43,421 bases of DNA. Source: Desulfobacterales bacterium (GTDB taxonomy: Bacteria; Desulfobacterota; Desulfobacteria; Desulfobacterales; JARGFK01). The notes under the pieces are model-generated. The model did no database searches. It worked only from the letters and a program-made list of their open reading frames with translations, and was not told the DNA's origin. A program made the translations under genes and the position numbers. Positions 1 to 43,421 of this stretch are shown here, piece by piece; position 1 is the stretch's first letter, and every line of letters starts with the position of its first letter. The stretch lies in contig JARGFK010000031.1 in the NCBI GenBank assembly GCA_029211065.1, forward strand, positions 1 to 43,421, in the 5' to 3' direction.

Positions 1-49
1 CTTTAGGTGGTCAATAATCAATCCGCTTTGAGCGGTTCACATATTCAAG

Positions 50-68
50 CCTCCGGCTTTGCCGGAGG
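50..68. repeat. GC-rich perfect hairpin, possible REP-like element or upstream terminator
   Basis: The arms CCTCCGGC (50-57) and GCCGGAGG (61-68) pair perfectly around a 3-base loop. An outer arm pair, CACATA (38-43) and TATGTG (69-74), lengthens the structure. No U-run follows, so it is not a typical rho-independent terminator for a gene to the left. The nested form and lack of coding around it suit a dispersed palindromic repeat, but only this copy is visible here. Confidence 0.5.
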
Positions 69-102
69 TATGTGACTGTTAACCCTCCATGATAAGGGTC
101 AT

Positions 103-315
103 ATGGCGTCGCCAGAAGATATCCGAAATGAGATCGCCACAAGCTTTACCGCGGCAGTTCCGGAAACACTTCCGCCCACCGCAACCGTACCCCTGAGCCA
201 TTGTACAGACTATCGACTGCAAACCCGGAATGAGCCGCTGCCGAATGAATTCCGGCCGGACCCGGTGATGTTCCGGTTAAAAAAAATGCATGAAAGGGAA
301 CCGGCAACTCCATGA
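103..315 (+). CDS. small hypothetical protein, 70 aa
   Basis: This short reading frame has a possible ribosome-binding AAGGG five bases before its ATG. Its stop overlaps the start of the next gene in an ATGA arrangement, which suggests translational coupling. The product is proline- and threonine-rich in its first half, has no membrane segment and no motif I recognise. The coupling is the main reason to keep it. A chance frame is a real alternative. Confidence 0.4.
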   Translation: MASPEDIRNEIATSFTAAVPETLPPTATVPLSHCTDYRLQTRNEPLPNEFRPDPVMFRLKKMHEREPATP

Positions 316-926
316 ACACAATTTCAAAAGCACACCTTTTTATCGCCATATTTTCACTGTGTTTGATTTTCTATTTGTTTTTGCCGGTTGCTTACGACTT
401 TTTCACACCGTCCGACCGGTCGAAGCTGTGGCTTGAAAATTCCGAAAGCATCGGTACGGAGTTTATCCTGTTATTGCTTTTTTCAACCCTGACGGCGTTT
501 GGGCTCACCAGCCTGATTGATTACTTCTATGCCAGAATGCGGAAGTGGCGGTTCCACCGGCCGAGACTCGGTGAAATAATGAAATCCCTCGACTATATTT
601 CCGAGGAAGACCTTCGCAAAGCCCTGGCGCAGCAAAAGATCAGACTCAGTGACATCCTGGTGCAGGCAGGCCGCATAACCCCTGAGCAGAAGGATTTTGC
701 CTTGGTGCTGCAGAAAAAGAAAAATAAAATGATCGGTGAGATCCTGATTGAACTGGGGTTCATTACTAAAAAGGAGCTTTTCTGGGCGCTGAAAGAAAGG
801 CACAAAAAGATCGGCAGTATCTTAAAGGAAATGAACCTGGTGAGCGATTATGACATCGATTGCGCGTTGATGCTGGAAAAGAAAGGCCGCATGGATAAAA
901 GCGGCAAGATAATTGAAATGCTATAA
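312..926 (+). CDS. membrane protein with four MshEN-like half-motifs
   Basis: This 204-residue protein has two hydrophobic segments (about 8-30 and 50-70) followed by a cytoplasmic region made of four copies of a 24-residue pattern, starting near residues 85, 111, 140 and 166. The pattern follows RLGxxLVxxGxIxxxxLxxxLxxQ, as in the N-terminal domain of MshE/PilB/GspE type II secretion and pilus ATPases. Copy one begins RLGEIM and ends AQQ; copy two begins RLSDILVQAG; copy three holds IGEILIELG. In MshE this motif binds c-di-GMP. The repeats here are packed with 2-5 residues between them rather than the long spacer of MshE, so binding is uncertain. There is no ATPase domain. A PilZ fragment follows 12 bases downstream, which supports a second-messenger role. 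Confidence 0.7.
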   Translation: MNTISKAHLFIAIFSLCLIFYLFLPVAYDFFTPSDRSKLWLENSESIGTEFILLLLFSTLTAFGLTSLIDYFYARMRKWRFHRPRLGEIMKSLDYISEEDLRKALAQQKIRLSDILVQAGRITPEQKDFALVLQKKKNKMIGEILIELGFITKKELFWALKERHKKIGSILKEMNLVSDYDIDCALMLEKKGRMDKSGKIIEML

Positions 927-938
927 AGGGGTTCGGAT

Positions 939-1112
939 ATGAGCACCACAGAGCAAAGACGCTATTTGCGGCAAGAAACGGATATCCCTATAACGATTTG
1001 CAAAGACGAAGAAAAGATCCCCGCAACGATGATCGATATCAGCGAAGGCGGCATTGCAATAGTTTCAGAAAGAGGTTTATTTCCCGGCGCTGAGGTTGAT
1101 ATCATAGGGTAA
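939..1112 (+). pseudogene. truncated PilZ-domain protein, 57 aa
   Basis: The frame starts at ATG 939 after a GGGG-containing leader and ends at TAA 1110-1112. Its 57 residues contain the two signature elements of a c-di-GMP-binding PilZ domain: an RxxxR motif at residues 7-11 (RRYLR) and DxSxxG at 33-38 (DISEGG). A PilZ domain normally has about 100 residues. This product stops right after the strand that follows GLFPGAEVDI, so the second half of the barrel is missing. The frame of the next gene opens at about position 1100, inside the end of this one, which suggests a deletion or insertion junction. It may be an inactive remnant rather than a working receptor. Confidence 0.7.
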
Positions 1113-1120
1113 TAATTTCG

Positions 1121-1528
1121 TTGTGCCTTTGGCTGGCATTAATCGGATTGTCTGGATGCTGCCTCCAAAGTGTGAATTTGAAACCCAAATTGGATGCTAT
1201 AGATCTAAAAGCAGCCAAGGTGGGGTCATTTAGCGCCGAAACAGAGTTCAAGTTTAAGGACTGTTGCCCAAGCAAAGAACAAGAAAAAATTGCACTCTCT
1301 ATACAGTCAAAAATAGTTGGCTTGTACGAAAAACTTCTAAATGATGAAATATCCATAGAAACATACAACCAGAAAGTTCAGGCTGCTGCCGATGCAATAG
1401 GCAAAGTGGTGCTATCATGTGCTTTATCAAGCAAAGAATTGCCCCTCACCAAGACAGTCCCTGTAATACCACCCATGAGTTTGGAGAAGGCATGGGAGAA
1501 TTTAAAGCAGGTTGATCGAAATTTGTAA
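1121..1528 (+). CDS. putative lipoprotein lacking a clear start
   Basis: The only start offered is TTG 1121, without a ribosome site. The first residues (LCLWLALIGLSGCC) form a hydrophobic stretch ending in a lipobox-like LSGC, so the mature protein would begin at a lipidated Cys near residue 13. The positively charged start of a signal peptide is missing. The open frame runs back to about 1100, where it would add Y-H-R-V-I-I-S, so the true start may have been lost at the junction with the PilZ fragment. The rest (about 120 residues) is mostly helical and charged, with no family I recognise. Confidence 0.5.
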   Translation: MCLWLALIGLSGCCLQSVNLKPKLDAIDLKAAKVGSFSAETEFKFKDCCPSKEQEKIALSIQSKIVGLYEKLLNDEISIETYNQKVQAAADAIGKVVLSCALSSKELPLTKTVPVIPPMSLEKAWENLKQVDRNL

Positions 1529-1650
1529 CGAATGAAGCCGATCGCCTACTATCCGGATTATAAGGTGTGTCTGCCTGAGTGAACGAAAAGCGGTACGCCC
1601 GCGTCTGTTGAAATGTGTGTTATTTATAATTGAAACCAAATTGAAGGGAG

Positions 1651-1836
1651 ATGGATATGAAGCTTTCATGTAAACAAATCTGCCGGTTGCAGGAAATGAT
1701 GATGAACTTAAAATGCCCCAAATGCTTCAGCGTCAAGGTTAAACTGTGTGATGAAGAAAAGGACAAAAATGCAGAGTGCGAATCCTGCAAATGTGAATTC
1801 GAATTCAAACCTGAACTCCTTGCGGGCCATGAGTGA
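1651..1836 (+). CDS. zinc-ribbon-like miniprotein, 61 aa
   Basis: This small protein follows a good ribosome site (GAAGGGAG). ATG 1651 and ATG 1657 are both possible starts. It has two CxxC knuckles, CPKC near residue 22 and CESC near residue 44, spaced as in a zinc ribbon, with a highly charged loop between them and an acidic tail. Such proteins bind Zn and act as small regulators or protein partners. No specific function can be assigned. It converges on fabH with a 57-base gap. Confidence 0.65.
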   Translation: MDMKLSCKQICRLQEMMMNLKCPKCFSVKVKLCDEEKDKNAECESCKCEFEFKPELLAGHE

Positions 1837-1893
1837 TGGACACCCTGCGGTTTTCTGCGGAAGGTGGGAAATCTGAAACGAGGCAAAAAGCGG

Positions 1894-2901
1894 CTATGGC
1901 AACTTATAGATAACACCACCCCAGGTCAATCCCGCCCCTAAACCGATGAACAGGATAACGTCCTTTGGTTTCAGCATGTTTTTTTCCATGAGTTCGTCAA
2001 GTGCAATCGGAATAGTCGCCGCAGTTGTATTTCCATATCGTTGAATATTGTTATACATTTTTTCTGCCGGGATATTCATCCGTTCCCTGAAGGCTTCGTT
2101 TATTCTCAGGTTTGCCTGATGGGGAATAATCATATCCAGGTCTTCAATTTTCATGTTTGCTTTTGCCAACAGCTCCTCTGTTACTATTGGCAGGCGGGTC
2201 ACAGCCAGTTTGAATACGGCCTTACCATCCATGTAAGGAAAATGTTCCTTGTTTCGTATTACAATCTGACTGATGGCAGGCCCGGATTTTCGAGCAGGTA
2301 ATCCCGCACGCAGGGCTCCTGCATATTTTCCGTCGGCATGGAGAATCGATGTGATGACGCCAACTTCCTCTTCCGTTTCAATTGCTTCAATGCAGACAGC
2401 ACCGGCGCCATCGGCAAAAATAACCGCCGTATCACGGTTTTCGGTTGTCAGCTCCAGGTATCGGCTTTGGTATTCAGCCCCTACCAAAAGGATTTTCTGC
2501 GCTTTTTCACTCCTGATATAGGCATCGCAGATCTCCAGCCCATGCAGAAACCCGGTGCACTGCTGGCGGATATCGAGGGCAGGGACGTTTTCCGCACCCA
2601 GCCGGTTCTGCAGAAAGGCCCCCGAACCCGGCACGTTCACGTCGGGTGTCATGGTTGCAAACACAATTAAATCCAAATCCTCCGGTTTCCAGTGCGCCTT
2701 TTCCAGTGCAATAATGGAAGCCTCATAAGCAAGATCCGATGTCCCGACATCCTCACCTTCCCTGACCCAGTACCTGGCTTCGATGCCTGTGCGCTGCACA
2801 ATCCATTCATTTGATGTGTCCATCAGCCCGGCCAGCTCTTCGTTTGTGACATGTCTATCAGGCACATACCTGCCGGTACTTTTTATAAGTGATCGTTTCA
2901 T
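1894..2901 (-). CDS. fabH: beta-ketoacyl-ACP synthase III (FabH-like)
   Basis: The protein has 335 residues, the usual length for KAS III. The triad is visible: Cys115 in QQCTGFLHG, His261 in PHQANLRI and Asn291 in RYGNTTAATIP. The N-terminal half has the typical TSNEWIVQRTGI segment. KAS III condenses acetyl-CoA (or another acyl-CoA) with malonyl-ACP to start fatty acid synthesis. No other fab genes are beside it, so it may be a second copy with a special primer or a secondary role; CTGF replaces the common CSGF around the nucleophile. Start ATG 2901 fits the family N-terminus. Confidence 0.88.
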   Translation of the reverse strand: MKRSLIKSTGRYVPDRHVTNEELAGLMDTSNEWIVQRTGIEARYWVREGEDVGTSDLAYEASIIALEKAHWKPEDLDLIVFATMTPDVNVPGSGAFLQNRLGAENVPALDIRQQCTGFLHGLEICDAYIRSEKAQKILLVGAEYQSRYLELTTENRDTAVIFADGAGAVCIEAIETEEEVGVITSILHADGKYAGALRAGLPARKSGPAISQIVIRNKEHFPYMDGKAVFKLAVTRLPIVTEELLAKANMKIEDLDMIIPHQANLRINEAFRERMNIPAEKMYNNIQRYGNTTAATIPIALDELMEKNMLKPKDVILFIGLGAGLTWGGVIYKLP

Positions 2902-3034
2902 GGAATAATAATGATCCGTTGTCTTTTCTGTCTGTTTATGAACCGGTAATTGACGAAATAAAGCTTCTGCATATCGTAAAATGCGCTGGAACCATAAGAG
3001 ATCGGGTTTAAGAGGTCAAGAAAAAATGTTTTGA

Positions 3035-3259
3035 GGAAAAAGTTCGGTTTATGGCCTTGTTTCTCTTTACGGGCTGAAAAGCATGATTACCACAGCCCGC
3101 CTGATTGCGCTTGGCGCAGACCGTCGAAAGGAAAGCCGCGGTGCGCACTATCGTTCTGATTATCCCCATACAGATGACGAATCCTACAGGGGAAATTTTT
3201 ACCTTCAGAACCTCAATGACAGATTGGATGCGAAATTTCGACCTGTGGGGGTTCCTTGA
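3035..3259 (+). pseudogene. C-terminal remnant of an L-aspartate oxidase-like flavoprotein
   Basis: The open frame from 3035 to TGA 3257-3259 has no proper start; the first ATG is 3083. It encodes ARLIALGADRRKESRGAHYR followed by SDYP and a tail ending in FRPVGVP. The element R(K/R)ESRGxHYRxDYP is characteristic of the C-terminal helical domain of NadB and the related succinate dehydrogenase/fumarate reductase flavoproteins. The FAD domain and active-site region, more than 400 residues, are absent. I read it as the leftover end of a deleted gene. NadB is more likely than SdhA, given the spacing around ESRG and the acidic tail. Confidence 0.6.
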
Positions 3260-3312
3260 TCCCGTGAAAACGGGTTGTCCTTAAAAGCGTAAGAACGGAT
3301 CGGCCCTTATGC

Positions 3313-3465
3313 CTACCGGTCCTCCAATGAAGGGGACGGATCCTTTTCAGTTTCATTGGTTGCCGCCGCCTTGTTTTCCAGCTTGCGTTGCATTTTTTCC
3401 TCTTTCTTTTTTTTCTTGGCCAATTCTTTCTGACGTTTCTTGAACTGGTAATTGGGTTTTGCCAT
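3313..3465 (-). CDS. small lysine-rich conserved protein, 50 aa
   Basis: The frame runs from ATG 3465 to TAG 3313. An AAAGGAA ribosome site lies six bases upstream of the start. The product begins MAKPNYQFKKRQKELAKKKK and continues with a basic/acidic helical stretch and a Ser/Pro-rich acidic end. Very small proteins starting this way recur in many proteobacteria, so it is more likely real than the longer overlapping frames of the same region. The sequence suggests a nucleic-acid- or ribosome-associated peptide, but its role is unknown. It lies just upstream of the terminator of the cold-shock gene, in the same orientation. Confidence 0.7.
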   Translation of the reverse strand: MAKPNYQFKKRQKELAKKKKKEEKMQRKLENKAAATNETEKDPSPSLEDR

Positions 3466-3560
3466 AGTGTTTCCTTTCTGGTTGCCGGATCGATAAGACT
3501 CGTGAGAACAGGAAAAGACTCTCTGTCGGCAACATTATGGTTTGATGCGGGCAATCATTA

Positions 3561-3598
3561 AAAAAGGCATCCCCCCGTTTAAAAGGAGATGCCTTTAA
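3561..3598 (-). terminator. rho-independent terminator of the cold-shock gene
   Basis: On the minus strand the arms AAAGGCATC and GATGCCTTT (3588-3596 and 3563-3571) form a stem with extra C-G pairs toward the loop, followed by a run of T. It lies about 20 bases after the stop of the cold-shock gene. Confidence 0.85.
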
Positions 3599-3615
3599 TT
3601 GCCTTAAAAAGCAGG

Positions 3616-3816
3616 TTAGACAACGTTTACATTGGCAGCGGCCGGACCTTTCGGCCCTTGCTCGATGTCAAAGGTCACGCGCGCACCATCACTGAGAGAT
3701 TTAAAACCGGCTGCATTGATTGCGCTATGATGCACAAATACATCCGGTCCGTTTTCCTGCTCGATGAATCCAAAGCCTTTGTGGTCATTAAACCACTTAA
3801 CAGTTCCATTTGTCAT
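3616..3816 (-). CDS. cold-shock protein, CspA family
   Basis: The 66-residue protein is a single cold-shock domain. It has the two RNA-binding motifs, RNP1 as KGFGFIEQ and RNP2 as VFVHHSAI, and the usual start GTVKWFND. It binds single-stranded RNA and DNA and melts RNA structure. The ribosome site AAAGGAGG is strong and well spaced from ATG 3816. A clear terminator follows. The 350 bases upstream hold no other gene and would include its promoter and 5' leader, which in this family often controls expression. Confidence 0.95.
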
Positions 3817-3905
3817 AATATCATCCTCCTTTCGAAAAATTTCAACGTTACAAACTGGAGGATAATAGCGTTTAACAAACGGATAATTCCCACAGAAAGA
3901 AACAC

Positions 3906-3926
3906 TCCCGCAAATTTATGGCGGGA
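3906..3926 (-). other. hairpin in the 3817-4166 intergenic gap
   Basis: TCCCGC (3906-3911) and GCGGGA (3921-3926) are perfect arms around a 9-base AT-rich loop, about 90-110 bases upstream of the cold-shock start. It may lie in the 5' leader of that gene, but I cannot place the promoter. The rest of the gap shows no gene, repeat or recognisable riboswitch. Confidence 0.35.
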
Positions 3927-4166
3927 CTTAATTGATGCTATAGCTTAATCACCTTTATACGTAATAGCAAGCCAAACCTTTATTATTTTAAATATCAACA
4001 CTTCAGCGCCGCACTCAACTTTTCATCAGACCGTTGCGATGCCGGGCGGATAATCAGAAACAAATTGATTGCGACGTTGCGCTTTCCGACATTTATGCCT
4101 ATTATTTTAGCATGATCTCCAACTTAGGCGATTGCTTCTCAAAACATTTGGAAAGAGAGTGATATT

Positions 4167-6257
4167 ATGTCCCATAACCAGCTCATTCATGAAAAAAGTC
4201 CGTATCTGCTGCAGCACGCCCATAATCCTGTCGCCTGGCAGTCCTGGTCCGAAGAAACTTTTAACCGGGCCAAAGCCGAGAACAAGCCGATTTTTCTTTC
4301 CATCGGGTATGCCACCTGCCACTGGTGTCACGTCATGGAAAAGGAATCTTTTGAGGATGAAGAGGCCGCACGTTATCTCAACGATACCTTTGTCTGTATT
4401 AAAGTTGACCGTGAAGAACGCCCCGACATCGATGCGGTCTATATGGCCGCCTGTCAGATGATGACCGGCAGCGGCGGCTGGCCCCTGAGCATTTTCATGA
4501 CGCCCGAAAAAAAACCGTTTTTCGCAGCCACCTATCTTCCCAAAAATAACCGTTTCGGCCGGCCGGGTCTGATCGATATCTGCCGGCAGGTACGGGAGTT
4601 GTGGTTGAACCAGAAAGAAAAAATAGACACCTCGGCCGACGGGATTGCATCCCAAATGTCCCGGGCATTTGCCTTTGCCGGAGCGGATGAACCCGATGAA
4701 TCCCTGCTGGACGGCGCCTTTCAACAAATCAAACGGGGATTTGATCCCCAGCACGGCGGGTTTGAATCCGCGCCGAAGTTCCCCACGCCGCACCGGCTGC
4801 TTTTTCTGCTGCGCAGCTTTCATCGCAACGGAGACCCACATGCATTGGACATGGTTACGCGGACCCTGGCGGCCATGCGCATGGGGGGTATCTGGGACCA
4901 TGTCGGCTTCGGTTTTCATCGGTATGCAACCGATGCGAAATGGCTCCTGCCGCACTTTGAAAAGATGCTGTATGATCAGGCCCTGATCGCAACAGCTTAC
5001 CTGGAAGCCTACCAGGTCACCAAAGACCCGTTTCTGGCCGCAACCGCCGAAGATATTTTCACCTATGTATTGCGGGACATGACCTCGACCGAGGGCGCCT
5101 TTTATTCGGCTGAGGATGCCGACAGCGAAGGAGAGGAAGGCAAATTCTACATCTGGACGGCGGAAGAATTTAACCGCGTGCTGGCGGATGAGGATGCGAA
5201 ACGCTGGGGTACGATTTTGCGACTGAGTCCCGAAGGCAATTTCCAAGACGAGAGCACGCACAAAAAAACCGGCGCCAACATCCTGCACCTTACCGCCTCC
5301 CTTGACAAATGGGCGGATAAGCTGGGGTTGCCCCAAGGCCAATTGGACGAAGAATGGAAGCGGATCCGGGATAAATTGTTCCAGGTACGCCGAGAGCGGG
5401 TCCATCCGTTAAAGGACGATAAAGTCCTGACCGACTGGAACGGCCTGATGATCGCAGCCTTGTCCCGGGGCGCCCGGTTTTTGAACAGACCGGACTACGA
5501 GCGAGCGGCCCGCAAGGCTGCTCAATTCGTATTGCTGCGCATGCGGGACAGCGAGGGCCGGCTGTTTCACCGCTTCAGAGACGGCGACCTGGCCATCGAG
5601 GCCCAGGCCGGGGATTATGCCTATTTGATTTACGGCCTGCTCAATCTGTACGGGGCCACCTTTGATATTGCTTTTGCCGAGGAAGCCCAGGCCTTGCAGC
5701 TGAATATGATCAGGGACTTTTGGGATGAGACGGACGGGGGCTTTCTCTCCACCCGCCGGGGAAGTGATGAGCTGCCCGTGCGTCCCAAGGAGTTGTATGA
5801 CGGGGCGATCCCTTCGGTGAACTCGGTCGCGCTTTACAATCTGATACTTTTGGGCAGATTGACGGGTGACTCAAAATGGGAAAAGAAAGCCGGCGAACTG
5901 GTCCGGGCGTTTGCCGGAACGGTGAAATCCCAACCGACGGCTTTTGCCTTTTTTCTGTGCGCCCTCGACTTCGCGCTCCACCCCGGCCGGGAGGTCGTCA
6001 TTTCCGGCAGTTCGGAAGCAGCCGACACAAAAGAACTATTGGCTGCATTGAATCTTAATTTCGCCCCATCCGAGGTGACCGTCGTTAAGTCGGATCAAAA
6101 CGCCGAACGCCTGGCTAAATTTGCCGGTTACACCGACGGGTTGCAGGTGATTGCAGACAAAGCGGTTGCGCATGTCTGTCGCAACGGCTCCTGTATTGAT
6201 TCCACCAGCGATACGCAAACCCTGCTGGATCGGATTCTGGGGCATGCGAAAACCTGA
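4167..6257 (+). CDS. DUF255 / YyaL-type thioredoxin-domain protein
   Basis: This 696-residue cytoplasmic protein matches the YyaL/SSP411 family. The N-terminal thioredoxin-like domain has the characteristic [10 protein letters not shown] stretch with Cys51 and Cys54, and the signature HNPVAWQSW before it. The remainder is a large alpha/alpha barrel resembling N-acylglucosamine epimerase/cellobiase folds, with the family landmarks [23 protein letters not shown] and [11 protein letters not shown]. The family is nearly universal but biochemically undefined. The length is normal and the gene intact. The ribosome site GGAAAGAGA precedes ATG 4167. It shares no obvious operon with its neighbours, though the lipoprotein gene starts 36 bases downstream. 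Confidence 0.92.
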
Positions 6258-6293
6258 CCGGCTGTTCAGTGTGCGGCATCGGTTTTAAGAACT

Positions 6294-6611
6294 ATGAAAC
6301 TCAAAAATCCGATTAAATCAGGTATTGTATTATGTTGCTGCATCACCGTCCTTACTTTCATGGCAGGCTGCGCCCAACCGCCGAAACAGGAAGTCGAGGC
6401 CGCCAATGCCGCTTTGCAGGCAGCCATAACCGCCGAAGCGGAGCAATACGCCGCTGATGAATTGAAAGGGGCGCAGGACTTATCCGCCAAATTGAACGGC
6501 GAGATGGAAAAGAAAGAATACAAAGCGGCAAAACAAACCGCGGTTCAATTAAAAGAAGCGGCTGATAAAGCCAAAGCTGCCGCCAAAAAGACTACTAAAA
6601 AGAAAAAATAA
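6294..6611 (+). CDS. small Ala/Lys-rich lipoprotein
   Basis: This 105-residue product has a signal peptide ending in the lipobox MAGC, so Cys25 should be lipidated. The mature part is a charged alanine-rich helix (AANAALQAAITAEAEQYA), similar to DUF4398-type lipoproteins that form coiled coils at the outer membrane. The last dozen residues are nearly all Lys and Thr, a possible anchor to acidic polymers or peptidoglycan. A strong terminator follows 17 bases after the stop. Confidence 0.75.
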   Translation: MKLKNPIKSGIVLCCCITVLTFMAGCAQPPKQEVEAANAALQAAITAEAEQYAADELKGAQDLSAKLNGEMEKKEYKAAKQTAVQLKEAADKAKAAAKKTTKKKK

Positions 6612-6628
6612 CGGCCTGACTTTTGCCA

Positions 6629-6657
6629 CCCCCGAGAAGGACGTTTCTTCTCGGGGG
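6629..6657 (+). terminator. strong hairpin terminator
   Basis: CCCCCGAGAAG (6629-6639) and CTTCTCGGGGG (6647-6657) give a perfect 11-bp stem around a 7-base loop, shortly after the lipoprotein stop. The following bases are T-rich but not a clean T-run, so termination is likely but may be moderate. Confidence 0.8.
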
Positions 6658-6710
6658 ACTCTAATTCTCTAAAACACACGGGCGACTATTCCTTCCTTTG
6701 GTTTTGTCGT

Positions 6711-7553
6711 ATGGATATCCACATTGCGATGCTCGTATTGCTGGCTGCATTTCTGCATGCCGGCTGGAATGCGATAGTCAAAACGGCATCGGACCGGCTG
6801 CTGGTGATTTCTTCGGTGGCGCTGGGGCAATGTCTGGCAGGGGTGCTGGCCTTACCGTTTGTGCCGGTGCCGGACCCGGCCAGCTGGGCCGCCATCGGCG
6901 TGTCGGCGTTATTTCATTACGCTTATTATGTGTTTCTGATCAATGCCTACCGGTTTGGCGATCTGAGCCAGGTGTATCCCCTGGCCCGGGGGGTTGCGCC
7001 GGTGCTGGTGGCAGTGGGCGCAGCCATATTCGGAGGGGAAATGCTGGCACTGCCGGCAGTTGCCGGGGTGGTGATGGCGTCGACGGGTATCGCCAGCATC
7101 GCATTTTTCCAGAAATCGTCATTAAAGGGCAATTGGGCGGCCCTTTTTTTTGCGGGGGGCACCGGGGTTATCATCGCAGGCTATACCGTGGCAGATGGGA
7201 TCGGGGTCCGTTTGTCGGGCAATCCCTTCGGGTACATTGCCTGGTTGTTTTTATTTGAATTTCCGGTGCTTGTGTTTGTTTTTTACCGGCGCAGGGGCCG
7301 ACTGTTATCGTTGCTCAAGCGCGAATGGTTGCCTTACGTCGGAACCGGGATCAGTTCGGTTCTGGCTTACAGCCTTGTGATCTTTGCGGTGGCTTTTGCC
7401 CCCATGGCGGCGGTTTCCGCCCTGCGGGAATCGAGTGTGATCATCGCCGCCATGATCGGCACCCTTATCTTAGGAGAGCGGCCCTGGCGCCTGCGCGTGG
7501 CAGCAGCAGTGATGGTCGCCGGCGGTGTGACCCTGATTGCCGGCATATGGTGA
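6711..7553 (+). CDS. EamA/DMT-family transporter
   Basis: The protein has 280 residues and about ten hydrophobic segments. It is organised as two repeats of the EamA domain, as in drug/metabolite transporters (RhaT, YdcZ and relatives). Typical features are the opening AAFLHAGWNAIVK, the mid-repeat YPLARGVAPV and the second-repeat ALRESSVIIAAMIGTLILGE. The substrate cannot be read from sequence; such exporters handle amino acids, sugars or nucleotide-related metabolites. The gene stands alone between a terminator and the convergent CBS-ACT gene. Confidence 0.88.
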   Translation: MDIHIAMLVLLAAFLHAGWNAIVKTASDRLLVISSVALGQCLAGVLALPFVPVPDPASWAAIGVSALFHYAYYVFLINAYRFGDLSQVYPLARGVAPVLVAVGAAIFGGEMLALPAVAGVVMASTGIASIAFFQKSSLKGNWAALFFAGGTGVIIAGYTVADGIGVRLSGNPFGYIAWLFLFEFPVLVFVFYRRRGRLLSLLKREWLPYVGTGISSVLAYSLVIFAVAFAPMAAVSALRESSVIIAAMIGTLILGERPWRLRVAAAVMVAGGVTLIAGIW

Positions 7554-7603
7554 GCGCGGGTTTTCTGCCGGCCGTTTTTCGTACTTCCCTTTATATTTAG
7601 CGC

Positions 7604-8284
7604 CTATGAATAGATCTCTCTCCGGTTTTCGCGGTGATCCACCATGTAAAGCAGCCGGGCTTTTTCCAGCAGTTTTTCCTTGAGGTCCTGAACGCTCCCG
7701 CGGTCGATGCCGTACATGCGGATATACCCCCAGCGAAAGCCTTCCGGCGCTTTTTCATACGAAGTCAGGATGCTTGCCATGCGTCCGCCAAAATCACGAA
7801 TGATATCCGCCACCTCTTTAATGGACCCGGGTCGGTCTTCCAGCAGGAAACCAAACTGGATCCCTTTTTTGCCGATTCCGGTCAGTGATATGATGACCCG
7901 GAAGAGGTCCGTCTGGGTGATGATGCCCACCAGAGCGCCTTGCTGACCCAGAACCGGGGCACCCGATATCTTATGCTTCAGCAGTACCTCGGCAGTTTCT
8001 TCCACGGTGAAGTCAAACGGAACCGTGACGGGGTCCGGGGTCATGATGTTTTCCACCTTCAGGGTGGAGATGAGGTAGAGAAGTTCGTGAACTTCCAGAG
8101 TGGTGGCGTCCGAGGCCGACGTTCGTTTCAGGTCTCGATCCGTTACGATTCCCTTGAGCTTGCCGTTCTTCAAGACCGGCAGCACCCGGATAGCATGCGT
8201 TTTCAACAACGTCATGGCGGTCTGCATGGAATCATTCACGTCAACGGTAATGACCGGTTGGCTCATCCAATCTTTTACCAGCAT
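7604..8284 (-). CDS. CBS-pair plus ACT-domain protein, sigma-54 controlled
   Basis: I choose ATG 8284 because GGAGG sits seven bases upstream; the frame can be opened to 8311 but has no ribosome site there. The 226-residue product has two CBS motifs (about 1-55 and 80-140, with VKDWMSQPVITVD and VENIMTPDPVTVP) and a C-terminal ACT-like domain starting near FGFLLEDRPGSIKEV. CBS pairs bind adenosyl nucleotides and ACT domains bind amino acids, so this is probably a ligand-sensing regulatory protein of the AcuB type. A sigma-54 promoter lies about 80 bases upstream, and the NtrC-type regulator gene sits just beyond. I infer that the regulator may control this gene. Confidence 0.88.
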   Translation of the reverse strand: MLVKDWMSQPVITVDVNDSMQTAMTLLKTHAIRVLPVLKNGKLKGIVTDRDLKRTSASDATTLEVHELLYLISTLKVENIMTPDPVTVPFDFTVEETAEVLLKHKISGAPVLGQQGALVGIITQTDLFRVIISLTGIGKKGIQFGFLLEDRPGSIKEVADIIRDFGGRMASILTSYEKAPEGFRWGYIRMYGIDRGSVQDLKEKLLEKARLLYMVDHRENRREIYS

Positions 8285-8362
8285 AATACACCTCCATGGT
8301 TTGTTTTTCATAACGCGATATTTGGATAACGTTCCTTTTTACCCAATTTCAGCAATAAATAG

Positions 8363-8379
8363 AGCAAATATTATGCCAA
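8363..8379 (-). promoter_or_regulatory. sigma-54 (-24/-12) promoter of the CBS-ACT gene
   Basis: On the minus strand the sequence TGGCATAATATTTGCT fits the RpoN consensus TGGCACGNNNNTTGCW at all the invariant positions. GG (8377-8376) and GC (8365-8364) are exactly 12 bases apart. It lies about 80 bases upstream of ATG 8284. The gap between this gene and the NtrC-family gene at 8585 also holds inverted repeats at a distance suited to activator binding. Confidence 0.72.
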
Positions 8380-8478
8380 AAAGGCAAATAAGATGCTTCT
8401 ATAGATGTTTATGATGTGTGTTGAACCCAGTCAGCAGGGAAGGGGAATATGACAGCTTTTTTTAAATCTATTTGTACC

Positions 8479-8523
8479 ATACCGCTTTCCATAATAAAGT
8501 TCCGTAACAATGAATTGCGGTAT
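8479..8523. promoter_or_regulatory. inverted repeat upstream of the sigma-54 promoter
   Basis: ATACCGC (8479-8485) and GCGGTAT (8517-8523) are perfect 7-base arms, about 100-145 bases upstream of the -24 box. The distance suits a binding site for a sigma-54 activator such as the NtrC-type protein next door. The partner relation is inferred. The 31-base loop would also allow two separate half-sites. Confidence 0.4.
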
Positions 8524-8524
8524 A

Positions 8525-8576
8525 AGCGGTTGTAGAAAAAACGTTGGGATAACGGAACGTTTTTTTGACAACCGCT
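8525..8576. terminator. long imperfect palindrome: terminator or activator site
   Basis: AGCGGTTGT (8525-8533) pairs with ACAACCGCT (8568-8576), and the inner arms AAAAAACGTT (8536-8545) pair with AACGTTTTTT (8556-8565). The 52-base structure begins nine bases after the stop of the NtrC-type gene, where a terminator is expected. It also lies 150-200 bases upstream of the sigma-54 promoter, so it could serve as an enhancer-like site. It lacks a terminal T-run on the minus strand, which weakens the terminator reading. Confidence 0.55.
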
Positions 8577-8584
8577 ATTAAGAA

Positions 8585-10024
8585 TCAGGATCGGTCCTCT
8601 TTGACGGATGTTTCAATTTTAAGCCGGTACTTTTCGATCTTCGAGTGCAGGGTGGGCCGGGAAAGTCCCAGCAGTTTAGCGGCGCTGGAACGGTTTCCGG
8701 CGGTCATATGAAGCGCTTCACTGATAAGGATGCTGGCGAAACGGTCGATACAGTCGTCAAACAGCGTAGCGCCGGATCGGGTGGTCAGCCGCTCCCGGAT
8801 CCATTCCTGCAGGAACCGGTCCCTGTCGGCGTCGTCCGTGCTTCTGGCGGTGCTTTTTTCGCGGATGGTCTGGGATATTTCTTCGGCGCCCAAGGGGGCC
8901 CCGCGGTTAAAAATCAGTGCTTTGTGAATGACGTTGGCCATTTCGCGAACATTGCCGGGCCAGGCGTAATTGCTTAAAATCTCTTTGGCGGCGTCCGTGA
9001 TTCCCGGGTTGTCGATGCCGACTTCCGCTGCGTAACGGGAAAGAAAATAATCGGCCAGCAGGGGGATATCGCTTTTCCGTTCCTTGAGGGGCGGCAGCCA
9101 GATGGTAATGACCTTGAGGCGGTAATACAGGTCTTCGCGAAAACGGTTTTCTGTGAGCGCAGCTTCCAGGTCCCGGTTCGTGGCGGCGATGATGCGGACA
9201 TCCACCGGGATGGTTTCGCGCCCCCCCAGGCGTTCGATGCTTTTTTCCTGGAGCAGGCGTAATATCTTGGACTGCAGGCCAAAGGGCATATCGCCGATTT
9301 CGTCCAGAAATACCGTTCCGCCGTGGGCCTGTTCGATTTTTCCGATCCGGCGATGGGTCGCGCCGGTAAAGGTCCCTTTTTCATAGCCGAACAGTTCGCT
9401 CTCCAGCAGGGTTTCGGGAATCGCGACACAGTTGATGACCAGGAACGGTTTTTTTACACGAAGGCTGTGCTGATAGATGGCGCGGGCCACCAGTTCCTTG
9501 CCGGTTCCGGATTCGCCCCGGATGAGAACGGTGGCGTCCGTGGCGGAAACCCGGCCGATGGCCTTATACACGTCCTGCATTGGGCCGCTGCGTCCGATGA
9601 GGGCCTCCCGGGAGCTGTTGTCGGGGGTTATGTCCATTTCGACGGGAGAGCGCATAAACCGCCCGGCTTCGATCGCTTTTGCGATGACCCGGAGCATGTC
9701 AGGGATTTCAAAGGGTTTGAGGATATAATCAAAGGCGCCCATCTTGGTGGCTTCGATGGCAGTCTCGGTGGTCCCGTAAGCCGTCATAATGATGACCGGC
9801 AACTTGGGTTCAAGGGTGTGGATGGCCTGAAAGGTTTCAAGGCCGTTCATGCCGGGAAGGCGAATGTCTATGATAACGACGTCCGGGATGGATTGCCGGA
9901 TCAGTTTCAGGCCGGCCTCGCCGGATGCCGCGCTTTCGACTCCATAGCCTTCTTCGGTTAAAAGCTTGTGAAAGCTTTTGCGAAGCTGGTCGTCGTCGTC
10001 AATAATATAAATCGTGTTCGGCAT
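8585..10024 (-). CDS. NtrC-family sigma-54-dependent response regulator
   Basis: This 479-residue protein has three domains in order: a receiver (about 1-120, phosphoacceptor Asp53, conserved Lys103), an AAA+ activation domain (about 140-380, Walker A GESGTGKE at 170-177, Walker B TVFLDEIGD) and a Fis-type helix-turn-helix (GNRSSAAKLLGLSRPTLH). The sigma-54 contact loop reads GTFTGA instead of the usual GAFTGA. The gene follows the sensor kinase by 31 bases with a GGAG ribosome site, so the two form a two-component pair. It would activate sigma-54 promoters on phosphorylation; the one at 8363 is the nearest visible candidate. Confidence 0.95.
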   Translation of the reverse strand: MPNTIYIIDDDDQLRKSFHKLLTEEGYGVESAASGEAGLKLIRQSIPDVVIIDIRLPGMNGLETFQAIHTLEPKLPVIIMTAYGTTETAIEATKMGAFDYILKPFEIPDMLRVIAKAIEAGRFMRSPVEMDITPDNSSREALIGRSGPMQDVYKAIGRVSATDATVLIRGESGTGKELVARAIYQHSLRVKKPFLVINCVAIPETLLESELFGYEKGTFTGATHRRIGKIEQAHGGTVFLDEIGDMPFGLQSKILRLLQEKSIERLGGRETIPVDVRIIAATNRDLEAALTENRFREDLYYRLKVITIWLPPLKERKSDIPLLADYFLSRYAAEVGIDNPGITDAAKEILSNYAWPGNVREMANVIHKALIFNRGAPLGAEEISQTIREKSTARSTDDADRDRFLQEWIRERLTTRSGATLFDDCIDRFASILISEALHMTAGNRSSAAKLLGLSRPTLHSKIEKYRLKIETSVKEDRS

Positions 10025-10055
10025 TTAACGCTCCATTTTTTTGCAACTGCAGGTC

Positions 10056-11519
10056 TTACGCCCGAAGGGGGAGGGCGATCGTAAAGGTGGTTCCTTTTCC
10101 CGAGTCCGACATGAATTCGAGGCGACCCTGATGTTCTTCAACAATGCGCACGGCAATGCTGAGTCCGAGGCCGGTCCCCTCTTCCTTTGTGGTAAAAAAG
10201 GGCTGCAGGACCTTTTCCCTGATGGCATTGGAAATGCCCGGGCCGTTGTCGCTGACATGAATCACGGCTGCCTGACCCAGGGCGGCATCCAGCCTTTCTT
10301 CCTCGCGGATAACAATGGAGCCCCCTTTTTCCACGGCTTCGCAGGCATTGACGATGAGGTTGGCGATGACTTCCTTGAGCTGTTCGGGATCCGCCTGGAT
10401 GTCCGGCAAGGGGAACTCCCGCACCACCCGGAGGGTCACATCGTATGATTTTAATCGATGTTCCAGCATCTGGATGGCGGAATCGACGACGCTGGACGGG
10501 CTGATGGGCTGCATCTTGAGTTTGGGCGGGCGCGAGAATTCGAGGAAATTCTGTACAATGGTGTCGATATGGCGGATTTCCTCGGATACCACCGCCAGGT
10601 CTTCTTTCTGGGTGTCGGTTAACTGCAGCGAGCGGGCCAGAGAGAACAATCGCATTTTTACCGAGGTGAAGGGATTACGGATGCTGTGGGCCATGCCGGC
10701 AGCCAGCTTCCCCACCAGCGCCAGCTTTTCCGCCTGGAGGAGATGCTCGCGGCTTTTTTCCAGTTCATTGTAAGTTTTGTCGATATCTTCAATCAGCCCA
10801 TGAATGGTATGGCTCAATGCTTTAATTTCATTGGTGGTTTTTTTGGAAGCGCCTTCGCGGTTGGCAGCGGTGGATAGCCGGCGAATCGGCCCTAAGACAT
10901 GTATGACCATCACAAAGAAAAGCAATGCCGTTAGGACGGTTACCGATAATATGGCGGCAAACGCGGTGATTCGGAGCTTGCGCGCCTGGCTGCTGCTCAT
11001 GAGCTGGGCCTTATGGATCTGGTCCAGATGGATCTTTTTATAGGCATCACACAGTGCAAAAACCTCAAAAAACTGATTGCGGTCATCGCGATGGAGATGC
11101 GCGCCGGCGCTGCGCTCCCGGGCTTTATACAATTCAATGACCCGGTCCTTGGCAGTGATGTAATCCGTATACTTGCGTTCGATCTGTTCAATGGCGATTT
11201 TTTGCTCTTCATTTTCAACCAGCAGGCGGGTACGGGCGAGCCGTTCCGTGAAAATCTGGCGATATTCCCCCAGGCGGCGCAGCCAGGCGGGGTCGCCGTC
11301 CATAAAATAATAGGAGACAAATCCTTTTTGATTGACCAGGGCTGCTTCCAGCGACTGGGCGGACTGAAAAGCGACGAGATTTTTATCGATAATGGCGGCG
11401 AGCACCCGCTCCATCCGATAAGAATACCACATGGAAACGGCCCCGCCCAGAAATGTAATCAACACCAGGGCGGCCAGAAGGGTATAGATTCGGCTGCGCA
11501 GGCTCATTCGGTTCCACAT
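10056..11519 (-). CDS. membrane sensor histidine kinase
   Basis: The protein has 487 residues. TM1 is at about 11-33, a helical periplasmic domain of about 150 residues resembles four-helix-bundle sensors, and TM2 is at about 185-207. A linker and coiled coil (about 210-265) precede the HisKA region with phosphoacceptor His278 in GMAHSIRNPFTSVK. The ATPase domain has the N box (NLIVNACEAVEKGG), DNGPGIS and GTGLGLSI. It should phosphorylate the NtrC-type regulator downstream. It starts three bases after the stop of the DASS transporter gene, so sensing and transport are probably linked. The ligand is unknown. Confidence 0.92.
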   Translation of the reverse strand: MWNRMSLRSRIYTLLAALVLITFLGGAVSMWYSYRMERVLAAIIDKNLVAFQSAQSLEAALVNQKGFVSYYFMDGDPAWLRRLGEYRQIFTERLARTRLLVENEEQKIAIEQIERKYTDYITAKDRVIELYKARERSAGAHLHRDDRNQFFEVFALCDAYKKIHLDQIHKAQLMSSSQARKLRITAFAAILSVTVLTALLFFVMVIHVLGPIRRLSTAANREGASKKTTNEIKALSHTIHGLIEDIDKTYNELEKSREHLLQAEKLALVGKLAAGMAHSIRNPFTSVKMRLFSLARSLQLTDTQKEDLAVVSEEIRHIDTIVQNFLEFSRPPKLKMQPISPSSVVDSAIQMLEHRLKSYDVTLRVVREFPLPDIQADPEQLKEVIANLIVNACEAVEKGGSIVIREEERLDAALGQAAVIHVSDNGPGISNAIREKVLQPFFTTKEEGTGLGLSIAVRIVEEHQGRLEFMSDSGKGTTFTIALPLRA

Positions 11520-11522
11520 ATC

Positions 11523-13001
11523 TTATCCTGCAAGGGTTACAGGCATCCCCATCAGCGGCCAGATAACCAGCGCTGCAAACGCCACGACCAGCATCAGGAT
11601 AATGCTGGCCGGTATGCCGTACATGAAGAATTCACCGCTGGTAAACTGTTTGGAGTCATAGGCGATGGCATTGGGGGCTGCGCCCACCAGCAGCAGGAAC
11701 GGCATGCCGGCGGTTGTCAGCGAGGCATAAAAGATAACCTCGGGCGCCACCCCCAGATAGGGGGCGATCACCAGCGCCACCGGCAGCGAGATGGCGATGG
11801 CCGCTACATTCATGATAAAATTGGTCATGACCATGACAAAGAAGGCGATACCCATCACAAAAATAAACCAGTTGGCTTTTTTGAAAATGACCAGCCAGTT
11901 TATCGCCAGCCATTGGGCGGCCCCAGTTTCCCAGAGGCAAAAGCCGATGCTCATGGCCCCGCCGAAGAGCAGGATGATATTCCAGGGGATCTCCTCCAGG
12001 TCGTCGATACCCAGAATGCCGGTAACAAAAAACAGAATCGAGGAGAGCAGGATAATGGCGGTTTTATCAAGGGGTTCCAGAAAGGCGACAAAAGACCGTA
12101 ATGACAACGTTAAAATACAGGCAAAAACGATCAGGGCGGCGGTAATTTCCTTACGGGTGACGGATCCCAGTTCGGCATGGAGCTGTTGGGCTCTTGCTCT
12201 CAAACCGGGGATGGTTTTCTTTTCGGGTTTGCACATTACCAGAAAGAAACCCCATAAGATAATGACCATCAGCCACCCCACCGGCAGCATATAGTAGCTC
12301 AACTCAAAAAAGGAAATATTTCTGCCGACGATGTCGTTAAAAAAACCGATGGCAACGGCGCCCCGGGCCGCCCCCAGCAGGGTGACGATACTGCCGGCGC
12401 CGGCCACATAGGCCATACCGATAAAGAGTCCCTTGCCGAAGCGGGTCGGTTTGCTGCCTTCACCGTAAAGACTGTAAACCGACAACAGCAGGGGATAGAT
12501 CGTGGCGGCAACCGCGGTGTGGGCCATTACCAGGGTCAGGCCGGCGGTGACGGCAAAGCACCCCAGATAGATCATGCTGGTTTTTTCCCCGACGATGACC
12601 AGCATCTTGTAGGCCAGGCGCCGGGTCAGGCCGGTTTTGGTAAACACCAGGCCGATCATGATGGAGGCGAAGATAAACATGACCGACGGGTCCATGAAAT
12701 TCTGGAAAACGGTTTTGGCCGGGCGGATCACAAAAAGGGCCTGGAGAACGCCGATGGTGATGCTGGTGATGCCGATGGGCAGGACTTCAAAAACCCACCA
12801 CGTGCCGGCCAGCAGAAAAACCGCCAGGGCCCCCTTGCCTTCGCGGGTCAAGACAAAGTTTTTACCGGCGGGGTCAATCGCATCGGCCCAGGGCGGCGCG
12901 TAGTAAACGATGATAAATAACAGGATGCCGACAGCAAGAAATAAAAATTTTCTGCGATTCTCTTTCACTTGCGCTTCGGTGGGATTCAAGTCGCGGGTCA
13001 T
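11523..13001 (-). CDS. DASS/SLC13-family anion:Na+ symporter
   Basis: The 492-residue protein has 11-12 hydrophobic segments and is typical of the divalent anion:sodium symporter family (dicarboxylates, sulfate and similar). The two SNT-like regions are recognisable: VMAHTAVAATIYPLLL in the first half and FIMNVAAIAISLPVAL in the second, and the C-terminal PFLLLVGAAPNAIAYDS is characteristic. It would import C4-dicarboxylates, sulfate or a sulfonate across the inner membrane. Its place between a CBS protein and a kinase suggests transport-coupled signalling. The ribosome site AGGAGA lies eight bases upstream of ATG 13001. Confidence 0.9.
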   Translation of the reverse strand: MTRDLNPTEAQVKENRRKFLFLAVGILLFIIVYYAPPWADAIDPAGKNFVLTREGKGALAVFLLAGTWWVFEVLPIGITSITIGVLQALFVIRPAKTVFQNFMDPSVMFIFASIMIGLVFTKTGLTRRLAYKMLVIVGEKTSMIYLGCFAVTAGLTLVMAHTAVAATIYPLLLSVYSLYGEGSKPTRFGKGLFIGMAYVAGAGSIVTLLGAARGAVAIGFFNDIVGRNISFFELSYYMLPVGWLMVIILWGFFLVMCKPEKKTIPGLRARAQQLHAELGSVTRKEITAALIVFACILTLSLRSFVAFLEPLDKTAIILLSSILFFVTGILGIDDLEEIPWNIILLFGGAMSIGFCLWETGAAQWLAINWLVIFKKANWFIFVMGIAFFVMVMTNFIMNVAAIAISLPVALVIAPYLGVAPEVIFYASLTTAGMPFLLLVGAAPNAIAYDSKQFTSGEFFMYGIPASIILMLVVAFAALVIWPLMGMPVTLAG

Positions 13002-13059
13002 ATATAGCGTCTCCTAAGTAAATAACAGTAGTCAGCTTTTAACGGTTTTCCGGAGGATA

Positions 13060-13614
13060 TTAAATTTCACAGGTTTTGATAGTAGTGCAAATCTCATGAA
13101 AAACGTCCGTCACTCTCAAGATGCCGACGATTTCCTTTTCTCTGGTAACCAGCAGCGACTGGTGGTGTCCGACGATCAGTTGGTGGATGCCCTGGTCCAG
13201 GGTGGCGCTTTCTTCAATATATTCGCCTTCCGTCGGGGTATACATGAAGTCCTTGACCTTTGTCGAGCCTGCCTTTTTACAGATATCATCCAGGGGCTTG
13301 TTCCACAGGTTGAATTGATCCATCATTTTTTTCAGAAACTGACGGCTGTATCCCAGCCGGGATATGGATTTCGTGTCCTCAATCTGTTCATATTTCGGCT
13401 CCAACGCCTTTAAGATATCCAGCTGGCTGACTTTTCCCACAATCTGTTTGTTATTGTCGTATACCAGTATGGCCCGATGGCGATACTGGGACTGGTTGAA
13501 CTCCTGCTGGGCCTTCTCCAAGGCTATAATTGCTTCAAACATGGTTGCATTTTCGGGTACCGTGGCATATTGCGCCAGGGGTACCATCACCTCTTTAACA
13601 GTACGAGATTTCAT
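13060..13614 (-). CDS. CBS-domain protein
   Basis: This 184-residue protein has two CBS motifs, one at about 1-65 (KEVMVPLAQYATVPENATMFEA) and one at about 115-180 (VKDFMYTPTEGEYIEESATLDQGIHQLI), joined by a 40-residue helical linker. Such pairs bind AMP, ATP or related nucleotides. The ribosome site AGGAGG is strong. It is 58 bases upstream of the DASS transporter gene and presumably modulates it or the nearby signalling proteins. Confidence 0.88.
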   Translation of the reverse strand: MKSRTVKEVMVPLAQYATVPENATMFEAIIALEKAQQEFNQSQYRHRAILVYDNNKQIVGKVSQLDILKALEPKYEQIEDTKSISRLGYSRQFLKKMMDQFNLWNKPLDDICKKAGSTKVKDFMYTPTEGEYIEESATLDQGIHQLIVGHHQSLLVTREKEIVGILRVTDVFHEICTTIKTCEI

Positions 13615-13686
13615 AAGATCCTCCTGAGCCTTCCCGAATAATTAACCCTAAAAAAAGACGGTTGCATTGCGTTATTTTGTCTGGCA

Positions 13687-14574
13687 CTACCAGCCGCGCT
13701 GTTTGATAATATTCTGAATTTCAGCCTGCTGAATGCGTTCATCATGTTCCTGCTTGACCTTTGCCGCGCTGTTGATTTTTTTCACGAGATCTTCCGTTTC
13801 CGTCGGTTTCATCAGATAGTCATAGGCCCCCAGTTTCATGCCCTTGATGGCGGTTTCCACGACTTTGCCGTAGAATTTGGAATTGGTCTGGAAAATGCCG
13901 TCCCGGTTCACCAGAAAGGCGTCGCTTTCAGGGTCCAGCCCCATAGATGCGATGAGCATGTCGAATTTGTCGGTATCGATGGTTGCCCGCAGAATCCAGC
14001 TGGGGCCCTCTTCCGGCATGTGCTGGATGGCAATGGCGATGTGCGGGAGTTCACGGTACCCCATAAACACTTCGCTGATATAAGTGCCGCGGACCCGCGT
14101 TTCCTCAAACCAGGCCTGTTTGGAATAATCTTTACCCAAAAACCGGGCATAGGGGCCGGCATAGCTCACCTGGATGCCGTTGCTGTCAAAAAGACCCAGA
14201 TCGATAAAACCGCCGAATTCAGTTTTCAGCGTTCGAAAGATACGACCGATCGTTCTGGCTTCGGACAACTCTGCAAACGAATAGGTCGAGGCGATAAAGC
14301 GGACCGTAGAGAGACGTTCTTCCAGAAACAGTTCAAAGGAATGCTTGGTTTTGCTGACCAGGACCAGGACCGGATTGATAATTTCATTCTTGAGGCCGGC
14401 TTGATATTGATAGTGATTGATGGCCGCCATGAATGTAAGGGGAACAATGGTGACCACCATCATCAAGATGACGATATTGCGGCGCAGGACGATATAGCGG
14501 TCCGGCGAGGCGCTGGTATCGTCATATTTTAAAAAACTTTTGGCAAACCGCTCCCACCACTTTTCAAGAAACAT
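13687..14574 (-). CDS. Cache-domain sensor fused to a receiver C-terminus (deletion hybrid)
   Basis: ATG 14574 has an AGAGGA ribosome site and is preferred over the upstream ATG at 14607. The 295-residue product has one visible membrane segment (about 33-53) and a periplasmic Cache-like sensor up to about residue 236 (FLVNRDGIFQTNSKFYGKV). It then jumps into the end of a response-regulator receiver: ETAIKGMKLGAYDYLMKPTE, with the conserved Lys at 256. The missing parts are TM2, HisKA and ATPase domains of a kinase and the phosphoacceptor half of a receiver. I infer an in-frame deletion joining a kinase gene and the following regulator gene, leaving a non-signalling hybrid. Confidence 0.78.
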   Translation of the reverse strand: MFLEKWWERFAKSFLKYDDTSASPDRYIVLRRNIVILMMVVTIVPLTFMAAINHYQYQAGLKNEIINPVLVLVSKTKHSFELFLEERLSTVRFIASTYSFAELSEARTIGRIFRTLKTEFGGFIDLGLFDSNGIQVSYAGPYARFLGKDYSKQAWFEETRVRGTYISEVFMGYRELPHIAIAIQHMPEEGPSWILRATIDTDKFDMLIASMGLDPESDAFLVNRDGIFQTNSKFYGKVVETAIKGMKLGAYDYLMKPTETEDLVKKINSAAKVKQEHDERIQQAEIQNIIKQRGW

Positions 14575-14636
14575 TTTTTCCTCTTTTCCCCATGAGAAAA
14601 ACCGCAACCCCTTTTATCGAAAGCCGTTATAATATG

Positions 14637-15425
14637 TCAAAAATATTTTCCGATAGCAATATCTTTAAGATATTGGAAGACCGCCGGCCCCTCACCGGCC
14701 GCCTTTACTTTTCCATCCGTCGCCTGGAGCAAAATATCGGCGCGTTGCCTGTCCAGCGAACTGATGGTTTCTTCCATGTATTTCAAATGGTTGTCAGCAG
14801 GACGGTAGATCACGGCCGGGCCAAATAAAATCTCCCCGTTTTCTGTTGTTGTCCGTTTGCCGGCAATCTCAAGGGTGCCGACAGATAAATGCCGGGGAGG
14901 GAGGCTGAAATCCAGCAGCTTGTAAAAAAGCGACAGGCACAGGCGGACCCCATCCGGATCGTTGATTTCCAGCGCGATGCGGCCGTCTTCCGCAATCGCT
15001 TCCAAATCGGACCTGTTCAGTGTCAGATCCAGCGCGTCAACGCATTCCTGGTGAACGGCCGCAACAGAATCCGTTTTTTTACAAACGACCACGTCGCTGT
15101 CGCTGAGTATTTTAACGGCATTGCGGATATTGATCATTTCCTTGATCGTGGGACTTTTACGCAAGACCACATCCGCAATCCCGGTGGCGTAAATGGCCAG
15201 TTCGTTGTCCAGAACCAGAATCCGCATGGCGCCGGCGGGGTTTTGTTTGATATAGAGGTCTAAATCCCGTTGCCGCTCATATTGATAGGAAGCGATATCC
15301 AGGAGCTGCCGCATGGATGTTTTGTCCACCCGGGTACCATTATCCTGTTTTTTCAAAGACAGCCGTACGTTTTCCGCCAGTTGATCGATTTTTATTTTTT
15401 TGATTATATTTTCTTTAAATGACAC
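14637..15425 (-). CDS. hypothetical protein, 262 aa, first gene of the signalling-transport block
   Basis: I choose GTG 15425, which has AAAGGGG six bases upstream, over ATG 15452, which has none. I do not recognise the family. The product has no signal peptide or membrane segment and looks like a soluble alpha/beta protein. Its middle (VRVL-type strands, LVLDNELAIYATGIADVVLRK) has no catalytic motif I can name. It lies 62 bases upstream of the kinase/receiver hybrid, on the same strand as the CBS, DASS and two-component genes. It is probably co-transcribed and acts in the same signalling system. Confidence 0.65.
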   Translation of the reverse strand: MSFKENIIKKIKIDQLAENVRLSLKKQDNGTRVDKTSMRQLLDIASYQYERQRDLDLYIKQNPAGAMRILVLDNELAIYATGIADVVLRKSPTIKEMINIRNAVKILSDSDVVVCKKTDSVAAVHQECVDALDLTLNRSDLEAIAEDGRIALEINDPDGVRLCLSLFYKLLDFSLPPRHLSVGTLEIAGKRTTTENGEILFGPAVIYRPADNHLKYMEETISSLDRQRADILLQATDGKVKAAGEGPAVFQYLKDIAIGKYF

Positions 15426-15713
15426 GGGCGCCCCTTTGCATCGTTTTCGCAAAATCTTATCACAGCCTCAATGACATGTAAATAAAACCCTGGACCCGGA
15501 AAGAGACCAACGATCGGCACCTGTTTGACTTTCCCATACGATTCATATATTAGGGTCTTCCAATGGTTTCTGTTTTATAATAACGGCCCTCCCGTATTTT
15601 CGTTAAACCCGGACAGCATCCATGCGGACAAGTGTCGGATTGGTTCCTGAACACTCTATTTACAGCTACGGAGATACGCCTGAATAAGGAAATGACTATT
15701 TAAAGGAAGCGAT

Positions 15714-16994
15714 ATGACGGAAAAAGTAAAATTGGTGATCGGTGACAAAACCTATGAATTAAAGCTGACTGAAGGTTCGGAGGGTGAAAAGGCAATTGAT
15801 ATTACAAACCTGCGACAGATGACCGGTATGATAACGCTGGATCCCGGGTTTGCCAACACCGGCAGTTGTGCCAGCGCCATCACTTACGTGGACGGGGAAA
15901 GGGGAATTCTGCGATATCGCGGCATTCCCGTCGAACAACTGGCTGAGTATTCCAGTTTCAGAGAAACGGTTTACCTTTTAATAAACGGGAAGTTGCCGAC
16001 CCGGTCCCAGCTTAACCGCATGTCCATGCTGCTCAACGATCACTCGCTGGTGCATGAGGACATGCGTAATTTTTTTGAAAGTTTTCCCAGGGGTTCACAC
16101 CCCATGGGGATACTGTCCTCCATGGTGACCGCCATGCGCAGTTTTTATCCGGAACTGCAGATTAACGAAGAAGAAATCAACAGCACCGTTACGCGTCTAC
16201 TTTCCAAGGTGCGGACACTGGCGGCCATGTCGTATAAAATATCCCGGGGACACAAGGTCGTCTACCCGCGTCCGGATCTTTCATACTGCGCCAATTTTCT
16301 GAATATGATGTTTGACAGTCCGGTCCGGCCGTATCGAATCGACGAAGACATCGTAAAGGCGTTGAATACCTACTGGATTCTGCATGCCGACCATGAACAG
16401 AACTGTTCGACCTCCGCCGTCCGCGTTGTCGGCAGCGGCCGGGTGAACCTGTATGCCGCTATTTCAGCAGGGATAGCAGCCCTGTGGGGGACGCTTCACG
16501 GCGGCGCCACCCAAGCCGTGATTGAAATGCTGGAGGAACTCCATCGCAACGGCGGGTCGGTGGATCGGATTATTGCAAGGGCCAAAGATAATAATGATTC
16601 GTTTCGGCTGATGGGGTTTGGACATCGGGTTTACAAGACCTATGACCCCCGGGCAAAAATCATGAAGGAAATGTGCGATAAAATTCTGGAAAAATTGAAA
16701 ACCCACGACCCCCTGCTGGACCTGGCAAAGGATCTGGAGGCTGCCGCCCTGAACGATGATTATATTGTGGAGAAAAACCTTTACCCCAACGTCGATTTCT
16801 ACAGCGGCATTGTTCTAAGGGCGATCGGCATACCCACCAACATGTTCCCGGTCATGTTTGCCATCGGCAGACTGCCCGGCTGGATTGCCCAGTGGAAAGA
16901 GAGCGTGGATGACCCCATGTGGAAACTCAACCGACCCCGCCAGGTATATATCGGGCCGAAGGAGTTGCATTACACGCCGATGGATGAACGCTAA
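15714..16994 (+). CDS. gltA: citrate synthase
   Basis: The protein has 426 residues, the size of the hexameric type II citrate synthases. The active-site residues can be placed by family alignment: His262 (TLHGGATQA), His304 (GFGHRVYKTYDPRA) and Asp361 (NVDFYSG). It condenses oxaloacetate and acetyl-CoA to citrate and opens the TCA cycle. The N-terminal extension (EKVKLVIGDKTYELKL) is typical of bacterial GltA. The ribosome site AAAGGAAG precedes ATG 15714. It is a single-gene unit with a short terminator overlapping the stop of the convergent uraA. Confidence 0.95.
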   Translation: MTEKVKLVIGDKTYELKLTEGSEGEKAIDITNLRQMTGMITLDPGFANTGSCASAITYVDGERGILRYRGIPVEQLAEYSSFRETVYLLINGKLPTRSQLNRMSMLLNDHSLVHEDMRNFFESFPRGSHPMGILSSMVTAMRSFYPELQINEEEINSTVTRLLSKVRTLAAMSYKISRGHKVVYPRPDLSYCANFLNMMFDSPVRPYRIDEDIVKALNTYWILHADHEQNCSTSAVRVVGSGRVNLYAAISAGIAALWGTLHGGATQAVIEMLEELHRNGGSVDRIIARAKDNNDSFRLMGFGHRVYKTYDPRAKIMKEMCDKILEKLKTHDPLLDLAKDLEAAALNDDYIVEKNLYPNVDFYSGIVLRAIGIPTNMFPVMFAIGRLPGWIAQWKESVDDPMWKLNRPRQVYIGPKELHYTPMDER

Positions 16995-17000
16995 TATCGC

Positions 17001-17019
17001 GCCCGACCGGCGGGCTTTT
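17001..17019 (+). terminator. compact terminator of the citrate synthase gene
   Basis: GCCCG (17001-17005) pairs with CGGGC (17011-17015), followed directly by TTTT. It lies seven bases after the gltA stop and overlaps the end of the convergent uraA by two bases. Confidence 0.6.
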
Positions 17020-18271
17020 AGGACTTCGGTTGTGATTTTCCAGGCAACACCAGATTCAGCAGAACCCCCAGTATCCCGGCAAGACCGATCCCCTTAATGG
17101 AAAACTCACCGGCTGAAAAAGCCATTCCACCGATTCCAAAGACCAGTATCAGTGCCACAATCGACAGGTTGCGGGGTTCCAAAAGATCCTCACCGGCTTT
17201 TACCAGACTGTTTAAGCCGACGACCATGATGGCCCCGAAAAGCAGAAGCATGATGCCGCCCATCACAGGCGTCGGGATGGTTTGCAGAACCGCACCGATT
17301 TTGCCGATAAAAGCCAATAGAATTGCGAAAATGGCTGCCCAGGTCATGATGGCCGGGTTGAAGACCTTGATGAGGGCAACCGCGCCGGTGACTTCCGAAT
17401 ATGTCGTGTTGGGGGGGCCGCCCAAGAATGAGGCAAAGGAGGTTGCGAGGCCGTCACCCAGCATGGTGCGATGGATGCCGGGGTTCTTTAAGTAGTTTCG
17501 ATCCGTAATGGAGCCGATTGCGAGAATGTCGCCGAAATGCTCAATGGCCGGGGCAATGGCCACGGGAACGATGAAAAAAATAGCCTGCCAGCTCCATTCC
17601 GGAAAAACGAAATGGGGGAGCGCCAGCCAGGGCGCCTTGAAAACAGGAGAAAAATCAACCAGTCCGAGGGGGAGGGAAACAAGATATCCGACGGAGATTC
17701 CGCACAGGATGGGTATCAACCGGAAAAATCCGCGGCCCAGAAGCGAAACCAGTATGGTTGTGGCCAGCGTTATCATGGAGACCACCAGGGCCGTCATTTC
17801 AGGAACCAGAACGGCGGCGCCGTCGCCGGTCCTGCCCATTGCCATATGAACGGCAACCGGAGACAGGATGAGTCCGATAACCATAATTACCGGTCCGGTA
17901 ACAACCGGCGGCAGGATTTTCAGGAGAATATCGCTTCCGCGCCAGCGGATCAAAAGGCTCAGGACAATATAGACCCCGCCTGCGGCCGATAGTCCGCAGA
18001 GGGTTGCAGGAATCCCCCATGTCTGGACGCCGTAGATAATCGGGGCAATAAATGCAAAGGAAGAGGCCAGGAAAATCGGCACCATTTTTTTGGTGACAGC
18101 CTGAAAAATGAGCGTCCCGACGCCGGCCGTAAAAAGGGCTACATTGGGATCCAGACCGGTTAAAAGCGGCACCAGGACCAGGGCGCCAAATGCCACGAAC
18201 AACATCTGGGCACCCACCAGGCTGTCTTTCAGTCTGAAGTGATATATCGGGGGAGCTGTATTCTGCGCCAT
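17018..18271 (-). CDS. uraA: uracil-xanthine permease (NCS2, UraA type)
   Basis: I choose ATG 18271, preceded by AGGAGG; a longer frame to 18346 overlaps the end of upp and has no ribosome site. The 417-residue protein has about 12-14 hydrophobic segments and the NCS2 signature region (IEHFGDILAIGSIT), with a PPNTTYSEVTGAVALIK-like half helix. It is a proton-linked nucleobase importer. It starts 10 bases after upp, making a uracil salvage operon: import, then conversion to UMP. Confidence 0.93.
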   Translation of the reverse strand: MAQNTAPPIYHFRLKDSLVGAQMLFVAFGALVLVPLLTGLDPNVALFTAGVGTLIFQAVTKKMVPIFLASSFAFIAPIIYGVQTWGIPATLCGLSAAGGVYIVLSLLIRWRGSDILLKILPPVVTGPVIMVIGLILSPVAVHMAMGRTGDGAAVLVPEMTALVVSMITLATTILVSLLGRGFFRLIPILCGISVGYLVSLPLGLVDFSPVFKAPWLALPHFVFPEWSWQAIFFIVPVAIAPAIEHFGDILAIGSITDRNYLKNPGIHRTMLGDGLATSFASFLGGPPNTTYSEVTGAVALIKVFNPAIMTWAAIFAILLAFIGKIGAVLQTIPTPVMGGIMLLLFGAIMVVGLNSLVKAGEDLLEPRNLSIVALILVFGIGGMAFSAGEFSIKGIGLAGILGVLLNLVLPGKSQPKS

Positions 18272-18281
18272 AAAAACCTCC

Positions 18282-18908
18282 TCACTTTGTTCCGAAAATT
18301 TTATCGCCGGCATCGCCCAGTCCCGGCAGAATATAACCGATGTCATTCAGCCTTTCGTCGATTGCGGCCGTATAAATTTCAACGTCGGGATGGGCTGCTT
18401 CCAGTCGACGGATCCCCTCCGGAGCGGCTACGATAAAAAGCCCCTTGATCTGTTTGCAGCCGGCTGCCTTTAAAAGATTGATGACCGCCAGCAGGGTGCC
18501 GCCGGAAGCCAGCATGGGGTCCAGTATCAGGGATATCCGCTCTTCTATATTGCTGGTCATTTTTTCATAATATTTCACGGGCTCCAGGGTTTCTTCGTTT
18601 CGGTACATCCCCACCACGCTGACCTTGGCGGAAGGAATGAGGTTGAGAACCCCGTGCATCATTCCCAGACCCGCCCGTAAAATCGGAACCACGGTAATCT
18701 TTTTCCCCTTGATTTTTTCAACCGTTACCGGGCCGGCCCATCCCTGAATGGTTTCCTGCTCGGTCTGCAGGTCTTTGGTGGCTTCATAGGTCAGCAGACT
18801 GGCCAGTTCGGAAGCCATATCCCTGAAATCCTTGGTGGTCACGTGATGTTCCCGCATAAGCCCCAGCTTATGCTTGATCAATGGATGGTCGACAACATGA
18901 ACGGTCAC
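18282..18908 (-). CDS. upp: uracil phosphoribosyltransferase
   Basis: The 208-residue protein starts at GTG 18908, with AAGGAGG five bases upstream. It has the family features: the PRPP loop [17 protein letters not shown], the N-terminal [13 protein letters not shown] and the C-terminal uracil-binding stretch [18 protein letters not shown]. It converts uracil and PRPP to UMP. It is followed by uraA in the same operon. Confidence 0.96.
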
Positions 18909-19323
18909 GGCAGCCTCCTTGGGACCTTTGAAAACGTCGCTTTTTGCACTATCGCTTAAGCCGGTCCAAACAAAAAACTTAAATTTTTAAGGTATCAATT
19001 TGCATGAATTGTTCAATGAGAAAGAAAATTTATTCCGGGTTAACCGCGACTACCGACCGTGTAAATCAAAAAAGCGGCGCTGCAGCGGCAATCGTCAGGC
19101 GGCCGTTCTATTCAGACGACGGAAAATTACGGGTCGTTTATAAGAGCGATATCAACGCGTCGAAATGTGTTGAGCCGGCTGTTGGGTTGCAGACGGCGAT
19201 TGGGCTTTACATAAAAATATGGCTGGTCAAACACCGCAATACCGGTGAATCCCCAGCGGGAAGGCCGGTCCTGCCCTAAATGGGAGAGGACGCCTTTTCC
19301 AACAGCAGAGAGGGGTGCTAAAA
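18909..19323 (+). other. 415-base gap: no clear gene
   Basis: This stretch must contain the promoter of upp on the minus strand. A palindrome CTTAAATTTTTAAG lies at about 18977-18991. A possible 91-residue plus-strand frame at 19004-19279 has no ribosome site, no recognisable domain and odd composition, so I do not call it. Nothing else stands out. Confidence 0.5.
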
Positions 19324-19626
19324 TTAAATGTCGCCGATAGGCCTTTTAAAAGTAAATTTAGCCGGCGCGACAACTAGGTTCTCGTATGTCGTCCCGGTGT
19401 TGCCGCCCAGAAGTGAAAAAGGCAACGCGATAATAAATACGGCGCTGCCGAAGACGGTGGCTAAAAGTCCCACCGGCCGGACCAGCAGGACATCAGCCAT
19501 CATTTTTTCCGCGCTATACTCCGTTTGGGCGGATTTGTCTTGCGCCAGGGATTCCGTAGCAAAGGGAATTAGAATCAGCGCTGCAATGGTAAGAAAGACA
19601 ATGGACTGTTTAGAGTGTTTAAGCAT
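19324..19626 (-). CDS. hypothetical membrane-associated protein, 100 aa
   Basis: ATG 19626 has AAGGAGG seven bases upstream and is preferred over ATG 19656. The product has an N-terminal signal peptide (about 9-28, ending FATESLAQ) and a second hydrophobic stretch (about 50-75, LLVRPVGLLATVFGSAVFIIALPFS, a predicted helix). It ends with a short soluble tail. I recall similar small proteins in Deltaproteobacteria but no known function. It is most likely an inner-membrane or periplasmic protein. Confidence 0.65.
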   Translation of the reverse strand: MLKHSKQSIVFLTIAALILIPFATESLAQDKSAQTEYSAEKMMADVLLVRPVGLLATVFGSAVFIIALPFSLLGGNTGTTYENLVVAPAKFTFKRPIGDI

Positions 19627-20030
19627 ATAATCCTCCTTTAGAATGCGATCCCTCACATATCACACCGATCCATCTCAAGCCCGGGCGAGCCAGTGGCGCC
19701 CGCCGCCTTGGGTTTAAATTCCGGTAACGCCTTAATATTATATTTCTATATAAATTTCAATAGTTAATTGGTTGGCGTTTAAAAAAATAGTCTTTTGGAG
19801 TGAAGTTGAAGGAAACAGGTTTTGACGCATCTACATTGGTTTTTTCATCCGGCCGGACTTGAATCGTTTTGAGATTGGCGCTATAAATGATTATTTAGGC
19901 AGTCGCTGTTCGATTCCTGCCCGGGGCAACCCTGAATGTTTCGGAAGATCGAGCTTCTTATGAAAACCTTACGGGTCAACATCCGGCGCTTGACCAAAGA
20001 AAGTATCCTGAGCCGGATTGTCTTTTGTAT
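19627..20030 (+). other. 404-base gap before priA
   Basis: I find no gene with a ribosome site, no repeat and no terminator here. The stretch should contain the divergent promoters of the small membrane protein and of priA. AT-rich sequence around 19730-19790 is the likeliest promoter area. Confidence 0.5.
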
Positions 20031-22472
20031 ATGGTTCATTCCAACAGCTACATAGACGTGGCCGTCGCGTTGCCGGTGTTCGGTACGTTTACCTATCAGG
20101 TTCCGGATAAACTGATGGATGATGTTTCAGTCGGAAAACGGGTTCTGGTGCCGTTTGGCCGCCGCCGGGTAACCGGGTATGTCCTGGGGCCGGGCAAAAG
20201 CTGCGGCCGCACAGAAATGAAATTTATCCAGGAGGTGCTGGACCGCCGCCCGCTTTTTCCGGCAGTTCTCATTCCGTTTTTCGAATGGATATCTTCGTAC
20301 TACCTGCATCCCATCGGAGAGGTCATTAAAGGCGCACTGCCCGGCGGTTTGAATCTCTATGAATATTCGGTTTTCAAACTGACGGAGAAAGGTGAACGTG
20401 CATTGCAAGGAGAAGTCTCCGGCGACCGCGAGGGTGAAGTTCTATCCCAACTGAAAACAGGTTCCGCCCGGCTGAAGGATCTGAACCGGATGCTTCAGAA
20501 AAATATTTCCGAAGCACTCATGGCAGAGATGGAAAAGAAAGGCTGGATTGATCAAAAAACCGAGCTCAGAGGGGCCCGGACAAGGCCCCGCATGGAGCGC
20601 TTTGTTTCATTGCAACACCCGGATGTCCCTCTTCGAAATATTTCGGATGGGAGGCAGAAAATCATTGCGGCCCTTTCATCGGTCGAGGAGGTTGCGTTAA
20701 AAAATCTTAAAGCCATCGTTCCAAACGCCGCAGCTTTGATCCGGTCCCTGCAAAAAGGAGGATATGTCCGGACCCGATACAAAAGGGTGTTTCGAGATCC
20801 TTTTGGTGAATCCATATTGCCTGATACGGCGCCGACTTTGACAGGGGAGCAGCTGGAAGTCGTCACCACGATTTCAGCCTCTCTGGGACGGGAATTTTCA
20901 ACCTATCTTCTGGCCGGTGTCACCGGCAGCGGGAAAACAGAGGTATACCTGCAGCTGGCCGAAGCAGCGCTGACAAAAGGCTATGCGGCCCTGGTGCTGG
21001 TGCCGGAGATCGTACTGATTTCTCAAATGGAAAGGTCTTTTCGTTCGCGTTTTGGCGAACGGATCGCGGTGCTGCACAGCGGCCTTTCTCCAGGTGAACG
21101 CTATGATCAATGGAACCGCATTCTGAATGGTGAAACGCCCATCGTGATCGGCGCCAGATCCGCTATTTTCGCGCCTTTAGACAAGATCGGGCTGATTGTC
21201 GTGGACGAGGAGCATGACACTTCCTATAAACAGGAGAGCGGTCTGCGATACAATGCCCGGGATCTTGCCGTGGTAAGGGCGAAAGAGCATGGGTGCATTG
21301 CCCTGCTGGGCTCTGCCACTCCGTCGATACAGTCCGCTTATAATGCGGATACCAAAAAGTTTATCGAATTGACCCTTAAAGATCGCGTTGAAAAGCAACC
21401 CCTTCCGGAAATCCGGATTGTCGACCTTGGAGAGAACCGGGATGAGCGTGGGGTTCGGCGCTTTATTACACCTGAACTCCACGATGCCATGAAAGTGACG
21501 CTTGGGCGACATGAACAGGTTCTTCTTTTTTTAAACCGGCGCGGCTTTGCCGGGCTGCCGGTTTGTTCGGTCTGCGGCGAAGCCGTACGCTGCAAAAACT
21601 GTGACATTTCCATGACGCTGCACCAGCAGGCCAATGCCTATAAATGCCATTATTGCGGGTTTTCCAGAGCGTTTTCATTAACATGTGATCGCTGCGGTTC
21701 GTCTAAAATAAAACTCTTGGGCCTGGGGACGGAAAAGGTGGAGGCAGCGGTTAGGGCGCTTTTTCCGGAGGCACGGGTTGCCAGAATGGACCGGGATACC
21801 ACTGCCCGGCGCGGATCCATTGTAACGCTTTTGAAAGGACTTAGGAACCGGACAATTGATGTGCTGGTGGGAACCCAGATGATCGCCAAAGGGCATGATT
21901 TTCCGAATATTACCCTGGTCGGTGTTATTTGCGCAGACCTTTCCCTCAGTTTTCCGGATTTTCGGGCCGGTGAACGGACTTTTCAACTTCTGGCCCAGGT
22001 GGCCGGAAGGGCCGGTCGGGGAAAAGTTCCCGGCCGGGTGGTGTTGCAAACCTATAACCCGAAACACTTCAGCATATTGGCTGCGCGGGACCAGGACAGC
22101 AAGCGGTTTTATGCCCAGGAAATTACTTTTCGCAAGGCCCTGAACTATCCACCGTTCTCCAGAATCATTCAGGTCAGAATTGCGGGTAAACACAAAGACC
22201 ATGCCGGTCAGGTTGCAAGGGAACTGGGAGAGGCCTGCAGCGCGCTGCAACAAGGCAGTAAATCCTTTTGCCGCAACATTGAAGTGCTGGGGCCGATTCG
22301 GGCGCCCCTTGCACGGATTGCCCAGGAACACCGCTGGCAGATCCTGATAAAAGGCAAGCGGGCCGGAACGCTTCACCAGTTCGTTCGCCAACTGATAAAG
22401 GATCGGGGCGCGCTGTTTAATCAACGCAAAGCCAAGGTCCTGATCGATGTGGATCCATTTTTTATGATGTAG
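20031..22472 (+). CDS. priA: primosomal protein N' (PriA helicase)
   Basis: I use ATG 20031; a TTG six bases upstream could also start it, and neither has a good ribosome site. The 813-residue protein has the PriA order: N-terminal DNA-binding domain (YIDVAVALPVFGTFTYQVP), winged helix, DEAD-like helicase with Walker A GVTGSGKTEVYLQ and DEEH, then a zinc-binding insertion with four CxxC pairs (CSVCGEAVRCKNC and CHYCG..CDRCG), and the helicase C-lobe with QVAGRAGRG. It restarts collapsed replication forks. The length is normal and the gene intact. Confidence 0.96.
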   Translation: MVHSNSYIDVAVALPVFGTFTYQVPDKLMDDVSVGKRVLVPFGRRRVTGYVLGPGKSCGRTEMKFIQEVLDRRPLFPAVLIPFFEWISSYYLHPIGEVIKGALPGGLNLYEYSVFKLTEKGERALQGEVSGDREGEVLSQLKTGSARLKDLNRMLQKNISEALMAEMEKKGWIDQKTELRGARTRPRMERFVSLQHPDVPLRNISDGRQKIIAALSSVEEVALKNLKAIVPNAAALIRSLQKGGYVRTRYKRVFRDPFGESILPDTAPTLTGEQLEVVTTISASLGREFSTYLLAGVTGSGKTEVYLQLAEAALTKGYAALVLVPEIVLISQMERSFRSRFGERIAVLHSGLSPGERYDQWNRILNGETPIVIGARSAIFAPLDKIGLIVVDEEHDTSYKQESGLRYNARDLAVVRAKEHGCIALLGSATPSIQSAYNADTKKFIELTLKDRVEKQPLPEIRIVDLGENRDERGVRRFITPELHDAMKVTLGRHEQVLLFLNRRGFAGLPVCSVCGEAVRCKNCDISMTLHQQANAYKCHYCGFSRAFSLTCDRCGSSKIKLLGLGTEKVEAAVRALFPEARVARMDRDTTARRGSIVTLLKGLRNRTIDVLVGTQMIAKGHDFPNITLVGVICADLSLSFPDFRAGERTFQLLAQVAGRAGRGKVPGRVVLQTYNPKHFSILAARDQDSKRFYAQEITFRKALNYPPFSRIIQVRIAGKHKDHAGQVARELGEACSALQQGSKSFCRNIEVLGPIRAPLARIAQEHRWQILIKGKRAGTLHQFVRQLIKDRGALFNQRKAKVLIDVDPFFMM

Positions 22473-22510
22473 CGGCAACTTTCAGGGTAAAAGCCGCTAC
22501 CTTGCTTTTA
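22469..22510 (+). terminator. terminator of priA overlapping its stop codon
   Basis: GTAGCGGC (22469-22476) pairs with GCCGCTAC (22493-22500), and the T-containing stretch CTTGCTTTT follows. The left arm includes the TAG stop of priA. Confidence 0.7.
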
Positions 22511-22592
22511 AAGTGAATGCGTATTAAAATATATAGATTGCGGGAGATTTTATGAATTATACGAACCTGAATGTCAGGTAAAGGAGCTTTCA

Positions 22593-23324
22593 ATGAAGTT
22601 TAAAACGTTTCTCATGGCGGTCATTTGTGTTTTCTTGATGGTGACGGTTTCCCGGGCAGAACCAACACCCGCCCCGCAACTCCCGGCTGCGTTTTTGCCG
22701 ATTACCACCTTCAACTTTCCGGAAGTCGTCGAGGGTACCGAGATTGTGCATGACTTTATTATTTTAAACAAGGGCACGGGGCCGTTGAATATCCAGAAGG
22801 TTGAAACCAGCTGAGGGTGCACGGCCGTTTCTTTCACACGGCTGATTCCTCCCGGGGGGGAGGGAAAAATTACGCTTAAAGTGGATTCCAACGGATTTGG
22901 CGGCTCCCGGCTGAATAAAAGCGCCGTTGTCTATACGGATGATCCGGCCAAACCCCGGCAGACCCTGATCATATCAGGACCGGTGGGAGAGTTTGCCACC
23001 ATGATCCCCAAAAGGGTTGTCCTGCGCGGAATTGCCGGGCAGCCCGTAAAGGGCATGGTAACCATCATGCCCAAAGAAAAATATCCGTTTAAAATCACAG
23101 CGGCCATGGCCAGGTATGGGAGTAAAATCCATTTCAAATATGAGGAGATTCAACATTCTGATCCCAAGGGCTATTTGTTGACGGTTGAAAATTTGCAGAC
23201 CCACAGGGGGCGTTATGCCGATACGGTCATTCTTAAAACGGACAGCCCGATCCGGCCGGAAATCACCATTCAGGTTTTGGGGGATATCGCTGACGCAGCG
23301 CAGACGGGGATACCGCTTAAATGA
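22593..23324 (+). CDS. DUF1573 secreted protein with in-frame TGA, candidate selenoprotein
   Basis: The same frame runs from ATG 22593 (AAAGGAG six bases upstream) to TGA 23322-23324, interrupted only by TGA 22812-22814. The first part has a signal peptide (cleavage after SRA, residue 22) and a beta-sandwich start, TTFNFPEVVEGTEIVHDF. The DUF1573 family has a conserved CGCT motif here (typically K-V-x-x-S-C-G-C-T). In this gene it reads VETS-[TGA]-GCTAVSFT, so TGA replaces the first Cys codon and residue 74 would be selenocysteine. The remainder (LIPPGGEGKITLKVDSNG, then a second sandwich domain) is normal DUF1573, with no drift. A nonsense mutation TGC to TGA is the alternative. The next gene overlaps the final stop (ATGA), which fits translation through the whole frame. 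Confidence 0.75.
22822..22863 (+). other. hairpins downstream of the in-frame TGA (possible SECIS region)
   Basis: Two RNA hairpins follow the TGA. CGGCCGT (22822-22828) pairs with ACGGCTG (22838-22844) around a 9-base loop that begins 14 bases after the TGA, but the loop has no G. CCTCCC (22848-22853) pairs with GGGAGG (22858-22863) around GGGG, with the loop 39 bases after the TGA. Bacterial SECIS elements lie about 16-37 bases after UGA and usually have a G in the loop, so neither fits perfectly; I infer possible function only. Confidence 0.3.
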
Positions 23325-23941
23325 AAGCTACCAAGGTTGTCGCCTTTGACTGTGACGGGGTCATGTTCGATTCGGTGAAAGCAAATACAGCATATTATGA
23401 CCATATTTTAGTCCATTTCGGCCTGCCGGTCATGACGCCCGAACAGTTTGTCTTTGCCAATATGCATACGACGGAAAAAGTGCTGGCCCATCTCTTTGAT
23501 GATCCGGAAATGCTGACGGCCGCCCTGCGCTATCGCAGCCGGATGAGTTACCGGCCGTTTGTCAGGGAGATGGAGATTGAGCCCTACCTCAAGCCGTTGC
23601 TGCAGACAATACGCCCCCATTATCATACTGCCATTGCCACCAACCGAACCGACAGCATCGGCTGGGTTATCAGTGACCACGGACTGGAAGGGTTTTTTGA
23701 TTATGTGGTCAGCGCCCTTGACGTCAGATATCCCAAACCGGACCCTGAACCGCTGCTAAAAATCCTGAAACATTTTAGGGTAGCGCCACACGAGGCGCTT
23801 TATGTCGGCGATTCGGAATTGGACGAAATGGCCGCCGGCAAGGCAGGAATCCCCCTGGTGGCCTATAACAATCCCGCCCTCAACGCAGCCTATCACATCC
23901 GGAGTTTGAAGGAGCTGGAAGTCATGCTGGTCTCCGGGTAA
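23321..23941 (+). CDS. HAD-family hydrolase (phosphoglycolate phosphatase-like)
   Basis: The 206-residue protein has the HAD motifs: DCDGVMFDS with nucleophile Asp9, motif II around ATNRTDS, the Lys of motif III (YPKPDPEPL) and the acidic pair of motif IV (YVGDSELDEMAAGKAG). The motif I variant VMFD instead of TLFD is common in this subfamily. A helical cap lies between motifs I and II. Its substrate is unknown. The start overlaps the stop of the DUF1573 gene by four bases, so the two genes are translationally coupled. Confidence 0.9.
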   Translation: MKATKVVAFDCDGVMFDSVKANTAYYDHILVHFGLPVMTPEQFVFANMHTTEKVLAHLFDDPEMLTAALRYRSRMSYRPFVREMEIEPYLKPLLQTIRPHYHTAIATNRTDSIGWVISDHGLEGFFDYVVSALDVRYPKPDPEPLLKILKHFRVAPHEALYVGDSELDEMAAGKAGIPLVAYNNPALNAAYHIRSLKELEVMLVSG

Positions 23942-23956
23942 AAATATGGCAGAAAT

Positions 23957-25660
23957 CTATCTCGGGGTAAGACCCGTTACCCGGTAATTGAATTCAAAGG
24001 CCAAACTGCGACTCCAGTCGGCATCGAATATGGTTTTATATCGGGTGCCGTCTTGGGGGCCGATGGGTTTGCCGTAAGAGAAAAACCAGTTTATAACCGG
24101 GCTGCCGGTAAAACCCAGCGCCACCCAGTAGCGGCCGGGGGCCAAAAGCGTTGACGTTCGCCTGAAGGAAAAATCCACCCAGCCGTATCCGGAGATATAA
24201 TCTATCTGGTCAAGATCAAGCATGTCGCTGGTGGCAACAGTCTCTCCCGGTTTGCTCTGATTATCCTTGAACAATTCCAGCCAGATTTGGCCTTGACCGC
24301 CAAACTTATGCAGTGCCAGGGCAATGGTTTCGAGCTGTAAGGGCTTGTCTAGAATAAAAATCTGGGCGTACTGCCTGCCCTGGGTGGTCACATATTCAGC
24401 AGTTTCAACCATAAAGTTTTTACGCATTTCCATGGCGCCCGAATCGCTTTGCCGTGCGGGCCCCCGGGCGGAGAGAAAATCTATGTTTTGCGGAAAGTCC
24501 AGATTGCCGAATACAAAAGGGTCAAGATAATGAAGCTGTTTTAAAGCCGTTTCCGGCAAATGGGGTGCGATGGGGGCCGGGAGTTTAAGAGAAACCTTGG
24601 AAAAAACGGAGTCAATACTGGGACTGAGCAGTAATTTGCGCGGGCCATAATTTTCTTTTTTGGCCTGCAGCCGGATGTGATCGGTTGTGAACGCAGCTTC
24701 AATATTTTCTTTAAATGTAGGTTTGCTTGATGCGCCGCCGGGCGTGTTTGTCCAGCGGATTAAGCCGTCCTGCTTGGTTTCACTGTTATCCACACCGATT
24801 TCCACCCTTATAAAGCGGTTGCTGACGAACATCTCGGTTCCGGAAGGATCAAAGGGCACCCAGCCGAGATCGGGAAAATAAACTTCGATCCAGGCGTGCC
24901 GCCCCAGCGCCATCCGGGATGTCAATATCGTATCGCCCACGTCGATATCATAGGGTTCTGAAAGGGTAATGCCGTTGACGATACGGACCGGAATCCCCAC
25001 GGATCGCATCATGGCGGCCGCCAGGTGGGAGTAATTCTGGCAATTGCCGCTGCCGCTCTGGAACGAATAAACGGCACTGTAACTTGTTGGATTCACCACA
25101 TAGCGCATGTGGTCCACCATCCATGTTAAAATTTGTTGAACGGCATCAAACAAAGTTTTGGAAGAACGGGTCAACTGATTGGCCTTGAGACGGATGTCTG
25201 CATTCCCCGCCTCCACCAGTGGGGTGGCCCCGAGATAGTCAGGATCCAGCCCGCCCTGCCGGGGCATCGGAAAAGGGGTGAGTGTTTTCAGCATTTTAAG
25301 GGAAACGCTGTTATCGGCCTGAAATCGCACGGCCGTCCGTATGGGAACGGAAGGGTTTTGCCAGACTACCTCGATAATTTTATTGCCCCGGCGATCACTC
25401 TTTTCCGTCCGTTTCCACGGGGAAGGCTCAAACGAAAAATCCACATTTGTAATCTGTTGTGTGTATGTCGGAGAGATAAAAGACATCGGCACGACAAAGC
25501 TCAACATGAGCTGGGGGGTATCGGGCATCGGGTCTATTTTTTGTAAAATTTGAAAGTTGATTTGAGATTGCTGTTCACCGTTTAAAATATAATTTTCAGC
25601 AACGGACGGGGATGCCATCAGCAATGTGACAAAGAAAAGAATTATCCGTTTCAGCGCCAT
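23957..25660 (-). CDS. secreted transglutaminase-like protein
   Basis: The 567-residue protein has a signal peptide (cleavage after about residue 21, SVA|EN). The middle is a transglutaminase-like fold with the Cys-His-Asp triad visible: Cys207 (GSGNCQNYSHLAAAMMRSVG), His255 (GRHAWIEVYFPDLGWVPFD) and Asp271. The N-terminal 150 residues are beta-rich, and the C-terminal 250 form a beta-sandwich resembling a carbohydrate- or protein-binding module. It is probably periplasmic or exported, acting as a protease or amidase on cell-surface polymers. The ribosome site AGGAG lies upstream of ATG 25660. It converges on the HAD gene with a 15-base gap. Confidence 0.85.
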   Translation of the reverse strand: MALKRIILFFVTLLMASPSVAENYILNGEQQSQINFQILQKIDPMPDTPQLMLSFVVPMSFISPTYTQQITNVDFSFEPSPWKRTEKSDRRGNKIIEVVWQNPSVPIRTAVRFQADNSVSLKMLKTLTPFPMPRQGGLDPDYLGATPLVEAGNADIRLKANQLTRSSKTLFDAVQQILTWMVDHMRYVVNPTSYSAVYSFQSGSGNCQNYSHLAAAMMRSVGIPVRIVNGITLSEPYDIDVGDTILTSRMALGRHAWIEVYFPDLGWVPFDPSGTEMFVSNRFIRVEIGVDNSETKQDGLIRWTNTPGGASSKPTFKENIEAAFTTDHIRLQAKKENYGPRKLLLSPSIDSVFSKVSLKLPAPIAPHLPETALKQLHYLDPFVFGNLDFPQNIDFLSARGPARQSDSGAMEMRKNFMVETAEYVTTQGRQYAQIFILDKPLQLETIALALHKFGGQGQIWLELFKDNQSKPGETVATSDMLDLDQIDYISGYGWVDFSFRRTSTLLAPGRYWVALGFTGSPVINWFFSYGKPIGPQDGTRYKTIFDADWSRSLAFEFNYRVTGLTPR

Positions 25661-25847
25661 ATCGGATTATCTCCTACTAAAGAAAATGTCGAAAAAGGTT
25701 CTATGGCTTAGGGCTCTGTGCGCCGCCGGCCGACCCAGGTCATTCGCAATAAGTTTTTCGGCCTTCGGCACGCCGACAATGATTTACGGCATACATTAAC
25801 ATAACTATCTTAAAAAACAATATAATAAGTTGTAGACCCCTAGACAG

Positions 25848-25903
25848 CAAGCACGCCGAAATTTCTATTAGTCACATGGTTGGCCCTGCCGGAGGCGTGC
25901 TTG
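25848..25903. repeat. perfect inverted repeat in the 25661-26104 gap
   Basis: CAAGCACGCC (25848-25857) and GGCGTGCTTG (25894-25903) are perfect 10-base arms around a 36-base spacer. The 444-base gap shows no gene, and I cannot match the structure to a known riboswitch. It is about 200 bases upstream of the cNMP-binding gene. A TTGACT at 25986 followed by AT-rich sequence may be its promoter. Confidence 0.55.
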
Positions 25904-26104
25904 ATTTATCCCCGCAGACGCATAACCGCAGAATCGTATTATGCATGGGGAATTAATCCAGCCGTGGACACCAACGGGGTTTGTCTTGACTTTATATGGG
26001 GCTCTGACTTAAAAGTAATACGCTGAATCCTGTGTGAAATTTATGAGAAGCTTTTTTGTGCGCCATACAAAAGAATTCGAATATTTTTACGAAAGGAAAA
26101 GACC

Positions 26105-26557
26105 ATGTCTATTTATGAAATGATAAACGATATGCCGATGTTCAAGAGTTTTTCCGACGGTGAAATAAAGCAGTTCGCTGAAATGGATCACTCGATTATT
26201 GAATATAAACAGGGCGAAGTTGTGACAAAAGAGGGTGAAAGCTCTACGGCCTTATATTTAATCATCAAGGGATCTGTTCTGGTTACCAAGACCCGTGACA
26301 ATGCTAAAATACGCATTGCAAAGCTGGGACCCGGCGAGATATTCGGTGAAATGTCTTTTTTTTCAAAAAAGGCGAGAAACAGCGATATCAACGCAAATGA
26401 GGACGTAATCGTTATCCGAATGGACGATGATTTTTTTCAAAAGATCAATCCGGTTATTAAGGATAAAACCAAAAATTATTTCATCGAGTTGTTGATCAAT
26501 CGACTGGACACAATGAATGATTCAATTATGAAAATATCAAAACTGATGCGGATGTAG
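26105..26557 (+). CDS. cyclic-nucleotide-binding-domain protein
   Basis: This 150-residue protein is essentially one cNMP-binding fold with no DNA-binding domain. It begins MFKSFSDGEIKQFAEM and has the strands SSTALYLIIKGSVLV and the phosphate-binding cassette GEIFGEMSFFSKKARNSDI, with the conserved Gly-Glu and Arg. It may bind cAMP, cGMP or c-di-GMP. The C-terminal helices could mediate partner binding. The ribosome site AAAGGAA lies eight bases before ATG. It stands alone. Confidence 0.9.
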   Translation: MSIYEMINDMPMFKSFSDGEIKQFAEMDHSIIEYKQGEVVTKEGESSTALYLIIKGSVLVTKTRDNAKIRIAKLGPGEIFGEMSFFSKKARNSDINANEDVIVIRMDDDFFQKINPVIKDKTKNYFIELLINRLDTMNDSIMKISKLMRM

Positions 26558-26716
26558 AAGCTGCCTTTATATCCGGCTAAATAATCCTTTCTTAAATATC
26601 ATATTCTATACCCTGCTTTAGCATCAAGGCCCTTGCAAGACACTCCCTTTTGCCTGATTTCGGCTGGAATTGTCGGCAGGCTTCATGGAACGGCTCTAAA
26701 TCAGACAAGCTGCGTC

Positions 26717-27409
26717 TTAGGCCTGTTTCAGATCCGAGGCCATCTGTTCCCGGTAATACTCATAATATTTAAAAACTTTTTTTATGTAATACCGGGTGGC
26801 CTTGAAAGGAGGGATTCCCTGGTACATTCTGACTTTCCTAAGCCCGGCGTTATAGGCTGCCAGGGCGAGTTTGACATCGCCTTCGAAAATGTCTACCAGG
26901 CGCTTAAAATATAAAACGCCGCCGTTGATATTGTGCTCTGGATTAAAAATATCTTCGACGCCGAGCGCTTCAGCCGTTCCCGGCATCAGCTGCATCAGAC
27001 CCGCGGCGCCTCTTTTGGATATTGCCTTGGGGTTATATCCGGACTCCGCCATGATAATGGCTTTAATAAGCGCCGGATCGATCTCGTGTTCAGTGGCAAC
27101 CCTGACAATAATGGGATGAAAAAGATGTTCACCCTTGGTTAACCAGAGAGTGGGCACTGTCGGCAGCTTCCGGCTGGTCTTGTCTCCGATCTCTCCATTG
27201 AGTAAATCTTCCGGAATCGTAAGAATCGTACTGATCGGTTTTTGTAGGAATATGATTTGTGAATGCTTCTGGCCTTTATCAAGGGGGGGGATGAAGATAT
27301 GCTGGAGCATGATCAGCATGAAGGACCATGTCGCCATGCTGTGAAAGAAACGCGGGAAACGGCGTTTGTTTGTGCTACAGTTTTTAGATTGGGCAGAATC
27401 GCTCATCAT
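26717..27409 (-). CDS. lytic transglycosylase (SLT domain)
   Basis: The 230-residue protein has a single hydrophobic segment at about 24-42, a short linker and a C-terminal SLT domain. Catalytic Glu122 is in IIMAESGYNPKAISKRGAAG, followed by the typical LMQLMPGTAEALG and NINGGVLYFKRL and AYNAGLRKV motifs. It cleaves peptidoglycan to anhydromuramyl products, anchored to the inner membrane. Domain length and motif order are normal for small soluble-type transglycosylases (family 1). The starts at 27409 and 27406 (tandem ATG) both lack a ribosome site. Confidence 0.9.
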   Translation of the reverse strand: MMSDSAQSKNCSTNKRRFPRFFHSMATWSFMLIMLQHIFIPPLDKGQKHSQIIFLQKPISTILTIPEDLLNGEIGDKTSRKLPTVPTLWLTKGEHLFHPIIVRVATEHEIDPALIKAIIMAESGYNPKAISKRGAAGLMQLMPGTAEALGVEDIFNPEHNINGGVLYFKRLVDIFEGDVKLALAAYNAGLRKVRMYQGIPPFKATRYYIKKVFKYYEYYREQMASDLKQA

Positions 27410-27452
27410 GGTTATGCATTAAATATTTGCTGGGAAAACTTTTAAAAAAAAC

Positions 27453-27479
27453 CTTATATCAATATATATAGTATGTCAA
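27453..27479 (-). promoter_or_regulatory. sigma-70-like promoter upstream of the lytic transglycosylase
   Basis: On the minus strand a perfect TTGACA (27479-27474) is followed 15 bases later by TATAAG (27458-27453). The spacing is short, but the surrounding AT-rich sequence could shift the -10. It lies about 45 bases upstream of the gene start. Confidence 0.4.
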
Positions 27480-27805
27480 GTTTTCATAAACACCATATGT
27501 TGTAATACTTGTAAACAATTGAAACCTTACGCTACTGGTAATCGGTCATAAAGATATCCGAATAAAGCAACGTTTCGGATTCAACAAAACTTACTGTTGA
27601 TACCCCTTTATCCAGAGCCATGGCTGGAAACGCCGGGGCATTTTATCGCGTGAACCCAACCGCGTGTTCGGGAGTTAAAGCAGATTCACGAACAGATTGT
27701 CAAATTAAAAAATCGGAATGCTGCTTTAACACGCCGGGTCCGGCTCAATATGTATCTATCGCACAAGAAGCGAGGCGGCATCGGAACAGTATTGAATTCG
27801 CAACC
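27480..27805 (+). other. gap between the transglycosylase promoter and the Cys-rich protein
   Basis: About 330 bases hold no supported gene. A plus-strand frame without a start at about 27654-27812 reads PRVRELKQIHEQIVKLKNRN and continues in a similar basic helical style. It could be the fragment of a broken gene, but I cannot identify it. Confidence 0.35.
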
Positions 27806-28030
27806 CTATTGATTGCCATAGCCATTCCATTTGCCGCAGTCCGGGCATTGCCATGTGATTCCGTTGCAGGACATTCCCCAGAAGTTTTCCAGCATGCATT
27901 CCTGGCAGATCTGGAAGCCGCAGCGACAGGTCCAGCTGAATGGGAATACACCCGTGCAGCAGGCGCAATAATAATTTTTGGGGTGTCTTCGTTTTTTATT
28001 TTTGGCCGGTTCGGTTGAAAAGTCTTTCAT
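27806..28030 (-). CDS. cysteine-rich zinc-binding protein, 74 aa
   Basis: The 74-residue protein has ten cysteines in its 44 residues from 22 on: CACC at 22-25, CRC at 35-37, CQEC at 42-45, Cys55 and CPDC at 62-65. The spacing suggests two zinc sites, like a treble-clef or RING-type fold, with a basic N-terminal tail (KNKKRRHPK). It starts at ATG 28030, inside the end of the CoA-binding gene (35-base overlap), without a ribosome site of its own, so translation is likely coupled. The function is unknown. Confidence 0.65.
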   Translation of the reverse strand: MKDFSTEPAKNKKRRHPKNYYCACCTGVFPFSWTCRCGFQICQECMLENFWGMSCNGITWQCPDCGKWNGYGNQ

Positions 28031-28433
28031 ATTCGATTTTAATACACCGGTTCATGACCACGTCAATACCCGCGGTTGTTAATAGTTCAGCCGCTTCAAG
28101 GTTTTCAATATTGAGCTGCATCCAAAAAACGCGGGGTTCTAAACGCAACGCTTCGTGTGCGTGGGCCAACACTTTGTCGCTGTTCCTGAAAACATCGACA
28201 ATATCAATGGGCACGGGAACGTCGTCAAGGGACGGATAAGCCTTTGCACCTAAAATTTCTTTTTGACCCGGACGAATCGGAATAATCGTAATCCCCCGCT
28301 GTTGCAGATACCGGGCGACCCTGTAAGAATCTCTTTCAGGCTTTGGGCTAAGTCCCACCACAGCAACTGTATTTAAATGCTGAAGCATTTCCGTAAATTC
28401 GCTGTCCGAGGTGATAATTTTTCCAGGTTTCAT
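27996..28433 (-). CDS. CoA-binding protein (YccU-like)
   Basis: ATG 28433 is the natural start; a TTG six bases upstream is less likely. The 145-residue protein is a single Rossmann-like CoA-binding domain of the kind found in succinyl-CoA synthetase alpha: VAVVGLSPKPERDSYRVARYL near the N-terminus and YPSLDDVPVPIDIVDVFRNS in the middle. Stand-alone forms are widespread and poorly understood. The Cys-rich protein gene overlaps its end. Confidence 0.88.
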   Translation of the reverse strand: MKPGKIITSDSEFTEMLQHLNTVAVVGLSPKPERDSYRVARYLQQRGITIIPIRPGQKEILGAKAYPSLDDVPVPIDIVDVFRNSDKVLAHAHEALRLEPRVFWMQLNIENLEAAELLTTAGIDVVMNRCIKIEYERLFNRTGQK

Positions 28434-28435
28434 AA

Positions 28436-28549
28436 TCAATTCTTTGGCTTGTCTTGTAGTTCTTGTTGATCCGTGGTAAAAGGCAACATATCGAATTCAT
28501 GATCGAAACTTTGATAAGAGCCGATACGCCGAAGCTTGGCGCTGGGCAT
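28436..28549 (-). CDS. possible 37-aa protein upstream of the CoA-binding gene
   Basis: ATG 28549 opens a 37-residue frame ending with a TGA at 28436, just two bases before the start of the CoA-binding gene, so translation may be coupled. The product starts MPSAKLRRIGSYQSFDHEF and looks structured, but I see no ribosome site and do not recognise it. The frame extends upstream of the ATG to a TGA at about 28590, so it may be the end of a broken longer gene. The remaining bases to 28770 hold the polA promoter and nothing else visible. Confidence 0.3.
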   Translation of the reverse strand: MPSAKLRRIGSYQSFDHEFDMLPFTTDQQELQDKPKN

Positions 28550-28770
28550 AAAATAACGATATTTTTTAAAACCTAATGCAGGGAGCGCCTGATGTCAAAC
28601 AGCTTTCCGGTTTGAACGCATTCCCGTTTTAGCGGAACTCAGTCCTGAAATCTACTGACAATTGCTGGTTTCAGGGCCATTAAACAATTTTTTTTGCAGG
28701 GCGCTGTCGTAGTGGGCATCCAAAAGCAGCCCCGGCTGAGCTGACAATACTTTAATAATAAATATTTTCG

Positions 28771-31449
28771 ATGCATACAGAAAAAACCATCTATCTGATA
28801 GACGGCAGCGCCTACATCCACAGGGCTTACCATGCAATCCGGTCGTTGACGAATTCAAAAGGCTTTCCGACCAATGCCGTTTTCGGTTTTACGCGCATGC
28901 TGCTGAAACTGATGCAGGACCGTGCGCCCGAATATGTGGTCATGTGTTTTGACGCCAAGGGCCCGACATTTCGCCATGAAGCTTTCAAGGACTACAAAGC
29001 CAACCGGCCGGCGATGCCGGAAGATATGGCCGTTCAGATCCCGTACATCAAAGCTGTTACCGAGGGATACAATCTGGCCGTATATGAAGTGCCCGGATAT
29101 GAAGCCGACGATCTCATCGGCACGTTTGCGCGAAAGGCCGTGGAATCCGGATTCCGGGTCGTGATGGTAACCGGCGACAAAGACTTTATGCAGCTGGTCA
29201 CGGATCGTGCGGTAATTTGGGACCCCATGAAGGATGAAACCATCGATCTGGAAAAGATACAAAATTTAAAAGGCGTTCGGCCCGATCAGATTGTTGATGT
29301 GATGGGTCTATCGGGCGATGCTTCGGATAATATCCCCGGTGTTCCCGGCATCGGGCCCAAAACCGCGCTGGATCTGATCAAAACCTACGGAGACATGGAA
29401 ACCTTATATGGGCAGGTGGAAACCATCCGCAAAAAGAAACAGCGGGAAAACCTGATCCGGTACCGGGAACAGGCCTTTTTGAGCCGTCGGCTTGCCATCA
29501 TTGACACGCAGGCGCCGGTTCTCTTTGATGTTGCGGCGTTTAAAGTCAAAGAAGCGGACGCAGCAAGGCTTGCAGATCTGTTCCAGGAGCTCGAGTTCCG
29601 GCAGTTGCAGCAGGCGGTTTCACTGGCAGGCGATCACAGTCAAAAAAAATACCGGTCTATCCTGGACCCATCGGCCTTGGCCGGGTTGGTCAGCCGTCTG
29701 CAGTCCGCCGATCTCTTTGCCCTGGACACCGAAACCACCTCCAAGAACCCGATGGCGGCGCAACTGGTGGGATTGTCCTTTGCGATGAATCCGGACGAAG
29801 CCTTTTACATTCCTTGTGCCCATCAATATCCGGGCGCGCCCGCTCAACTCGGGCTTGCCGAAACGCTCCAGAAGCTGCAGCCGGTCCTGGAGAACGCCGG
29901 TATCCGGAAAATCGGTCAGAATATAAAATATGACTGGATGGTCTTGAAGCGCCACGGCATCAACATAGCCGGGGTTGAGTTTGACACCATGCTGGCCTCT
30001 TATCTGCTGAATCCCTCTAAAAGGGCTCACAATCTGGATCAGATTGCCCTGGATTTTTTGAATTATCGCAAAATAAAATTCAAAGACCTCATGGGCAAGG
30101 GAAAAGATATCACCGGCTTTGCCCAAGTCCCCTTAGAGACGGCAACAAGCTATGCCTGCGAGGATGCCGACATCACATTTTCGGCCTATGCGATGATGCG
30201 GCCTGAACTGGAAGCGGTCGGCCTTTTGACATTGATGGAGACGGTGGAGATGCCGCTGGTCCCTGTCTTGATGGACATGGAACTTAAAGGGATATGCGTG
30301 GACAAAGACCGCCTGAAGATGCTTTCAAAATCGTTCCAGCAGCAGTTGGAGCGGATCGAAGATGCCGTCTATGGGATTGCCGGCGAAACATTCAATATCA
30401 ACTCTTCCCAGCAGTTGGGGCGCATTCTTTTTGAAAAGCTTAATCTGCCGGTTCAGAAAAAAACCCTAAAAAAGACCGGCTATTCCACGGATGTCGATGT
30501 GTTGACGACCCTGGCCGCCTACCACGAACTGCCGGCACAGATACTGAGGCATCGAACCCTGTCCAAACTCAAGTCGACTTACACCGACGCGCTGCTGCAA
30601 CTCATCGATCCCCAAACCGGCCGGATTCATACCTCCTTTAACCAGACGGTGACGGCTACCGGCCGTCTCAGCAGCTCGGACCCGAATTTGCAAAACATTC
30701 CGGTCCGAACCGAGGAGGGCAGGGAGATCCGCAGCGCATTTGTGCCCCGAAAGGGCTGGCATCTGGTTTCGGCCGACTATTCGCAGATTGAACTGCGGAT
30801 ACTGGCGCATTATTCCGAGGATAAGATTCTGGTTAAGGCCTTTGAAGAAGATGAAGATATCCACGCCCGCACGGCAGCGGAGGTGTTCCAGGTTTTTCCG
30901 TCTTTTTTGAACGATGATCTGCGGCGGCAGGCCAAAGCCATCAATTTCGGCATTGTCTATGGAATGAGCGCCTACGGCCTTTCCAAACAATTGAACATCA
31001 GCCAGGCCATGGCGGATACATACATCAAAAATTATTTCAGCAGGTATAAAGGCGTCAAGGCATTTATGCAAAATACGATTGAGACTGCCCGCCGGACCGG
31101 AAAGACCAGCACGCTGCTGAACCGGATACGGCTGCTGCCGGATATCAACAGCAGCAATCGGAATGTGCGCCAGTTTGCCGAACGCACGGCCATTAATACG
31201 CCGATTCAGGGAACTGCGGCAGACCTCCTCAAAATGGCCATGATCAAGGTGGACGCCGCCTTTAAAGAAGAAAAGCTTCAAGCTGCAATGCTGCTTTCCG
31301 TTCATGATGAACTCGTTTTTGAAGTCCCGCCCAATGAGCTGGAAATCGTGCAAGGGGTGGTCAAAGCGGTTATGGAAAACATTTGGGATTTGAGGGTGCC
31401 CCTTAAAGTAAACATCGCTTCCGGTGACAACTGGGCGGTCGTTCACTGA
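28771..31449 (+). CDS. polA: DNA polymerase I
   Basis: The 892-residue protein has all three classic domains. The 5'-3' exonuclease (about 1-290) has YIHRAYHA, DYKANRP and the SGDASDNIPGVPGIGPKTA helix-hairpin-helix. The 3'-5' proofreading domain (about 310-510) retains its acidic residues in ALDTETTSKNP and ACEDADITFSAY. The polymerase domain has motif A DYSQIELRILAHYSED, motif B RRQAKAINFGIVYGMSAYGLS as a conserved helix, and motif C SVHDELVFE. It processes Okazaki fragments and repairs DNA. The start ATG 28771 fits the family, but no ribosome site is visible. Confidence 0.97.
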   Translation: MHTEKTIYLIDGSAYIHRAYHAIRSLTNSKGFPTNAVFGFTRMLLKLMQDRAPEYVVMCFDAKGPTFRHEAFKDYKANRPAMPEDMAVQIPYIKAVTEGYNLAVYEVPGYEADDLIGTFARKAVESGFRVVMVTGDKDFMQLVTDRAVIWDPMKDETIDLEKIQNLKGVRPDQIVDVMGLSGDASDNIPGVPGIGPKTALDLIKTYGDMETLYGQVETIRKKKQRENLIRYREQAFLSRRLAIIDTQAPVLFDVAAFKVKEADAARLADLFQELEFRQLQQAVSLAGDHSQKKYRSILDPSALAGLVSRLQSADLFALDTETTSKNPMAAQLVGLSFAMNPDEAFYIPCAHQYPGAPAQLGLAETLQKLQPVLENAGIRKIGQNIKYDWMVLKRHGINIAGVEFDTMLASYLLNPSKRAHNLDQIALDFLNYRKIKFKDLMGKGKDITGFAQVPLETATSYACEDADITFSAYAMMRPELEAVGLLTLMETVEMPLVPVLMDMELKGICVDKDRLKMLSKSFQQQLERIEDAVYGIAGETFNINSSQQLGRILFEKLNLPVQKKTLKKTGYSTDVDVLTTLAAYHELPAQILRHRTLSKLKSTYTDALLQLIDPQTGRIHTSFNQTVTATGRLSSSDPNLQNIPVRTEEGREIRSAFVPRKGWHLVSADYSQIELRILAHYSEDKILVKAFEEDEDIHARTAAEVFQVFPSFLNDDLRRQAKAINFGIVYGMSAYGLSKQLNISQAMADTYIKNYFSRYKGVKAFMQNTIETARRTGKTSTLLNRIRLLPDINSSNRNVRQFAERTAINTPIQGTAADLLKMAMIKVDAAFKEEKLQAAMLLSVHDELVFEVPPNELEIVQGVVKAVMENIWDLRVPLKVNIASGDNWAVVH

Positions 31450-31500
31450 ATGCGTTTAAGTTACGCCAATATCTCAAGACGATAAAGGGAAGTGATTGCC

Positions 31501-32061
31501 ATGCCGATCCGATGCAAGTGGGCCGGCGCCGATCCGCTTTATGTCCGTTATCATGACGTGGAGTGGGGCGTGCCCCTCCATGACGATAAAAAACTGTTCG
31601 AATTTCTAATTTTGGAGGGGGCTCAAGCCGGGTTGAGCTGGTTGACTATTTTGAAGAAAAGGGAAAATTTTCGCAGCACATTTGACAATTTTGATGTTGC
31701 TAAAATATCCGCATACGATTCCGCCAAGGTCGCTGCGCTGCTGGGCGATCCGGGAATCATTCGCAACAGGCTGAAAATAGAGGCGAGTGTCCAAAACGCC
31801 CGGGCCTTTCAAAAAGTTCAAACGGAATTCGGCAGCTTTGACAATTACATCTGGCGCTTTGCCGAGGGAGGGCCTATCCGGAACCGCTGGAAAACGGAAG
31901 CGAGCATACCGGCCCAAACACCGGCGTCCATCGCAATGAGCAGAGATTTGAAGCAGCGCGGATTTCGATTTGTGGGTCCGACCATCTGTTATGCTTTCAT
32001 GCAGGCGGTGGGCATGGTAAACGATCATGTGGTGAACTGCTTTCGGTATCGTCAGGTTTAA
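31501..32061 (+). CDS. tag: DNA-3-methyladenine glycosylase I
   Basis: I choose ATG 31501, which has AAAGGGAAG upstream at good distance; the GTG nine bases earlier is too close to it. The 186-residue protein has the Tag features: Cys5 (RCKW), the zinc-binding His near the start (RYHDVEWGVP), the catalytic-pocket Glu in LEGAQAGLSWLTILKKR, and the C-terminal HVVNCFRY with the other zinc ligands. It excises 3-methyladenine from DNA. It follows polA by 51 bases on the same strand, a plausible repair pair. Confidence 0.93.
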   Translation: MPIRCKWAGADPLYVRYHDVEWGVPLHDDKKLFEFLILEGAQAGLSWLTILKKRENFRSTFDNFDVAKISAYDSAKVAALLGDPGIIRNRLKIEASVQNARAFQKVQTEFGSFDNYIWRFAEGGPIRNRWKTEASIPAQTPASIAMSRDLKQRGFRFVGPTICYAFMQAVGMVNDHVVNCFRYRQV

Positions 32062-32094
32062 ACCCGTCCGTCTCATTCGAAAGAGGTATTGTTA

Positions 32095-32175
32095 ATGGCG
32101 ACAAAAAGGCAACCGTCCGCCCTGACGACTGCATTGATAAAGAGGACCGCAGGCCGGGGCGCAGATCTGGAATGA
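32095..32175 (+). CDS. possible 26-aa leader ORF coupled to the thioesterase
   Basis: ATG 32095 has AGAGG about eight bases upstream and opens a 26-residue frame (MATKRQPSALTTALIKRTAG and six more). Its TGA overlaps the ATG of the thioesterase gene (ATGA at 32172). The thioesterase itself has no ribosome site, so it may depend on this leader for translation. The peptide is basic and may have no function beyond that. Confidence 0.4.
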   Translation: MATKRQPSALTTALIKRTAGRGADLE

Positions 32176-32603
32176 AGCAGAACAGCCCACGGCAAATTGA
32201 ATTGATCACCCTCTTTAACCAAAAGGCGCCGATAGCGCGGCTTTTTGGCATGAAGCTCTCTTTTACGAATTCAGGCAATGCCATTATTGACCTGCCGTAT
32301 AACCCGGAGCTTGACCATGCCCTGGGGGGCATCCATGGCGGCGTGTATGCCACCATGCTGGACAACGCCGGCTGGTTTACGGCAGCGGCTGCTCATGATT
32401 TTTCGTGTTGGGTGGCCACATCTGAAATGTCGCTGCATTTTTTGAAAGCGATTCAAAAAACGTCTCTGCGCAGTATCGGCAATTTGATTAAAAAAGGCAA
32501 ACGGCAGGATATCGCCGAGATGCACCTCTATGACGGCGCAGGGGAACTGGTGGGCCATGCCACCGGCACGTTTGTGGTGTTAGCGGGTATTTCGCTGCCC
32601 TGA
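32172..32603 (+). CDS. PaaI-family hotdog thioesterase
   Basis: The 143-residue protein is a single hotdog domain. The central helix region reads HALGGIHGGVYATMLDNAGWF, which contains the conserved HGG and the acidic residue (Asp) of PaaI/YbgC-like acyl-CoA thioesterases. It would hydrolyse an acyl-CoA, often of phenylacetyl or short-chain type. The substrate cannot be assigned. It has no ribosome site and may be translated from the upstream leader. Confidence 0.88.
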   Translation: MKQNSPRQIELITLFNQKAPIARLFGMKLSFTNSGNAIIDLPYNPELDHALGGIHGGVYATMLDNAGWFTAAAAHDFSCWVATSEMSLHFLKAIQKTSLRSIGNLIKKGKRQDIAEMHLYDGAGELVGHATGTFVVLAGISLP

Positions 32604-32669
32604 CCCGCTGTTGCCTTTTAGGAATGTTGACTGAAAATCCGGTATGTAAGGTCGGAAAAGGAGGCGCTG

Positions 32670-33968
32670 ATGACCATCTGCAAAACTTGCGGTAAAAGAC
32701 ATAATGTCGGATTCGTATCCACGCGGTTTGCCGGCACGGACGGTGTGTCTCTTGAAACTGAAAAATGGGCGGCTGTTTTTAAAAGGGAAGGGTACAATTG
32801 CTTTTATTTCGCCGGGGAACTGGAGCGTCCCCGGCAGAGTTCCTATCTGGTCAAGGAAGCCCATTTCAAGCATCCCGACATCAGGGATATTTATAAAAGT
32901 GTTTTCGGCGTTCAAACGCGCAAGCGATCGATGACCCGGCAAATTCATGCGTCCAAAGAAAGGTTAAAGAATCATCTCTATAAGTTTATCAGAAAGTTCA
33001 GAATTGATTTGCTGGTTCCGGAAAACGCTCTCACCATTCCCCTCAACATTCCCTTGGGCATTGCCCTGACCGAACTCATTTCCGAGACCGGCATCCGCGT
33101 GATCGCCCATCATCATGACTTTTTCTGGGAACGGCAGAATTTTATGACAAATGCCGTCTGGGAATATCTTAACATGGCCTTCCCGCCGCATTTGCCCAGC
33201 ATTCAGCATGTGGTCATCAATTCCTCGGCCGACAACCAGCTGAGCCTGCGGACCGGCATATCCGCCACCATCATTCCCAATGTGATGGACTTTGACAACC
33301 CGCCGCCGCCGATGGACGCCTATGCGTCGGATGTCCGGCAAAGCCTTGAACTGGATGACGATGAACTCCTTATCCTGCAACCGACCCGGGTGGTCAAGCG
33401 CAAAGGCATCGAGCACGCCATCGAACTGGTCCATCGGTTGGGCATAAAAGCCAAACTGATTATTTCGCACGCGTCCGATGACGAGGGTTATGATTATGAG
33501 CGCCGGGTCAGAGAATATTCCAGGCTGATGGGTGTCAACACGAACTTCGTCTGTAAACTTATTAATGAACACAGGGGGCGGACAGCGGACGGCAGAAAGA
33601 TTTATACACTGGCCGATGTTTACCCCCATGCGGACCTGGTGACCTATCCATCGACCTTCGAGGGGTTCGGCAATGCCTTTTTAGAGACCATCTATTTCCG
33701 CAAACCGATCGTGGTCAATACGTATTCCATTTATGAAATGGATATCAAACCCAAAAAATTCAATGTGATCGAAATTGACGGCTATGTTACCGACAAGGCC
33801 GTTCGGCAAACCCGAGAAATTCTAAAAGACCCGGTGTATTGCCGGAAAATGGTTGAGGAAAATTATGAAAAGGCCAAACGCTATTATTCCTACAAGGTTC
33901 TGCACCAGAAACTGAGGAATCTGATTGTCGAATCGATGGGATGCAGTTTTTCACAAAATGAAAAATAG
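32670..33968 (+). CDS. glycosyltransferase family 4
   Basis: The 432-residue protein is a GT-B glycosyltransferase. The C-terminal half has LILQPTRVVKRKGIEHAIEL (donor-site strand and Arg/Lys) and the acceptor-donor motif EGFGNAFLE (the E-x7-E signature). The N-terminal domain starts with the sequence CKTCGKRH, a CxxC that is unusual for the family. It may act on a compatible solute (similar enzymes make mannosylglucosylglycerate) or a cell-surface glycan. The ribosome site AAAAGGAGG is excellent. Confidence 0.85.
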   Translation: MTICKTCGKRHNVGFVSTRFAGTDGVSLETEKWAAVFKREGYNCFYFAGELERPRQSSYLVKEAHFKHPDIRDIYKSVFGVQTRKRSMTRQIHASKERLKNHLYKFIRKFRIDLLVPENALTIPLNIPLGIALTELISETGIRVIAHHHDFFWERQNFMTNAVWEYLNMAFPPHLPSIQHVVINSSADNQLSLRTGISATIIPNVMDFDNPPPPMDAYASDVRQSLELDDDELLILQPTRVVKRKGIEHAIELVHRLGIKAKLIISHASDDEGYDYERRVREYSRLMGVNTNFVCKLINEHRGRTADGRKIYTLADVYPHADLVTYPSTFEGFGNAFLETIYFRKPIVVNTYSIYEMDIKPKKFNVIEIDGYVTDKAVRQTREILKDPVYCRKMVEENYEKAKRYYSYKVLHQKLRNLIVESMGCSFSQNEK

Positions 33969-33980
33969 TAGGTGATAAAG

Positions 33981-34793
33981 ATGGTGGCATTATTTGAAGG
34001 GTTAAATCCGGTCCTGCAGGCACTGCTCGGCACCCTGTTTACCTGGCTGCTGACCGCACTGGGGGCGGCGACTGTTTTTACAGTAAAGACCGTGAACCGG
34101 AAAATGATGGACGGCATGCTGGGGTTTGCCGCCGGTGTCATGATTGCCGCCAGCTACTGGTCCCTGCTGGCGCCGGCCATCGAAATGTCTGAAGGAAAGT
34201 CGCTGCCGGCCTGGTTTCCGGCCGTGATAGGGTTTATGGCCGGCGGCCTGTTCCTGTGGGGGGTTGATAAAGTCCTACCCCATCTGCACCTGGGTTTGCC
34301 CATGGAAGCGGCTGAAGGAATCAGTACCCGCTGGCGGCGGAGCATCCTGTTGGTGATGGCCATTACACTTCACAACATTCCGGAGGGGCTGGCGGTTGGT
34401 GTCGCCTTCGGCGCCGTGGCGGCGGGGCATTCTTCCGCTACCCCGGCCGCTGCGGTGGTACTGGCTGTCGGGATCGGCATTCAAAATTTTCCGGAGGGGA
34501 TGGCGGTTTCCATGCCGCTGAGACGCGAAGGCATGTCCCGGCTGAAAAGTTTCTGGTACGGCCAGCTTTCCGGGGTGGTGGAACCGATAGCTGGCGTGAT
34601 CGGCGCCGCCGCCGTCATCGTCGCCCAGCCCATTTTGCCCTATGCCCTGGCGTTTGCCGCCGGCGCTATGATTTTTGTGGTGGTGGAGGAATTGATTCCG
34701 GAATCGCAACGGGGCGGAAATACCGATTTTGCGACCATTTGTACCATGCTGGGATTTACCGTGATGATGTGGCTGGATGTGGCTTTTGGATAA
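33981..34793 (+). CDS. ZIP-family metal transporter
   Basis: I choose ATG 33981 (AGGTGA upstream) over GTG 33972. The 270-residue protein has eight hydrophobic segments and both metal-binding motifs of ZIP transporters: [14 protein letters not shown] in TM4 and [11 protein letters not shown] in TM5 (here Gln-Asn-Phe replaces the usual His-Asn-x, a mild variation). It probably imports zinc or another divalent metal. It follows the glycosyltransferase by 12 bases, perhaps co-transcribed. Confidence 0.88.
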
Positions 34794-34816
34794 GAGGCCA
34801 TTGAAAAACGCTCCCT

Positions 34817-35503
34817 TCAGCGGTAAAATTTTACCAGGCGTTCCGGTGCAACCCCCAAAAGATAAAGTGTAATTAACATCCAGTTTCGCAGGGTGCAATA
34901 GAGCACGCCTTCTTTTTCCCAGCGGCGGGGTGAGGTTAGCGCCATGTCCGGTAGAATGATAATTTTGCCGCCGGCCTTTTTGAGACGACGCATCAAATCA
35001 ACGTCTTCCATTAAAGGGATGTCTCTGAACCCGCCGATTTTGTCATAAATCGTTTTGTTTATGAAAATGGCCTGATCGCCGTAGGGGATTTTCGTAAGGC
35101 GCGATCGTATCGACACCGCCCTTTCAATAAGGCGGAAAACGCGTTTGCCCGAATCGATGCCCAAAGAGAAAGCGCCCCCGGCAACATCTTTGCGGCGACA
35201 GACAGCCACAATTTGTAACAACGCATCCTTGCCAAGGACGACGTCCGCGTGGAGAAAAATAAGAATTTCGCCTGTTGCCAGCCGGGAGCCCCGGTTCATC
35301 TGAAAGCCGCGTCCCTTGGGGGACTTGATTTTTTTTACGGTAGTGGAAGTGACGGCTGCAAGGGTGCTGCCGCCGGGGTCGCCGTCCACAATGATAATCT
35401 CCAGGCTGAAATCACCTGCCAGATTTTGTAGATGCATGAGGGTCCTGTTTATGATATAGGCCTCGTTCAACACCGGAATGATGATGGAAAGGTGATGCCT
35501 CAT
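34817..35503 (-). CDS. family 2 glycosyltransferase of TIGR04283 type
   Basis: I use ATG 35503; the frame opens to 35545 but without support. The 228-residue protein is a GT-A transferase with SIIIPVLNEAYIINRTL at the start, the DGDPGGST strand, GRGFQMNRGSRLATGEILIF and FLHADVVL with the DxD-like acidic pair, and MEDVDLMRRLKKAG. This combination fits TIGR04283, called rSAM/selenodomain-associated transferase 2. Family members often occur with radical SAM or selenium genes. Its start overlaps the divergent gene at 35502 by two bases. Confidence 0.85.
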   Translation of the reverse strand: MRHHLSIIIPVLNEAYIINRTLMHLQNLAGDFSLEIIIVDGDPGGSTLAAVTSTTVKKIKSPKGRGFQMNRGSRLATGEILIFLHADVVLGKDALLQIVAVCRRKDVAGGAFSLGIDSGKRVFRLIERAVSIRSRLTKIPYGDQAIFINKTIYDKIGGFRDIPLMEDVDLMRRLKKAGGKIIILPDMALTSPRRWEKEGVLYCTLRNWMLITLYLLGVAPERLVKFYR

Positions 35504-36446
35504 GGGGTTATACCCTGCAATTAAGTTAAGCTTTAAAACCGGCATCCAGAAGGGCTGGAGCGGTTATGTCTGGATGCTCAAAATCATTGTGCCCATATCT
35601 TTTTTGACGTTCCTGATCGACACCAGCGGCTTTATCCATCGGATTGATTTTGTCCTAACCCCGGCCATGGGACTCCTGGGGCTGCCGCCGACAGCCGTAA
35701 TCCCCTTGCTGCTGGGATTGCTGACAGGTGTCTATGGAACCCTCGGCGCCATGGCTGCCATGTCGTTCAGCGTTCCCCACATGACCCTGATCGCCGTGTT
35801 TATCCTGATTGCCCACAATCTTATACAGGAAGGGATTGTCCAGAGCAAGTCCGGCCTGAATCCATTTGTCACAACAGGGGCACGCCTGCTGACGGCGGTC
35901 ATTATGGTCATCGTGATGGCAGGGCTGTTGGGTATCGAAGGGGAGGCGCTTACAACCGGCCCCGCCGGTTCTGCTGCCACGCAGCCCTTCGGGTTTTTAC
36001 TGAAAAAGTGGACCCTGGAGATGATACGGCTTTGTTTTAAAATATTCATTATTATCATGGCACTGATGGTGATCCTAAGGATCTTAAAGGATTTTCATTT
36101 GACCGAGCGGATCGTTGCGGTCTTGCGGCCGATGTTAACGCTGCTGGGGCTCAGTCAGCGGGTGGGCATGATTTGGCTGACGGCCTGCCTGTTCGGTCTG
36201 TCTTATGGCGCGGCCATTATTGTTGAAGACGCCCGGGAGGGTAATTTTACCCCTGATGAGCTGGCCAGATTGCACCTGTCCATCGGCATCAATCATTCCA
36301 TGGTGGACGACCCCGTTCTATTTATGGCTTTCGGCATCAATCCCTTTTGGCTGTGGATTCCCCGGTTGATAGCGGCCATCATTGCGGTACGGGTATATAT
36401 GTTTTTGAAAAAATTCCAGGGGTCAAGGATTCTAGGGGGCAAGTAA
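35502..36446 (+). CDS. nucleoside-recognition (Gate) domain membrane protein
   Basis: The 314-residue protein has about eight hydrophobic segments and two Gate-type domains (IVPISFLTFLIDTSGF and IMALMVILRILKDF), as in spore-maturation/nucleoside recognition proteins. The sequence VIPLLLGLLTGVYGTLGAMAAM is typical. Transport or control of an unknown small molecule is likely. ATG 35502 has AAAGGTGA upstream, located in the coding sequence of the divergent glycosyltransferase. Confidence 0.8.
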   Translation: MGLYPAIKLSFKTGIQKGWSGYVWMLKIIVPISFLTFLIDTSGFIHRIDFVLTPAMGLLGLPPTAVIPLLLGLLTGVYGTLGAMAAMSFSVPHMTLIAVFILIAHNLIQEGIVQSKSGLNPFVTTGARLLTAVIMVIVMAGLLGIEGEALTTGPAGSAATQPFGFLLKKWTLEMIRLCFKIFIIIMALMVILRILKDFHLTERIVAVLRPMLTLLGLSQRVGMIWLTACLFGLSYGAAIIVEDAREGNFTPDELARLHLSIGINHSMVDDPVLFMAFGINPFWLWIPRLIAAIIAVRVYMFLKKFQGSRILGGK

Positions 36447-36506
36447 AAGTCCTATTATTCCAACCCGTCAATAGTCATCGTCGCTGACGGTTATCCCACA
36501 AAGAGC

Positions 36507-36890
36507 ATGAAAAACCCGGATCAGAGTGACTGCTATCCGAACAGCAATTCATTTTCTTTTGATGTGCATTTTATATGGGCAAGCGGCAAACAGCTGATGG
36601 TTGAGCTTCCCCGCCAGCCTTTCGGTGACGGCCGGATTTATGGCCGTCGGGATTCAGGCAATCCGCAGGATGACCTGAATATCTGGAAATCCCTTTTTGA
36701 CGAACTGTATAGAGAGTCTGCGAAAAATCCAACCTTTTGTCCGTTTCAGTTTCACCCCTATGTGTCCAGTCGACCGGGAAGGGCAAAGGTCCTCTCTGAT
36801 TTAATTCAGTACATGAAAGGACGCAAGGGCGTCTGGTTTGCAACCGGGACTGAAGTCGCCCGATGGTGTCTGGACAGAACAATTAAATAG
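36507..36890 (+). pseudogene. C-terminal remnant of a polysaccharide deacetylase-like gene
   Basis: The 127-residue frame matches only the end of the family: a strand resembling LMVELPRQP, the segment DELYRESAKNPTFCPFQFHP, YVSSRPGRAKVLSDLIQYMK and VWFATGTEVARW. These occur in PuuE/allantoinase-like polysaccharide deacetylases. The catalytic N-terminal part (metal-binding Asp and His motifs) is missing. The open frame continues back to about 36450 without a start. I infer a deletion remnant. It converges on the next broken gene. Confidence 0.65.
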
Positions 36891-36904
36891 ACATAACGAA
36901 TTCC

Positions 36905-36921
36905 CCGGCGGTCACCGCCGG
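36905..36921. terminator. hairpin between two convergent broken genes
   Basis: CCGGCGGT (36905-36912) and ACCGCCGG (36914-36921) form a near-perfect palindrome of 17 bases. It lies between the deacetylase remnant and the end of the alpha-hydroxy-acid oxidase remnant. On the plus strand CTTTC follows. It may be a bidirectional terminator, but the loop is too short for a classic hairpin unless the inner pairs open. Confidence 0.4.
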
Positions 36922-36959
36922 CTTTCTGACGGGCAGAAGAAGTCTATATGAAGACACAG

Positions 36960-37953
36960 TCAATGCTCTTTATTTTGCCCCAGAAACAATATGTCAGGCG
37001 TGATGTCGGCAAGGGAGCTGCAGCCGCTTAACCGCATGGCCAGTTCAAATTCCTTGCGCAGTATTTTCAGAACTTCTCCGGCGCCTTTTTCTCCATTAAC
37101 GGCAAGGCCCCAGATGATCGGGCGGCCGACGCCGACGGCACTGGCCCCCAATGGTGGCCGGTACCGTATCCAGCTGGCGCCCCCCATGGTTGGAGACGAT
37201 CACTCCGGCTGCCCCGTGTTCGCCGGCCATTCTGGCGTCTTCGGGATGCAGCACCCCTTTTAGCAGCACCGGCAACCTGGTTTTTGAGCAAAGCCAGTCC
37301 ACGTCCTTCCAGTTGAGGGTAGGGTCAAACTGCCAGGTTACGTAACTGGCCAGCCCTGAGCCGTCACTATCGGGAAAGCTGTCTTTTCCCAGGGCGGCCA
37401 TGTTTTCCATTGAAAGCCCTTTCGGCAGACGGAAACGATTGCGAACATCCCGCTCGCGGCGCCCCCAAACCTGGGCATCGACCGTCAGCGCCAGGGCCTG
37501 ACACCCGGCCGATTCGGCCCGCTGAATCAGCGACAGGGTCGCAGCGCGGTCTTTATAAAAATAGAGCTGAAACCAGAGCGGCCCTTGCGTTACCGCGGCA
37601 ACCGACTCTATCGAGCAGGTCGACAGTGTGCTGAGGATCATGATGACGCCGGCAGCTGCTGCGGCTCTGGCCGTGGCCATTTCCCCTTCAGGGTCAGCCA
37701 TCCGATGAAACGCAGTGGGAGCTACCATGATCGGCATAGTAGTCGTTTGTCCGAACAGGGTTTTGCCGAGGTCGGTCTTGCTGATGTCTTTCAGCACCCG
37801 CGGGTTCAGTTTTATCCGTTCATAGGCAGAGTGATTTTCGCGCAGGGTGATTTCATCTCCGCCGCCGCTGGCATAATAGTCATAAGCGGTGGGGGATAAC
37901 TTCTCGGCGGCGGCGGTTTCATAGTCAAACAGGTTGATCAATAATTTTTCCAT
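36960..37953 (-). pseudogene. alpha-hydroxy-acid oxidase with an internal deletion and frameshift
   Basis: The first 280 residues or so match FMN-dependent alpha-hydroxy-acid oxidases (lactate oxidase/dehydrogenase): YDYYASGGGDEITLREN, PIMVAPTAFHRMADPEGE, and [21 protein letters not shown], with catalytic His-Gly-Gly. At about position 37152 the frame shifts. The second frame resumes as [20 protein letters not shown] and a normal C-terminus ending at TGA 36960. The residues expected between (around the FMN-phosphate motif DGGIRRGTD) are missing, about 30 of them. The gene is therefore broken by a deletion. Confidence 0.85.
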
Positions 37954-37974
37954 ATATTTAAGTTTGCCGCTGTT

Positions 37975-38475
37975 TTATTCCAGCATGCTTTCAGGGGCTT
38001 TGGGGGCGGGCTGTCCCACCTCCTTGTCTTCCATTAGAATGCGGGCACATGAATTCCAGCGGAGGATCGAGTCCGGGTTTCCTTCCGGGCGGATTGCAAT
38101 TGCCTGTTCGTAGGCAGCCATGGCCTTCTGGAACCATTCATAAGCCACCCGTCCGGCACTGAACCCCCTTTTTCTTAAGTGCGATTTGGCGCGTCTTTCA
38201 TAAATAATTCCCAGATAAAACACTTTTTGATAAGGGCTTTCCAATTCGGATTGCACTTCCAGCGCACGGTTATAAGCAGGGAAAAGCTGGTCCTTAAATT
38301 GCGCTGTCAGCGACAGCAGCAGGTCAACCCGTGCGGGCTGGTTTTGAGGATCAACGGCCAATATGTCGAGACAAACACTTTCAGCAGCCCAGGGCTCATC
38401 CATCAGGCGATAACGTTCGGCACGCTCCAGCGCAGCAGGTATGTCTCGGAGTTCAATTTTTTTTAGATCGAACAT
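37975..38475 (-). CDS. TPR-like helical repeat protein, 166 aa
   Basis: This soluble protein is built of helical hairpins in the TPR style: AAESVCLDILAVDPQNQPAR near the start and AMAAYEQAIAIRPEGNPDSI near the end. The ribosome site AAGGAGG is ten bases upstream of ATG 38475. It probably binds other proteins, and 21 bases separate it from the broken oxidase gene downstream. The 301-base gap upstream (38476-38776) holds its promoter and the terminator of the next gene. Confidence 0.75.
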   Translation of the reverse strand: MFDLKKIELRDIPAALERAERYRLMDEPWAAESVCLDILAVDPQNQPARVDLLLSLTAQFKDQLFPAYNRALEVQSELESPYQKVFYLGIIYERRAKSHLRKRGFSAGRVAYEWFQKAMAAYEQAIAIRPEGNPDSILRWNSCARILMEDKEVGQPAPKAPESMLE

Positions 38476-38710
38476 GTGATGACGCCCTCCTTAAAATGCA
38501 TACGTATACAAGTGACCGGGGGATGTATCGGATTTTTGTCTTTAATTTATTAAATTACAGAAGTGTTTGTCAACAGAGGGATCTTAAATGGTCTCAAAAA
38601 CCTGAAAAGATAACGATAAAAATATTATTGAAAAAATTGATTTGTTTCAATAGCCGCCGGGATTGGCTGTTATTACCTGGATTTTGCACAAGTGCAGGTT
38701 TCATTATAAA

Positions 38711-38751
38711 AACAGAGAGCGCAACTGTTATGCCGCACGGTTACGCTCTCT
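38711..38751 (-). terminator. rho-independent terminator of the GntR-linked operon
   Basis: On the minus strand AGAGAGCG (38751-38744) and CGCTCTCT (38721-38714) pair, with GTT/AAC inner arms, and GTTTTT follows. It lies about 25 bases downstream of the stop of the dehydratase gene, ending the three-gene minus-strand operon. Confidence 0.8.
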
Positions 38752-38776
38752 ATGTTTGGACATGAACCGATGGTCG

Positions 38777-39940
38777 TTAAAATCCGCCGATGCGGCCGTC
38801 ATCCTCGGGAAGCGGCAGTTTTCTTAATGGAAATTGTTTGTAGGCGTATTTTGCAAGGGCCTCTTCATCCATTTCCAGACCCAGGCCGGGTTCCTGGGGC
38901 AGGTGGATGTATCCGTCAACCGGCTTGAGCTGATTTTTACAGATAATGTCACCCAGTTCGACAAAGGGGAGGAAGTACTCGGTAATAATAAAGTTCGGCA
39001 TGCAGGCCGAGGCATGCACGGTGGCCGATAATCCCAGCAGGGTTGAATTGTAATTGTGGGGAGAAACGGCAACAAAATAGGGCTCGGCCATGGCGGCTAT
39101 TTCCAGCAGCTCCAGAATGCCGCCGCAGTTAGTCACATCCGGATTGATAATATCTGCAGCACGGTAATCGAAAACCGGCCTGAAACCCGCCTTGGTGAAG
39201 ATATTTTCGCCGGTGACGATGGGTATGCGCGTATTGCGGCGCACCTCTGCAATCGCCTCGATGTTTTCAGCCTGGCAGGGCTCTTCAAACCAGTACGGCT
39301 CAAATTCCTCCAGCCGCTTGGCCAATTCAATGGCATGCATCGGCGCCAGACGTCGGTGGATGTCCAGCAGCAGGTCGACATCCGGTCCGACGGCCTTGCG
39401 TACCTCCTTGACGACGTTGACGGCATGCCGGATGTGTTCTTTAGGAACAAAGGTCCTCCAGGGGCGCGGTAGTGGGTCGAATTTCATGGTGTCAAAACCC
39501 TCTTCGACCACCTTGCGGGCGGCACTGACATAGTCCTCCACTTTATGCATTTTATAACTCCAGCCGTTGGGATATACGCGGACCTTGTCCCGAACAGGGC
39601 CCCCCAGAAGGTTGTAAACGGGCTGTCCGCAGGCTTTCCCCACGATGTCCCACAGGGCCATCTCGATGCTCGAAAAAGAGCTGTAGAATTCAAGGGACCC
39701 CCGGCGCTGGGCATAATCGTCAAAAGCGATCCTTCTTAAATGTCTTATCTCGAAAGGATCACGGCCTATTAGATAACGACTGAGTTCTTCAATGTGGGCG
39801 GTGACGGCGCGGTCCCGGTCGTACTGGGTGTAGGCTTCGCCCCAGCCATGGATGCCCTCGTCCGTTTCAATTTTGACATAGATCAGATTCTTACGCCAAC
39901 CTGGATGAACCGTGTAATTTTTAACATTGGTAATTTTCAT
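38777..39940 (-). CDS. enolase-superfamily dehydratase, galactonate-dehydratase-like
   Basis: The 387-residue protein belongs to the mandelate racemase/muconate lactonizing group. The metal ligands can be placed: Asp193 (DLLLDIHRRL), Glu219 or 220 (YWFEEPC) and Glu245 (VTGENIF). His195 in the D-x-H pair and His295 (VSPHNYNS) match the acid/base residues of D-galactonate dehydratase. It probably dehydrates a sugar acid to a 2-keto-3-deoxy acid, but the substrate cannot be assigned. ATG 39940 has GGGAGGG upstream. It is the last gene in a GntR-dehydrogenase-dehydratase operon. Confidence 0.9.
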   Translation of the reverse strand: MKITNVKNYTVHPGWRKNLIYVKIETDEGIHGWGEAYTQYDRDRAVTAHIEELSRYLIGRDPFEIRHLRRIAFDDYAQRRGSLEFYSSFSSIEMALWDIVGKACGQPVYNLLGGPVRDKVRVYPNGWSYKMHKVEDYVSAARKVVEEGFDTMKFDPLPRPWRTFVPKEHIRHAVNVVKEVRKAVGPDVDLLLDIHRRLAPMHAIELAKRLEEFEPYWFEEPCQAENIEAIAEVRRNTRIPIVTGENIFTKAGFRPVFDYRAADIINPDVTNCGGILELLEIAAMAEPYFVAVSPHNYNSTLLGLSATVHASACMPNFIITEYFLPFVELGDIICKNQLKPVDGYIHLPQEPGLGLEMDEEALAKYAYKQFPLRKLPLPEDDGRIGGF

Positions 39941-40001
39941 TCTTAACCCTCCCTTTTATGGTTTAAAATTTATCTGAGAAAGCCTGATACGCATTTGAAT
40001 A

Positions 40002-40907
40002 TCAATCAGATGCGTCTTGTGGCATTCGGACGGCCTTGTCTTCCAGGGCACGCAGGGCCGTATCAAGCGATTCCGGGACATTGCCGCCGAATTCTTCACG
40101 AAGGCCAAGGCGGCTGCACCAATCCAGCTTTTCACGGACGGCCCGGGTCATATCTGATGGAAGATTCAGAAATTGAAGTGTTTCGATGACTTCTTCCATT
40201 TCATGGGTCATGCGTTCGGCGCTGGTGATTCCTTTTGGAAAAATGGTTTGTACGGTCTCCATAAAATTGGTTTTGTCTATCGTTTCCGCTATTGACCGGA
40301 GGACAATAGCCTCTGCCTCGTATTTGCGGGCGGCCATCAGCATTTCAATTAAAAGGGCAACAAGCCCTTTCATGAAGATGCTGCGGAACATCTTGATCCC
40401 TGACGCTTTTCCGGGTTTATCCCCCAGAGAATGGATCTGCATGCCGTAAGGTTCCATAACCGCCTTAAAGCGGGCGGCACCGCTGCCGGAGGCAAGAATG
40501 GGCACGCGGTGCAGAAAAGTCGGAACCGGACCCATCATGGCGGCATCAACAAAGGCAGCACCGGACTTTTCGATCACGGCTGCAATTTGTTCCTTAACCA
40601 TCGGCGAAGTTGCATTCACATCGATGTAAAGGTTGTTTTTGTCCAGATAGGGGGCGGTCTGCTCGACGATGGATAAAGCGACCGATCCGGTAACACAGGA
40701 GATCATGATGTCGGTTTTTTCGGCCAGCTTTTGAATGCGGTCAAGGTAAATCGCATCTATCTCTGTCGCGCGTTTTCTAATGGTTTCGCTGAAGGGAGGG
40801 GTGTCCCGCTGGGTGTCGATAAAGTAAATTTCTTTAATGCCGGCGCCTTTCAACCCTTTGGCCAGACCGTATCCGGCAACCCCAAAGCCTATAAATGAGA
40901 GATTCAT
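40002..40907 (-). CDS. NAD(P)-dependent dehydrogenase with DUF1932 domain
   Basis: The 301-residue protein has an N-terminal Rossmann domain (FIGFGVAGYGLAKGL, GxGxxG) as in 6-phosphogluconate/3-hydroxyisobutyrate dehydrogenases and the cofactor-binding VTGSVAL. The C-terminal helical part (KMFRSIFMKGLVALLIEML) resembles DUF1932 of phosphogluconate dehydrogenase-like proteins. It would oxidise a hydroxy acid or reduce a keto acid. It lies 29 bases after the GntR gene and 61 before the dehydratase. Confidence 0.85.
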   Translation of the reverse strand: MNLSFIGFGVAGYGLAKGLKGAGIKEIYFIDTQRDTPPFSETIRKRATEIDAIYLDRIQKLAEKTDIMISCVTGSVALSIVEQTAPYLDKNNLYIDVNATSPMVKEQIAAVIEKSGAAFVDAAMMGPVPTFLHRVPILASGSGAARFKAVMEPYGMQIHSLGDKPGKASGIKMFRSIFMKGLVALLIEMLMAARKYEAEAIVLRSIAETIDKTNFMETVQTIFPKGITSAERMTHEMEEVIETLQFLNLPSDMTRAVREKLDWCSRLGLREEFGGNVPESLDTALRALEDKAVRMPQDASD

Positions 40908-40936
40908 CTCAGTTTTCCGAATTATCCTTTCTATAT

Positions 40937-41653
40937 TTAATCGGTTTCATCTTCCGGCAAAAAACGGGCTTTGGAATTTTCAAGGTGCGTCCGGAGGGCA
41001 GTGAGGATTGCCGGTTCATCCCGGTCGGCAATTGCCTGAAATATGGCTTCATGTTCCTTGATTCTATCATCCCGCAATCTGGTGTCCGATAGGGCCTTTT
41101 TCATGGTCTGCCAGAGGGGCTGGCTCGTAGCATTGAGCAGGGAAGAGATGGTATTTACAACCAGCGGATTGCGGGTAATTTGAGCGATTCGCAAATGAAA
41201 CGCATGATCTTCAAGACGATAGGTTTCAATATCATTCGCCAAAATGGCTTTCTGAATGCGTTTAAAACAGGTCGATAAATTCAGTATATCCTTTTTTGTA
41301 GCAGTGCGGCTTGCAAGAACCGCAGCCCCGGGTTCAAATGCAATTCTGGCGTCAATTAATGCAAAGGGGTCTTCTTCATTTTTAAATATCAAGGAAATGA
41401 GCGTGTCATAATTGTTATTGTCGACGGAATTAACGATATAGTTTCCCTGGCTGTGTCTTGTTTCTAGAATACCCATTATCTGGAGTGCGGATATCGCCTC
41501 CCGGATGGTATTGCGGCTGAGGCCCATCTCCTTGGAAATGGCTCTTTCCGGCGGCAGTTTGTCGCCCGGTGATAATTTTTGCTTTTTGATGGTCTCAATC
41601 AGCATCTCAGCGGCAATGTGGCTCTTTTTTTTTGTTTCAATTTTAGTGAACAT
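40937..41653 (-). CDS. GntR-family regulator, FCD subfamily
   Basis: The 238-residue protein has a winged-helix N-terminus (KLPPERAISKEMGLSRNTIREAISAL) and an all-helical FCD ligand-binding domain with the metal/acid-binding residues in DARIAFEPGAAVLA and HAFHLRIAQITRNP. FCD regulators sense organic acids such as lactate, glycolate or sugar acids. The gene heads the minus-strand operon and is divergent from the radical SAM gene. The operator at 41804-41816 matches its family consensus, so it probably controls the divergent promoter. The ribosome site is weak. Confidence 0.93.
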   Translation of the reverse strand: MFTKIETKKKSHIAAEMLIETIKKQKLSPGDKLPPERAISKEMGLSRNTIREAISALQIMGILETRHSQGNYIVNSVDNNNYDTLISLIFKNEEDPFALIDARIAFEPGAAVLASRTATKKDILNLSTCFKRIQKAILANDIETYRLEDHAFHLRIAQITRNPLVVNTISSLLNATSQPLWQTMKKALSDTRLRDDRIKEHEAIFQAIADRDEPAILTALRTHLENSKARFLPEDETD

Positions 41654-41784
41654 AAAATGGTTCCGGTAAATCGCTAAAGGTTTAAAATATGAACCACTTT
41701 AGCATCAACGATTAGAAAAATCCATAAAATGTTTAAATAATATAAACAATAGAAAATATAGCATATTTTTATATTTGTATTCAC

Positions 41785-41813
41785 TTGACTTTTATTTATT
41801 GAATTGGTAGAAC
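41785..41813 (+). promoter_or_regulatory. sigma-70-like promoter of the radical SAM gene
   Basis: TTGACT (41785-41790) and TAGAAC (41808-41813) are separated by 17 bases, an ideal spacing. The -35 matches 5 of 6 and the -10 matches 4 of 6 consensus positions. The GntR operator overlaps the -10. Confidence 0.65.
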
Positions 41814-41816
41814 CAA
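41804..41816. promoter_or_regulatory. GntR/FCD operator, TTGGTAGAACCAA
   Basis: The 13-base palindrome TTGGT-AGA-ACCAA has perfect 5-base arms and a 3-base centre and matches the FadR/LldR-type consensus TGGTnnnACCA. It overlaps the -10 box of the radical SAM promoter, so binding should repress it. A second inverted repeat, ATTGGTA (41803-41809) and TACCAAT (41819-41825), shares its left arm. Confidence 0.7.
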
Positions 41817-41920
41817 AATACCAATCATTATTTTGTTCTGTTTGTAACCGCTGGGGCATGGAGAATCTGCCACATAACCGGTTTTAAAAATATCAAACGA
41901 ATTCACCAATGGAGGAAAAA

Positions 41921-43156
41921 GTGAGCAGCCAAAAAAAGAAAAATTACAATCCCGCCCTCTTGCGATTGGAATTGTTAAGCCGTGGTATTAAAGTGGATAC
42001 TCAATTTTCAAAGCAAATGGGAAGTTCTTTAAAAGAGCCGCTCTGGACCAGAACCGGACCCACCAGCACCGGCATTGATTTAAAACTTGAAAAAGGCGTC
42101 TATGTCAGTCCCGCCATCGAAGGGGAACGGTTTCCCTATCACTATAAAGATTCGCCGTTTGTTCTGACCATTGATGAACAACAACAACCGATTATAACGA
42201 AAAATGGGGTCATTGTGCAGAAAGTGACCCCGTTTCCCCGGCCCAGCTTCTATGGCAAAACAACCAGCAGTGGAAACCCCATGGAAAAGATCGGGGTTGT
42301 GACCGGAGATTTTCTGGCGATGGCCATCGATAACCGCTGCTGGTTCTGGGGATACTACCGGGACGATGAACTGGTCAACTATAAAGAAAAACAGTGTAAA
42401 TTTTGCGGCATCGGTTTGAGCATGAAGCGGGATGAACTTTACCGCAAAAGCAACGAGGATGTTTTAGAAGTCATTCAGGCCGCCGTTGAAGGCGGCGATG
42501 TAAAGCACCTGGGCATTAATGCCGGTACATTTCCTCCCCCGGGGCGTGGGCACGAAGAATATGCCAAACTGATATCCGAGATCAAATCCAGGTTTGATAT
42601 CTGGATTCGATTGTCCATCTGCCCGCCGGAGGAAGAAAAATACATCGATATCCTGTTTGATGCCGGCGCCGACCAGATCGGCTACGATATCGAGGTATTT
42701 GACCCTGAATTGTATGCTAAAATCTGTCCGGGAAAAAATGAGGAAGTGGACCGGAAAGTGCCGCATGCGCATTTCACCCGGATGCTCAAGTACGCGGCTC
42801 AGCGGGGCGGTCCCAACAAGACCTATTCCATTATCGTTACCGGACTGGAGTCCAAAGAAAGCACCGTTGCCGGAGTGGAACATCTGTGTCAGATGGGTGT
42901 GGTCCCGCGCCTGGGCATATTCCGGCCGATCCCCGGCACGCATCTAGAAAAGCATCCGGTGCCCAGCCCGGAATATCTGATCTACTGCTACCGCAACCTG
43001 CGCGAACTGACAATGAAATACGGCGTCGATTCAGGCTGTCCCGGCTGCGGGCGAACATTTGTGGGAACCAAAGAATACGACGGGGTTAATCCGATCATGC
43101 CGGAGATCACGGATGAAGATCTTGAGATCGCAGAGATCGATCCGTTACAGATATAA
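41921..43156 (+). CDS. radical SAM protein with unusual Cys spacing
   Basis: I choose GTG 41921, because GGAGG at 41911-41915 is placed five bases before it; the ATG at 41909 overlaps the ribosome site. The 411-residue protein has a radical SAM TIM-barrel-like core: the GGDVKHLGINAGTFPPPG stretch matches the SAM-binding glycine motif and IVTGLESKES lies in the barrel. The Fe-S cysteines do not fit CxxxCxxC. I see Cys140, Cys159 and Cys162 (C-x18-CKFC), counted from GTG. A C-terminal GCPGCGRTF may be a second metal site. The substrate is unknown, and the link to the dehydratase operon is by divergent position and operator. Confidence 0.8.
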   Translation: MSSQKKKNYNPALLRLELLSRGIKVDTQFSKQMGSSLKEPLWTRTGPTSTGIDLKLEKGVYVSPAIEGERFPYHYKDSPFVLTIDEQQQPIITKNGVIVQKVTPFPRPSFYGKTTSSGNPMEKIGVVTGDFLAMAIDNRCWFWGYYRDDELVNYKEKQCKFCGIGLSMKRDELYRKSNEDVLEVIQAAVEGGDVKHLGINAGTFPPPGRGHEEYAKLISEIKSRFDIWIRLSICPPEEEKYIDILFDAGADQIGYDIEVFDPELYAKICPGKNEEVDRKVPHAHFTRMLKYAAQRGGPNKTYSIIVTGLESKESTVAGVEHLCQMGVVPRLGIFRPIPGTHLEKHPVPSPEYLIYCYRNLRELTMKYGVDSGCPGCGRTFVGTKEYDGVNPIMPEITDEDLEIAEIDPLQI

Positions 43157-43250
43157 GTCTTCATCTGAGTTTTCAGCAAAAAAAATTGAAGACAACAAAC
43201 CAGGAAAAACCGATGCGGCACCATTCCTTTAAGGTTGCTACATTACGCTA

Positions 43251-43421
43251 TTAAATTTGTAACAAGGAATAAATATTCTCATCGTTTTCAGGATTTAATA
43301 CACATTCAGCCGTCCGGTTTTGTCTGTCTGTTCCAATAATACCCAGTGTTAAGGATTTAAATTTTTCCAAAAGTTCCGCCTGGCTCAGGGGGTTTTCCGG
43401 CATGCCCCGGGGGATGTCCAC
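43251..43421 (-). CDS. MmgE/PrpD-family protein, partial (C-terminus)
   Basis: The frame ends at TAA 43251-43253 and runs off the right edge of the window. Its 56 visible residues include DIPRGMPENPLSQAELLEKF, which matches the C-terminal signature of MmgE/PrpD proteins (P-R/K-G-x-P-x-N-P-L-S). Members include 2-methylcitrate dehydratase and cis-aconitate decarboxylase. Its position beside the radical SAM gene suggests a link to organic-acid catabolism, but its start and operon lie outside the window. Confidence 0.75.
   Translation of the reverse strand: MDIPRGMPENPLSQAELLEKFKSLTLGIIGTDRQNRTAECVLNPENDENIYSLLQI

Follow-up and report, generated by a model that had tools for sequence, protein, structure and literature searches.

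A well-supported OS_HP2 (DUF1573) selenoprotein gene with an in-frame TGA at its U-G-C motif in a Desulfobacterales genome

The window analysed in this study is a stretch of 43,421 nucleotides of a Desulfobacterales bacterium (assembly GCA_029211065.1, contig JARGFK010000031.1). Its forward strand carries a DUF1573 gene of the OS_HP2 family, lying between a primosomal helicase gene and a hydrolase gene, and the frame of this gene contains an internal TGA codon. The features of the locus are as follows.

20025 to 22472, forward strand: priA (primosomal helicase), the upstream neighbour, found there also in part of the order
22581 to 22586, forward strand: Shine-Dalgarno-like AAGGAG shortly 5' of the ATG, read from the sequence
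22593 to 23324, forward strand: OS_HP2 (DUF1573) selenoprotein gene, 243 amino acids with UGA read as selenocysteine (Sec), ending in a terminal TGA
22593 to 22658, forward strand: probable signal peptide (MKFKTFLMAVICVFLMVTVSRA), assigned by inspection; helix 2-17 of the structure model
22701 to 22985, forward strand: first Ig-like domain, from the DUF1573 and NF041425 matches and the model
22812 to 22814, forward strand: in-frame TGA (Sec74), first position of U-G-C, with Cys76 at 22818-22820
22813 to 22851, forward strand: SECIS-type hairpin, with outer stem GAGGG/UCCUC beside the UGA, inner stem CGGCCGU/ACGGCUG and a 9-base loop
22983 to 23291, forward strand: second beta-sandwich, residues about 131-233 of the model
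23321 to 23941, forward strand: HAD-superfamily (IA) hydrolase, joined to the OS_HP2 stop by an ATGA overlap and a frequent neighbour of the Sec form

The frame 22593-23324 (+) was found to hold a single internal TGA at 22812-22814, corresponding to residue 74, which is followed by GGG (Gly) and TGC (Cys). Reading this TGA as U gives a product of 243 residues, MKFKTFLMAV...VETSUGCTAVSF..., and the terminal TGA at 23322-23324 overlaps the ATG (23321) of the next gene. The initial annotation had described one TGA in a frame open on both sides, placed at the first Cys of the CGC motif, with normal DUF1573 sequence after it and the following gene coupled to the final stop, and our analysis bears out this description. 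The openness of the frame is no proof by itself, since 18 TGA codons in the window are flanked on both sides by at least 60 open codons. The evidence beyond this chance level is homology that spans the TGA codon, as the PF07610 and NF041425 matches both cover residue 74 and the mean identity to 46 relatives is similar before and after it (48.5% over residues 37-73, 52.6% over 77-129 and 42.7% over 131-235). Within this gene UGA has two uses, for Sec at 22812 and for termination at 23322, and the same double use is seen in the relatives L042, L067 and several others.

The product matches Pfam PF07610 (DUF1573) over residues 38-129 with 62.6 bits (cut-off 26.1) and NCBIfam NF041425, "OS_HP2 family (seleno)protein", over residues 37-131 with 134.6 bits (cut-off 100); in the six-frame search the window gene scored 122.7 bits against NF041425, and this model is matched by all the 47 aligned members. 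Membership of the gene in the OS_HP2 family is virtually certain. OS_HP2 has been given as a selenoprotein family of pfam07610 with a UxC motif (PMC2398784), and DUF1573 with UGC is given in reviews of 2022 and 2026 (PMC9312934, PMC13188914); for OS_HP2 the 2026 review refers to the 2007 study on Olavius algarvensis symbionts (PMC13188914). The proposal of a candidate selenoprotein therefore stands as far as the Sec reading is concerned, but not as a novel family, since OS_HP2/NF041425 and its UxC or UGC motif have been known since 2007-2008. The window gene is an ordinary and well-supported member of this already described family.

The family was surveyed in 291 sampled genomes of the host order, with matches in 261 of them (246 above the NF041425 cut-off); the host's own taxonomic family is represented by this genome only in the collection used, and those near relatives that bear names are Desulfobacterales/Desulfobacteraceae. 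Nearly all of the matches listed from this sample have exactly one TGA, and the only 12 among them that lack it all read CGC. The homologous codon was read in 51 copies and is TGA in 39 (window included) and TGC or TGT in 12, so that [U/C]-G-C is present in all 51; in the alignment of 47 proteins residues 74, 75 and 76 are invariant. The initial annotation had asked whether TGA and Cys alternate at this site, and they do: on the maximum likelihood tree of the 51 proteins parsimony counts 7 Sec/Cys changes, of which at least 3 are forced by well-supported branches. Two pairs of Sec and Cys copies from the same genome are sisters on this tree (L061/L072 and L063/L073), one supported clade takes in 6 of the 12 Cys copies, and seven of the genomes read have both forms. 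Four genomes (G031, G165, G114 and G167) were seen to have 8-13 family matches each, which suggests local expansion of DUF1573 paralogues in some genomes of the order. A scan of the genome contig collection with the single protein found no relative, and the alignment-based contig scan gave 80 loci, its sole pattern containing CGC and thus being able to pick up Cys forms only.

The sequence following the UGA folds into a hairpin in the Sec copies. The typical fold starts at the UGA and has an outer stem GAGGG/CCCUC, an inner stem of 6-7 pairs and a loop of ~6 bases. In the window the inner stem (CGGCCGU with ACGGCUG) is shifted in register relative to the relatives and its 9-base loop is without G. 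The window outer stem is seen in the 45-base fold and is replaced by a downstream hairpin in the 60-base fold, in which the inner stem is kept, and the z-scores of the two folds are modest (-0.95 and -1.89, respectively). The inner stem was picked from single folds and its pairs were then counted directly: 87% of the inner-stem cells are paired in Sec copies vs 40% in Cys copies, and when the partner is slid the pairing in Sec copies is 29-55%. Compensatory changes were found at pair 17-28 (C-G to U-A) and at pair 16-29 (U-A to C-G). When the 3' arms were shuffled 10,000 times, the observed pair count was never reached. These controls leave relatedness uncorrected and the stem had been selected on single folds; the contrast between Sec and Cys copies together with the compensatory changes is therefore the stronger evidence. 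The family hairpin after the UGA is read as a SECIS; the initial annotation had named bSECISearch for the 60 bases after 22814, and here the hairpin was assessed by folds and pairing counts. The G that is usual in the loops of bacterial SECIS elements (PMC2398784) is missing from many loops of the family. The RNAalifold consensus on the Sec set gave a weak alternative helix, which was set aside for the stem seen in the single folds. A third hairpin (CCCUC/GAGGG downstream) was unsupported in the register tried, with 68% of cells paired; with the partner slid by one up to 91% are paired, and a third helix may exist in another register, though the coding of PPGGEG constrains that stretch. At the site, Rfam gave no SECIS or other family, and only chance snoRNA matches below the gathering score were returned.

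The machinery for Sec insertion, named as a check in the initial annotation, is present in the host genome, a draft assembly of 4.94 Mb in 269 contigs. It encodes a tRNA-Sec (anticodon tca, 77.2 bits), selA at 610 bits, selB at 392 bits and three copies of selD at 368-375 bits. Each selD copy itself contains a single in-frame TGA close to the N-terminus, in the context GUASK or GUAAK, at the known catalytic Cys/Sec position of SelD. The three copies (L018, L019 and L020) lie on separate contigs (C7, C26 and C37), and with the assembly contamination at 4.29% one of them could be foreign.

The structure model of the product (mean pLDDT 93, pTM 0.78) consists of an N-terminal helix 2-17 and two beta-sandwich domains, and U74-G75-C76 is placed in a loop of the first domain, between strands 65-72 and 76-81. 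Structural matches to the first domain include the HYDIN/CEP192 ASH domains and VesB, whose Ig domain superposes over 96 residues with Z 11.9 and rmsd 1.9 A, and the product also matches PF22544 with 43 bits. The PDB sequence search gave no solved relative, its best hit being 2qsv (E 0.057), which is without the CGC pair, and a lead to a CxC motif in VesC was followed in the literature and nothing was found. Among the relatives, an OmpA domain of peptidoglycan-binding type precedes the OS_HP2 Sec domain in L035, L048 and L052; this N-terminal domain is clear in L035 and L052 and just above the cut-off in L048. These fusions support an envelope location, and together with the hydrophobic N-terminus they point to an exported product. 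The secreted protein supposed in the initial annotation fits with this, and helix 2-17 of the model is, by eye, compatible with a signal peptide.

In case of the gene neighbourhood, a HAD-family hydrolase is downstream in 32 of the 39 Sec copies vs 1 of the 12 Cys copies (by motif, with short flanks at some loci), and PriA is upstream in 20 loci. Neither priA nor the HAD hydrolase suggests a redox link or partner. By names given by eye, three Cys-type copies (L056, L058 and L060) adjoin a small CCGP-motif protein resembling HesB/IscA, and others of the Cys set have HdrA-like or formate-dehydrogenase-like genes nearby, a setting that differs from that of the Sec copies. Elsewhere in the window, at 4167-6257, a DUF255 or DsbH-type thioredoxin-like protein is a possible redox protein.

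On this evidence Sec is almost certainly inserted at the UGA 22812, and the window gene is very probably a selenoprotein, the latter grading being for its identity only and leaving aside any redox role. In the mechanism proposed here, Sec-tRNA(Sec) would be delivered by SelB to the UGA 22812 under the direction of the hairpin starting at this codon, and the RNA pairing suggests that SelB may recognise this hairpin. At the UGA 23322, outside the hairpin context, translation would end. The mature exported protein would then consist of two Ig/ASH-like beta-sandwiches, in which Sec74 and Cys76 would most likely form a reversible selenenylsulfide in the loop of the first domain. This bond could exchange with the thiol or disulfide of a partner outside the cytoplasm, much as proposed for the CxC of CsgC. 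A thiol/selenol redox role of the 74-76 pair, as against a mainly metal-binding or structural one, is given about an even chance, judged by analogy with a periplasmic protein of known potential: CsgC, the curli accessory protein, has a CxC pair on an Ig fold measured at -139 mV, and the potential of the CGC tripeptide is quoted as -167 mV (PMC3173608).

The reading that survives best beside this one accepts the UGA as Sec and differs in the function of U-G-C, which would serve to bind metal, selenide or some cofactor, or merely to stabilise the Ig fold, with no redox cycling; we consider it a serious possibility that falls somewhat short of an even chance. It draws on the conserved neighbourhood, which shows no redox partner, on the Ig fold, which mostly serves binding and scaffolding, and on DUF1573 and PF22544, which are without catalytic annotation. 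On the other hand, Sec is kept in most copies across the order, is swapped only with Cys and always stands two residues before an invariant Cys, which is a better fit to exchange chemistry, and the CxC of CsgC shows that such a pair on an Ig fold can be redox-active (PMC3173608).

Two further readings concern the codon itself. If the UGA were a true stop, a second protein would start downstream at the GTG at 22881, and a mechanical ORF 22881-23324 does exist; this would split the DUF1573 domain (38-129), place the invariant G75 and C76 in untranslated sequence and give no account of the hairpin pairing that is confined to Sec copies, and it is very improbable. The other reading, that a Cys-type DUF1573 gene suffered a nonsense mutation, became a pseudogene or was sequenced wrongly, could appeal to the existence of Cys forms of the same protein and to the draft state of the assembly. 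It is practically refuted, since 38 further copies, spread over many of the order's families, have the TGA at this very codon, and it is further opposed by a hairpin that Cys copies lack, by conservation of the protein on both sides of the TGA and by the full Sec machinery in the genome.

With the Sec reading, the gene bears on a family for which little beyond a name and a motif is on record so far. The family lends itself to testing through the near-universality of OS_HP2 in the sampled order, its OmpA fusions and the occurrence of Sec and Cys sisters in a single genome, as the redox behaviour of Sec and Cys versions of one Ig-fold protein can be compared directly. We tentatively suggest, at rather less than even odds, that OS_HP2 proteins are selenol-disulfide oxidoreductases of wide distribution, in which an Ig/ASH scaffold takes the place of the thioredoxin fold, and that they serve the envelope of sulfate-reducing-type bacteria and are in some species tethered to peptidoglycan via an OmpA domain.

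In comparison to known systems, CsgC and the N-terminal domain of DsbD resemble the window protein in having a periplasmic Ig-like fold with a close Cys pair, which in CsgC is CxC. They differ in that no sequence relationship is shown, and the window pair has Sec in place of one Cys and sits in an ASH/HYDIN-like domain that is followed by a second one. Neither CsgC nor nDsbD is among the structural matches listed for the model, hence the mechanism is drawn by analogy and not by membership. The Ig domains of VesB/VesC and the ASH (PapD-like) domains of HYDIN/CEP192 share the fold of the first domain, whereas their identity to the window protein is only about 10%, and we know of no selenocysteine in them. 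Pfam PF07610 (DUF1573) shares the domain match and the position of the CGC motif, whereas many of its Bacteroidota CGC relatives carry Cys there, as found with a search pattern that takes Cys forms only. The closest correspondence is with OS_HP2 (NF041425), which shares with the window gene the domain, the UGC motif and its place, the alternation of Sec and Cys and the deltaproteobacterial host lineages; nothing substantial sets the two apart, the shifted inner SECIS stem being the particular feature of the window copy.
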